A stretch of 64,000 bases of DNA from Hirundichthys speculiger. Lineage: Eukaryota > Chordata > Actinopteri > Beloniformes > Exocoetidae. How positions within the stretch are numbered: position 1 is the first letter of the stretch; each line of letters begins with the position of its first letter. Shown piece after piece: positions 1 through 64,000 of the stretch. A program made the translations under genes and the position numbers. Under the pieces are notes generated by a model that saw nothing but the letters and a program-made list of their open reading frames with translations, was not told the DNA's origin and searched no databases. The stretch is from NCBI GenBank assembly GCA_018398805.1, contig JAGFBZ010000863.1, positions 1,242,501-1,306,500 of the forward strand, in the 5' to 3' direction.

Positions 1-477
1 CCATGTAATCCACACATGAAAAGATGTCCATAGATATCCATAAATTATGTGTAACAATGTGCAATAACACAGGAAAAAGTAGTGTACACATGACGAATGG
101 GAGGTGCAAAAAGACATGGAAACCGAAGACAACAGGTGAACCTAATCAGAAGTTGGAAAGCAATCCTGTCCTTGTCAGTGCAAATTTATATCAGCTGGTT
201 CAGTCCCAACTGATGGGCCTATAAAAAGGTGTTTCATAACCAAGGTGTCACACAAGAAACATCTCATGATCGGTATAAAGCAAAGAGTTCTATCAAGACC
301 CTCACAATCTTATTGTTGCAAAACATGATGGCACTGGAAACATAAGGGTTTCTAAACTTCTGAATGTTCTAGTGAGAACTGCTTGGGCCATAATCCAAAA
401 GTGGAAAGAACGTAATTTCACTGAACAGGTGCTCCTCACAAGATTTCTGACAGGGGGGGGAAAATAATTATCGGTTG

Positions 478-1835
478 TGAGTGTATATATACTCTGGAGT
501 TGCCCAGGGTGGGAGGTGTCTGGCCGGAAATGGGCTTACTCTTGCCCCCCAGCTTGAAGTCCATACTTTGGGGTTTTCCTCAGCAGATTAGAGGGTAGTT
601 TCCCTGCATCTTTGGGTCAGGAAACGGACTTTGATTGTCATACGCACTTATACCGACAGTTCTGAGTACCCAGCCTTCTTGGAGTCCTTAGCGGGGGTGC
701 TGGAAAAAAGTCCTTACTTCCACTGGGGGACTTCAATGCTCACGTGGGCAATGACAGTGGTACCTGGAGGGGCGTGACTGGGAGGAACAGCCTCTCTGAT
801 CTGAACCTGTTGGACTTCTGTGCAGGTCACATTTTGTCCATAACAAACACCATGTTCGGACATAAATGTCCACAAATGCACGTGGCATCAGGACACTCTG
901 GACTGTAGGTCGATGATTGACTTCACAGTTATAACATCAGATCTGTGGGCATATGTTCTGGACAACTGGGTGAAGAAAGGAGCTGAGCTGTCAAGGGATC
1001 ACTACCTGGTGGTGAGTTGGATCAGATGGTGGGGGAGGATGCCAGTCAGACCTGGTAGATCCAAACGTCTAGTTAGGGTTTGCTGGGAACATCTGGCAGA
1101 GAAACCTATCTGAAAGCTTTTCAACTCACACCTCTAACAGATCTTCAACTGTATCCAAAGGCAGGCTGGAGATATTGAGTCTGAATGGGTCATGCTCTGC
1201 ACTTCTGTTGTTGAGGTGGCTGACTGGTGATGTGGACGCCAGATCGCTGGTGCCTGCTATGACAGTAATCTGTGAACCCAATGGTGGACACTTCACGTAA
1301 GAGAGGTCGTCAGGCTGAAGAAGGAGTCCTGCCGAGCTTGGTTAGCTTGAGAGACTCTCAAAGCAGCTTGCAGGTACCGACAGGCCAAGAGGACTGGCCT
1401 GGCAGGATGGATTGGTGGTTCTCCTTTTTAAGACGGGGGACCAGAGGGTGTCTTCCATTTACAAGGGAATCACACTCCTCAGCCTCCCTGGTAATGTATA
1501 TGCAAAAAGTCTGGTTGATGATCAAACCTCAGATCCAGGAGGAACAATGTGGGTTCTGTGGTGGCTGTGGATCGCTGGATCAACTCTAAACTCTCACTAG
1601 GATCCTGGGGGGATCATGGGAATTTGCCCAACCACTCCACATGTGCTTTATGGACTTAGAGAAGACATCTCACCGGGTCCCTCTGGGTGTCCTGTGGGAG
1701 GCTGCCCCAGGAGTATGGGATACTGGATCCGTTGCTATGGACTCTCCAGTCCCTATGCAAACACAGCGAGATTTTGGTCCACATTGGCGGCTGTAAGTTG
1801 GATTTGTTTTCAGTGAGAGTTGGACTTCAGGGGTG
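478..1835 (+). mobile_element. Rex3 (RTE-clade) non-LTR retrotransposon fragment
   Basis: This is a decayed piece of a fish Rex3 endonuclease/reverse transcriptase. In order it shows: an endonuclease remnant near 715-760 (reads like GDFNAHVGND, then TWRGV.GRN), the SMIDF...SDLWAYVLDNWVK block at 910-985 and WIRWWGRMPVRPGR at 1018-1062, then RT motifs at 1402-1600 (VVLLFKTGDQRV, ITLLSLPGNVYAKSL, PQIQEEQCGF) and at 1646-1830 (CFMDLEKTS, QEYGILDPLLW). Frame changes and stops interrupt it throughout. Sequence near 1402-1422 matches the well-known Rex3 WQTGVVV region. It sits inside a Tc1 element, so it is younger than that element. A poly(A) or tandem tail is not visible, so the 3' end is missing. 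Confidence 0.82.
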
Positions 1836-2062
1836 CTCCAATCAAAAATCAATGGAAAGAATTAAAGATCAGGTGTTCACAGAAGAGGCCCACGGAAGTT
1901 TCAAAATCTGAAGACTGATTATTGTGGAAGGATGGGCCAAAATCACACCACATAAATGAATGAGACTAGTTTCTCCATACAGGAAGCACCTTGAAGTTGT
2001 CATTACCAATAAAGGCTTTTGCATGAAGTACTAAATAAAGTTCAGTCACCATGGTCAATACT

Positions 2063-2095
2063 TTATCCCTGTCATATCACCCATGACAGGGATAA
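2063..2095. repeat. Perfect 13-bp hairpin in the Tc1 right end
   Basis: Arms TTATCCCTGTCAT (2063-2075) and ATGACAGGGATAA (2083-2095) are exact reverse complements around a 7-nt loop. It lies just inside the right terminal repeat of the Tc1 element. Confidence 0.85.
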
Positions 2096-2350
2096 ATTTA
2101 TGGATATCTATGGCTTGATTTTCTTTTCATGTGTGGATTGAAATATATTTACTGATAAAAATGGAGACATGTTCAATGCAAATTTTACCCTCTGTATTTA
2201 TTTCAGTCATTTAAAAACACTGAGATGAAAAGACAATTTCTATACAAAGTCTGAGGGCCAGAGCTAGGCGAGATGCTGAGTTATGTATTTTCTATGCACA
2301 GTAATAATTAAATGTAAAATTGGTACAAAGCTTTCCTGTCCAAGTATATA

Positions 2351-2353
<3 letters not shown>

Positions 2354-2393
<40 letters not shown>
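2354..2393. repeat. (TTA)n microsatellite
   Basis: About 13 uninterrupted TTA units, preceded by a short TA run. Confidence 0.95.
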
Positions 2394-2449
2394 CATATTT
2401 TAATACATAAAGTGAACAAGGTGTGGCAGATGAAAGGTATTGTCAGCTG

Positions 2450-3860
2450 TTTTTTTTTGTTTTTGTTTTTAGTTTTTATTGCTTTCATTCAGCACATGAC
2501 ATCATCTAAAACACAGATTACAAATCTATACATATGGCGCACATGCTACGTTGAAGCTGAGAACACAAACAGTGACACAAATTAACAGAAGTACACAGGT
2601 ATGGAAAATTAATTATAGTAGGATGAAGTAACTGGAAGTAAGAGTTGTGCCACATAAACAGACAGCGTCACATGAGACCAGTAGTCTTCCCAGGCAGGGA
2701 CACACACTCTGTTCTTATTATTGTATAACTCGTGCAGCAAATGCTCATGTGAAGCTGTCTTAATCAGGTTTATCCATTCTTTCAGCTCTGGGAGTTTTCC
2801 AGTGTTTCACCAACAAGCCACAGAAACATCCACCCATTATCACTGAGAACCCTCCACTTGAAATATTCAGCACCTGTTTCGTGTACACACAGTTTTGGAG
2901 ATAGTGGGTTATTTTTTCAAACCAGTTGCCTAAAATATCCACATTTTTGTACAAGAAAGGCTGAATAAATGAACATTCCCTGAAACTGTGAAAAAAGTAC
3001 CTCTGTCCTTTTTACATTTCCAATAATAATAATAATTTTTCAGTAAACCCATTTTTATTAACTCTAGGAAGTGTCAAACAGAACCTGTGTATAATTTTGT
3101 ACTGGTTAAATGTCCCCCTGGCTCCTGGCTCATTTGCATGCATTTGACAAAATTCTTTTCTGCTTTTTGTCCCCGATCACAGTCCCAGTGCTGTTTTCGG
3201 ACACAATCTGAGTCCATGTAGTGCCTGCTGAGCTCATAGTTGATCATCCTATAGTAGGTAGAAGCCTTTTGGTGGCATTGAGGCAGTGTTACTAAGTCTA
3301 AAATATGGTTTGAATTCTTGTACTGGATGTTTGTAGAGACACAGTTTCTAATTTGCAGGTATTTCCCAAAAATGTTCTTTTTTCTTCAGATTATATTTCT
3401 GTAAAAAGCATTTATAGGACATAAACATTCCCTGCTCAAGTAGGTCTGCCACAACATTTAATCATTGTGGAATATTGACTAAAGACCTACTGTGGTATTG
3501 CGAGCAGTTGCATAATCAGCACGTAATTAAACTGAGATGAGACCATCAGTTTGATTACATTCACCTTTCTCCATAAGGTTAATTGAATTTTCCTCCATAT
3601 ATCCAGGTTATTTCTTATATTTTATAGGAGTGGCTCCAAGTTTAATGTCACAATTTCCTCTAAATCCCTGCTTATCTTGATTCTCAAATATTTCATGCCC
3701 GCTGAGATCCATCCAACATTTTGTGTTCTTTGCCACCTAATATTTGCCCAAATGGCAATGGTCATTGGCTCCAGTATGATATTGAACAGTAATGCTGAGT
3801 GTGTACCCCTGTTATGTCACCCTGGAGAGGTCAAACAATGAACAGATTTTACTGTTGGTT
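2450..3860 (-). mobile_element. L1-like LINE, 5'-truncated 3' portion
   Basis: Read on the minus strand from about 3810, the sequence gives a decayed ORF2 reverse-transcriptase C-terminal region: IILEPMTIAIW, then KYLRIKISRDLEEI, then LEPLL, then RKIQLTLWRKVNVIKLM. This order matches the post-catalytic region of fish L1 proteins (LEPLAIAIR, KYLGI.I, NL..L, LPLSL.GRVNVIKM). Several frameshifts and stops interrupt it. The T-rich run at 2452-2472 on the plus strand is the expected position of the element's poly(A) tail. It is 5'-truncated, as most L1 copies are. Confidence 0.7.
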
Positions 3861-3879
3861 ATCACAGACGTATTATATA

Positions 3880-6086
3880 CAACCGTAGTTCCAAAAAAGT
3901 TGGGATGCTGTGTAAAACATGCATAAAAACAGTATTTAATGATTTGCAAATATCCTAAACCCATATTTCATTTATGGTAGAACATAAAGAACATATCAGA
4001 TGTTGAAACAGACATTTTACCCTTTCAGGGAAAATATTAGCTCATTTGGACTTTGACAGCAACATATCTCAAAAATGTTTACCATTATGGAGCATCTCCT
4101 CTTCTTTTAACTGCTTGTAAACATCTGGGAAGTTAGGAGACCAGATGTTGGAGTTTTAGGAGAGGAATATTGTCCCATTCATGTCTGATGTAGGATTCTA
4201 GCTGCTCAACAGTCCTGGGCCTTCATTGCCAGATTTCTCATTTTATGATGTGCCAATTCTTTTCAAATGTCTGGACTGCAGGCAGGCCAGTTCAGTACTG
4301 AGACTCTTTTCCTACAGAGCCATCCTGTCGTGATGGATGCAGTATGCACTTCAGCATTGTCTTGCTGAAATATACAAGGCCTTCCCTGAAAGTGACGCTG
4401 TCTCTTACATAGAGTGCATAGAGGTTGAGAGCATATGTTGCTCTAAAACTAGGGGTGCACGATAATTATCGGGCCAATAACTATCGGGCCGATAACAGGA
4501 AATTATGACGTCATCCCGATAAGTCCGATATTATGACGAATAGCCCCGATAACACACATATATATATATATATATTTTTTTTTTTTAACATGACAGTGCC
4601 TCGCTCCCTCTGAGCCTTGAATGACCAGCAGTTAATGTTATGTTCAAGTGACGTCGGCAGAATCAGAAAAACGATTTCTCAGTAAGGAAAATCAAGAATA
4701 CCCCCTCATGCCAGAAAACAACTTGTTGACTCGGTCATCATTTTGGCAGTTGCTGACTTTAATTGATATTCGCAGTATTTTCCCACATATTACACATAAA
4801 AAATAGGCACGGCCGAAAGAAAGACGAGCAAACGAGGGAACGGAGGAATTTACGTTACACCTTGAATGCAGCATTGCGGAAGAGTGCCCTGATAAAAACA
4901 AACAAACATGGCAGCGATGGTGTAGAACTTCGTTAAAGTTTCAGAGGAAGATAGTTCGCTGTTTATTTGTGACAAATGCTCCAAGCGAAGGAGGGAAAAA
5001 TAGCACAAGCTTTAATACCTCAAACCCGATCAGCCACCTGAAACATAACCGTCGCTTCCATGGAGTTTTGAAATCGTGCTAATGTGAGCTAACATGAGCT
5101 AACATGGGCAAGCCAGCAGCAAGTCAACCCCTCCGCTCTGCTCTGCTCTCCTCCCCATCATCTCGCTCATCTAAAGCTTCCATGAGATTAAACCCCCCCA
5201 AAACTACTGAACCCCATTTACTTTAATTAAAGGCATTCATTTGAATGGAACCACAAGCCAAAATCCTTTAAACGTAATTTCTTGGTTACTATGGAGTGCA
5301 CTATTTCAGTTTATTTACACAGACAAGTCTAACTTGTGTCAGGACAGTATGCACTGTGCATTATTTTTTATTGTCATTGAGGAATGCATTTTTTCAGTTG
5401 GTGATTCTGATCCATGTATTTCCATCAGTTTAAGGAGCCTTTATTTTATTTTTTATAACAGTAAGTAATGCAGCTTTTTTAAGTTGATGTGAGATATCAA
5501 ATAGGTTTGTTTGATAGCTTTATGAAAATGTTTGAGCGGTTTGCCAATAGTTATTCATTGTAAAAAATTAATATCTGTTCATTTAAAGAGTCAAAACGGT
5601 TTTTGTTTTTGTTCATAGAATTGATGTAATGATCTTAGGTATATGTGTGTGTTATCAGTTATCGGCCTTTAGGAGCTGAAATTTATTGGTTATTGGTATC
5701 GGTTTAAAAAAACAGTTATCGTGCATCCAAAACATATGTACTCCTCTCCTCAGCATTGATGATGCCTTTCCATACTACTTTGCACTAATACACGCCCTGA
5801 CCATCAGAGATGCAGACTTTAAAATGTTTGCTGATGAAAAGCTGAATGGTGTGCAGATTTGCAAAGCCCCAGGAAGAATGTGAACCCCTGTTACTTTTTC
5901 CAGCCTTTTGATCCCTTCTAGTCCAACTTTTTGGACTCAAAATGAACTAATAGGCTATTTCCCAGTAAATGGCGCAATGTCTGTTACAACATCTGATATT
6001 TTCTACTGCGAATAAAATATGGATGTATTTATTTTTGGGTTATTTATGCTTTGCACAGTGTAACACCATTTTGGGAATTGGAGTTG
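3880..6086. mobile_element. Tc1/mariner-type element with ~100-bp inverted ends, split by hAT
   Basis: The left end (from 3880) is CAACCGTAGTTCCAAAAAAG. The reverse complement of the right end (to 6086) is CAACTCCAATTCCCAAAATG. Similarity continues inward for about 100 bp. Both ends are flanked by TA (3878-3879 and 6087-6088), the target duplication expected for Tc1/mariner. The body lies in two segments, 3880-4449 and 5726-6086, read through to a common fish element whose transposase runs on the minus strand. No open transposase frame remains. The segments rejoin naturally if the central hAT insertion is removed. Confidence 0.75.
4450..5725 (+). mobile_element. hAT element remnant with BED-finger transposase start
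   Basis: The termini are inverted: left TAGGGGTGCACGATAA, right (reverse complement) TGCACGATAACTG. An 8-bp flank pair with one mismatch (TCTAAAAC at 4442-4449, TCCAAAAC at 5726-5733) fits a hAT target duplication. From 4908 a start codon opens MAAMV, then a stop where the family has Trp, then NFVKVSEEDSSLFICDKCSK, a BED-type zinc finger with its CxxC pair. The histidine half (NTSNPISHLKHNR) follows in a shifted frame near 5015-5055. The rest is decayed, and right-end sequence with TTATCGGCC and ATTGGTATCGG lies at 5650-5705. The protein is non-functional. Confidence 0.75.
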
Positions 6087-6189
6087 TAGATGAGTTAGGG
6101 GCTGAGTCCAGGAAGTGCCCAGTGCATCATGGTGACTAAATGAATGGCTCATAGCTAACCAAGCAGGCTCTGACTACTTTCATCAAAAA

Positions 6190-6420
6190 GTAAAGTTTTA
6201 AGCCTAATTTCAATGGCAGAGAGAGTGCTTGCCTCTCAAATCCAAACTTGGAACAGGTTCCACAACTGACTGAAAGCACTGCCTTCCTACTTTACTTTTG
6301 GAGAGACAAGCAAGCACATCTAAGCCTGTAAGTCTGGAAGCAATGAGGGCTGTTGGGATGGAGCTTGGCATTGAAGGGTTTATATAAAAATATTAAATTT
6401 GAAACCAATAAAGAGAAGCT
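6190..6420 (-). mobile_element. L2-type LINE 3' fragment
   Basis: On the minus strand this corresponds to the C-terminal coding end of an L2/Rex1-like LINE common in fish. The plus strand reads AAAGTTTTAAGCCTAAT, then CTTGGAACAGGTTCCACAA, then CTACTTTACTTTTGGA, which is the reverse complement of the usual end-of-ORF text. A second, differently decayed copy lies at 23040-23335, sharing the TCTACTTTTGGA and GGTTCC landmarks. Confidence 0.55.
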
Positions 6421-6599
6421 AAAACTTGAGAAATATGATCCCTCCTAATTTTCAAGCATGGGACATTGTGTGATACATTGAATTAATGGAACTTTCCACA
6501 TGAAACCTAATTACTTTTTTTCTCCAGAAAAAGCAAATATTATAGAAAAGGAAGATATTTTCATACTGAAGAAAATCACTGGCACATGTATGTTTGCCT

Positions 6600-6745
6600 A
6601 CAGCAATTACCAAGGTCACAATGTCTAATTAATGACAGGTCCCTGTCTAACAAGCATCTATAATTACAATTAGACTGCTCTCGAACAAGGCTGTGTGATT
6701 AACAATTAGAACCCATTATAATAAGCTCTGCTCAATTAATACCTG
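6600..6745. promoter_or_regulatory. Candidate conserved non-coding block rich in TAAT sites
   Basis: No transposon or coding signal is seen here. The block carries repeated homeodomain-type cores, including CTAATTAATGACAGG, ATAATTACAATTAGAC, GATTAACAATTAGAACC and GCTCAATTAATACC. This texture is typical of deeply conserved enhancers in introns of neural developmental genes. Regulatory function is inference; only the motif density is observed. Confidence 0.3.
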
Positions 6746-7199
6746 TCACTAGGCAAGATGAGAAGAGGAAGAGAGAGGAAAAAAAGATGATGGTAAAAAG
6801 CGAATGCTGAAGTACGAGTGGGAGCAAATTAAGACATGAAGCAACAGGAAACAACTACAGAGAGAAATATGAAGCATGTGCATCTAAAGTTGTTTTTAAA
6901 CAAAAACATGTGATGGCTATAATTTTAGGACACTAAACTGTATTAAAAGATTAATTCTTAATATTTTATTCTAAAAATTTCTTTCCATTGAACTCATATT
7001 AGATTTATACGTAGTCATCAATTTAAACAAGAACAAACATTCACAATCCTAATAATTACAAGGAATTAATAAGTATATATTTTTTATTTAACTTTTTTGA
7101 CTACTGTAGCCTCTTCTAATCCTAATGATTTACATATTAGGACCTATTAAAAACGTATCTGGTTTTTAACAGGTCTCATTATTAGGCAAATACACTAAA

Positions 7200-7345
7200 A
7201 TATAATAGAATAGCTTTCTTGTCATTGTAAGCAGAGCAAACAATAAAATTGTTATTAGTGCACTATTATTGGTGTTAAGAGCGGACATAAAGACACATGC
7301 CATTAAAAATAACATAAAATAATAAAAAAAAAAAACCCAAAACAA
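7200..7345. repeat. Likely retroposon 3'-end fragment
   Basis: The text AATAGAATAGCTTTCTTGTC followed by ATTGTAAGCAGAGCAAACAA resembles a 3' end seen on many fish SINE/LINE copies, and ends in an A-rich run at 7315-7338. The assignment is by resemblance only. Confidence 0.35.
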
Positions 7346-7646
7346 CAGTAGAACTCAAAACTATGTTTATTAGTTTAAGTAAGAGCATTTTCACACACAC
7401 AATGTGAAGGGAACTCAAGGGATTGGGACTAAACAGCTGCAGCCTTAAGAAAACAACCTATCAGTGAGGCCAATTGGAAAAAAGCCTTCAATTTGCTAAA
7501 GATTAAAGGAGCTGTTTGTAAGATTATGGCCAAAACTGGTACTGCAGTCACTTTCAAATTACTGTTGAGCGGCGTGTACCCTCCCCCTCCTCCCCGACCA
7601 GAGGTTGCCAGGTCGGCTACAGAATGCAGCAGAAACGTAGGCTGTC

Positions 7647-7670
7647 ATGGCAAGCGACGAGTCCTACACA
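7647..7670 (+). other. Start-codon/splice-donor cassette in element A (plus)
   Basis: ATG at 7647 opens MASDESYT and is followed directly by a strong donor, GTAAGT, at 7671. The same reading frame and donor occur unchanged in copy B (ATG 19519, donor 19543). This resembles a first coding exon, but the following exon is not identified. Confidence 0.35.
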
Positions 7671-7876
7671 GTAAGTTTATTTTCTGTTAATTATATTTAA
7701 TGCTTTATGAAAGATCTTTCCTTTCTTTGATCTTTCGTAACTAGAGGAAATATTTTCCCGTTGAGGCGTTTCGTAACCTGAAAGTTTCGTATGTAGAGGC
7801 GTTCGTAAGTAGAGGTACCACTGTTACCTTGTCCAAGTAAATTAGCGTTAGCCAAACATTTAGCTATGAATCTTAC

Positions 7877-8064
7877 CTGTCCAGGAGAAAATCTGCAACG
7901 TTGGCGTCTGTCTTCAAATTCTTCTCCGCTTTCAGCCGTCTCCATCTATCAAAAGCATCTCCTATACAAATCCTTGTTTTATTTCGGACCTTGTCACGAC
8001 GTAACTCGGATTCATAACGAGGTCTTTTAGGTGTTGGAAAGCTAGACATTTTTTCATCCAACAC
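7877..8064 (-). pseudogene. Exon-like open frame with splice donor in element A (minus)
   Basis: The frame starts at ATG 8064 (or the internal Met at 8049, MSSFPTPKRP) and runs to a donor CAG|GTAAGA at 7877/7876. It encodes about 62 residues: a basic N-terminus (KRPRYESELRRDK) followed by RICIGDAFDRWRRLK and TDANVADFLLD. The second half resembles a short motif (IG.AF.RWR.LK...TDAE.A.FLLD) that I associate with transposon-linked fish proteins; I cannot name the family. Copy B keeps the frame open, with only a few substitutions that change residues. The stop codon lies inside the donor, as expected if splicing removes it. It may be a first exon inherited from an autonomous relative or a captured host exon. 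Confidence 0.45.
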
Positions 8065-8999
8065 GTTCGTAGCGGCTGCTGCGATAATTAGAGCCGAGCT
8101 GGCAACCCGGATGCCGAAACACTACTGACTTCGTGATTGGGAGATAGGTGGAGGGTGGCGCTTCAGGCCAAAACAAAAAATGACAACATCAACATCAGTT
8201 GAGGGCTGCAACTCCTCTTTTTAAACGGGAATATCCTGGCTTGAGTGCTGTTGTCAGTGACATAAGTATTTGAAATGAACATGATTTTTAAATGTCTGTT
8301 GACATATCGGGGTCATTTTATGATTTGTTTTATTAGATCTCTTACATACAGCTCCTTTAAACTCTGGAGCAATGGAAGAAGGTCATGTGGTCTGATGAGT
8401 CCAGTTTTACCCTGTTCCAGAGTGGTGGGAGCATCAGGGTAAGAAGAGAGGCATTTGAAGTGATGCACCCATCATGCCTAGAGCCTACTGTACCAGCCTG
8501 TGGGGGCAGTGTTATGATCTGGGGTTGCTGCAGTTGGTCAGGTCCAGGTTCAGCAACAGTATGAGCGCAAAGAATGAGGTCAGCTGACTACCTGAATATA
8601 CTGAATGACCAGGTTATTCCATCAATGGATTTTTTTCTTCCCTGATGGCACAGACATATTCCAAGATGACAATACCAGGAATTTATCAGGCTCAAGTTGT
8701 GAAAGACTGGTTCAAGGTGCATGAGACATCATTTTCACACATGGATTGCCCTACACAGAGTCCAGACCTGAACCCCATTGAGAATCTTTGGGATGTGCTG
8801 GAGAAGACTTTGTGCAGCGGTCCGACTCTCATATCATCAATGCAAGATCTTGGCTATAAAAGTAATGCAATAAATGTTTTGATATTGCAGAAACGATGCC
8901 ATAGCCAATGCGTGCTGTAATCAGAGCTAAAGGTGGTCCAAACAAATAATAGAGTGTGTGACTTTTTTCTGTAGATGGGCAGTGTATTTGATTAGTTGA

Positions 9000-9320
9000 T
9001 CAGCTAAAGTTGTGACCACTTTCTATAAAAACATAAGTTTTGGCAGTTTGGTAGTCTGAAGCATTCAGGTGTGCCACTGAGGACATTCAGAAAGAATAGT
9101 TGCTGATCATTAGTCTCATACAGGTTACAAGGCCATTTCTACACAATTTGGAGTCCATCCTGCAGTGAGAAAGTGGAAAGCATTTGATACAACTTTCAAT
9201 CGCCTGAGCCAGTTCACACCAAGGTCAGGCAGAACAATGCTCAGACAAAGTGCAGAAAAATAAGTCTATGACAGTACAAGAGAAAAACATGGAAAAAATA
9301 CCGTTTGTTATTCTATAGTG
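9000..9320 (+). mobile_element. Tc1-like transposon 5' fragment
   Basis: Contains CATAAGTTTTGGCAGTTTG, GCATTCAGGTGTGCC and AAGGCCATTTCTACACAATT followed by TTGGAGTCCATCC, the 5' region of a common fish Tc1 family whose helix-turn-helix coding part begins here. Frames are broken. The same family recurs at 9835-11300, 14388-14730 and, inverted, 18495-18870. Confidence 0.7.
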
Positions 9321-9412
9321 CAGACAGGTAGATCCCAGTTTCTTAATGACTCACTCATTTTCTCATTGCATAGGAATAAAAAAAAAAGCACAGCATATGA
9401 AAAAGTAAGCAC

Positions 9413-9800
9413 ACTTAAGTATGATTTATACTTCTCCATATTCGTCGATTTACAGATGCGCAGACCCCTCTCTGAAGTCGCAAGCCCACTCTGACCAGCT
9501 GTCAGAAGGATGACGGAGACATCACCAACTTTTTCTTAACTATCAGTCAAAAACGACAGAGACCTTATGCATAGCAGCAGCCTCTGATTGGTCTGCTAGC
9601 TACATCATTTCTGAAATCATTAAACATCACGCCCCCTATTGTTCTGGTGGTGAGTTGCTTTGCAATGGTCCCCAACGGAATGAGGAACTCTGAACAGTCC
9701 ATATATCTGTCAATATGACTGCATGAGTTATGCAGTATGGACTCAGAGAAATATAACAAGGCCTTTATACTGCATCCACAGGAAGCAAGAGGCTTAGTAG
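9413..9800. mobile_element. Possible PIF/Harbinger-type MITE fragment
   Basis: It begins TATGATTTATACTTCTCC and contains CTCTGATTGGTC, features I associate with fish Harbinger MITEs. The opposite terminus is not found, so this stays tentative. Confidence 0.3.
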
Positions 9801-9834
9801 CAGCCAGGTACTACTAACAAATTGAACTTGATTA

Positions 9835-11300
9835 ATTGATTGTCAGCATGTATATCAAATTTATAAAAGCAGAGATTTTGGCATTTTGCTGGATTGAAAG
9901 ATTCAAATGTGTTAGAATGCCAAGGAAGAAAGACAACATTGATGATCACTTAAGCAACTGTTTCTGCCCATTACTCTAGGGAAGATTCATAAAACTATTT
10001 CTAAACAGTTAAGCCAGAGTCCTACAGAACACAGAAAGCATCGTGCTTTGCACTTGTAGCGTGACCTCAAGTCCCACAGAAAGCAACTCAGAGCTGGCGC
10101 CGCTCAGCTGTATTCGTAATAATGAACTCAACCAAAGGTTTCAAGATCACCATTGAATGGGAATCTGCTCAGTTAAAGACTTCTATCTCATCATGTCTTG
10201 TTCTTTCTAGAAGTACAACATTTAAAAGGTTGTGTGCTGTCAAAGTGTCTTTCAACTTTTATAATGACCCTTCCCCTCATATGTGGTTAAAATCTCTTCT
10301 AAAACCCTCTGAACTGTTTGGACACAGTCTCCGTGGGTTACCATAAAGTCGATGTACAAGTCGGAGCCTACTGGTGGTGTTTTATTTTGAAATCTCGTCA
10401 TGTTCTCTTTGCCATTTTCATGTCTGACTTCATGACAACTCAATGTGCTGTGTGTAAATTGACGTGGTCTACCAGCAGCCAAGCGTCAAAATAGAGTTAA
10501 TGCAGATCTGGCAGAGAAGTGCAGACGGCGCTTCTGTTGCGACCAATCCCACTGACTTGAATGGCGACAATTGAAAGCGGCTGGTGCAGCGCTTCTGTTT
10601 AGCGTCCTGGGGGACTTGAGCTTTATAATTACCCATTCAATGTTGAGAAAGATTATTTACAACTGAAGAACATCCACAAGCTGATCTACAACAGACTGGC
10701 TGAAAAAGAAAAGAATATAGATGCTTCAATGACCAAGTAAAAATTTAGAGCTCAACCTAAAAGAAATGTGTAACACGACCTCAACCCTTTGCTCACACGT
10801 ACGTGCTGAAAGTCTCCTCAGCATTGGTTGTAGACTTTGAATGGTGTGATGTCAAGTGTTGCTGATCTGAATCGTGGGTTCCATGCAGCCTGGTGACATT
10901 GTTGCTTCCATCAAAAGTTGGGGAATTCTCAATTTTTCAAGCTTTAATGGACAATGAAACTGTGGCGACGCAGCTGGAGCGAGTCACTTAAATCATACAT
11001 GGGGATGAGACCGTTTCAAAGCATGCGGCTTATTTGAGAAGCACATAGGAAGAAATGTGATGGGTTGTTTTTGATATGACAGAGGCACGTCAGAAGCAGT
11101 CTCAGGACGCTGCTGCAACACTGCTGTGTGAGTCCACCGTAAGAGAGCCTTGCATAAAATAATACCTGTGAGTTTCAATGAACTGAAGAACTGTTGTTAG
11201 TAAGAGTGGACTGATATTCCTCCCCAGTGATGTGAGAAACTGATGTATGGAAATATATTACTTTCAGTTATTCATTTGAAAGTTGGCTCTTTAATCTCAT
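9835..11300 (+). mobile_element. Tc1-like transposon, interrupted at least twice
   Basis: Collinear pieces of the same Tc1 family as 9000-9320: 9835-10020 (5' end, with TTTTGGCATTTTGCTGG and GAATGCCAAGGAAGAAAGAC), 10640-10785 (GAGAAAGATTATTTACAAC, CAGACTGGCTGAAAAAGAA) and 11128-11300 (TTTCAATGAACTGAAGAAC, GATGTGAGAAACTGATG). Two foreign stretches separate them: 10021-10638, which has inverted CTCAAGTCCC motifs near 10068 and 10610, and roughly 10790-11127, bounded by inverted CTCACAC. No coding frame survives. Confidence 0.65.
10021..10638. mobile_element. Insertion in Tc1 with inverted CTCAAGTCCC motifs
   Basis: Inferred as an insertion because Tc1 sequence resumes on both sides. CCTCAAGTCCCACAG at about 10069 faces CTGGGGGACTTGAG at about 10607. 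It is GC-richer than its surroundings near both ends. Superfamily unknown; a clear target duplication is not visible. Confidence 0.4.
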
Positions 11301-12160
11301 AAATTATGAGTTGTAGTTATTTTTTTTATCTATTTATTTTTTTTACCTATTCCTTTGCTAAATGATGACACGTGTACCATATCGTATGTTGTTCATCTAT
11401 GGTTATATTCACCTAACCCTAGCACCTGGTGACGACCAGATGATTGTTTTACTGTTCTGAAATATCAAGACATAGAACTGAAGAAATGAGCATTCACTGG
11501 ATCATCCGTATTCCATTTTGAGATGTGTAAAAAGAGAAAAAGGTTTAGGTCCTATAATGTACATAAATGGCAGGTGGAATTCATGTGGATCTGTTTTTAA
11601 TATAGTTCACTTTATTTTTATTTCCACGGACAGAGAGAGAAAACATTCAAATTTGGACCAATCAAAATATAAGATATTTATGCTCCTTTTCTTATGAACA
11701 AAATCTATTTAATAAATGTTCTATTTTTTAACAAAAAAAAATGTTTTCACAGTGTTAAATATAGTCTTGAGAAAGAATTCTGAAGCAGTAGTTCACATCT
11801 GCACTGACTGCAAAATTTTAAACTGCAAATTCTATTTCATTTATTTGTTTTTTTAATCCATGCATGTCAAAATTATTTTAGAGTTGGAATTATAAAAGCA
11901 TACAACATAGTGACTCATATTAAAGACTTCTATACTGTCTGTGCTTATATAAAGTGCAACTTCACAAAAGCAGAAAAAGAGAGAGAGGAGAAAAGAGCGT
12001 GAAATGACCGTAACCACAGCCTCCTTAGCTGAGAAAATAGCCTAATGTCAACCATTGCTAATCTGCTAGGCGTTTAATAACAGCAAATCTTCAAAGGTAC
12101 TAGTCTAGAACCTTCATTTGCATCACTTTGGTACTTAAAAGTCGATGACAATGGGGTATC

Positions 12161-12162
<2 letters not shown>

Positions 12163-12194
<32 letters not shown>
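12163..12194. repeat. (GT)n microsatellite
   Basis: Sixteen or so GT units followed by GCACGATAAC. Confidence 0.95.
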
Positions 12195-12195
<1 letters not shown>

Positions 12196-12338
12196 ACGAT
12201 AACTGCAATAACTAATGCATGGATTGTAAGTGTTGCATGAAATCTACTTGGCGTGTACAACACTATGGCAATAACCAACAACAATTCATCCAGTTCCGCA
12301 CATGCAGCCACCTACAACTGTTTTTTTTGTGTGTGTGT

Positions 12339-13080
12339 ACAACCCTAAATATGGGAAAAAGAAAGAAAAAAAAAATTGGGTTGATATGAGACATACACTT
12401 TGATTTTTTTTCTTGACAGAAAAGGTTCAAGATATTTTATGTTTTTTCTCTTTAGTTTAATTTAATTCGTTTTTTTGGCATGAGAATCCCAAAAAAGTTG
12501 GTATGAAAGCAATTCATCATTAGTACAGAGATGAAAGAGAAAAAAGATGCTACTTCCAGCAGTTGATGTCAACAGGTAAGGGCTGTCTTTAAGGAGAAAA
12601 GATAGGAAGAGGAACTACTAATAAATGTATCAGTGAATCATTTTAAATATGTTTTCTTAACAAACGTAGCATCAATAAATTATTCAAGAAATCTGGAGAA
12701 TTTTTTAATGCATAAATGGAAAAGGGCACAAGTGTAAGCTGGACCCCTTTGATCTTTGATCCCTCAGATAGCCAAGTTCTACAATACAAAGCTGAATTCA
12801 AAATGCTGCTTAACACTTTACTGTACCAGACAGAAGCCTTATGTAAACCTTCCAGAGGCAGTGTTAACATCTCTGGGCTCAGAGGCGTCTGGGATGGACC
12901 AGCACACATTGAAAACAGACACTGATGTTCCTTGTGGGAATGTTTTTTTTTTCTGGGAACAAAATTGTGTGCTTCAGACTAGAGATGAAAAAGGGCCATC
13001 CAACTGTTATCAGGAATCAGCGTACAACTACACACAGCATGCCAGTATGGCAGAAACATTTTGAGTGACAGGAGCACCAT
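12339..13080 (+). mobile_element. Decayed mariner-type element related to 3880-6086
   Basis: The left end ACAACCCTAAATATGGG and an internal AATCCCAAAAAAGTTGG recall the termini of the element at 3880. Further in, GACCCCTTTGATCTTTGATC, then CTCTGGGCTCAGAGGCG, and GGGCCATCCAACTGTTATCA correspond to successive parts of the transposase of that family, the last lying just upstream of its first catalytic block. Strongly decayed and internally deleted. Confidence 0.5.
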
Positions 13081-13217
13081 TAGTAAGAGCGCCGTGTTCC
13101 ATGACGCCGGGTCACGCTTACAAACAGAGCTTGTCTCCTACTTGTTTTGCCTCCGTTACTACCTGCTGAGGTGGAACACAGCAGTGACAAGAATGTAATA
13201 GCTCAAAAGTCCCACAT

Positions 13218-13298
13218 TTATATATATATATATATATATATCAAGATATTTCAACCAGCAACGATTTCTTTTGTTGTGCGTGTGTGTGTGTGTGTATG
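13218..13298. repeat. (TA)n and (GT)n microsatellites
   Basis: About 12 TA units at 13218-13241, then a GT run at about 13277-13298. Confidence 0.9.
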
Positions 13299-13749
13299 TG
13301 TGGGGGTGTCTAAGAGACCTCTTACTCAGTTCAGTGACCAGCTGTGTCACAACAGGTGTCTGCACAGGAATCTGAGTGCTCATATGTGACCGATCTGACT
13401 GTCCAAGTGAAGACCATTTGTCTTGAATGTATTTGAGTGCTTAGATCCAAGTGTGGACATTCACACTATCCTGTCAAATATCACCTTATTCCTCTTTTCA
13501 AATCTGAGACATTTCTTTAGTTTCTCTGTATAAGCCTCTTCCTGCACCATTAATTACTGTCATGGTAATGCATCTGTATAATTATCTATATACGCATACA
13601 GATCTTTGCAGCTCAGTTTTGTGTGTGGTAGGAAGTGAGATAAATGACTTTTATTCATCTTTGTGTTAAGTATGGTTTCCATTTTAGGTCAAATTAGCAG
13701 TTGTTTTTAAATTAAAAAGAAAAAGAGAGACAGATCAAGAAAGATTCAC

Positions 13750-14017
13750 CTTGTTTCCAGTGGCACATTGCTACCCAGCACCCAGCTGTCTTGCAGCGGG
13801 ACGCTCTCAGGGGGTGTGGTCTGCAGCTCGGCTGGTGATTGGCCGGCCACAAGGGCCGGGCTTCCAGAAGGAGGGGTTAGTTGCCGCGAAGAATTCAGTG
13901 TCTGGCTAGGGTGATGTGTCGAGCCCAGGGCTTGGTTGAGAGCTGTCACTGATGGCTGTTGGCGGTGAGGGGGCGGAACAGGAGGCAGAGTGGATCCATG
14001 ATGATTTAAGGGTTGTT
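13750..14017 (-). CDS. tenm3: Teneurin coding exon, intracellular domain (268 nt)
   Basis: Teneurins are large type II transmembrane adhesion proteins that guide synaptic partner matching; this exon encodes part of the cytoplasmic N-terminal domain. The translation starts (E)[19 protein letters not shown], a Pro/His-rich linker, and ends with the family-diagnostic block [11 protein letters not shown] then [23 protein letters not shown] and [10 protein letters not shown] match TENM3 better than TENM2 (WVLNSNVPLE), TENM1 or TENM4; paralogue choice is my judgement. The acceptor is TTGACAG just upstream of 14017, after a pyrimidine-rich tract, and the donor is AG|GTGAAT after 13750. The exon starts in phase 1 and ends in phase 2. 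In relatives the next exon opens with HFLFK; it was not found in 1-13749, so that intron extends past the window. The frame is intact and clearly under coding constraint compared with its surroundings. Confidence 0.93.
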
Positions 14018-14387
14018 CTGTCAACGACAGCAGAAAAAAATGGTGTTTACTGATCTTTTGTTTCACAAATGTAATTCAGGTTGTCAGCCTGAAAATGAGC
14101 AACACAAACTATGAGCATTTTTCACCTTGATTAAGTGACAATAAATTAGATGTCTTAGATATTGTCTGTATTTTACAACAAATATTGCATCCAGTCTTCA
14201 AAAAGAAAAGTGCACCTTTCATTTCTAAGAATTTATGTAAAAGGTTATTCATATGAAAATCATCTGATCCCTATCAGGTCTCAAAATTAGAGCAACAGCA
14301 CATAACATATAACACATTGTCATTACTTTATTTCCCATAACAACTCTTACTGCCTATTTTACCATCAAATGTAAGGTCATCTGTTTG

Positions 14388-14730
14388 ATGGCTAAAGTTT
14401 GTCTAAAATCAGGTCATGCAACAAGCCAACCCAGCACACAAGGAAATTTATGAACTATGGCTGGAAAAGAAAAGGATCAAAGAGTTACAATGTAAAGTTC
14501 AGAGCTCAGCTTAGCTGAAATGCTGTGCTGGGACCTTAAGAGAGCTGTGCAAGAACAAATTTCCACAAACTTCAATAAACAAAACTGCAGTCATTTAGCT
14601 AAAAGCACCGAGCCAAAATTCCTCTACAAAAATGTGAGAAACTGATACATAACTTGAATACTTTAAGTTCAAAGATGGTTCTAAAGGCGAATGGATCAAG
14701 GGATATGTTTAGTTTTTTCCATTATAACCT
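14388..14730 (+). mobile_element. Tc1-like transposon 3' fragment
   Basis: Contains AGGTCATGCAACAAG, GCTGAAATGCTGTGCTGGG followed by ACCTTAAGAGAGCTGTGCA, and GAGAAACTGATACATAAC, the 3' third of the same Tc1 family as 9000-9320. The catalytic region is degenerate. Confidence 0.7.
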
Positions 14731-17640
14731 GACTGTGATTCATCATTAGACTGACACCATCCACTGACTGTGGACATTTCACCACAGTATAACGACCAAC
14801 TCAGGCTGGTAAGAGCTGGAACTTAGCATTGTGTTCAGCTTAGTCAGACTGAATACTGATTAATTACTAGCCTTCATATAACATTACTATGTTTGTGAAA
14901 AAAAATATTTTCTCAAAGCTGGTATGGCTTAAACTGTTCCTTACTTCTATATTTTCTTGTGCTTCTCTGCTCCTTCGTCTATACTTGGGGTGCTCAAGTG
15001 GGGTGGGGAATGCTAGATTTGATTTGCATAAGGAGCATAATGTCTCCATTTGCCAGTTAGTTTATGCTGCATTAGTCTCTACTACTGTTATTACTGGGAC
15101 AGAACGGGGGGACATGGTAAGAAGAGAAGGGGAAGAGAGAAGGAGTCCCTTTTTTCTTTTTTCACTTTCTCCATATGCTGTATTTATCAAGTAAATCTTT
15201 TAGGCTAAATGCTAAACAAGTGCACAGGCACAAAAGGGTATCAAGCTGAGGTTTCAGGCATCATTACGGAGACAGCATTCTGTGCTAGTGAAACAAATCA
15301 AATTAAAACACCTGTTACACAAAGATGTCAAAAAGGCGGATGTACCTACAATCTTAACTGAACTATTAATTATAGATAAAACCGCTAACAGAGAAACAAA
15401 AAAGGTCACTATGCTGTCTTTATATTCACTTGTGCACATGTGTGTCAGTATATGAAGTATAAATGCTACATATAATAGTATATGAAACAGTAGTATAACA
15501 GTAATAAGCAACAGTAATAATGGTAATATGAAAATAGCAAAAGTGGAATCACATGAATGTGTATGTGAATAGAAATATTAAGAGCCTACAGGGGCAGCTA
15601 TAATGGTTAATCAATAAAAGTTCAGCTGGAACATGATTTCAATAAACCAGCATTTTGAGGCAGCCAAGTCTAATTGAAAACCTTGTTCATGCCTGTGAGA
15701 AATGGTGGCTAATTTGTAAAAGTGATAGTACATGTCTATTATGATAGATCCTGGACATCCAAGGTCCTCCGGATTACTGAGCAGAAACAAAATTGTATAA
15801 TTTCCCCCTTTTGCACCCCAGGCTTTTCTCTTTTTTAGTCATCTTAAAATATAAAGTACCCAGAAATACCTGAAAATAAAAATGCTCTATTTGTGCTTCT
15901 GCAAATGGAAGCAGGTGTGCGAGGCAATAAAAATTGAGCCGCCTGACTCAACATAAGATGTCTGATGTCAAGCTGACATCAGATAATCAAATGTGTGTTG
16001 CACTCAGGGACAATCTGTATGTCACATGCAATGACTAAGAGAAGTATTTTCTGCTTGATATTGCACATTTTGGGCTCAGGTAAGAGATCATCAATTGCCA
16101 GGTCTTCCATGATTTTCCTTGTAATGGTATTACTAAATGCTGATACCAGGGAGAGATAGCAGGCTGCTGTCTTGCTGATAACTGTGTGCTTTTGCATTGT
16201 TGAATTTTACCCTGTTAGCTTTTGTTAGCCTCTTCCAAATCTTCAGTAGGACTATGCTGTTTTATGTGTTGGAATAAGTTTGTTGTTTAGACTGTAAGAT
16301 AAAAATTAGTCACAATGTAACTACAAACTGCTCTTACACACTGCTACAAAGGTATTCTATAGTCACAGTGAAAAACTTCAATAACTGTGTGAGACTGCAT
16401 GGCCTTTTCTTTTTACTTGTTTACAAAGCGTTTACAAAAACGGAACCAATTTTTTAGTGCCATGCGGATTATGTGTTGATGACTACACAAAGGAATATTA
16501 AAACAAAGGATACAGAAGTATTATAAAGTACCTGCTACCTAGTATTAGAAGGATTTGTCAGTACTTCATCAGCCTGTAACTGGACAGAGGTGGTCAAGCT
16601 GAAAATCATCCAATCCCAGTCACCAGCTGAGTAAAGCTTGACTAAACAAAAAGATTGTGAGTATTTCTACTTCTACAAAGAAACATTCAGGAAGAAAAAG
16701 GCTGAAAATGAAGCACTTCAGCGTTTGCAAGCAGCTGACATTTCACTAATCATCCAATCAGTCTGAAAATCAATTTCAAAAAGTTATGTGAGATGTTGTC
16801 TAACCATTTCAGATGGAATCTGTTTGCTGCAGGTAATATGCTTAAGAATTATCTGCTGAAGCTGAACTATCAAACAAAAATGGTATTGATTTCAGGTCTC
16901 CTTGGAGGATGCAGTTAAAGTTCTGAGAAAATTATGTGGGTAAAATTAGATAAATTTATATGTTCATTGCACACTGTTATTGGAAAAAGTGAATAATAAC
17001 CAATAAATATAAATTTCTTGAAAAATATTCTTCTCTTATTAGGTCTTTGTGGCTGGTAAACCACTTACCAAGTCTTTGTACAGACCAACACCATAATAGG
17101 GTACACATAAGTACAGCAGTTAAACTTATGTAAAATATTTTATCTGGGTAATACTATATCGACAACGATAGCTGGTTGCATTACTCTCAGACTGTACTAT
17201 GGCAACTTTTTCTGCCCATTTTTGCTTAGGTCTGCAGCACTGCAATAACCTCCACTGCAAAATTGAACAGAAGTAAGGATTTTTTTTTTTTCATTTTTTT
17301 GAATACGCCCTGAAAGAAAGTGAGTGGGGATTAATAAGGATATTCTGTGCACATACGCCTGCATCTGTGCATCTGTATGATTGCCCCTACTGCTTGATCG
17401 ACCCAGACCATTTTGTATTTTTCCCATTTACAGAGCAATGGCTGCATCCAAACACAGACTATTTTATGGTACATATGAAGTAATTACTGAATGGATTGTT
17501 GTTCTTTTTTTTAAGTACATCTGTATGCTGAGAGAACTCTGTATATGCAAACTCAGAGCTAAACAATTTGAAGGCTACTGGGAAAACATGGAGGCGGCAG
17601 AGCAGCATTGTAACTCAGTCAACATACAGGACTGACACAC
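14731..17640. other. Teneurin intron, no gene recognised
   Basis: No coding similarity or recognisable transposon. Short AT-rich blocks near 15880-16200 and 16570-16950 lack repeat character and could be conserved non-coding sequence, but nothing in the window proves it. A T-run lies at 17280-17300. Confidence 0.5.
15961..15983. repeat. Perfect 10-bp palindrome with 3-nt spacer
   Basis: TCTGATGTCA and TGACATCAGA flank AGC. Confidence 0.85.
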
Positions 17641-17713
17641 GCATGGCTCCATGCGTTTAGCTTGGATTTGAATTTTCAAGCACGCAGGAGAATGACGCTA
17701 ACAGTGTAACTAT

Positions 17714-17758
17714 AACTGTACTGTGCTCAGGTATTTGCCTTATGAGCACAGTACAGTT
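17714..17758. repeat. Perfect 16-bp hairpin
   Basis: Arms AACTGTACTGTGCTCA (17714-17729) and TGAGCACAGTACAGTT (17743-17758) are exact reverse complements around a 13-nt loop. The surrounding 17640-18200 is GC-richer than average and may be a decayed MITE; no outer termini were found. Confidence 0.85.
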
Positions 17759-18494
17759 TGGTCCAATGCAGTTGGACTGAGGTCATTTTCACACTGGCGC
17801 TCTTTAGGTTGGCTCAAAGGAGCCTTGGCCAAGAGTGTGGGTCTCTTGTGTCGGTGTGAACACAGTACACCAAAACGGGACTGTACCAGGACTGTACAGC
17901 TATCGCCGAACTAATTCGTTTGTGATGCGAAAGCTCCACAACCTTGAGCTGACCCAACTAAAACCCATGTATGAGCTAAAAAAGCCTCCATAGTCTGCTG
18001 GCCATTGCATTGTGGGCTGTGAGGGAGCATGTAAACACGGCAAAAGAAAGTAACATGACCAGTCACAGACAAATGACTTTCAGCTGCTTCGTTTACAAGC
18101 TGTTCAGCTTGTCTAGACTGGTTCAAACAGATAATATAGAAAAAAAAAAGGCCAACTCTGGGTTTACAATGCATAGTTGTTGTGATACTATGCTTTTCAG
18201 CTCTTAAGGCTCGTTGTCATGGAAACATGACATTCTGCCAAGACTGCTAATGGCCAATGGCGGCACTGACCATTGTCATCAGGCCTGCGGTGTGGCCTTT
18301 GGGCTGGAGAGGAAACAACACTTGTGAACATAAACCAAATTGAGTGAAAAATGATACAACATCCAGTCCAGGGACTGCTTTTGAGACATTTTCTGACCAG
18401 GTATAGAGACTAACTTAAGCACCATGATTTTTCCATATGATGTTATCCAGTTCTTGTTGTTGTGTGGGAATTTTACTTCATTGAAATTTACAGG

Positions 18495-18870
18495 CATTTG
18501 TTTAAGGTCCCACCACGCATTTCAATCAGGCTGAGGTCTGAACTTTGACCGGGTTATCGAATTGCCCTTCAGCCCTTTAATTGTAGATTTGCTTTTGTTT
18601 GCTAGTGAATGTTTTTCAATCGCCATATATCTTTCTCATTGGAGAATAGTGAACTCCAAAATGTTTTGAAATGGCCTTGTAACCATTGCTAGATTGATGA
18701 GAAACAACTTACTGCCTTTCTAAGATCATCGCTGATGTCTTTCCTCCTTGGAATTGTGTTAGCACACACCTGAATGTTCCAATATGCGATCACTATAATA
18801 CTTGCTGATGAATAATTAATAAACTGCATTTGATTAGCAGCACTTGGGTGCTACTTCCCTTCTTATTTAC
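18495..18870 (-). mobile_element. Tc1-like transposon 5' end, inverted
   Basis: The plus strand reads GGTCCCACCACGCATTTCAA, GGCTGAGGTCTGAAC, CTTTCCTCCTTGGAATTGTG and GCATTTGATTAGCAGCACTT, which is the reverse complement of the 5' half of the Tc1 family at 9000-9320, with an internal deletion. It may extend left to about 18400. No frame survives. Confidence 0.7.
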
Positions 18871-19378
18871 TATTGAACAATATGAATTTAATCAGTTTTT
18901 CTCCAACTGTCTGCATTTTTTCTTTTTTTTCTTTCATTTCTATTGGTGAAAGTTTCAAAAGACTTTGAACTTAAGCGAATGCAAATATTGAGATTGATAT
19001 TTTGCACGTTGCATGAATCCAATCCTCCCTCTGAATCCAACAACACAAGTGAGAGTGAATTTATTTCAAATATTGTTGTCATGGATCAACAAAGTCATGG
19101 ATCTGCAGTGACAGATCTGTCTCTTTTTGTTATTTTTCATTTAAAAAAAAAAGCTTACTCAAATCTTTATGTGGATAAAACACTAAAATTCAGACTAAGT
19201 CTGTGTCCTATATGCGCATCTGCAACACTCATCGTTGACTCCTATTCATTGTAGAGTTGTTCCGTTACCAATACCAGGGATCGGACAACTGGTCAGTACA
19301 GCTGAAAATATATGTAATGGCAAGCATTTACATCTATTTGCCATTTGATGACATTTAAGAAATAGTTTAATGTGTTAA

Positions 19379-20228
19379 AGGAGCCGTTTGTAAGATTATG
19401 GCCAAAACTGGTACTGCAGTCACTTTCAAATTACTGTTGAGCGGCGTGTACCCTCCCCCTCCTCCCCGACCAGAGGTTGCCAGGTTGGCTGCAGAATGCA
19501 GCAGGAACGTAGGCTGTCATGGCAAGCGACGAGTCCTACACAGTAAGTTTATTTTCTGTTAATTATATTTAATGCTTTATGAAAGATCTTTTCTTTCTTT
19601 GATCTTTCGTAACTAGAGGAAATATCTTCCCGTTGAGGCGTTTCGTAACCTGAAAGTTTCGTATGTAGAGGCGTTCGTAAGTAGAGGTACCACTGTTACC
19701 TTGTCCAAGTAAATTAGCGTTAGCCAAACATTTAGCTATGAATCTTACCTGTCCAGGAGAAAATCAGCAACGTTGGCATCTGTCTTCAAATTCTTCTCCG
19801 CTTTCAGCCGTCTCCATCTATCAAAAGCATCTCCTATACAAATCCTTGTTTTATTTTGGACCTTGTCACGACGTAACTCGGATTCATAAAGAGGGCTTTT
19901 AGGTTTTGGAAAGCTAGACATTTTTTCATCCAACACGTTCGTAGCGGCTGCTGCGATAAATAGAGCCGAGCTGGCAACCCGGATGTAGAAACACTACTGA
20001 CTTCGTGATTGGGAGATAGGTGGAGGGTGGCGCTTCAGGCCAAAACAAAAAATGACAACATCAACATCAGTTGAGGGCTGCAACTCCTCTTTTTAAACGG
20101 GAATATCCTGGCTTGAGTGCTGTTGTCAGTGACATAAGTATTTGAAATGAACATGATTTTTAAATGTCTGTTGACATATCGGGGTCATTTTATGATTCGT
20201 TTTATTAGATCTCTTACATACGGCTCCT
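19379..20228. mobile_element. 850-bp TTAA-flanked nonautonomous element, copy B
   Basis: TTAA flanks at 19375-19378 and 20229-20232. The ends are AGGAGCCGTTTGTAAGA and (reverse complement) AGGAGCCGTATGTAAGA. Same orientation and same length as copy A, about 98% identical by eye. At the position where copy A has T in both ends, copy B has C in both ends. It carries the same plus-strand ATG/donor (19519/19543) and minus-strand exon. Confidence 0.85.
19749..19936 (-). pseudogene. Exon-like open frame with splice donor in element B (minus)
   Basis: Starts at ATG 19936 and ends at donor CAG|GTAAGA (19749/19748). It differs from copy A at a handful of residues (for example FPKPKSPLYES against FPTPKRPRYES) but keeps the conserved RICIGDAFDRWRRLK and TDANVADFLLD text unchanged. 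Several of the 17 or so copy differences fall in this exon, yet none introduces a stop. Confidence 0.45.
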
Positions 20229-20350
20229 TTAATAAAAGATAAATAAAAATTACAAATTACACTGGTATCAAATTAAGTACTGGCCAACACCCAAAGCCCA
20301 GGCATCAGAATTGGTATTGGAAAGGGAAAAAAAATGCATCAGTAATCTCT

Positions 20351-23040
20351 AATTCCTTAGCTGATTGAAATTTAGTTGTGACTCAGCCAGACAAATGCTT
20401 CATCCTGTCACCTCAAGCATTTTTTTTCTTTGAAAGTTCTAGTCCTTTTTCTATTTGATTTCATGAGTTTCTGTTTGTGATTTGAGTTCGTAAAACAACA
20501 TCAAGTGGCCTGAAGAGTTTTTTTTTAATAGGAAGCAGTTATCTAATTTGTGAAACCACTGGATAAATAGGGAGTTCAAATTGGTGTGGCTTTAATGGCT
20601 GTGTTTATTCATGAAAATGGGGGCTATGCAATCATTTAGCATGTTTGAGATGTATTGAAAGGCACTAGATTACTGAATCGTAATCACATCAAGTTGAGGC
20701 AAGTAAAGAGACACCTCAACACTTGTTGAGTCTCAAGACAGCCACAGTTCTCTAATACTACAATCGGTGACAAAACAGACTCTATATAATATAGTAAAAG
20801 CTAACGTCAAGTCAATCTGAGAATGCTCTGAAATAAACCACTGAAAAGTGAACACATTGTGAAATTATCTTTATTTTGTCAGCAATAATATACGAAAGAA
20901 ACCTGTCCATTACGGCCTAGTCCTATGCTATGGATCTTAAGCAATTACTAAAACCCATCACATACCTGTTTGTCACTCAATACACATTAGATTTACAATT
21001 GCTCTGTTGCACAATTGCCCTTTTTCCATTTTGTCAACAGATTAATAAACATCAAACTCCAGAACAAGAGTAAAAGGCTGCTCAGCTTTCAGAGCTCGCA
21101 AACACTCTCCATCTAAAAGTTCTGTTTGGAATGCTGGTTATGTAATTGCTTTACCTTCCCCAGAGTTTCCAAGAGTTAACTACTAATCATGACTGGGGTA
21201 AAAAAGAAAAAAAAAAAAAAAAGAAAAAACCTCATTTGAAGATATTGCAAAAAAAAAAAAAGGTTGATTTGTGTTCCCTGTGTATCAGCACATTATCTTA
21301 AACTGATGCAGCATTGGTTTAAGTGTATCTGACTCGAGATATTCTTCTCCCTAATTAAGCTTGGTAGCATGTCTCTGTTTCTTTGAATCTTTTTTCCTTC
21401 CAACCTCTTCCAGGATGTTTTGCAACTCTGACCAGAGAAAAGGGGTTTAAGAGAGTTCCATTCCCTGGGAAACACTCTCTTGACGTTTGAATTTCAGCAC
21501 ATCTGATGTGAAACTGAGGGTCTGGCCTGACTGCCTGATCAGGTCACTGGAGCTTACCAATTAGAGCAGAGTAAATACTACAAGGGAGGGCCGCTTTATA
21601 TAACTTCTATCTTAACAAAAAAAAAAGTAAATATGCTGGTAAAATTGCACTTTACACGTCTGGGGACTATAACAACTTAATGACCTGTAATATCCCAGAA
21701 CTGTGGCCATCAATTAGAGTTGAGGCAATGTCAACGGCATTTGCATAGCATTTCTCTTGGTGTTTGGAATTTTCTAAAGCCCATATGAGAAAGCTACAGC
21801 ATTTTTATCAAGATGGGATTGTTACTGCAGATTCCACACTTAACTAGAAAATAGCGGTGATGTCCTTGGAGATGATAGCAGCAAGGGAGTCCTTAGTCTA
21901 CAGACGGGCATATTAAAGATGAATGTGGGTATATAAACCTGACAAGAAAGGGCAGAGTAACAAAACCCACTGAACAGCCAAGAGGGGCATTAATCGAAGA
22001 GGTATCAAGGAAGCCAAAAGTAACATTAAAGGAGCTCCACAGCTGAAATTGAAGTGTGAGTCTATAAGACAACCCTAAACCATGCACTCCACAAAACTGG
22101 ATTTTATACAAAAGTGGCCAGAAAATCCCAACTGCTTTAAAAAGAAAACACACACAGATACAAATACTGTCTGGGGTGCTGACTAAGAATGTGGACCATA
22201 CCCTGGTCTTGTGGTTCATTGTTTGCCCGCCTATTCATCTATTCATTGAAAAAAGTGGTGTCCATTATTGTAAAAATGGTTAAGAATCACAGATCTGGAT
22301 GAGGAAGCAAACAGAGCTCTCTCCATCACCAACCTGAGCTTGCAGATAAAGCAGAAGCTCACATGTGTCATAACTGCTGGAGAAACTTGTGTTCAACCTC
22401 ATCAAGCCTCACTGGTGCCTTACTGTCTTTGTATTCACAGCACAGCAGAGCAACACTCAATGCCAACAAAGACCAGCCTCTAACACTCACTTTGTATTGG
22501 TTGTGGTGCTCAAAATTTGCAGATACTAGGCAAAGGCATTAGTTTATGCTGCATAAATCTAACCTCATTCTGTGTATGTTACCAAGATATACAGTATGGC
22601 AACAGCAGAAGCAGGAGCTTGTATTCTTGTCCAGAGGGGGGAGGGAATGCAATAAGGAGAGAAGTCAAAAGTCAGTCTGTGTTGAAGCAGAACACAGACA
22701 TGCAGTCGTTCTGTGTTTCTGCATTCTAGCCTCTGGTGTCTAAACATTATTAAATGATACTATTGGAACTGTTGGAAGGAATTTCCCACATTATATATTT
22801 GCAGCATTCTGTAAAATTATGTGTAATATCCCAGGGTCCTATTATGAATTTCAAGCCATATTCATATGACATTTATCCACCTCTGTAATATTGCCTAAAC
22901 TATGGAACAACTTTTCTTGTAATGATAGTAATAACTACTCTATGCATTTGCAAATAGGGCTAAGGCAATTACTATTAGACTTTGCAGAAAATTCTCTGAT
23001 CAGCCTCCAAGCTGATCCAACATGCTGAAAAAGGAGTTCT
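20351..23040. other. Teneurin intron, no gene recognised
   Basis: A-rich runs at 21198-21260. The block at 21670-21800 (with ATCAATTAGAGTTGAGG and GGCATTTGCATAGC) is repeat-free and could be conserved regulatory sequence. Nothing coding is recognised. Confidence 0.5.
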
Positions 23041-23335
23041 GATGAAAGATTACTAGGAGATGTCTTCTAAACTCTTCATGGAAAGTCCTCCAGTGGCCGA
23101 GACCTTTGATAGTATAATTGAAGAAAAGGCTCAGAGTCACCTGAGTGTGCCAAACACTATGCTTTATCTAACAGGAAAGCTTTACGCTCTAATTTTAAAG
23201 ATACAGAGGGTGGCTGCCTCCTGTACCCATACTAGGAGTTGGTTCCTCAAAAAAGGATGTCTGATAAGCGAAGGCTCTGCCTCTCGTTCTACTTTTGGAA
23301 CATCTGGGAATCTAGTTTTTATCATTTATTGCAAT
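23040..23335 (-). mobile_element. L2-type LINE 3' fragment
   Basis: The plus strand shows AACAGGAAAGCTTTACGC, TTAAAGATACAGAGGGTGG, GAAGGCTCTGCCTCTCGTTC and TACTTTTGGAAC, the reverse complement of the C-terminal coding text of a common fish L2/Rex1-like LINE. Copies here and at 6190-6420 share landmarks but decayed independently. Confidence 0.6.
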
Positions 23336-25204
23336 AATTTTTAATTTGATACAATTGGAAACCTTTTCATCTTTTTTTTGTGTGTTTTTACCGGCAAAAC
23401 TTTGAGGTTTGAAACCTATCTGTGTAAATAGAGGTATGTATGTGTAGGTAAACTGAAGCCCACAAACAGTGGTTTGTGTTAAATTCCATCGCATTCAATA
23501 GGAAAGTGAAGAAGACAGAGAATAAAAGCAAATACAAAACAGAAAACAGAGCATGACACAGGAAGTAGATTGAAAGTTTCCGAAAGTGCAACAATGGTTA
23601 TTGGAGTTCAGATGAGGTGGAACTATGTCAACATGGAGAATAGGGGCACAGCCAGAGGCTGATGCACACAAAAAGACAAAGGGGGGAGGGGGAAGAATGA
23701 GATGGAGAAAGAAGAAAAGGGGACAGAATAGATCCTGTTCAAAGTAAAAGTCATTGGCAAATTGAAAGAGGTCAGCAGAAGAGTTTAGACTCATGTTTCT
23801 TGAAGCATGAAAACTCATTCCACCTCTGGACTCCAAACAAGAAGATGGGAGTGAGGCAGCTCTCTATCCCACTAACCAGTGATCTCTGCTCAGTGACCAA
23901 CACAGGGGAACTAGACATAGGACAAAAAGAACCAAAAGGACATAGAGGGATGGGAAAATTATGTGTTTTTGAAGGTGTGGTAGCTCCTTTTGAACACTGT
24001 TAGTATGACAGAAAAAAGAATGATACTTAACATCGCTCTGTTTTGTCATCCAAATAAAACTGCATAACTGCGCACTGATTCTTGTGAAATTGTCATTGTT
24101 AAAGGTTTAAGAAAGCCTACAACATTTGAAAGACCAATACAGTGGTGCACAACCCGCCTCATATGTGAGGATATGTGTGCCTTCATATCTCCTTCATATA
24201 TCCGGGATGGCAGTGCATTAGTCTGAGACTTCAAATACAGCCAACTTTGTAGAGAGGCTGACTGACTAATCTTCTTGTGCAAAACGTAGCTCAAACGTTT
24301 TCCAGAGATGCATCCATGGTAAAATTGTGTCACTTTGCTGTTAAATCGTAAGGCACATCAAAAACAGGAGCTACATTTGCTTCTTCTAAATCTGCATTTG
24401 TTGACAGGGTTCTGAAAATTCAACAGGCTCTGGAGTTTCTGGGCTCTGTTCCAGGAAGCCGAAAAACCACATTTCCAAATTCTATTTGAGATAACAGCTA
24501 AATATGCATCCATCCCACAGTGCATAGGCTTGGTCCAGATAATGTAATGACAGTAAATCAGAGAGAAACAAACCTTGTTAGAGGTAGTAACTAAAAAGTC
24601 AGAAAGAAAAAAAAAATCACCTGAAGAGAGCCAGTCATGTCTCTGGCTGGATAATGATTTCTTTATCATGATTACATAAAGTGACGTATATGACCCTGTT
24701 CAATGTAAGTGGTGCAATAAAGCACCATTTTTTTCTTTTCATTGCTCCAAAACACTTTACAATGTATTTCTCTTTCAGCTAATTAGACACACACTGACAC
24801 AAAGCTTCTTTTTTTGTATATCTGTGCTGCGTCACATTTTTTTTTTTTGGTGATAAATCAAACATATCAGGTGAAATGTTTAGTGTGTTTCCACCGAGGA
24901 CACTGTGATAAGAGACGGACTGGGAACTGAAGCACCAATCATCCAACTGGTAGTTTGTCCCATGTGTGCTCCTGTCACAGTGGCTGAAGATATACCCCAG
25001 ACACACTTCGCTGGCTGAGAGTCCATCAGTGAATCGCCACTTCCTCTGATCTGAATTCCACTTCTGCTGTTTCACTAAAATAGTCGGCATGCACACTAGC
25101 ATCATAAGGTAACCTAGATACAGACCTCAGCAAACCTGCCTTTTGGTTTTGTACATTGCACATAGAACATTTTTGAAAAGATTTTGAAGGGTTAATGCAT
25201 CTTC

Positions 25205-25806
25205 TAGAGTTTGAGTTTTAATCTGTTCAAATTTTGAGCACCAAAGTGACACAGGCCATGGCTTGAACTGGTCCACTGCAGTGAGAATGCACAGCCTATG
25301 TGTGGTACGTACTAAAGCTGTACCAATCCAACTTGTTCCAGTCTTGATACCAATATTGATGCCTGGGGTTTGTCTATCTAATGAGCTCTGTACCTCACAA
25401 TGTGGAGAAGACTAAATGCATTGAGCTTGACATACACATTTCTTTCCAAATTAAACAATAATTTAAGACAAAATGTAACAAAATACCCCAGATATAAATG
25501 TCATGAAGTTTTATTTTAGCAGCCTTCAAACTCAAAATAAAATAGAATCAAACTTAAATGAGTTTAATCATATATAACAGCTGAACCTGAACATACATGA
25601 AAACAAACTCTATGAAAATGTCAAACATCAGCAACAAATTTAAAGTAAAGGGATCAACTCATGGATCTATTTAATTTCACAGTGCCTGATCCACATATTA
25701 TTTGAACATGAAGATCGATATCTGATCCTAATATTGGATCTGTGCATCCCCAGTATACCGTATATACAAGGCGCCAGCTAAACCACTTGAGCTACCCAGG
25801 TCCCAA
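25205..25806 (-). mobile_element. tRNA-derived SINE, split between its A and B boxes
   Basis: On the minus strand, 25806-25753 reads like a SINE head: GGGTAGCTCAAGTGGTTTAG with a pol III A box (TAGCTCAAGTGG, 25783-25794) then GGCGCCTTGTATATA. The tRNA-like body resumes below 25312 with AGGCTGTGCATTCTCAC and a B box-like AGTTCAAGCC (25260-25270), then GGCCTGTGTCACTTTGG. The two boxes are now about 510 bp apart instead of about 45, because a hAT MITE lies between them. The SINE cannot be transcribed normally. Confidence 0.65.
25313..25752. mobile_element. Nonautonomous hAT MITE
   Basis: Termini TAAAGCTGTACCAATCC and (reverse complement) TGGGGATGCACAGATCC are imperfect inverted repeats, followed inward by GATACCAATATTGATGCC and, on the other side, ATCGATATCTGATCC. 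No coding content. The target duplication is unclear. Confidence 0.6.
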
Positions 25807-28800
25807 GTTCACAGCTCTGCATCCTTCTTAAGGATTCGGTATTGAAAGGTCCAGTTTTCAGGCACATCCTGCTACATACCACAGTGTTGTGGGGCATAAA
25901 CATTTAGCGGATGTCTTCTGGGCAGAAGGGAGATGCTACTCTGATTTAGTGGAAGAAACACAAACACTTTTTCAACATAGCAACTGTGCGATCAATCATT
26001 TCAGAACGATGTGCAGAGGCATGACTGTGGCAAGCCTTCCATGGTAGCCTCGAGCTTTGAGCCAATTTTATAAATCAGCTAGCGGCCATTTATTTTTGTC
26101 AGATAACTGGCAAGTTACACCCTGGATCATCACGTCTGTTTAATGGCAAGCCTGGGTTTATTTCACTTATTTCTGTTTTGTTTTGTTAAATGACATATTA
26201 TAACTTTAATTTTCACAACTATATGTACACAAACACAGTTAACAAGACAATATATGGAATGTCTTGGGCTCATGCTGTCTCCAACTACCGTAATTAGTAA
26301 AGTAAATCAAAGTAAATATAGTAATTACTGAGAAAACACAAGACTGAGTTTAAAAAAAAAAAAAAGAAAAGAAAAACCTACAGTAAAGGAAGACCCAGTA
26401 GCTTCCCTATTAATGACATGGCCACAACCTTCCCTATTAACAACATGGCCAGGAGGAATCAGCTAAAGGAATGACAAAGAGTGAGAAAGAGGGCACAGAG
26501 AGCTGACTTGGCAGGAGAAAATGAATTAGAGAATGATGGTGAGAGAGACGGAGAGGAAAGGGAGGGTGGATGAAGGGTCAGTGCGCCGACGCTACAATGA
26601 GGATGGAGAAATGTGGCAGACTGATGAGTGGTTCTGAAAAGGCTGCAGCTGTCAATACTGAAGAGGTGATTGCAAGACAGGACAGGAAACTTGGGGGGGG
26701 TGGTGATGGGAATATGAATATGACCTTCAGCAAGACAATGATGTCACCAGAAGATTTATCCACCTGCTTCTTTATTTAATTTAATTTAGTCAGTAAGCTG
26801 TATTATTGCAGTGGAAGAGCAACTTATAGGAACATACACACAAACAGTGCTGTGGGGCTGATGGGAATTCTGACTTTTTGCATTTCTTTATGTGAAATTC
26901 GTGGCCCATTATGCAGTGAAAACAATAACAAATTTAAATGCTTTAAAACAGACCTCTTTTTCATGGAAATGATGAATATTGAGTGGAAACATAAAAAATA
27001 TTTTAGAAAAAACCAGAGGGATATATATTTTTAGTTAATCTTAATGGTGGTGTTGAGAACGTTTCAAAAGTCTGTTTCTCAGCGTGGGGAGGACATAGTG
27101 GTGATGTTCAACTGTTACTGAGCAGACCAGAAAGTTAAAACTAATGAAAAGAAATAGCATATAATTTTCATTTCTGCAGAACTGTTTATCATACATTAGC
27201 CAGAAAAGTTGCTTCTTTCAGTTATTTCACTTGTTTCTGAGAAAATTGCTGTGATTTACAAATAGATATCATTAATGCTATTGTTAATGGCATTGAATTA
27301 ATGTCACTGCAGACACTTTCCAGGATTAAATGTGACTAACAGGATTACTCCGACTAATACAGCCGTTAAAATGGACTTGATATGTGCATTGTCAGTCAGG
27401 GTCAGCTGTTGTTGCAGACAGTGTGACTGGTTACTACTTCCCTCTTGCTCACAATTTCTTTTCGTGCTGTTGATATATCCTATTATGTTTTTATTTCAAG
27501 CTTATTTTTCTTCTTGTCCTATCGCCTTTCCTTTCCCCTAATACCTTACTGTCTATCACTTTTTCTTTCTTTCGCTTTGTGTCCCCTACTGTCGCTCCAT
27601 ATTTCTTCCCATTTAGCAGCAGCCCTAAAAAAAAAACATATTAAAGGACAGGACAAGAATTTATAAGTATGAACTCCTTCAGGAAGAGGGGGGTGGGTGA
27701 GGTGGTGGGTAGGAGGTGGCAGTGCAGCCTTGTGTGCAGACCTGTTGGGCCTCACTGAAATACAATATCAACTGTCCTTTTTTTAATAAAATTGCCATCC
27801 CTTTAGAAGGTCAAATTTGTGTTTTAAATGTTTAATATGACTTGTACTCTACTCGCCAACATCTCATGTTAAGAATTGCATTTTAGTTTTTTTTTCATGC
27901 ATTTAAGCTTATTTACAATCAGCCCCAGTAGCTTGTGAATTTGTTAACTAGGCAGAAGTGACCTCGTTTTTGTCAGGTAGGTACATAGTAGAGCAAATGA
28001 GTATGTGGTAGCACGTTATATACAACAGCCATGTGAGTTACTGGTTTTGTGGGTTATCTGCTGGCATTGCACATTTACAGTAGATACATGTATATCTATT
28101 ATAGTAATCATATTATATTATTTAAATAGAGATTTTCATAACATGTTGCTGTTTTTATTTTATTTTACTTTTTTGAACAACTTTAACTTTATGTAAGATC
28201 TAAAAATCAGTTTAAATTCAATGCTGTAATGAAACAAAACAGCACAAACTGAGGATGTTTCATACTTTTGCAAGGCACTGAATACAAGCTCTGTTTTGCA
28301 CATTTGTTTTCAAATATTTCTCATCTACTGTCCATTTATCGCCAGAGCAGAGGATTAACACATGCACGTGCACGCATCCACTTCACCCCCACCCCCTGCT
28401 CCCATCCTTTAACTCCCTTCCACTATTTTGTCTGGCTGTCTCTCTGTCTCCAAGACTCTTTGGATGGTGCCCGCCACTACATTTTGATTTACTTAAGTGA
28501 CTCCACTCCACAATCAGCCTCAGACATGAAGTGTGTGTTTCTGGTCTTGTCCTGTGTGTATGTTTGTGTGTTTCAGGCTTGAATTCCAACTACGAGCCTG
28601 ACATTCATTACCCTGATCAATGATTGTCTCTCTTCTCATCGCATCACATCTAATCTCTGGTCTTTGCTTTTCTCAAATGTATATTCTTGCAGTTTGACCC
28701 AGCTGTCTTTATTCTTTTTGTTTTCTTTCCATAGATCTTTGGTTTATCTTTTTTTGTAAAAAAAAAAAAAAAATCTAATTCCTTAATTTCCTCCTCCCTT

Positions 28801-30730
28801 TCTCTTGTTCCTCTCTCTATCATTGATCAAGTCTTGTGTTGAGCAATTTTTTTTTCTCCTCTAATCACACTCTCTCTCTTTCCTCTCTTTCATTTAGTGG
28901 CTCATTGATTAGTTCTGGTGTTGAGGAGAATTGGCGTACTTGCTCCCAAAGTAAAAAGCTCTAAGTGTAATTTGTGTTACTCTCTTTGCCTTGCTCTGAC
29001 TACCCCATTGCTCTCAGCATAGACGATATCAATAAACCCTGGCGTCATCCTGCCGCTGGCAAAGAAACTTGCCTTTTTTATGTTGCCTTTTCCGCTCCAA
29101 ACTGATTGCCTTGGCGTCTATTAAGACATCTAAAGGCTGGGCAGTGGGGTTTTTTGGCATTATTTTCACTCTCAAGTGGGGAAAAGACAAACTGTTTTTC
29201 TGGAAGAGAGGAAAGGTATCTCACTATGCTTGCATAGCTGTCTTAAAGCAAATGCTGGTTTTTGGTTAAAACATTTTACAGTGCTGTTATTTTCACTTAA
29301 CGACAGAGCGTGCTATTAAATTTTTATCATGAATTTGAAAATGAGAAAGAAATTAATGTAGCATGGGCAAATCCTTGTATACATGTGCAAATCCTCATCA
29401 AAGTTTCTTCTCTGCAAACTTACTGGGGGCAAACCCAAGTCAAAACTGAAACTGGGCCAGCTGTAATAAAAAAGAAAATCATTGTGTCTTTTTCAGGCAT
29501 CACTTATGTCTTTACCTCTTTAGTTAATCGTGTCAATAGTTTATTTGATCTGTGACAAGTGAAGAACCATTTGTTCCTGAAGCTGCTGTTGATCTGTTTG
29601 GCTGAAGTGCTTATTTAGGTCAGATTAATAGACATCCTTTATTAAAAATGCTCAAGGTAACCATTTTATTCTGGACACTGGTACAATACACAGCAAATGG
29701 ATTAGAAATACTTAAATATTCTCTGCTAGCAAATAGTTTTTGTTTGTTTGTTTGAAAGAAAGAAGAAAGAAAGAGAAAGAAAAAGAAAGAAATCCAATTT
29801 ACCATTTAAGAAATCTAAAACAACTAAAACAACTGCAGACTTATTTGTGTGTCTGTGTTTGAAATCAGAGGGTAAAGAGAGAGGGGGACAGGAAAGCCTC
29901 TTCTGGCACTCAAAATAAGCAAAAGAAGGCCATAAATTACCCTTAATTAAAAAAAAAAAACCATATAGTCATGAGAAGTAATATTTTAAGTGATCAGAAA
30001 CACATACTGACATTACAAATATTTACTGCACAACAAAATAAGCGCCATCACCTCACTTTATATTAAGTTTAAGCACTGAATGCTGTGTACGATCCTATTG
30101 TACGTGTAGTATTTATTACTATCTCCTTGAAAGAGAGATATATTAATCTTTCCCTGAAGCCTTTCTCATAATTCACACACAGTCCCACACATGGGTGTAG
30201 CAAAATTTCCCAACAACCGACTGAAGAAGCAATGAGACCAAATACTTAAAATAATAATCCAAAAAGTCTTATGGAAATTAACAGGAAGTCAGCTGTTTTG
30301 AAATTAAATGTGTGATTTTTGTTATTTCCAGACATTATATTTGAATGACCTTCTGAGGGTATAATCGGATTAACAAAATACTACTGCATCTACATTCAAT
30401 AAGTGAGTGATGTTGAATTACAAAGGTTTTGGATTTTTTGTATATCGTGTACTTGTGGAGGCCTGATGAATTTTTAAGATTTGACTTAAAAAGAAAAGTT
30501 GCTATAACACACACAAGGTGCAAACAAGTCACAACTGTATACTGTATTTTCTCCCGCTAACATGTCCTCTCTAATAACAGCTTCCTCCATGACTTTGACT
30601 AAATCTAAATGAAGCTAACTGACTGTGTATGTCTATGTACAGATATATAAATATAAAAACTAGACAGGAATCTGGAAAAAACATGACCCGTGGGTTTGTA
30701 CAGAGAGATTTTAAAGACTCTTTTTGCTTA
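25807..30730. other. Teneurin intron, no gene recognised
   Basis: Holds only low-complexity sequence: A-run 26350-26365, G-rich 27687-27720, pyrimidine-rich 28640-28890, A-run 28757-28772. The blocks at 27220-27330 and 28900-29150 are repeat-free and could be conserved non-coding. No reading frame has recognisable similarity. Confidence 0.5.
29741..29792. repeat. (TTTG)n then (GAAA)n-rich tract
   Basis: A short TTTG run followed by an impure GAAA/GAAAA purine tract. Confidence 0.85.
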
Positions 30731-30732
30731 AA

Positions 30733-30918
30733 CTATGTTCCTTGGTGGCTGAGTGCTGCATGATGAGAGGTCCTACTCGAAGCCCGCCGGCGGCCACTGC
30801 AGAAGCCAAGGTCCATGCGCTCATTGTGCCTATAACTGACTGTTGCTGTGAGCATGGCTGAACTGAGTTTTGTCCTCAGACACCACCAAACACAGCCACC
30901 ACTACCTAGCTGTGACAC
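30733..30918. other. Short GC-rich island of unknown nature
   Basis: CG-containing sequence (CCCGCCGGCGGCCACTGC) stands out from AT-rich surroundings. The minus strand is open for 61 codons, but the residues match nothing I recognise and flanking splice sites are unconvincing. Confidence 0.25.
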
Positions 30919-30919
30919 A

Positions 30920-33194
30920 CAGTCTAATTTATTTCACTTTGATTTGTTGTTCCCAGACTGCTGAACGCAAGCATTTTTTGACAAAATATACAATGGATAA
31001 GGCATTCATAAAACTTCATTTCAAGAATTGATAGTTTTACCTCAAAGCTCGATGTGTTGCCATGAGGCAGAAAGTTATCCAGCATCAGCTTTGGCAAAAA
31101 TGGCTCCATAGCGGGCCTGGAATAAAGTTTGACCAGCGTGTACACAAACATATTATGCCAAGACCTACCCTTTTGAGTGAAGCTGAAGTTGCATTGCATC
31201 CTACCTAAAAGGCCCTCAAGACCCCATAACCCATTAAAAAAATCTGTTCGGTCTGACCCTTAAACCCAACAGGAAGCCTGACCTTTTTTTTAAAAAAAAA
31301 ATTAGGCTAATTTTGCCATTTTTAGGAGCTGTATTTGAAAAGAACTCCTCTTAAAGCCAAAGCTTTGATCTGATCAGTATAATATATATTACACAGAAAA
31401 CAAAATAAACAGAAGACACTGAACTGCAAAACTTTTTAGTTCTGCTTTAAGAATGTGTGCATTACACACTTCATACATAATTCATACATGTTTGATTCAG
31501 TCATTGATCTCGTTGCTTCCACCCTGCTTACTTCACAGTGAAAACTGTGGATTTTTGCCAAACATACACAAATCCACTCAGCCACTGCCACAGCGTGAAA
31601 GACTGGACATTGTATGTGTGAGGGATAAAAAATGCTTGTCATGGCAAGACACTGGCACACTCCCACTTTGAACTGGCACACAGGCAAGATGATTCTGTGT
31701 ACCTGATGAAGCACTGCCAAACTGCAGCTTTTTCTGTGTGTTACAGCATGTTGTGAATAACGGGACTCATAGGGTTGAACAAAATGCTTTCTTCAAACTT
31801 AATGTTCCAGCACAAATTAGACTGGTAATGTCCTCTAAATGCTGCCTTTAAATCATCGTAACAATAGTTTGCATGAATGGGACTTGTCTAGTCATTCACT
31901 TTATATTCAGAGTCTCTTTTTTCCTCCTCGAAATCTGTGCAGCACAAAAGAAGAACTGGCTTTCACAAATGAAAAAAACAATATTATCCATGTATTTTGA
32001 AGCTTAAAATATATTAAGTGGTCGACCCAGTTAACAGGCCAAAACAATATTGCTTCATTTTCCTCTCAGTATTTTTACTCAAATGAGGAGTTGAAATTTG
32101 GATGCTGCACTTACACTGTACTGCCTCGCACAGAAAGGCGAACACGTATATGTTTGAAATTATATGCCAAGTGTGTCTCGCTGACTGTAGTTTAATTGAT
32201 TTTTACAAAGAGTTATAGATAAAAAGAAAATAAAAGTTTAGGAAGGTAAATATACGGATAGAGACAAAACAAAAGCATCTCAAGAAACAACAGGAGGTAC
32301 TGAGAGTGATATTTTAGATGTGTGGCTGAACATTGGTTGGTGAGGTCAGGCTGGGACTACTTTGGGAAAAGAGGACCACACACAAATCAACAAACACACA
32401 CATGCACAAGCTTTCAGCCATTTCAAGACCGTACTTCAGAGCTGTTTTTGATTATATTTAGATGGCAATGTTTATATGACCAGACGTCTGTCTCTCTGCT
32501 TCCATCACTCCGCGCAGCTGTCTTTTTTCTCACTATCTTTCCAGCTGTCCTCCTTTTTGTTTCCCTTTCATGCCCCCTTCTTCTGATGTAGTCTGATTTT
32601 AATTGTGGTTGTTGTAGTTCCTTTCTTCAAATCTTCAAAGTGGGTTTCCTGTCAAACTCCTTACTATAAGAAGTCTCATCCAGAGCCAGCCAACACAACT
32701 TTGACATCTGGTACTTGTCACCTTTTGCAGAGAAGCAGGTCTCAGATCAGCACTCTGCACTGAACCAGACCCAGCAGACCCAGCCCTGTGGCTCCAGTGG
32801 TTCAAATAACCAGAGTAAAGTTTCATCCTCAACTCTGAGCCTAACATGTGCCATGTGGAGAGACACAGGGAGCAGGCCTGATGGAAACCAGAGTAGATCC
32901 TAAACAGGCCAGGTTCAAGTCAAATAAACTTTTACAACCAAAATATGATTTAAAATGGCAGCTGTCTAAACTCGTGCATTCACCATTGAAACAACAATGA
33001 CAAATATAGCGTGGATAATTTAGTGTTTGGGAGAAAGCAAAGCCAATACTGATATTGCTGAATTCTCAATCAAGTTTTCTGTTTTTAGTTGTGGACTAAA
33101 ACCTTTTTTTCTAAATGCTAAGTTTTGTGCACTTATACAGCACTTTTCAAAGCATGAGTTTCTGATTAACTCACCATGAACAGCTTGTGTAAGA
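30920..33194. other. Teneurin intron, no gene recognised
   Basis: The segment 31200-31440 has the feel of a decayed DNA transposon (GGAGCTGTATTTGAAAAGAA then CTCCTC) but no termini were found. Otherwise featureless. Confidence 0.45.
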
Positions 33195-33200
33195 GCACAC

Positions 33201-33218
33201 GTGTGTGTGTGTGTGTGT
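33201..33218. repeat. (GT)n microsatellite
   Basis: About nine GT units followed by a GAAA-rich stretch. Confidence 0.9.
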
Positions 33219-33694
33219 TCGTGAGAAAGAGAGAAAGAGAAATGACAGCTATTGGCAGGATACTGGAAATAATTCTGTTTAAACTTCCGTACAACACTGC
33301 CGTCCACATATCTTAAGCAACCCCTGCCTTCATAAAGATCAAACAGGCCCAGCTCACAGTAGTCTACTGTAGAAGACATGTCGATGGCATGTCACCTTTT
33401 ACTACCAGCTGAATTGAGACGAAAACAAGGCAAAATAAGAGCAGATATCAGAATATTGGAGCATGTGGACAAATGTTGCTCAAGACCTCTTGCTACTGCA
33501 AGATATTTGTCCAGAGATGTAAAAGATGGAAGACTGTGTAGAAAGTTGCAATTACTAAATAAATTAACCAATCAAATCAAAGCAAAAAAAAAAAAAAAAC
33601 ATCTATGAAAATGTATTTGGTACAGCCACTGAAAAAAAAATCCCTATTGCAGTTATCTTTAAGGTTGATTGTAAAAGAAAAAGAATTTTCTAGT

Positions 33695-33732
33695 GAATGA
33701 ATGAATGAATGAATGAATGAATAAATAAATAA
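33695..33732. repeat. (GAAT)n/(AAAT)n microsatellite
   Basis: About seven GAAT units then three AAAT units, 100 bp downstream (on the minus strand) of the teneurin cassette exon. Confidence 0.95.
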
Positions 33733-33838
33733 AACAATTTGATATCTCTGTAATTAATCAAAATCTCGATAATATTAAAAATAAATCTGAAGAAATACCC
33801 TCTCACAGATTTCTAAAAAAGCAATGAAGGCCCTTTAC

Positions 33839-34015
33839 CATGTATTACAGGTAGGTACAATCGAGCTGCATACTCCTCTTCATGCTCCTCCTCCTCTTCT
33901 TTGTCTGAGTCTGGCTCAGTATTGTTTCTTAACAGTGGGTTGTCATGTAGATGAGACTGTGGATGTGATTGGTCAATGACAGGTGATGAGCAGGAGGGAG
34001 AGGGCATGGGAGAAC
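33839..34015 (-). CDS. tenm3: Teneurin cassette exon, acidic intracellular segment (177 nt)
   Basis: The acceptor is TTTCATAG before 34015, after a pyrimidine-rich stretch; the donor is CATG|GTAAAG after 33839. The length is 59 codons, phase 1 at both ends, so it can be skipped without a frameshift. The translation, with the first codon completed by the previous exon, runs SPMPSPSCSSPVIDQSHPQ, then HDNPLLRNNTEPDSDKEE, an unbroken Glu run, then EYAARLYLPVIH. It aligns in character with the alternatively used segment that precedes the Pro/His-rich exon in TENM2 (PLL..NT...D.EEF...YLLR). The next exon would give ..VIHEQPLNHH if joined as predicted. It is on the same strand and compatible in phase with 13750-14017. 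Paralogue uncertain; a cassette role is inferred from phase and the TENM2 comparison. Confidence 0.75.
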
Positions 34016-34097
34016 CTATGAAAGAACACAACCAAGAAGTGGAAAAGAACATTTATGATCAATTAAATAAAATAAAGAACATCATAACACGATGAAA

Positions 34098-34143
34098 AAT
34101 AATAATAATAATGATAATAATAATAATAATAATAATAATAAAA
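34098..34143. repeat. (AAT)n microsatellite
   Basis: AAT units with one GAT interruption. Confidence 0.95.
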
Positions 34144-34144
34144 T

Positions 34145-35620
34145 GAATGAGAAATGAAGTATGGTGATGTTTGTTGATGGCGTGACAAAAAAAAGAAAAA
34201 AAAACCTTCTACTCGTCTCACACCCCTTTTGACTAGTTTGAAGCAGGTGTCAGTCTAGAGTTGGTTACCCTATCCTACCTGTTTTCCCCAGGTCTGAGGA
34301 CCAAAGACAACTGGTTAATGCTGCACATCATGATGTCAAAAAACATCAGTTCCAACATCATCTGTATGTCATTTGACTCTCCCTTGTATTTTAAATGTAG
34401 AGGACTGCATCGCCGGGAGAGCTTACTAACGCAAACAGGGTATAAAAACATTATTGCAAGCAGGATTAATGTACCAGCTGGTTATATTAAGATTGCAACT
34501 GTGAATTAATTACATAGGCTAGAAATCACAAAGGCCCACCAGTGATATTACTGCTAAAAACTGTACTCACCTGCCCTCAAAGGGCATAGTTTAATAAAAT
34601 ACAATGCTCCGTCACTCAGTGACTTGTGATTTAAAGAGAAGTTGGTCCAAGTTGTTGAAGTGTGTAAATGTTCAGTCTGAACATCAGGAAGAGTTGCTAT
34701 TAGTCGTGATGACTTGAGAGCAGATTCACAAGCAGAGTGTAAAAAAATCAATTGTGTATCGACATGGTAACCTTGGCATTTAGTGACTCCTGAATGCTAA
34801 ATCACCCTGATCTCTCCCTGTGCAAGTGCATATTTGTTTTTGGTAGTCTGCATGTGTTCTGCCCAGACAGATGGCTTTGTCCAGACTTATTTTTCACCTG
34901 TGTGCTGGCTGAAAAGTAGGCAATTTGAAGTTGAAAAGCAGGAAACAAAAATCATCGACAACACTTTTGGCTACCTCTACATTTTTTCCTTAGTTGTATC
35001 TTTTTCATCTCATCATTTCTTATACAACAGATTTGTCATCAAGGAGAGATAAACTAAAATACAAATTTAGAGTAAAGCAATAAGAACAGCAATCTTGTCC
35101 CACTGAGCTCTTACATCTGGTGAAAGAAATTTCTGTCATTTACAAAAATTATTGTTTTAGAAGTGGTCATCTTCTTAAACATCAATCCGCCAAGGTCTTT
35201 TTCTTTTCACTGACATAAACAGAGACACTAAAATTCAAGAACAGACTCGATGCCCTCATGGCAGTCAACAGAGCTTTAACCAAGTATTACAAAAAAACAG
35301 ACTCATGGTTGTACTCAGTTCTATAACATTTCAGCCGAGCAAATGAAAAAAAAAATCATTCAAACAGGAGCTTCAATGGCAATATGAGGGTCATCCGTGC
35401 ATTCAGATCACACTGGGAAATCCTAAAGGAAATGTCTTTACTCACAGCAGCAGAGGCAGGATACCATTGAAAGGTTATTAAGGTAGTCTACATTATTTAG
35501 AAGCTGATATCATTAATTATCAAAAATTCCTGTGACATTCTTCCTTGATGATCTTATGTTTGTGGCTACTGAAAAAAAGAAAAAAAAAAAAAAAAAACAA
35601 ACTTACCACTTTTCTATTCT
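34145..35620. other. Teneurin intron, no gene recognised
   Basis: Only A-runs (34190-34204, 35571-35597). No coding or transposon signal recognised. Confidence 0.5.
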
Positions 35621-36762
35621 AGGGTCATTCCACCTCAAATCAGCAGATTAGAAAAAAAATTCCCGCATGACCATCTCTGATTTACTTGATATTTTTTTCT
35701 TATGAACTTTGACTATAATGTAGTAACTTTGTGCAATATTAGCCTGGTACTACCAATAACTTCGGATTTATAAATTTTTGAAAAAGTGCCCGTACGGCCA
35801 TTTTCGTGACATTCCTAAATTATTACCATTTTTGAGGGGCTGTATCTTTAAAACCGTACAAGCTAGAGAGCTGATTTTTTTTATGCTGTTAGTCCTGTAT
35901 GTGCACTCTGTATGGGGTCAGTTTCAGGTGTCTATTCATTGCTGTTTGTTTTAAAATAAATTTCAAACATCCAAAATAAATTTCACTCGCTTTATGCGGT
36001 TCACATTTCAAGTCCTCATTTGGACCCCTTGTAATAGTAGCTGAGACTTACTTTTTTTTTTGAACAATCTCCTTCTCCTATAGAATAAAAATGCATAAAG
36101 AATTTGCAGAAACAATTGTATTTTAGTTCTCATATGACCCAGCAAAAAACGAATTTCGCATTTTATTGTCGATATTAAATTGGCAATTGACAAAATATGA
36201 CAAGATGTACCAAAACACTAAATATACTACCAGAAAGGTGATGACAATATCTGTTTATATACAAAGTTTCAAGTTGGTACTAAGTCTCTAAGTTACCTAG
36301 AAAAAATTCTTAAATCGAGCATTTTTGCCGTTTTTCGAATTATTGAGAACTTGTAGAAAAGCACCAGAGAAAGTTTTCAATGTACATTTCAGTATACAGG
36401 CTGTACTTCTGCATTGTATTGTCTTGTCTGGACATGTTTGCTGATCTCAAATGGACAAGGCCTTTTAAACAAAATAGTTTGCTGCATGTTTTATTCCTCC
36501 CTGTCCATGCTGTGTGAAAGTTTGGTGAATGACTCAAGCAAAAGTGCTTTGTGATTTATACTAGATAAACATGATCAATTGTGTAGCAAAATTACCAGTA
36601 CTGGTAGTGCTATGCTGAATTGCCACAGCTGAGGTTTTAACATATTAATAAATGTGTAAATATAGAACTTATAGTAACAAAAGTGCCTTGGCATTCAGTG
36701 CATGACATCATGCTTATGTCATCAGAAAATTCAGTGAGCTGTTCAGTTGATTGTCATTGTAG

Positions 36763-37205
36763 ACCAAGCTTCAAAATCGAATGCAGTGAATGTGAAATCT
36801 TTGAAGATGGCAGAGAACCTGGATACTTGTACAATTGGGAAAAAACTTTGTTCAGAACAGGATTGCAATAACTGGACTTTGTCCAAAGTCTGAAACGGTC
36901 AGTATAATTTTGGTGTTATTATGTGCCAGCTTGATGTTCATTCCTATATTCATATAATTAAATGATGCAGGAGTAGGGTACAATACCTCATATTATCATA
37001 ATTATTTTCTTACAGTTCAAAGGAGTTGATCAATGTACAGGATTTATCTGAACATGACCGAGAAATGCTGCTTCACAGGTGTGGATTTGATGGACTCCCA
37101 TCAGAAGCAAACATCTGTCTGCATCACAAGAAAAAAATGCCTAGTTTTTGCACTTATTGTATTATTAACCAATTTTTTTTCTGCAATTCAATTTGCAACC
37201 CTTAA
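36763..37205 (+). pseudogene. Two exon-like remnants inside the long-TIR element
   Basis: Exon-like piece 1 (36763-36897): acceptor TTGTCATTGTAG, then DQASKSNAVNV, NLDTCTIGKKLCSEQDCNNW and TLSKV, then a stop close to a possible donor (GTCAGT at 36898). Piece 2 (37016 on): acceptor TTTTCTTACAG, then SKELINVQDLSEHDREML then LHRCGFDGLPSEANICLHH, then KKKM, open to 37205. Cys and His spacing (C-x(4)-C-x(4)-C, then C-x(11)-C-x(2)-H-H) suggests a zinc-binding protein. It resembles uncharacterised Cys-rich proteins encoded by fish transposons, which I cannot name. A strong donor CAG|GTGAGC at 37250 and a 26-nt exon-like unit at 37721-37746 in the right arm suggest a longer spliced gene. The internal stop indicates decay. 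Confidence 0.5.
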
Positions 37206-37720
37206 AGTTGATTTGGAATGGTCTCTACAGCACTCCATGGAGACTTGCAGGTGAGCCTATGCTTGTACTTGGGTCTACAAAAAAGAAGTGCTGCCGAGAC
37301 TTTTGAACTTGTCACTCTCGATTATTATCAACCATCACTTTCTGCAGCTAAATGTTTTTCTTCACTGATCCTCATTCCATATCAAGATTCCATATCAAGA
37401 TATTTGCCATTTGTGAAATTTAAAGTTCTCCACACAAAACAAGTATATTCTTGAAATTTCCGAAAAACGGCAAAAACGCTCGATTTCAGAATTTTTTCTA
37501 GGTAACTTAGAGACTTAGTACCAACTTGAAACTTTGTATATAAACAGATATTGTCATTACCTTTCTGGTAGTATATTTAGTTTTTTGGTACATCTTGTCA
37601 TATTTTGTTAATTGCCAATTGAATATCGACAATGAAATGCAAAGTTCGTTTTTTGCTGGGTCATATGAGAACTAAAATACAATTGTTTCTGCAAATTCTT
37701 TATGTATTTTTATTCTATAG

Positions 37721-37746
37721 GAGAAGGAGATTGTTCAACAAAAAAA
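37721..37746 (+). other. 26-nt exon-like unit in the right inverted arm
   Basis: TTTTATTCTATAG precedes it and GTAAGTCTC follows, giving consensus acceptor and donor 26 nt apart. The mirrored copy exists on the minus strand of the left arm near 36047-36080. Confidence 0.35.
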
Positions 37747-38293
37747 GTAAGTCTCAGCTACTATTACAAGGGGTCCAAATGGGGACTTGAAATGTGAACC
37801 GCACAAAGCGAGTGAAATTTAATTTGGATGTTTGAAATTTATTTTAAAACAAACAGCAATGAATAGACACCTGAAACTGACCCCATACAGAGTGCACATA
37901 CAGGACTAACAGCATAAAAAAAAATCAGCTCTCTAGCTTGTACGGTTTTAAAGATACAGCCCCTCAAAAATGGTAATAATTTAGGAATGTCACGAAAATG
38001 GCCGTACGGGCACTTTTTCAAAAATTTATAAATCCGAAGTTATTGGTAGTACCAGGCTAATATTGCACAAAGTTACTACATTATATTCAAAGTTCATAAG
38101 AAAAAAATATCAAGCAAATCAGAGATGGTCATGCGGGAAGGTCCTGTTGAATTGAGGTGGAATGACCCTTCTATCAGTTCTGCATACCATACCCCTTCGT
38201 CACACGCTTACATTTATGGGGCTATATGAATGACGGCTGGCTTGATCGCAGTAGAATATCTACATACTTTTCTGATGCAAATGTGACATGCCA

Positions 38294-39007
38294 TTAGTGT
38301 CCGACCGATTATCGTTCACCGATATATCTGGGCCCGATAGAACGGCTCCCGTTCTGTCGGAGGTTCTATCGTATCAGTGAAATGTCTCGCCGATAGAAAA
38401 AAAAATGTGACAAATAATAAAGTGCTGGTGTAATGATTTATTTTGTCCAGCAGAGCGCGCTGTGCTCAGCTCACGTTTCAGTCCCTCCCCCACTTTACTC
38501 TTCACCACATCACCTCACCTCATCGCCAAAATTCTGACCGGACCAGCACCATCGCAAGAGTTTTTCCCTCTTGCCACAAGCAACGTTAAGTTAGTTAACA
38601 AAATAGGCTAAGTAACTGTTAACAGGATCATTATAGGCCACATTTCATTGCCCCTTTCAACATGAAAGTGTCCCCGGCCAAGACCCCCGTGTGTAGGCTA
38701 ATTATTAATTAGTAGCCTAACTACGAGGTAACTTTACCATCCGCCTCGTAGCATTAGCTGGTGTCTCGTAGCATTAGCTACATGAATGACGTTAGCAGAG
38801 TTAAGGGATCAGTTCATGTTTAAGTAGAAAAAACTAAAACAGCTCAACACATGACATGCCATCGGTATAATTGTGGATTCATTGTCCTGTGTTAATTTCC
38901 CCGTGTTTGCACAAAAGCACAGAAGGGTACAGTTTAATACAAATGCGTGGTTAAAAGGATTGATAAATCCAAGCAAGCACTAGTCGTTCGGCTGCACCGT
39001 ACAATGC
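38294..39007. mobile_element. hAT-like terminus and adjoining sequence
   Basis: TTAGTGTCCGACCGATTATC then CACCGATATATCTGGG is typical of one hAT end. Downstream sequence is CG-richer than the surroundings. The matching right end was not found, so the true extent is uncertain; it may reach past 39750 and include the fold-back below. Confidence 0.45.
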
Positions 39008-39703
39008 ATTTACAGTCAAACATAATAAAAGATATCGAGACAGGTAACGTCTAGATAAGTGATAGGAGGAGACATACAAAGCACGGGAGAGAAGAAGACA
39101 AGGAGGAGACCACTATTGTATTTCTATGGATATAAAAAAAAACTTTATCGCACAAATTATTATGAAGTAACGTGACGATGAGGAAGATTACGGATTTGGG
39201 AATAATAACACCTGTGGATTATAACGTTTTAAATCTGAGATTTGAGCCTGACTGAAGGCTGTGAAAATCGGGAGGTAAGGTAAGAAATATTTCTGTGGAT
39301 ATTTCAGCTGTGACTCTGACTGAGCAGTCAGACGGTGTCTGCTGCTGTGGACTGATGGGAGCTTTAGGTGAATAGGTCCGCGTGATAATAGTGGTTGTGC
39401 TTCGTTTTGAATTTTTGACAGTTATAAGACTGTTTAAGAAAGCTCACATCAGATCATTATTGTGCTGCAGTTGAAATCTGTCGGCTCGAAGACGTCTTTT
39501 CAGTGCTGCTATCCGGCGCAGCAGTGGATTAAAACGGGCTGTTCGCTCGTGGCTTTAAACACTGTATAAACTTTTTACATCCCTAAGAAATACAATAGTG
39601 GTCTCCTTCTCCTTGTCTTCTCTCCTGTGCTTTGTGTGCCTCCTCCCATCACTGTTTTAGTCGTTACCTGTCTAGATATCTTTTATTATTTTTACTGTAA
39701 ATG
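39008..39703. repeat. Fold-back: ~118-bp inverted arms around ~460 bp
   Basis: The left arm (39008-39125) carries GATATCGAGACAGGTAACG and GGAGACCACTATTGTATTTC. The right arm (39586-39703) carries the reverse complement, with GAAATACAATAGTGGTCTCC and CGTTACCTGTCTAGATATC. A few mismatches and small indels separate them. The loop has no recognised coding content. Confidence 0.8.
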
Positions 39704-40446
39704 ATTGGTTATGATTGGTACTGTATGAGCGTCACATGCGAGGGTCAGGCAATATAAAGAGCTTCTTTTTTTTTTCTCCTTAATGCTTTTATTTATCATG
39801 TTTAGAGGGGATGTCCATTTAGTAAACCATCACAATTTATTTGACTGTTTCATGTCCTCTTGAAGCGTTATTCTCAGGTTCAGTACTAGCTGCTACATTA
39901 TTTTATTTTTATGTGCAAATCTGCTGTCTGTGTCATTCCACTTTTTTCTTTTTGCTTGACTGAAAAACTACAAATGTTCGGTGTAATTTAAAAAACATTA
40001 AAGTTAAGCTTTTTTCTTCTTCTTTTCTCTTTTTTTTCAGGTGTTCAGAGGGCTGAAATTATAATAAATAGTGTCACTCGTGATGGAACAATACAGCTTT
40101 GTGGGAGAAACTGTTTTGATATTTCGATCTATTTTTGAGACTCATTTCTACTCAGCTGATAACCACACGTATATTAGAAGAAGCTTTCAATTCAATCTGA
40201 ATCTAAATATCAACTAAAGCCTTTAGATAGTCCATTTTTAATGTGTAAGTGTGCTCACTTTCACTGTCAGGGAAGTGAGAGACAAAAAACAAAAAACAAC
40301 ACGTTTTGTCTGGTAAAGCTAAGTTACTGAGTCCTTCTTCCAGCTTCAGTATGTGATTACTACTGACACTGTAAAGCAAGTGGCATGTGTGTCAGGATAA
40401 TTTATTATTGATTTACAGCCTACCATTTGTAAGAACTAATATTTAA

Positions 40447-41530
40447 ATTAGTGGCACGACAAAATAAAAAAAATTGATCTGATTCATTAGAGGCTTTGTA
40501 ATGAATAAATCATGATTAATCACATTTTTAAGAAACAGCAATATTTGACACAAGAAGTCACATTTTTCAATTCAAATACATTTTTGTTGATGACTGAATA
40601 AGCCCGTAGACATGTGAAAAATGATCATTTTTCATCTGTCTACTAAAGTCACAGATAAGTGCAAACAAAGTGTAATTATAGTTGTTATATTCAACTTTTT
40701 AACACTTTCAATGTCCTGAAAACAACATTTCAAGTAAATTTCAGGGAACCCTGACACAAACAGTGGTAAACCAACAAATAAACAAAAGATAAATAAAAAG
40801 ATTCCATTTCTACATTAAAAAAAAAATAAATAAAAAAATAAAAAACAAGAACACAAAAACATCTGAAAGGCCGTAACAGTTGTCTGGAGGATGCAGTTCA
40901 GACTCTGCAGTGTACTTGATAGCATCACAGCTCAGCTAGCACGCTAACACGTATTCATAAACATCTACAATTTAACTGAATATAAAATTAACACGACTCA
41001 GAACAGACCATGAACTCTTCTGGCAAAAATGTCTATAACCGTTATTTTATATGATGTGGGTTTAATGGGTTTAATGCTTTTGTATTTCAGTCGTGTTATA
41101 AATAAAGTTTGGTGGAGGTAAACAGAAAAAAACTCTCAAGACATCAGAGGAATTTTTCAAACAGGCTCCATCTGGATCCTTCAAGCACAAGTACAAGAAC
41201 TATATTATCTCATGAAAACATCTTAAAATTACATTTTCTTACAAAATGACAAATTTATAATGTTCCCTTTTACTACTTTCTGCCATACTTTTCTGCCATT
41301 GCTGTGACTTGCTGATGCTAAATGCATTCACTGCTAACCGGTGCGTCGTGTTAACAGCTGGCAAATGAATTTTAGGTGAATTACCGACACCTACCAGACT
41401 GGATGCTGCACATCAGTGCTACTGGTGTTTCACTAAAAAAATAAAATAAGGAAATGTTTTTTTTTAACTCATTATTTTTTCCTGTAATTAATTCATCAAA
41501 ATTAATGTGTTAAAGTCCCCTAGCCCTAAT
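40447..41530. mobile_element. Probable hAT-like nonautonomous element
   Basis: Left ATTAGTGGCACGACAAAA and right (reverse complement) ATTAGGGCTAGGGGAC are weakly inverted. AAATCATGATTAATCACATT inside the left end resembles hAT subterminal sequence. A short open stretch near 41106-41210 reads KFGGGKQKKTLKTSEEF then FKQAPSGSFKHKYKNYI, of unknown meaning. Confidence 0.4.
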
Positions 41531-42570
41531 TAAAATACATGCTCAACTTAGTATTCTTGTTTTAATTTGTTTTTAATTTCACATATCATTGTCTTGTTTT
41601 TTTAAACTGAAGAACCTGTAGTTCTACTTTAGTCCTACGTTTTAGGGGCCAGATCCATGAATGAAAGGTACACATAGAAACATGTGTACAGCTTTTCCTC
41701 CACAAACATTGGTGTTTATATTGGAAGAATGAGCACATATAATTCATTCTTCAAATGGGAAAGAAATGAAACTTTGTGAGACTCACTTATTGAAATGTCC
41801 AAAGCTTGAATGTTCTGTTTACCTATAATTTGTGTGACTGTGATGGTTATTTCAATTGTCTCTGTGTGTGGCTATGATGGACTGGTGACTTGTAGCTGTG
41901 AGGCAGTCACAAGTCTGGATCTTTTCCACCTCATAATACAAAGCTCAAAATACAAAATTAAATGCCTTTTCCACATGCACTCCTTTCCATTAATCTGTTG
42001 GCAATTTAATGAGTGTCATAGATAAATGAGCATCCTGGAGCTTTTCTGTAACAATCTGCAATTTCAGTCTTGATCGTGTGGGATGGTAACATTTACATAT
42101 CGCTAACAGATAGGTGCCTATTTCTTTTTTTTTTAAGAGAAAAATTGATCTAAGTGATCATGTAACTGGATAAATGACGACACGCAGTATTACTGTTTCT
42201 CATCCCATTTTTGCCTCCATCACACGCAGACATTAAAGCATCAACATTGAGGAGGCAACGAAAAAGCACAGAGTGCAAAACTGCCTTTTTTTTTTTTTTT
42301 AAATACAGAGACTTGTTAAGTACCTTTTAATTTTTTTTTTTTTTTTTTTGGGGGGGGGGGAGAAATGTAAAACGCACAAAAGGAAAATCACCCTCAATTG
42401 TTCTAGAGGTCATCTCGTTCCCTTTCATCCCCCTTCCATCATTATATCCTTTCCTTTTTATGAGTGTGTAAGATCTGTCAGCCTTTTGTTCAAGTGGACT
42501 AAAGTATGAGCCAGTGCTAAGCCACTCTGTCCCCTGGGTACAATTACAGTAACAACTATGATGACAGAAA
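41531..42570. other. Teneurin intron with T and G homopolymers
   Basis: T-run 42286-42300, then a T-run joined directly to a G-run at about 42331-42360. No gene recognised. Confidence 0.55.
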
Positions 42571-42579
42571 GACACTTAC

Positions 42580-42621
42580 TTTCACCATCTAGTAACACAC
42601 TCTCAGGAATACCATCTTGGT
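42580..42621 (-). CDS. Candidate 42-nt teneurin micro-exon
   Basis: On the minus strand a long pyrimidine tract (CTGTTTCTTTTCTTCACTC) leads to acceptor GCGTGCAG before 42621, and a consensus donor GAAA|GTAAGT follows 42580. Length 42 nt, phase 1 at both ends. In the frame required by the downstream teneurin exons it reads (D)QDGIPESVLLDGE with no stop; the frame starting on its first base has a stop. It lies upstream of the 177-nt exon in the right order and phase. Joined to that exon the junction codon would be Ser (A|GT); joined directly to 13750-14017 it would be Lys (A|AA). I do not recall this peptide in a described teneurin, so identity rests on splice signals, phase and position. Confidence 0.5.
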
Positions 42622-45600
42622 CTGCACGCGAGTGAAGAAAAGAAACAGATTATTCTGATTTCATATTTATTTTGTTTTGAATTCCAATGAAACTGTGATT
42701 AGTTAATGACCAAGACAGTAAAGCAAATCTCAGGGACAGAACTAAAATGTTTTAGGTTCTTTCTGTGGTTTATGGGAACTAGCTAGTCTTGCTGTGGTGT
42801 TTGGCATGAAAGGTGTTATATTGCTAGGCTAAAAAGGAGAAGAAATGTTGACTAATCAACATTTCCATCAGTTACTGAAGTGTATAATAAACCACACGTA
42901 CACACAGATGAACATGTAAACACAGTGGCTTCTCCCCTGACATAATTTTTATTTTTATTTTTTATTTTTGCCTGCTAATGTGGCCTCTAGAGAAATGATT
43001 TGTGAATCCAGTATGAATTAAGCTGATCCACAGAGGACACTGCAACAGAGAGCAATATGTTACACTCTATTTCAACAGATACATGCTGTACGCATGTTAA
43101 GTGAGACCAAATCAATCAGACATTCTGATCTCCTTATCTGATGAAATCAGCATCATATATATTATTTAACTGATGCATTAATTGTTGAGCTTCTTCAAGT
43201 CATACAAGTTAGAGTAAAAACAGCTTTTGATATGTGCATTTTTGTGGGAGTATTTTAGTAGTTTGAACTGTTACCTCACAGCAAGAAAGTGGCTAAATTG
43301 ACCTTAAATTGAGTGTGTGTGTGTGAGTGTTGTTTTCTGTATTTTTTTATAGTAACCCTGTGGTGAATCGATGGCCTGTCCAGGTTGTGCTTCACAGTTT
43401 GCCCGGTGTGATCTGAATTAGGCTCTGGACCCTTAGAAACCCTTCTTATTGGCAGCAGTAATTGAGGATCATAAATGTAAATGGTCAGCACTTTCTTTTT
43501 ATCCTTGTTTCAGGTTTGAACAAAGAGCTTTACAGTGTATTTGCCATTCCCTCATTTCATTCCACACTCATACGGCGGTTCTCATTGTATATGCACTATA
43601 TATATATTGTATGTAGTGCTTTTGTTTTTACACTTGACCACTGCTGAACATTCAGGAGCAATGTAGGGTTCATTGTCTGGCCAAAGCAAACTTTATTTGG
43701 TGGGAGAACTGGACTGAACCAGGGTGTTGAGTCCTGCTGACAGTCTCTGCACTTAAACAACTGCAAGATGCTACCTTCGTAAAAAGTTGGCATTTCAACC
43801 TAAAAGTCATTATTAATCAGTACTCTAGTCCTTTTGGTGAGGTCAGCCTGATTCACTTCAGGATCAGTAAAATATCCAAGGCTTTTTATTTCCGAATTAA
43901 CTTCAGCGTGGTTTTACAATTATATTCCAACTAACTCATTCAAGTAAATCTTGAGAAAGACGTATGAATAAGGGTCACAATAACAAAAATACTCACTGTT
44001 GACAGGGTGCTAGTGCCAGCTCATTTTTGAGTCCTTAAAAAGTCCCTTGGCCTTTAAACCATAAACTCCCTTGGCTGGAAAGCAATCAAAGTTCCTGACC
44101 CAGCTAGAAGCAGTGCAGCCAGGGACTGAATTCAAGTCCCTGTGGTGGTGAATAGTTTTGACTTTTTTTCTGCTCTGCTCGGGAGGCTTCACAATACTCA
44201 GATGAGCTTAAGTTCTATATTTCCTACTGAGGCAAAAATAAAGTGCACTTTGTATTTATTGGTTTTGGAGCTCCTCCTGATACTGATGAATTTAACTGTA
44301 AATGACTTTTGGGTTTAGCTGGTTTGTAATTACATTACTCATCATTGCATTACGTTAAAGTCTGTAACCCAGTGCTTCATCGCTATCTTTTATAGTTTAA
44401 TGACATGCAATGTTTACTTCAGATGCTTTATAGTTGTGTGTGTGTGTGTGTGTGTGTGTGAATATTTCTGATCTGAGGATCTGGAAAATCATTACTCTCT
44501 TCATATATTGTCTTTTCAGCAGTATGATCAAGCTTGTGTCTTTTATTATGGAGAGTATGAACAGCCAACTTTGCCTGAGGGCCAGATGTCTGCTTCATTC
44601 TGCCCACAGGAGAGCAAAGACTCTCTGTGTGCATATATGTCTGTTCACAGCCATGGTTTTAAAATGTGTATATGCAACCTGGTACAAAAAGAAAACAATC
44701 CATTTCCCATAATCATATCAGCTGAGAACAACAGTGACAAGCTAGGTCATGAATACACAAAAAATGGATACTTTGACTTGAGTGAGCCCTACTTTTGCCT
44801 TAAGGCTGACAATGACCTCCAAGTGAAAATGTATTTTGCATGTGTGTCTGTGTGTATTCTGTTTGTGTGTGTCTGAACTTAGAGCGTTCCCTCAGGGTCT
44901 CATCTCCTTCATCAAGTATACAAGTGCCAGTGGGGAAGTAAATCTGAAAAAGCCAAATGTGTAAATGTAGACAGATGGCAGTATTAGCATAGCTCTGGAA
45001 CAGTACTGACAAAGTAGCAAACAAAATGCAGAGAACATATTTTTGCAATTAGAACTATGAGTGTTTAATTCAAACAGCCTGTCTGCTTCCCCTTGCAGTG
45101 GTTATCCCTCTGTTTGAGAGGGACACCTGCTCACTGCCCATGAAACTAAGGAAGGAATGATTGTTATGGGCCAGGCAAGGACAAGAGATACCGTTTCTGT
45201 CAGTGTCACAGTTATAATTTCTTCCAGGAAATTCATGCAGTAAAGGTCTTATCACAAGAAATTAGTCCAAAATAATTTAATCAATAGTCATTAAAATTAC
45301 ATCACAAGAACCATTTGGATTTTTAATAAAAAGAAGTGGAGATAAACTCAGAAGTGGAGTTCTCCTGTAGCTATTTTGCACAACGGAGGCTTCATATCCT
45401 GCTCAAATAAATAGTGTAGTAAATTATATAGATAAACAAGAAACGTTTGTGCTCACCTTATATCTGCACAAAGAGCAGCAGGTAGATGCCAACAGTTAAG
45501 TAATACAGGTCATGGATTCTGGACTTTTTATTTAAATGGGAAACAGCTTTCAACTATGTCACTATTAGTATGAAGCTACAAGCCAACTCCAGTAACACAA

Positions 45601-46085
45601 ATTTGACAAATATTTCCAAGCATTCGATGCAAAACAAGTGAATTGACAGGCATGGAGTCTAAATGTCTGGTAAGGTAGAATATATGATGATGGGGAGACC
45701 TGATCTGTCAGGAGACACGTGAGGAAGGTAGGGCTGTAGCTTTATTTGAATGACTTAGATCAGTTCTTGTCAGATCTGTTGCGTGTGAGTGAGTATTCTT
45801 GTGTGTTAGGTCACTGTATTTTGGGTCAGCAAGGATTAGTAGGGAGAATAAATTGTCCTGCAACCAAAGGGTCAGTGGTTCAATCCTCAGCCCTACCAAC
45901 TGTTGGCATGTCTTTGGGAAAGACAGGCCGCTAAGATTACTATGCCTTTGAAGAAATTGGTAAAGTCCAAATGATGATGTTATGGCTTTATAAGCTTCTG
46001 ATACATTAATTAACAACATCTAAGTTAACTGGAGGCACGCCTCTGGATGTATTTTCACCCACACCTCAAACATGCTGCTTCCTTG
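42622..46085. other. Teneurin intron, no gene recognised
   Basis: Short GT microsatellites at 43312-43326 and 44435-44460. A 122-codon open stretch at 44508-44876 shows no recognisable similarity. Nothing else supported. Confidence 0.5.
44435..44460. repeat. (GT)n microsatellite
   Basis: Thirteen GT units. Confidence 0.9.
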
Positions 46086-46089
46086 TTTG

Positions 46090-47530
46090 GCATAATGGGA
46101 AAATCAAACGGAGACGGATTCTGTGTCCCAGAGATGAAGGTGCTTTAGTGAGAAATGTGCATATCAACCCCAGAACAAAAGCAAAACACCTTATGAAGAT
46201 GCTGGCTGAAGCTGGTAAGAGAGAGTCATTATTCACAGTGAAAGGAGTCCTGTACTGACATGAGCTGAAAGGCCACTCAGCAAGGACAAAGCCATTACAG
46301 TGATCACTTGCCACTTCGCGGTTTGAGTACCGCGGTTTTAGTGCTTCGCGGATTTTTTTCAGAATTATATTATAATAAAAAAATCAAGAAATAATCGCTG
46401 TAATTCTGCGAAAATCCGCCTCACAGCAGACGAGAGGCCGCAGCTGCCAGCGAAACATCAAACAATGACTCACAGCCTCCTGTAAGCAACAGGAGAAACG
46501 CAGACGGCCCAGAACTCTAGAATCTGTGTGCTGATTGGCTGAGACGCATTTACTACAGTTTGGAGAACAGAGGCTGTGAGGGAAACAGAAAGACCACAGT
46601 TTAGCCTTTGTCTAGCCACTGCAGTGTCTCTCTACTTTTTTGCGGTGTTTAAACGTATATTTAAACACATTATTTAGGCTCGTGGGGGCTCCAGCTCCAT
46701 TTCGCGGGGGGGGGGCACCGGTCCCCATTAACCACGAAAACTAAGGGATCACTGTACTCCAAAAGCACGTTAAAAAAGACAGATTACAGTCTGAAAATGT
46801 AAACAGGGACTCAATTTTTGGAGACATCTCCTGTGGTCTGATCAAACTAAATGGAACTGTTTGGCCATAATGATCATTGTTACTTTGTAGGAAAAAGAGG
46901 ACGCTTACAAGCCTGAAAACACCATCCCAACTATGAAGTACGGGGGCGACCAAGGGTGTTTTGCTGCAAGGGGACTGGTGGGACTTCACAAAATAGATTG
47001 CGTCATGAGGAAAGAACATTATGTAGAAATATTGAAAGCAACATCTCAACATCAGCCGGGAATTAAAGTTTGGGCGCAAAGGGGTCTTCCACATGGACAA
47101 CATAACCCAAAACATACTACCAAATTAGTTATAAAGTGGCTTAAAAACAACAAACCTAATATTTTGGAGTGACCATCACAAAGCTGTGATCTCAATCCTA
47201 CAGAAAATTTGTAGGCAGAACTGTAAAACCATGAAGAAGCAAGGTGGGCAAGATGTCTTACAAACCTGACTCAGTTCCACCAATTCAGTCTGGAGGAAGG
47301 GACCAAAATTCCAGTAAACTATTATGAGAAACTTGTGGAAAGATACTGAAAACGCTTATTCAAAATTGCAATTTAAGAGCAAAACTAGCAAACATTAAGA
47401 AAATGTACATAAAAAACTTTGAAGAAAATAATAAGGTTTTTTTTTTAAATGCCTCTCTCATTATTCTGGCATTTGGCAAAAATAAGTAATTTTGGTAATT
47501 CTAACTGACCTGAATCAGTAGAGGTTTAGT
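46090..47530 (+). mobile_element. Sleeping-Beauty-like Tc1 transposon, decayed, split by a MITE
   Basis: The left segment (to 46297) encodes VHINPRTKAKHLMKML then AEAGKRESLFTVKGVLY, the DNA-binding half of the salmonid/SB-type Tc1 transposase. The right segment (from 46757) continues with TCCAAAAGCACGTTAAAAAA, then GACATCTCCTGTGGTCTGAT near the first catalytic Asp, GTTTGGCCATAATGATCATT, GAAAGAACATTATGTAGAAA, and the GAGTGACCATCACAAAGCTG then TGATCTCAATCC equivalent of the SPDLNP block. The 3' tail ends CATTATTCTGGCATTTGGC then GAATCAGTAGAGGTTTA. Frameshifts are numerous, so it is inactive. Confidence 0.8.
46298..46754. mobile_element. 457-bp TA-flanked MITE, copy 1
   Basis: TA at 46296-46297 and 46755-46756; the empty site CCATTACTCCAAAAG is what intact SB-like Tc1 elements have, so the duplication is well supported. 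The termini are CAGTGATCACTTGCCAC and (reverse complement) CAGTGATCCCTTAGTTT. The interior has CG-rich sequence, an ATTGGCT (CCAAT-type) motif near 46535 and a run of 10 G at 46706-46715 followed by TCCCCATTAACCACGAA. Related to 57263-57770. Confidence 0.8.
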
Positions 47531-47627
47531 CTGATTTCATGTCAGCTAGTGTGAAAGAAAGGTTGTGTGTCTATTTATTTAATGTATATTTACTTCTGGT
47601 CTTGTCTGTTTATTATAAGTGTCTGTT

Positions 47628-47637
<10 letters not shown>

Positions 47638-47698
<61 letters not shown>
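47638..47698. repeat. (TA)n tract 1
   Basis: About 29 TA units. Confidence 0.95.
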
Positions 47699-47703
<5 letters not shown>

Positions 47704-48069
47704 CAGTCATGGAAAAAATTATTAGACCACCATTTTTTTTTCACTTTCTTGTTCATTTTAATACCTGGTACCACTAAACGTCAACATGTGACTAAAACAG
47801 ACAGAAAAGAAAACACTGAATGCATAAAAGCAGTGTTTTTGGCAGTACAACGCCATAGCTATTGATGTAAAAACTTAAGTGATTTAGGTTATAATCAAGA
47901 AAACCATGGAAAATGGTAAGGTATCAGCTCTTAAATAAAACTCTTATGAGCAATCTTTGTGGTTATCGTTATGTTTGTCCAAACAAATGTACCTTTAGTT
48001 GTACCAGGCATTAAAATGAACAAGAAACTGAAGAAAACAAGGGTGGTCTAATAACTTTTTCCATGACTG
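47704..48069. mobile_element. 366-bp MITE with CAGTCATGG termini
   Basis: The left end CAGTCATGGAAAAAATTATT then AGACCACC faces a right end whose reverse complement is CAGTCATGGAAAAAGTTATT then AGACCACCC. The left flank is TA and the right flank TG before TA, consistent with a Tc1/mariner-type insertion into a TA repeat. Confidence 0.8.
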
Positions 48070-48071
48070 TG

Positions 48072-48138
<67 letters not shown>
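48072..48138. repeat. (TA)n tract 2
   Basis: TA units with one or two TG interruptions, continuing into (GT)n up to 48160. Confidence 0.95.
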
Positions 48139-48146
<8 letters not shown>

Positions 48147-48167
48147 GGTGTGTGTGTGTGTGTATAT

Positions 48168-48944
48168 TAGGGCTGTCAGTCGATAAAATTTTTTAATCAC
48201 GATTAATCGTATTAATCGCAAGATTCTCATAGTTATCGCCATTAATCGCACACTAATCGCTTTTTTTTCATGTTCTGTTTATCCATCCATCCATCAATCT
48301 GTCATCTATACCCATTTTGTCCTATACAGGGTCATGGGGGTCTGCTTTATTTATTTTTTAGGCTTTTAGTTTGAAAACCGGAAGTCTACCAATGCTGCCG
48401 TACTTTTTGGGGGCTTAATTCATCATGCTTCTTTGTGTATTTTGTTTAGAATTGCTGCTTGACCACAGTACTTTGCTGACGGTCCCTAAGCTCCACGGAA
48501 GCAGCGAGGTACTCAGAAGGACATTCAGCGCTGCTCCTTTGAATTTTTGCCACACTCACTGAGCTTGGAGAGTTGATGACACTTGTGAAAATGTCTGGCA
48601 TACTTATATCTACAAAATGATACCAACCTGGATGAAATCTGTGCTATTTTCATGACACTGTTAAAGTTTAAAGAGAAAGAAAACAAGCAAATGTCGAATG
48701 TGAAACTAACTTTTCCGCGCCCTGCGGTGGTAACTCAATTTACAGCGACAATAAATACAACCTTAAGGTTAAACTTGCCATTCATAAGACCCTTTTCTGT
48801 CGCCATGTCTGTCCCACACGTTGAATGTACATACACTTATTGGCCAAGGGTCATATTTACAGAAACGTGTGCGTTGATCTCGTGTCAAAAAAGATAGTGG
48901 CGTTAAACAGAATTTGCATTAACGCGTTAACTTTGACAGCCCTA
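48168..48944. mobile_element. 777-bp hAT nonautonomous element
   Basis: The left TAGGGCTGTCAGTCGATAAA and right (reverse complement) TAGGGCTGTCAAAGTTAACG are terminal inverted repeats of a common fish hAT family; subterminal ATTAATCG repeats support this. The interior includes an inverted RTE-type 3' tail near 48280-48345. No transposase frame is recognised. Confidence 0.75.
48280..48345 (-). mobile_element. RTE/Rex3-type LINE 3' tail
   Basis: (ATCC)n followed by CTATACCCATTTTGTCCTAT and ACAGGGTCATGGGG is the reverse complement of the usual RTE 3' end with its GGAT-type tail. Confidence 0.5.
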
Positions 48945-48959
48945 ATACACACACACACA

Positions 48960-48961
48960 TG

Positions 48962-49038
<77 letters not shown>
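48960..49038. repeat. (TA)n tract 3
   Basis: TA units preceded by (AC)n at 48946-48959. Confidence 0.95.
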
Positions 49039-49039
<1 letters not shown>

Positions 49040-49041
<2 letters not shown>

Positions 49042-49820
49042 GATGATTTACCATTTCTTTGTATAATAAATTATAATAACAAGCTTGTAAAGAATTTCAT
49101 ACGACATACGGAAAGAGAAAAGCATCACTGTGTTCTGTTAGAAGCAGGGACTAACAATGGCATTGGTCTTTGTAAGATATTTTAAACAGTTTTTATCTCC
49201 AGAAAATAAAATCTTTGTAATAATGACACACAATCCATTTCAGCAGGTTCTGAGAACACTTTCTTTTAAAAGGCAGAGGAATAATTACGGAAATGCCAAG
49301 TTTTTATTTGTAGCCTCCACGACAACAAAATTAAACTGAAGAAAAGAGAAAATGAATTGCCCACAGGGTAAGCTTACATTTATTTCTTCTGTACAATTTA
49401 TAGTTAACTCACTCTGTCATCTATATTGAATATTGAATCAAATATGACTTATTTCATACCACAAGAAAATTATATTTGTTAAGCTCTGAGCTATTTATTA
49501 ACCTATTCCCAGAAAACAAGAAAAGGGCTTTGGTGATTTAGGAGAGGAACATGATGTACAACTTTAATGACAGTAAATCCACGGTTGTGAAATCATTAAG
49601 TCTGAGTTTAATTCTTATCAAACTATCTTAGAAAACGTCTAAATTGGTAAATGTTTCAAGATAAAATCAGTCCTCAAATACACTATGTGATCAGTGATCA
49701 GTACCAAGAATCATAATAAGAGCAATTTTTTTATGATGAAATCTCACAAAAGAAATGACAAATGGCAAAAATAAAACCAACATGTGATACATTGAATAAA
49801 TAAAAAATAAATTAGTTCAA
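49040..49820. other. Teneurin intron, no gene recognised
   Basis: AT-rich, no repeats or coding signals identified. Confidence 0.5.
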
Positions 49821-49824
49821 TATA

Positions 49825-49893
49825 CTCATTTTCTCCCCGTGACCCTTCAGAGGATGAAACGGGTATAGATAATGGATGGATGGATGGATGGAT
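49825..49893 (+). mobile_element. RTE/Rex3-type LINE 3' tail with (GGAT)n
   Basis: GTGACCCTTCAGAGGATGAA then ACGGGTATAGATAATGGA, ending in five to six GGAT units, typical of RTE-clade 3' ends. Confidence 0.55.
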
Positions 49894-50148
49894 ACTCATT
49901 TTCTCAAAGTCACATTAATGTATTCGAACACTACCATACTCTATACATAGTATTCACTGACATCACACATCCAGGTAATTTGACCCAACGTCACCATTTT
50001 GTGCATCAAGCTTCACAGTACAGCACCTGTTCTTCAGTCATTCTAGTGGAGTCATGCATTTGGGAGTTGCTAACATTAGCTATCAGAAAAGGATGAAAAT
50101 CATCAGATAACAACACCCAAAACTGCATCCGAAGGCAAAAGAAAAAAA

Positions 50149-50538
50149 GTGGAATTACGTGGAAACGCTCGATGTCCAGTCTCTATCTACTTAAATAAAA
50201 TAGTGGCAAACCAACCAGTAGAAACGTTAAAAAAGGATTGGACACACGATCTGAAGGATTTAAATGACACGTCTTACCCAAAGACTTACAATTATATTTT
50301 TCATGACAAAAGTGCCGAAACTTTGGAGGAACTGAAGACCTACAAGTCTCTGGAGGTTTACAATCAGTTTGTGTGCAGTTTGGTGGATGTGCGCTTCCTC
50401 TGGTCAGCAGTCATGGCTTCAGTAATGCTGATTGTTTCTAAATTTCCCCCAAAATGTTTCCTTAATACATTTAGCCTAGACCTACATATTTCATTGACTT
50501 TAGTCACTATCACCCATAATATCATTAGAAGTCAGTGA
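50149..50538 (+). pseudogene. Fragment of a transposon-associated protein gene
   Basis: The frame is open for 129 codons. The informative part (about 50216-50370) reads DLNDTSYPKTYNYIFH, then KSAETLEELKTYKSLEVYNQ and FVCSLV. The pattern YNY(L/I)...T.E.LK.YKSLE.Y..F is one I associate with fish proteins of mobile-element origin that carry SWIM or YqaJ-nuclease-like domains. The downstream half (after about 50380) loses similarity and looks random. No promoter or flanking exons were found. It may be one decayed exon of an unrecognised element. Confidence 0.45.
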
Positions 50539-50539
50539 T

Positions 50540-52470
50540 GTCAGATGGTATTCATAGTAATCTTATCAATGTCTATCATCAGGTTTCCAAATGGGATCCC
50601 TTGACTTTAAAATATTGGTCACCTCATTTAATTTAAAAACAACTCTGAGTTTGTTTACTGAATAAAATAAATACTGTATTAAGTAGGCTAGGCTAGGCTA
50701 GGCAGTGATGTCCATTGATGGTAATCTTTCCCATTTGATTTCAGAAACATTAAATCTAAAACCAAAATTATTAGCACAGAAATTATTAGTTATTAAATTA
50801 TTAATATTTATTATTAGTATTTCGACAAAATGGTCAGAACACACTTAAAAAAATTTGTGGGAGCGAAGTCTTTGTGGTTGACTTGCCATGTTTCTTGCCA
50901 ACATCTGTTGAGTTCTTTGGTCTTTGATCATTTGTGTACTCCAATTCTGTAGAAATCTTGTTTTACTGATGGATCCGATCTGTTCTTGCAACCACTAACG
51001 GCACATGTATGTGGCATTTTAACAACTTAAATGGTGATTTCAGACTTAAAAAGGTTGGTTTAGTGCAGAATGTAAGTAACTCTCTCTCTATGCACGCATA
51101 GAGAGTTTATGAATGACTGCTTGACCTACAAAAGGACGGAAGCCTTGAAACCCAGAAGTAGCATCGTGTGAATACTATCTATACCTGTTGTGGTATAGAT
51201 ACCCAGTATTCATAAATCTAATATGGGCTTTTCAATGTCAAGTAAATTATCAATCTAAAAGTAAATACTTTTTTTTTCATATTATATTACACAGAGATGT
51301 TATCCTGGTGGTTTAAGTGGAGAAAAAATAAATTAATGTAACAATGAATGTCTGCTGGATTTGTATTTTTCCAACTTCTGTGTAAAGTTGGTCTGTTCGC
51401 TGACCAAATGAAATGAAATCCATCACTCATCTGTCAATAAAAGAATTAATCTCTCAATGTCTGTGCAGTGTATGTGCCAAGCCCACTGCCATCAACACAC
51501 CATGCTAGTGCGTGTGTTTGTGCCTTATTCATGTGGGAGTTGTGCGTGCACAGAGGAGCCCATTTCGACACCTGTCTTTGTTTGCATATGCGTGTGTCTG
51601 TGTGTCTTTTTCACTTAAAGATGTGTTTACCATCACTTTAAAGATGTCATATAGTAAATCACTGGCACATTGACAAATCTTTTACATATGCCTGTGTGTG
51701 TGTGTGTGTGTGTGTGTGTGCATGTGCACGCGCTTGAGCAACAGAGTAGAACAGATGGTATTATGCGGATCATAATTTGCAATAATCGTCTGCATTTCAC
51801 AAACACGTAATTATCCTGATTGGAACTGCATGCTTCCTGAATAGCTGACATGTGACACTTGTCTTTCAGTGTGTCCTAGTTGTGGTTTTATCCAGTGTTG
51901 TGGTGAGATCCAGTGTGCCCACTACACCAGACTAAAACACTAACACAGTCTTACTTTTATGCTGGACTACTTGCATCTTGAATTCCAGCACACTTCCACC
52001 ATGTAATTTTGATAAACTTATGCAATGTCACAAGATTTATTTCCATCCAGAGTTTCAATAATATTCCTCCATGATCTTGGATGGATAAGGTGTAAGTTGA
52101 GCTGCTGAATAAAAGTGTCCTCCAGCTGATTTATTTAATTTAAATCTTATTTATTTTGAAACATAACGTTGCTTAACCTCAATCTGACCAGCACCTCCCG
52201 TTCATAATACTGCCCCCACAGGCTGCACTAGGTATGACAGATGCCTCAACTTCATTCACTACTCTTCTTACCCTGATATGGCCGTCACTTGGAATATTTT
52301 TCCATTGCTCCAGAGACTTTGCAGCAAACTATATCCTTTTTTTCTCTTAAATTTTATTTGATTAGATTGAGTCAAACATTTAAGTAATCTCCAATCATGT
52401 TTTTTTTTAAATACTTTTGTTTCTTGAAGATGATGGTTCACCACATACCTTCCAGGTTTTCATTTGGCAT
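50540..52470. other. Teneurin intron, no gene recognised
   Basis: A GT microsatellite at 51691-51720 and a short tandem AGGCT run at about 50684-50702. Otherwise unremarkable. Confidence 0.5.
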
Positions 52471-52473
52471 CGG

Positions 52474-53578
52474 TAGGGCCCTATGAAATCCGTTTTATTT
52501 TTTCTCAAATTCCATTTTAATTTTTTTCATATTCTGTGTTTTTCGGTTATTAATTTTTGAGAATTCCGTTTTAAGTATTTTATGCAAATTTAACCCCAAG
52601 ACAGTATATAAAGTAATGAAATATAGACAATTTATGCAATTATAACTGTAAACTTGAATGTTTTTATACTTTTAAACATAGTGTCCAACAAAATATTTGG
52701 GTTTTTTTTTACAAACTAAAAAAATCATTTTTTTTTCTATGTAATAAACAACAAGGAAAAAAATAACTCTAAAGTTAGTTAAGCAATTTAAATTGCAAAA
52801 AAGAAATTGCAACAGCATGAAACTAATGGTTGTAGTTTGTTTAATTTCTTTTGTTATCAGACAGTTTATCATGACGTTCCTGACATTTTTCAGGTATGTT
52901 ATGACAAACTGTGTCTGAACAGAAAAAACTAAATTTACTACAGCTGATGTAGATACTATGAAATTGTGCTTTTCAGTCATTAAATGATTCTCGTTGGAAG
53001 ACCACGGGGCAGACCAGGACACGCTCGAGAGATTATATCTCTCGACTGGCCTGGTGGAAGCAGCTTGGGGGAGGGAGGTCTGGGTTTCTCTGCTGAAGCT
53101 GCTGCCCCCGCGACCCGAATCCGGACAAAGCGGTTGCTAATGGATAGATGGAAGTGATCTTGCAGGTATCTTTGCGTGTCCATTCAACTGTGTGCTGGCT
53201 AAACTTGCAGAACACTGAATCACCAGACACATAATCTTGGAGAAACTGCTCTGCCCTGTACCTGGGAGTAAGGTGCTAGTTCCTTCGCTTCTTCGTCGGT
53301 TTCTCAGATGGCCTTTGACTTTGTTTTTTTGTTTTTTTAATGAGGAAAGCGGGGGCAGGAGGGGGCAGAGAAGCTAGAGTGTCCCCACCTTTTAGTGACC
53401 CCTCTTGGAACATTTTCTCGAAAGAAAAGTTCCTTTTAGTCCAGGAGAAAAAAAAAAAAACGTACGCAAATTGCCGTTCAGTTCTGTTATATTGCGCATT
53501 TAAAGTGAATTCCATTTTTAATCTCCAATTCTGCGATTCCGTCCCCGATTCTGTGATCGGGGATTCCATAAGGCCCTA
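52474..53578 (-). mobile_element. hAT element remnant with BED-finger exon, split by Rex3
   Basis: Ends TAGGGCCCTATGAAATCC and (reverse complement) TAGGGCCTTATGGAATCC are inverted repeats of a hAT family. Flanking CATTTGGC (52461-52468, five bases outside) and CATTTGAC (53579-53586) may be an eroded duplication. On the minus strand near 53230-53145 the frame reads SGDSVFCKFSQHTVEWTRKD then TCKITS, a BED-type zinc-finger start in which the second Cys of the first pair has become Ser. The coding sequence is then interrupted by the Rex3 tail. Non-functional. Confidence 0.7.
52985..53152 (+). mobile_element. Rex3 3'-end fragment
   Basis: GGAAGACCACGGGGCAGACC, then GAGAGATTATATCTCTCG, GACTGGCCTGGTGGAAGCAG, GGGAGGGAGGTCTGGG and GCTGCCCCCGCGACCCGAAT, ending near TAATGGATAGATGG, is the standard 3' end of fish Rex3. 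It is a 5'-truncated insertion inside the hAT element. Confidence 0.8.
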
Positions 53579-53579
53579 C

Positions 53580-54233
53580 ATTTGACAGTTCTTGACACAA
53601 TTTTAAAAGTTTATTCTGCTTGATGCAGACCAACTTCTGATATGATCAACTGGACCAATCTTTCCCATGAGCACAGTATGTGCCTTGACTCCATCAGTTA
53701 GGGTAAAATAAAATGTTGTCCGATTAAATTTATTAGTCACTGCAGTTCTTTTCCAATGAGAGGCTCTTACCTCATTGCTAATTTAAATCCAGGTGGTGAC
53801 TTTTTTAAAATTTTTTATTTATTTTTTGCCAGGCAGTGTGTATCTACATTTATAAATTATTCATGTGTTTTCTTAATGAGGATGTCAGTGATCACTGGTT
53901 GCACCTATAACCCTCTTTCCTTTCTTTTCTTCACTCATCTTCAACCCCTCATCCTCTGCCCTCTTTCTATCCTGCCCTTTACTTCACCTCTTTACTGCTG
54001 TAGTCAATGTGCTGCAACACAGCACAGGAGGAAACGAGCAGAAAAAGATTTATTACAGACTCTCTGTCTCTCTCTCTCTCAAACACACACACACACAAAA
54101 TGTGATTCATTGCTGCACAGGTAAACAATAGTTCAAGAGTAGGAGATTAGTTTTACACACGTTGAACACCAAATTACTGTTGGGCATTTGGATTGAACGT
54201 AGGGTCTTTCTCACACTCACACGCACACAGGTA

Positions 54234-54265
<32 letters not shown>

Positions 54266-57260
54266 CCTACGCACAATATTTTCGTCTTAGCAATTGAAGA
54301 CTTTAATTTCTTTTTCTGCTGATTTCTTGCTGTTGTCCAAAAGTATTTTGTTTTAGGGGCACACGTTTATCTGTTCCTTCATCTTTTTTAAGCTTCAAAC
54401 TAACGCATTTATTCACACACAAACACACACACACCAGACACACACACACACTCTCTCAACCACCCTACTTTTTTAGCTCAAAGCATTTTGATACATTTTA
54501 AAACATAGTAAAAGGGACAAAAAAATAGCAAAATTATAAAATATGCTGACAGAAAAGTATAAAATATATTTTGCATGAATACATGCAAATAATTTGTAAA
54601 TTATGAAAGCTGCAATAGATTAACTGGGGTTCTCTGCAGGCATTTTGGTTTTAAACGATCAAATATCTGCTCCCATGGATTTTCATTAAAATTATCTTCA
54701 TCAACCGCACACAGTTAAGCCAGGCTAAACCACTAAAATACATGAAGAATAGCTGAAAATGGCTACTGTGTAAACTTGCAAGCCAAACAGCCCAACCATA
54801 TAACACAATCTTTCACCAAAGCCACATAATCCATCAGTTCTGCCAAGATACATTCAAATTTCGTCTATAAAAAAGGGCACAAACACACGCAGTGGTGCAC
54901 TGATGAACACAGAGAGCCTTTTATAACCTGCTTCTTTTGTTTTTAGCTATTTCCATCAAAATTCCACTTGTGTCAAGATCGATTGAATCCACCGAATATG
55001 AAGTGATGCACCCTGGGGTCATGCAGACAATCACTACACCACCATTCATCTCTCCAAAACACACATTAGCTTTAGTTGTGTAAAAGTGAATGAATGTATT
55101 GCGCGTTGAAGAAATGAGCACTACTTCCAATTATGAAAACAGTCCACAGCCACAAGTATGAGACATAGGGAGCCATGTCTTAAATCATTGTTCCATACAT
55201 AAGCACTTTAGTATATAGTGTAGCCATGTATTCCTTTGTGTGTGTTTGTGTGTGTGTGCGTGAGATGAAGAGAATGGTTCCTCATCTAGACAAATGGGTC
55301 AGCAGTTAAAATGCCAGCGGTGACCCTGCTGTCACTTCACATGGAAATATACTCCCAGATGTGTGTGAGTGTATGTGTGAAGAAGTGTGCACCATGCCTT
55401 GTTCAACCTCAGAGTGCAGTGTGTGTGAAGTTATGGATTAGGACAGAAGAACAAAGCAGTAGGCTGGACAGACAATTTCAAAGCAATAGCACTTCTGTGA
55501 AACGACAAGGTGGAGCTGTGCTCCCCTCTCTCCTGCGTTCTCTTCAGTTTTTATTTAAAAAATATGACATCAAACACAGTGATAAATCTTTCTCTTTAGG
55601 GGTTTTCTGTTTATATCTTATTTCTCTTTTAAAGGCCAGTAATTGGTGAACCATGCAGATTTCATTGTTGCTGCCCCACTCTTGTGGTGGGACATCATTC
55701 CAAACAAAAGGTATTTTGTTTCAAACTCTCGTGTGGCCCCCTACCCTCCTCTTCCATGTCTTTGTTTTTCTCCACCTTCCATCTGTTCTTTTGTTTAAAA
55801 AAAAGTCAATTGAAATCAATTTAGCATTTTTTTCTATATCATTGGTTAAAAAAAATGAAGAATTAAGAAAAAGAAAGAAAAAAAAATAAAAACAAACCAC
55901 ACAAGGATAAAGAAAAAAATACTACTGTCACAGTGAACGTGATGTAGACATTGTCCTCATTCTATAGAAAATAAGCTGGGGGAGAAAAAAGAAATCCAGA
56001 AAATGAGTTGGGACTGAGGAGGGTCAGGGTCTCCGTTTTTTTTTAGCCTTAACAACAGATTAAATTCTTATCTGATCTGCTTTAAATACTCTCTCTAATT
56101 TTGGAGATTGTTTTTTTCATGAGGCCATCATCTCTTCTCAGCTCTCCCATACTCTCCTCCCTTTCCTGTGAACTGTGCTCACTGAAGCTTGCAGCTAAAT
56201 GGACAGGCTCATTCAGCTCTTATTTAAGACCATGAACAGGAGAAACAGCAATGACTGACAAAGGAAAAGAAAGAATTGTCCTGGGAGCAAATTTACGAAT
56301 CCTGCTGTGGCCAAGCCAAGACACGCCCTCCTCTGTCTCTTATTGGTCCGCCACCTCTGCGGTTTGAATTTGTACACACAATCACAACTGTCACAGCAAT
56401 ATGAGCCGACTGACTAAAAGGTAAACTAGGCCCTGGATAACATCTTTATTGGAACTTTCTTTCATAATTGGGTTTGGGAAAAATATTTATGGGACAGCCA
56501 CAGTTTGATTTTGTTAACGCAATCGGTATGGCAGTCAGATGCCACTTCGGTCAAACTTATCATCCTGAGGTAAACTGCAGCGAGCTGATGGAGATGATGA
56601 TTTGATGTTTAAAAGACAGACTAAGTGTAATGTATGACAACATCTTGTTTTTACATGGTAGTAACTAAATAGTAATTGGGGTCAGCCTTCATGATTCATA
56701 TTGAATTGTCAAATTCATTTATGGGACAGCCATGCTTTGATTTGTCCCACTGAGGAGACGCTCAGTTGCAGCCAATGCAATTTTTTTTATAATTTTAATG
56801 AAATTTATTGAATTTATTATGAGACCTGGTTAAATTATTGGTCTTCTTGTCAGTTTCGTTGTGTGATCATTTGCAAACCTTTACCAGCTAGCCCAGTTTG
56901 TATGTATCATACCCCCAACCTACCCCCATGTCTGATACAGTAAATACTGGCAGAGCAGAACGCTGCATTTTCTCAAGTTCAACTTGCAAACCCATTCAAA
57001 CTGTTTTTCACAGTAGGTCAGTTGCTCCTTACTGTTATAAACTTATTAAATTACATTAAATTTGATCTTATTAGCAGCTTGGGCTTTTGAAGATAACAAA
57101 ACTGTGTTTAAGGTGCAGGGTAAAACTCAGTAGTAAATGTGTGACATTGCTCGGTTCACATATCAAAGATTGAAAAAAAAAAAAAAAAACAACAACAACC
57201 AAAAACTCACTGCAAAATTCTTCAATCCAGTGGCGATACAACAGATCAGGCACTTACAAC
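53580..57260. other. Teneurin intron with simple repeats
   Basis: CT/CA tract 54060-54097, (GCAC)n 54229-54267, CA tracts near 54413-54452, GT tract near 55238-55258, A-rich 55845-55910, A-run plus AAC units 57174-57200. No gene recognised; open stretches here have no similarity I can name. Confidence 0.55.
54229..54267. repeat. (GCAC)n microsatellite
   Basis: About nine ACGC units, unusual for being CpG-containing in an AT-rich intron. Confidence 0.95.
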
Positions 57261-57262
57261 TA

Positions 57263-57695
57263 CAGTAAATCCCCACACTTCGCGGTCTCAGCTATCGCGA
57301 TCTCAGTACATTGCGGAACTTTCAAAAATATTCATATAAAAAAAATATTCGAAAAATAATTGAAAAAAATAAAAAAGAAGCGCGTGAGGCTGAAGCGAAA
57401 CCCATCAAATCAAGAACAAGTCTCGGAAGGCAACAAGAGCCTACACGGGATGCCCCGTGAATGAATATCGAGAGCTGTGATTGGCTGCTATGATGGGCAT
57501 TACTGTGCCGTCGGTTGTCTGTACGCTGATTGGCTGAAACTCGTCCCCGCATCTCCCATCTCTTGCTCTCGTCAGCTACATACAGAGGAGAAATCGTCAA
57601 AGTGAGTGTACCTTCCATAGATTTTGCATACGCGCGTACATGTACACTGTATGTACATGTAAATCTACATCCACATTGCGGTTTTCACCATTCAC

Positions 57696-57730
<35 letters not shown>

Positions 57731-57770
57731 GTCACACCCCCCATTAACCACGAAGTGTGAGGAAATACTG
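57263..57770. mobile_element. 508-bp TA-flanked MITE, copy 2
   Basis: TA at 57261-57262 and 57771-57772. The termini are CAGTAAATCCCCACACTTCG and (reverse complement) CAGTATTTCCTCACACTTCG. It shares with copy 1 (46298-46754) the overall plan: CTTCGCGGT near the left end, GCTGATTGGCTGA inside, and a G-run joined to the ATTAACCACGAA right end. The G-run here is 27 nt (57696-57722) against 10 in copy 1. The two copies are strongly diverged elsewhere. Confidence 0.75.
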
Positions 57771-57772
57771 TA

Positions 57773-60700
57773 TTTTGCAAAGCAGAGATCATGTAGAGCA
57801 CAGTGCTGCCTAACCAGCCAATCAGAGACAGAGTAGGGCGGGGCTTAGCATGGTCAAAGAAGGATTTGTAAGTTTGCATCCTGCTAGTGCAGGGAGGTCC
57901 AAGCTTATTTTTTGATCTGACTCATATCACTTACCACTTGGTAGATTAACTAGCATTTGTAATTCCCACATAACACAACAGACACACAACACATGATGTA
58001 GTGGAGTAATATATACTGCTCTCAATTGCCTCTGATAGTTTATTAAGAGTTACGGAGCGGAAAGTACATCAGTCATCAGCTCTCGACAGAACAGCAGCAG
58101 GCAAACGGGTAAACAGCTTCAGATGATCCTTTCACAGCTTCAAGACTCTTTTAGTTACAAGCAATTGCTTTTCTGAGCTGACAGAGATGGACAACTGGCA
58201 TAATCCTTGTGGAGACACCACTGTTAAGCTGTCAAATACCTTTATAAAATCATGTTCTGTGACGCAGCCTGATGTTCATTTGTTGCAACACTTCAGTGTT
58301 TAATCTTCTGCAGAATTTAAGTAGTGGATTTAATATGAACAACTATATGTAAGAGAAAAACTACGCTGCCCTTCTCTCAATTTAAAGCTCTATTAACCTC
58401 GTTTTTGTGAATGAAATTATTCACCAAAATTGGACTGTCCCTGTCTGCAGCCCTGCTCAGCTTTCAGCTCACTGTTTGGCTCTCCTGTATGTAGAAATGA
58501 GTTCTGACAGCTCACACTGACCTGCTTGGATGCACATTTGGGAGCCACTCCCAGGACATTAGCTTAGACGAAGTATGACTATGTACTGATAGGCCAAAGC
58601 ATAATGACCATCCCTGCGTATTATGTTGTTAATCCTTGTGGGATGCCAAAGCAGCCAACTTTCTGGAGCACAGATTCTTCAAGGGACCTAACATCAAGAG
58701 ATTAACAGCAAATTATTTATATCCTGTTAATCATAAAATGGCACAATTTGTTACTCGTGTGAGATCCCTCTCACCATAATCCATGGTTCTTTCCTCATCT
58801 CTTCTCAGGTCACAGACAAAGTAACCCTAAACATTTGCTGTAGCATGAGTCATCTGGTCCAGTAATTTGATCTTGACCTTTGTCACGGTGTGATATAGGT
58901 GTTAACAGATGACCAATTTATCCTTCATGTGTGCCACATGTTTATGCAATAATGTGGAGGTTAAAGCAAACATTTCAAAATGACTTCATTGCCAGAGGCT
59001 CCACTGTATACAGACACTTCTGTACAGTCTGTGAGATCAACTGATTTTGAACCCACGTGCTGTTTGAGGAATCGATGCACCCTGTTTCATAGATGATGTC
59101 TGTGACACAGTTTTGACAGTGTATTCTCAGTTGTATCTTTGTATTCATAGTAAAGAAACGGCAACTTCAAAATTGTACTATGTGTTCATAATCTTTTAAT
59201 ATTGTAACTGTTTGAATCATATATGCACAGACCAAATACAAGACAAAATGTAAATTAAATGTTTTATATCTGATTTTACTCTTATGGGAAGTAATTAATT
59301 TTTTCATTTACAATTTTTTTTTTCCATTTATGCACAACTTTAAACAGATATACACAAATGTTAACGTGTACATGCACATTGTTTTTGACAGCCGTCTTAC
59401 TCGATATGTATGAGGCAGACAATGTAAAACCAAATCAATCAGGTGAGCTGCCCAAAAGAAAGTAGTGGTAATCAATCAATACTACTAAGTGTTTCCCAAA
59501 GTCAAATAGCTCAACAAACCTAGCGAAGCAAATTAAAAACCTGGTCCTGTTGAGGAATTTTGTGACTTCAGTAAAGCTCCCATTTCAACAACACTGAAGC
59601 ATTAAAATGTTATTCTCAATGGAAACCAGGCCTGGAGCACATATTAACATGAGTCATTTACTATTAGCTGTTAGCAGAAAGTCATATTTGCCATTTGTTA
59701 AGTTATCTTTGAGCTAGCAGCTGGTGACTATATACATAACTGATAAACATGGGAACTACTCAGCTAACATTACCAGTTTTACTTACTTGTTTTGTTTTTT
59801 AATCTTGCATATTTTATTTTCACTCCATTATACTGAAAATGGTGTTCAATACTTGGTGTTCTTCTGGGTTTTCAATATCAAATTTGAAATTATAATCTCA
59901 TGACAATACTTGGTCTGATTCTTTCTAGCTAGCTTGACTTCAGTGTGTGCATGTTTTCGAAGTTCATGTAAATTATGACTAGCTTGTTATACAAAGGGAA
60001 AACTTTTTTTTTTTTTTTAACATTTTTAAGATTTGATAGCGCAGCCAAGACCTGCAAACCTGACAAATGTTTTGAGTAACAAGATATTTGTCAAACATGG
60101 TTTTTAGTTCCTGTGTCACAGGGCTTTTACGTATAAGACTGTTTTAATTTGCATGAAAACAAAAGAACCACATTAATACCAGCAAGTTAACCTCTAAACA
60201 AACCATTATTTTCTTAATATTTACTGACAAAGTTTGTTGAATCTCTCTCTCTCTCTTACACACTTACAGACACTTTAGTTGTTTACGATGCAGAAGGCTT
60301 TCATCACACACAGCTCTTGTTTATGCAGAAATATGCTGAGTACAGTCATGACATCAAACTTGAACCTTATCCAAACACACATTTATTATGCGACAATGAG
60401 GGTGTGTATATGATACCCACCCTGCAACCACTCAGATTTGCATGCACACATATAAAAACAAAAAGAACTGGTGTGTACCTGAGAGGGACCTTGCTGTGAT
60501 TTAGGTCACTAATCCGTTTCCACAATGACGAGCTGACAGCAAATCAGAGCACTAAGCTTTGTTGTCTATCCATCAGAAAATCCATCGGAGCATCTCTGCA
60601 TCTCTGTATAGGTCTGAGTTTAGTCAGTCTCACCCCATTTTTCTAATTTTCAGTCCTCTAAAATGCCTCTCTCTCTCTCTCCCTGCCTTTCCTTCTTCAT

Positions 60701-63700
60701 ACAGCCTGTAAGAGGCAGGACTGTTGTGCCTTTACCATCCTTCACAGTTCTGTTCAAAAGAGATGTAGAATGAATGGGGGTGGGGGTCAGTGAGCAAGCG
60801 ATGTCAAGCAAACTGTGCTTGATAGTGAGTCGTCATCTTGGTAACGTTAATAGTGCAACCTCTGCATTAAACAGACTTTGAACTCTTTCAGTTGTATGTG
60901 GGGATTTGAGTCTGGCCGTGTACATTTATCAGGACATTAGCTTAGATAACAGTTTAAACAACAGTTAAGGAGAAACTGAAAAAATGTGGTGCACTGTCTT
61001 GTCTGACTTTCCCGTCCATTTTCAACCAGCTTTAATCTGATGCTGGTACTGCACTGGTGCTGGAGACAGCTCAGAAGTGGTTCAACTTTGGAACATTTTA
61101 AGCACTGGTTTGCTTTTTTTATACGCAGAGAGGAACTACAGGGCAACATCATTACATTGTTGCACCTCTTTCATGCTGAACCTCCCTTTAGGGAACGCTG
61201 AGGGCACAGATCACAGTCTCTTTAAACGCCATTAGAAACAGGATCTATCGTCACTGTTTGAGTTTGACTGAAAATTCAAAAATGTCTACTAATGATGATG
61301 TAAACATAGATTTTTTTTCATTTATTTTAAAAAGCTGTAAATGCCATTTTTTTTTTTACTACAAATTGGGGAATGTTAAACAGGGGATTCTGATTTTTGG
61401 TCATGAAAAGTTGTTCTTCTGCAGCTGCTGTCACAAAGTACAAGGAGACGGTCTCCTCCACAAACCACTGCTACTTGATCTTGGTGTCCTTTCTTTGTTC
61501 ATTTCTTTTCTTTAGTTTCTTCTCTTAGCAGTTTGACACAAACACGCCTTGAAATGAACACAGTCTTCTGGTAATGAAAATCTCACCCCTGGCCCTGATT
61601 TGACCAGTTCTTGTACCTAGCCCGGTCAAGTTTTGGTGACTGTGTAGCACCAGTTTTCCTGGTGCTGAACACAGGGGCTCTTTGTATGGCACTAGCTCAC
61701 TAGTTTGACACCAGCTCTGAACTAGCTGGAACCGCTTTGGTAGGAATGGCCTATTTAAAGGAGTTCTGCAACAATCCACAGTGGCATATTCCACCCTTTT
61801 CCCTGTAAAACTTTAGAAGAAGCTCTAAACTCTTATGGACACAGTGCTGTTGAAGACTGATTTAAGAGTAATGGGAAAACACCAGGTAAAACTGTCCTAT
61901 TACCATGTATTTGAGTCCTGAGAAAACAAACTCCATGATGAAAGACACTCAGTCATGAAAACACTATCAAAGTACTTTTAGTGAGTAATGTCAGTTGCAT
62001 TTACAGTTTTATGTGCAAACTGACTCTTTTTTGTTCTTATCTACGCTGTTAAAATGCAATATATAAATATAAATGATAGCAGCCTTCTTCAGATAAGTGA
62101 CTGTCAGTTTCTACATCTCAGTGTTTTTAACCTTTCTTTGTGTTTATGTTAGATATATTCTTTTTAATATTCCCAGAAGAGATTTTTGGCCTCGGTTCTC
62201 CAAAGAATTTAAAAGTAAACAGTGTGAATGGGTCCAGCTGGTGTGTTTTCATTGCAGTGGGGCTCCTGATGGTCTCATGGCTGTTGTTGGCTTTGGTGTA
62301 GTCTTAAATGTTTGTTTCTGCACTTGCAGTCATAAATCCCCTCACTTCTCACCCAAAACTTGGCTTGCTGCCTTGTGGCTAATTGCCCTACAGAGTTACA
62401 GCTTGCCATAAAACAAGTTGGCATTTATAAGGATTGAATTGAGGCTACTTACAGAATCTCAATTTGTTAAGGTGTCTAACAGGGCGCTGGATACAAAAAG
62501 AGTTAACTGGGATTTCAAGATAATTTTTTTCTAGAGAGCTGTTCTTTGGTTTGAAATACTTTTTCATCTCCTATTATGTGTCATTTTGCACAATGTCACA
62601 ACTGGAGCTGAACATCGTCTAACTTGTATAGAAGTTGTAAAAGAGCATAAGTTATAGCTTTTACTAAAAGGGGCCTCTTTCTAAATCAAATAAATTCTCA
62701 ATTTATTGAGCTCCATATAGTTCCATATTCAAAGCAAATTCATCTCTTTTTGGAAGCTAAGAGGAATTAAAAAAGGGACTCAGTGTTTGCTCTCTAATTT
62801 TCTCAGCTGTTAATCTGATTTTAACACTCAGTAGGTGTGTTGCTGAGGTGTCAATCAAGTGTGAAGACATTTTATGATCATTTTCATATTTTGGTGAAAA
62901 GTTGTTTTCTGCTACACAAATGAAACTTCCAGTTTCCATGTCATGACAGGTCTTTGTCATGAGAATGATGTGCTCCAAACATCATAGACTATTGCTGATT
63001 TTAAACTCATACATACATAGTAACGAATCCAAATTGTAAAGGATTGTATATTAATCACTGTAACTGCCGTGTTATCCGTGTTAAATTCACAGCGATTATG
63101 TGAAAGCCAGTGACTACCACAAATCTTGTTTTTGTTTTATCATTTGTTTTATTAAGGCTGGGTAACCATTGCATGTGGCCCTTAAATACACCTGGGGTCT
63201 GTAAAGATCCTAAAATGTTACTTGATGATTACTTATACAAGTATGTTGTGACAAATTATTAAATTAATAACTATTTGTTGTGTAGCCTTGCTATACACAT
63301 AATCCTTATGGAGAAATAGATTTCTTCTGCTGATTTCAGTAAGTTACTCTACTTTTTCCTTGAGATGAAAAATAAAAATGTCCACACAGCTGTGCTGTCA
63401 TATTTCACCTTGTAACTAAACATTAGTGTTAACATTCGAGGTTCAACCTCCATCCAGAAGCATGGTGGTTTGGTGGTTAGCATTGTGCATGGAGTTTGCA
63501 TTTTATGCAACATATAGTTAAATCTGACCATTTAGCTGAAGTAGCACAAAGGAAACTTTTGTGATTTTTAGTGCTTTGGATCCTCATATGGAGGTTGAGT
63601 AGCTTCTATAACACTTTAGATGATTTACTTTTGCTTGGTGTCTTCTTCAGTCACTCTTTCATTGTCAGTTCTCATTTTCTTCCTTCATTAATTTCTTGAA

Positions 63701-64000
63701 CATCTTAGTTGCATCTGATGTTCGCTGGTGCTTTGATGTGCGGCAGAGTACTGTAAGTGATACACAGTTGTCCAACCAGGATTAGAGCTACTTTGTCTGG
63801 TTTTGGCCCTCAGATCCTCCCACCCACACACACACGTTACAAATGCTTCTGAAAACATGCAATATATCCCCATGTTCCTGTGCGTGTGTTGTCTTCTGCC
63901 CACATCCTAAAAACATGCATGTCAGGATACCCGAGATGATGAATGAACACATTCACATGCACACAAGAGCACAAGCTCCACATACGTCTGTTAGCTGAGA
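57773..64000. other. Teneurin intron or upstream sequence, no gene recognised
   Basis: No exon, transposon terminus or RNA gene is recognised. The segment at 61560-61760 (CACCAGTTTTCCTGGTGCTG palindrome, AGCTCTGAACTAGCTGG) has the feel of a decayed MITE. Short CT and CA runs occur at 60244-60257, 60666-60684 and 63819-63832. The teneurin exons that encode the start of the protein are not visible here. Confidence 0.5.

Follow-up and report, generated by a model that had tools for sequence, protein, structure and literature searches.

A nonautonomous TTAA element that probably arose from a Kolobok transposon by internal deletion and retains the first exon of the transposase gene

Results

Two copies of a probable internally deleted Kolobok-like element

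The 64-kb stretch of DNA analysed in this study (referred to below as the window) contains two copies (n=2) of an 850-bp unit which, with high confidence, can be regarded as an internally deleted Kolobok transposon, and whose minus-strand ATG/splice-donor cassette then corresponds to exon 1 of the transposase gene. The best explanation overall, to which we assign a probability of about 0.85, is that of a deleted Kolobok element that has retained exon 1 and for which gene trapping is a by-product. In the initial annotation of this region the unit was described as a portable gene-trap exon that spreads a bidirectional promoter; the view of a purpose-built, symmetrical trap of this kind could not be upheld, since the minus-strand cassette is most probably a remnant of a transposase exon and the plus-strand cassette is compatible with chance. 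The features discussed below are listed in Table 1.

Table 1. Position and supporting evidence of the features identified in the window, and predicted proteins in which exon 1 is joined to other sequences.
Feature	Position	Strand	Evidence
Nonautonomous Kolobok/T2-like element, copy 1	7507..8356	.	flanked by TTAA; 21-bp inverted ends; 98.0% identical to copy 2
Element, copy 2	19379..20228	.	TTAA at 19375-19378 and 20229-20232
Left TTAA target-site duplication, copy 1	7503..7506	.	sequence
Right TTAA target-site duplication, copy 1	8357..8360	.	sequence
Left 21-bp terminal inverted repeat including TTAA (TTAA AGGAGC...), copy 1	7503..7523	+	20/21 match to right end, opposite strand
Right 21-bp terminal inverted repeat including TTAA, copy 1	8340..8360	-	20/21 match to left end
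Probable transposase exon 1, copy 1 (57 codons + 2 nt, phase 2)	7877..8049	-	ATG at 8049, last exon base 7877; 80-84% aa identity to N-termini of P0003, P0004, P0005, P0051 and P0052; null 0/1000
Probable transposase exon 1, copy 2	19749..19921	-	ATG at 19921, last exon base 19749; 4 nonsynonymous + 2 synonymous differences from copy 1
Exon 1 splice donor GTAAGA, copy 1	7871..7876	-	sequence; shared part of five database proteins stops here
Putative transposase promoter/5' leader	8050..8200	-	composition only: GC 0.49, CpG o/e 1.0
Plus-strand ATG frame MASDESYT, possibly exon 1 of another, convergent gene	7647..7670	+	sequence; chance-compatible, 154/1000
Plus-strand donor-like GTAAGT	7671..7676	+	sequence, both copies
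Plus-strand MASDESYT frame, copy 2	19519..19542	+	sequence; GTAAGT at 19543
Internal inverted motif, left arm GGTTGCCAGGTCGGCT	7603..7618	+	15/16 match to 8092-8107, minus strand
Internal inverted motif, right arm GGTTGCCAGCTCGGCT	8092..8107	-	15/16 match to left arm
Teneurin exon (268 nt; phase 1 at its start, phase 2 at its end)	13750..14017	-	Pfam Ten_N PF06484
P0004, exon 1 joined to VMO1			predicted protein
P0051, exon 1 joined to NLR			predicted protein
P0003 (Garra rufa), exon 1 joined to other sequence			predicted protein

The unit has the same length in each copy, and the copies are 98.0% identical over 857 bp; 18 differences were counted in 859 aligned columns, one of them being the base located just beyond the right TTAA. 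The TTAA duplications, the level of identity and the inverted ends bear out the previous description of a TTAA element present in two copies. That it is nonautonomous was also correctly recognized, the associated transposase being represented within the element only by a homologue of its exon 1. In both copies the termini inside the TTAA read AGGAGC...GCTCCT, i.e. 5'-RR..YY-3'. Parts of the element have CpG o/e ratios of 0.62 to 1.31, compared with 0.36 in the window, and this milder CpG depletion fits a recent arrival. A third TTAAAGGAGC, found at position 22026, was rejected as a further copy of the element. The DNA flanking copy 1 (approximately 7430-7506 and 8361-8960) is presumably composed of pieces of one Tc1/mariner-like transposase relic, the translations of which differ in frame on either side of the insertion, and copy 1 seems to be nested in this older transposon relic.

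The assignment to Kolobok is based on the ends of the element and on the transposase associated with it. T2-MITEs are defined in PMC6004289 by TTAA and the terminal motif AGGRR, and both copies carry TTAA AGGAG. In PMC9587614 the Kolobok superfamily is described by TTAA, its termini and the DDE/DxxH pattern, and 5'-RR..YY-3' ends, as found here, are given as the feature that sets it apart from piggyBac. These termini, together with the Kolobok DxxH/zinc pattern of the associated transposase, led us to rule out piggyBac. The complete pattern, i.e. the DDE triad, DxxH between the second D and E, and a zinc finger between DxxH and E, is present in P0052 and its relatives; it was read in these related transposases, the element itself carrying only the homologous exon 1. 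The predicted model of the associated transposase contains an RNase H-like core. A THAP domain, which according to PMC6004289 is usual in Kolobok transposases, was not detected, as Pfam gives no family in P0052; however, since PMC9587614 describes the superfamily by TTAA, termini and the DDE/DxxH pattern, we do not treat this domain as defining. A result that also counts against the Kolobok reading is that Foldseek alone returned no structural match at E <= 0.001. Viral contigs scanned with protein P0052 and the terminal repeat gave no match, and a scan of prokaryote genome contigs with P0052 gave 11 pattern matches, none of which was a relative; this outcome is to be expected of DNA from a fish.

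The protein homology is most simply explained by an internal deletion. The transposase gene of the full element would have run inward from the right end, and a second gene may have run inward from the left end; loss of the middle would then leave, on either side, the end, the 5' region and a first exon with its donor, while a full-length element would provide the transposase in trans.

The minus-strand cassette and the transposase gene

In both copies the minus-strand ATG frame is open up to CAG/GTAAGA, as had been noted, although it comprises 57 codons and not "about 62". The exon (173 nt, i.e. 57 codons and 2 nt) is followed by an in-frame TAA that sits within the donor, so that an unspliced message would yield a peptide of 58 aa. 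The frequency of comparable cassettes was determined in 1000 dinucleotide shuffles of copy 1, with both strands scanned, and an ATG with at least 50 open codons leading to MAG/GTRAG was found in 0/1000 of them.

In a 738-aa goldfish protein that displays the D-D-DxxH-C-E pattern of Kolobok transposases, the N-terminus is 82% identical to the frame. Related sequences open annotated proteins of four cyprinoid genera, and their shared part ends at one common point, the exon ends in these relatives having been placed by the point of protein divergence and being known there at the protein level only. In the search for exon-bearing proteins, which covered lengths from 154 aa to about 1487 aa, five database proteins were at least 80% identical to exon 1 (P0003, P0004, P0005, P0051 and P0052). 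Judged by such matches, the window would be fish DNA, probably cyprinoid.

The 5' stretches of the two cassettes are indeed richer in GC than their surroundings, as described previously (0.52 and 0.49 vs 0.38 for the window), and no match to a TATA box was found within the element.

Comparison of exon 1 between the copies revealed four nonsynonymous differences, all located in residues 6-22 and none in residues 23-57, and two synonymous ones; the resulting values (pN 0.030 vs pS 0.055) rest on four and two changes in a single pair of copies. Divergence amounts to 6/173 in the ORF vs 12/686 elsewhere, with one flanking base included (Fisher p 0.23), i.e. it is not below that of the remainder. 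The dN/dS comparison of the minus frame, which had been proposed as a check on the cassette, was thus run on two copies, and no sign of selection or constraint was visible in it (4 vs 2 changes). The frame is open in both copies because these are young (2% apart), and selection is not needed to account for it.

The domain encoded by exon 1 has a basic sequence, and its predicted model consists of helices only (mean pLDDT 73). A ribbon-helix-helix-like fold was considered for this domain and dropped, as Pfam, PDB (sequence and profile) and Foldseek/VIA searches with the model gave no match.

The main functional rival to the reading of exon 1 as a passive remnant of a deleted transposase gene is a repressor role similar to that of KP elements. 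The exon would then encode a domain that binds the terminal repeats, and the 58-aa peptide, produced from unspliced or trapped transcripts, would damp the activity of the full-length transposase. Truncated P elements (KP) with a DNA-binding domain may repress P activity (PMC12393704), and in the present element it is exactly the N-terminal domain that is retained, with a stop directly after it. The basic sequence, the helices of the predicted model and the clustering of all nonsynonymous differences within a short N-terminal segment would suit such a role as well. However, neither Pfam nor PDB nor Foldseek matched the domain to a DNA-binding fold, and four vs two changes are far too few for a claim of constraint. 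We consider a KP-like function rather unlikely.

The plus-strand cassette and the internal inverted motif

The plus-strand ATG is followed, after the eight codons of MASDESYT, by GTAAGT. The previous observation that this arrangement is present in both copies was confirmed, but it does not rise above chance: 154/1000 shuffles of copy 1 contained, on either strand, an ATG that stays open for 7 or more codons up to GTAAGT, and the plus cassette alone is thus within the range expected at random. Furthermore, in both copies this donor is preceded by two more ATGs, one at position 7526, which is open for 48 codons, and one at position 7624, and MASDESYT is therefore just one possible reading.

In our estimation it is about as likely as not that a second gene begins with the plus cassette. 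For KolobokP, one lineage of the superfamily, a convergent two-gene layout is on record, and the Kol0 group of Kolobok elements has a second protein, KolX (PMC9587614, PMC7016195). A gene of either kind would account for the left end having a first exon of its own, and KolX is suggested by this literature as a candidate.

The two internal 5' regions share the inverted motif GGTTGCCAG.TCGGCT, which was identified by self-BLAST (15/16 bases, self-E 0.11). The strict local alignment of the left and right internal sequences scored 27, compared with at most 23 in 300 shuffles, whereas, when the two 5' stretches were aligned less strictly, with gaps allowed, the score (17.5) fell within the shuffled values (maximum 19.5). 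Thus, of the shared inverted sequence reported earlier, the short motif is retained and a longer common 5' region is not. The motif may represent a shared promoter or a transposase-binding site.

Exon 1 in predicted host fusions

Two of the five exon-bearing proteins are transposases, which continue alike past the donor point. The other three diverge after this point, each in a different way (VMO1, NLR and the third partner in P0003), and in all three the join directly follows ..LLD and the split codon. These fusion proteins are predicted gene models, possibly prediction artefacts of unmasked genomes. The homology supports the view, expressed in the initial annotation, that the cassette is a first exon with a consensus donor, and a similar exon heads the VMO1 and NLR models in cyprinoid fish. 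We would put the chances that the exon family has given rise to genuine spliced host fusions in some cyprinoid fish at around one in two.

The VMO1 model is devoid of positions 1-65 of the domain profile. In P0003 the downstream part resembles the transposase family weakly, in a zinc ribbon (phmmer against the small set of proteins gathered here, best E 2.2e-4); an AT-hook-like stretch was also observed in this protein, below the Pfam cut-off. In a gene model of Polymixia lowei (P0046) a cousin of the exon-1 domain and of the N-half of the transposase is joined to C2H2 zinc fingers, and this protein is possibly another host fusion.

Trap behaviour is plausible as a by-product of the origin of the element. 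If the old transposase promoter still fires, exon 1, deprived of its own downstream exons, would be joined to the next host acceptor. Splicing into a phase-2 intron would produce an in-frame N-terminal fusion, and the other outcomes would be the 58-aa peptide, terminated by the stop in the unspliced donor, or a frameshifted product. Downstream of the donor, the minus strand carries poly(A)-signal-like hexamers near positions 7701 and 7681, and these could end the transcript before it reaches a host acceptor.

Position of the copies relative to the teneurin exon

The match of the teneurin exon to Ten_N, a part of the teneurin intracellular region, is well above the cut-off (37.9 bits vs 27, E 2.2e-09), which places the window inside a minus-strand teneurin gene with long introns. 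No further teneurin exons were found in the window in a search with short motifs. The splice-site scan of the window yielded 0 exon candidates, with filters that would miss the known teneurin exon too.

The teneurin exon lies between the copies, with copy 2 on its upstream side and copy 1 on its downstream side, and in both copies the transposase exon is in the sense orientation. The donor of copy 1 is in phase 2, which is the phase of the intron following the teneurin exon, and the chance odds of such a match are about one in three; copy 2 has the teneurin exon downstream of it, and the phase of its donor does not agree with that exon. Transcription starting in copy 1 could therefore lead to an in-frame N-terminal teneurin variant, provided that no unrecognised exon lies between.

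A wider reading would be that in cyprinoid fish Kolobok exon 1 has repeatedly been spliced onto host genes (NLR, VMO1), with gutted 850-bp copies as vehicles, and that copy 1 is a ready alternative first exon of the teneurin gene. The exon, with its promoter, start codon, small basic domain and phase-2 donor, would in this case be carried by gutted or full-length copies. We consider this reading tentative and, taken as a whole, doubtful.

Discussion

Alternative origins of the cassettes

Beyond the repressor role considered above, three other explanations of the cassettes were weighed against an internally deleted Kolobok. In the first, a bidirectional promoter and two first exons form a portable unit, which is maintained and spread by starting host-spliced transcripts in either orientation. 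The two convergent ATG/donor units found in both copies, the gene models of host fusions that bear the exon, and the sense orientation of both copies beside the teneurin exon, one of them phase-compatible, would agree with such an element. On the other hand, the exon is accounted for by descent from a transposase gene, the plus cassette is within chance expectation and no sign of constraint is seen between the copies; moreover, the trapping of host genes would offer the element no evident gain in transmission. A unit spread by its trapping activity is thus very unlikely.

The exon could also be a host exon captured by the transposon (Pack-type transduplication), an idea encouraged by its occurrence at the start of the VMO1 and NLR models. 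However, its host partners are a different protein in each case, whereas the transposase is the partner that recurs, and the domain motif was found in 17 of the 46 proteins of the search, with 11 named fish genera represented besides Garra. This makes capture from a host highly improbable. Chance open frames without coding history, which in copies only 2% apart would probably still be open in both if open at the origin, and which may well explain the plus cassette, are refuted for the minus frame by its 80-84% identity to protein starts from four cyprinoid genera with a common end point and by its absence from all 1000 shuffles.

Relation to known systems

The deleted Kolobok described here can be compared with several known systems. 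In the so-called transposase capture, reportedly described by Cosby et al. in 2021 (cited in PMC9250109), part of a transposase enters a host protein through splicing, creating host-transposase fusion genes. In contrast, in the present case the promoter side and the first exon would come from the transposon, and the fusion is known only from gene models.

Of the high number of near-identical copies that characterizes T2-MITEs, the 64-kb window shows two. With the T2-MITEs and Kolobok elements of Xenopus and zebrafish (PMC6004289, PMC9587614) the element shares TTAA, AGGRR or RR..YY ends and near-identical nonautonomous copies, as well as an associated transposase with the D-D-C/DxxH-zinc-E signature described in these papers. 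It differs from them in that the fish transposase starts with a different domain, for which there is no THAP match, and in that the element keeps a coding exon and its donor. The terms "exon", "promoter" and "splic" do not occur in the main text of PMC6004289. Among the matches listed in our literature search, the titles and abstract openings revealed no nonautonomous Kolobok with a transposase first exon.

Like the KP derivatives of P elements, in which, according to PMC12393704, an internal deletion spares the two ends together with the N-terminal portion of the transposase, the element appears to have lost its middle. Unlike KP, it belongs to another superfamily, its product is much shorter (58 aa), everything after exon 1 is missing and the donor is unpaired; repressor activity and DNA binding are putative for this product.

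The P2X7 gene is derived from a P2X4-like gene and the KolX protein of Kol0 Kolobok elements, as reported in PMC9587614 and PMC7016195, and is thus, like the fusions predicted here, a case of Kolobok coding material fused to a host gene. However, KolX is joined C-terminally in P2X7, while in the predicted fusions the transposase first exon is placed N-terminally.

A retained exon 1 with an unpaired donor would constitute a simple route by which DNA transposons could pass on to host genes not only promoters and start codons but also a small basic domain, and the predicted fusions to named host genes make such promoter-side donation testable. An apparently "designed" trap cassette can, moreover, come from the mere deletion of the middle of a gene-bearing transposon.

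Other features of the window

Three long TA arrays were observed at positions 47638-47703, 48072-48146 and 48962-49038. Beside the first two of them, translations of opposite strands (47707, plus; 48066, minus) have the stretch SWKKLLDH in common, suggesting an inverted-repeat element inserted among the TA repeats. In addition, an uninterrupted run of 27 G residues is present at positions 57696-57722.
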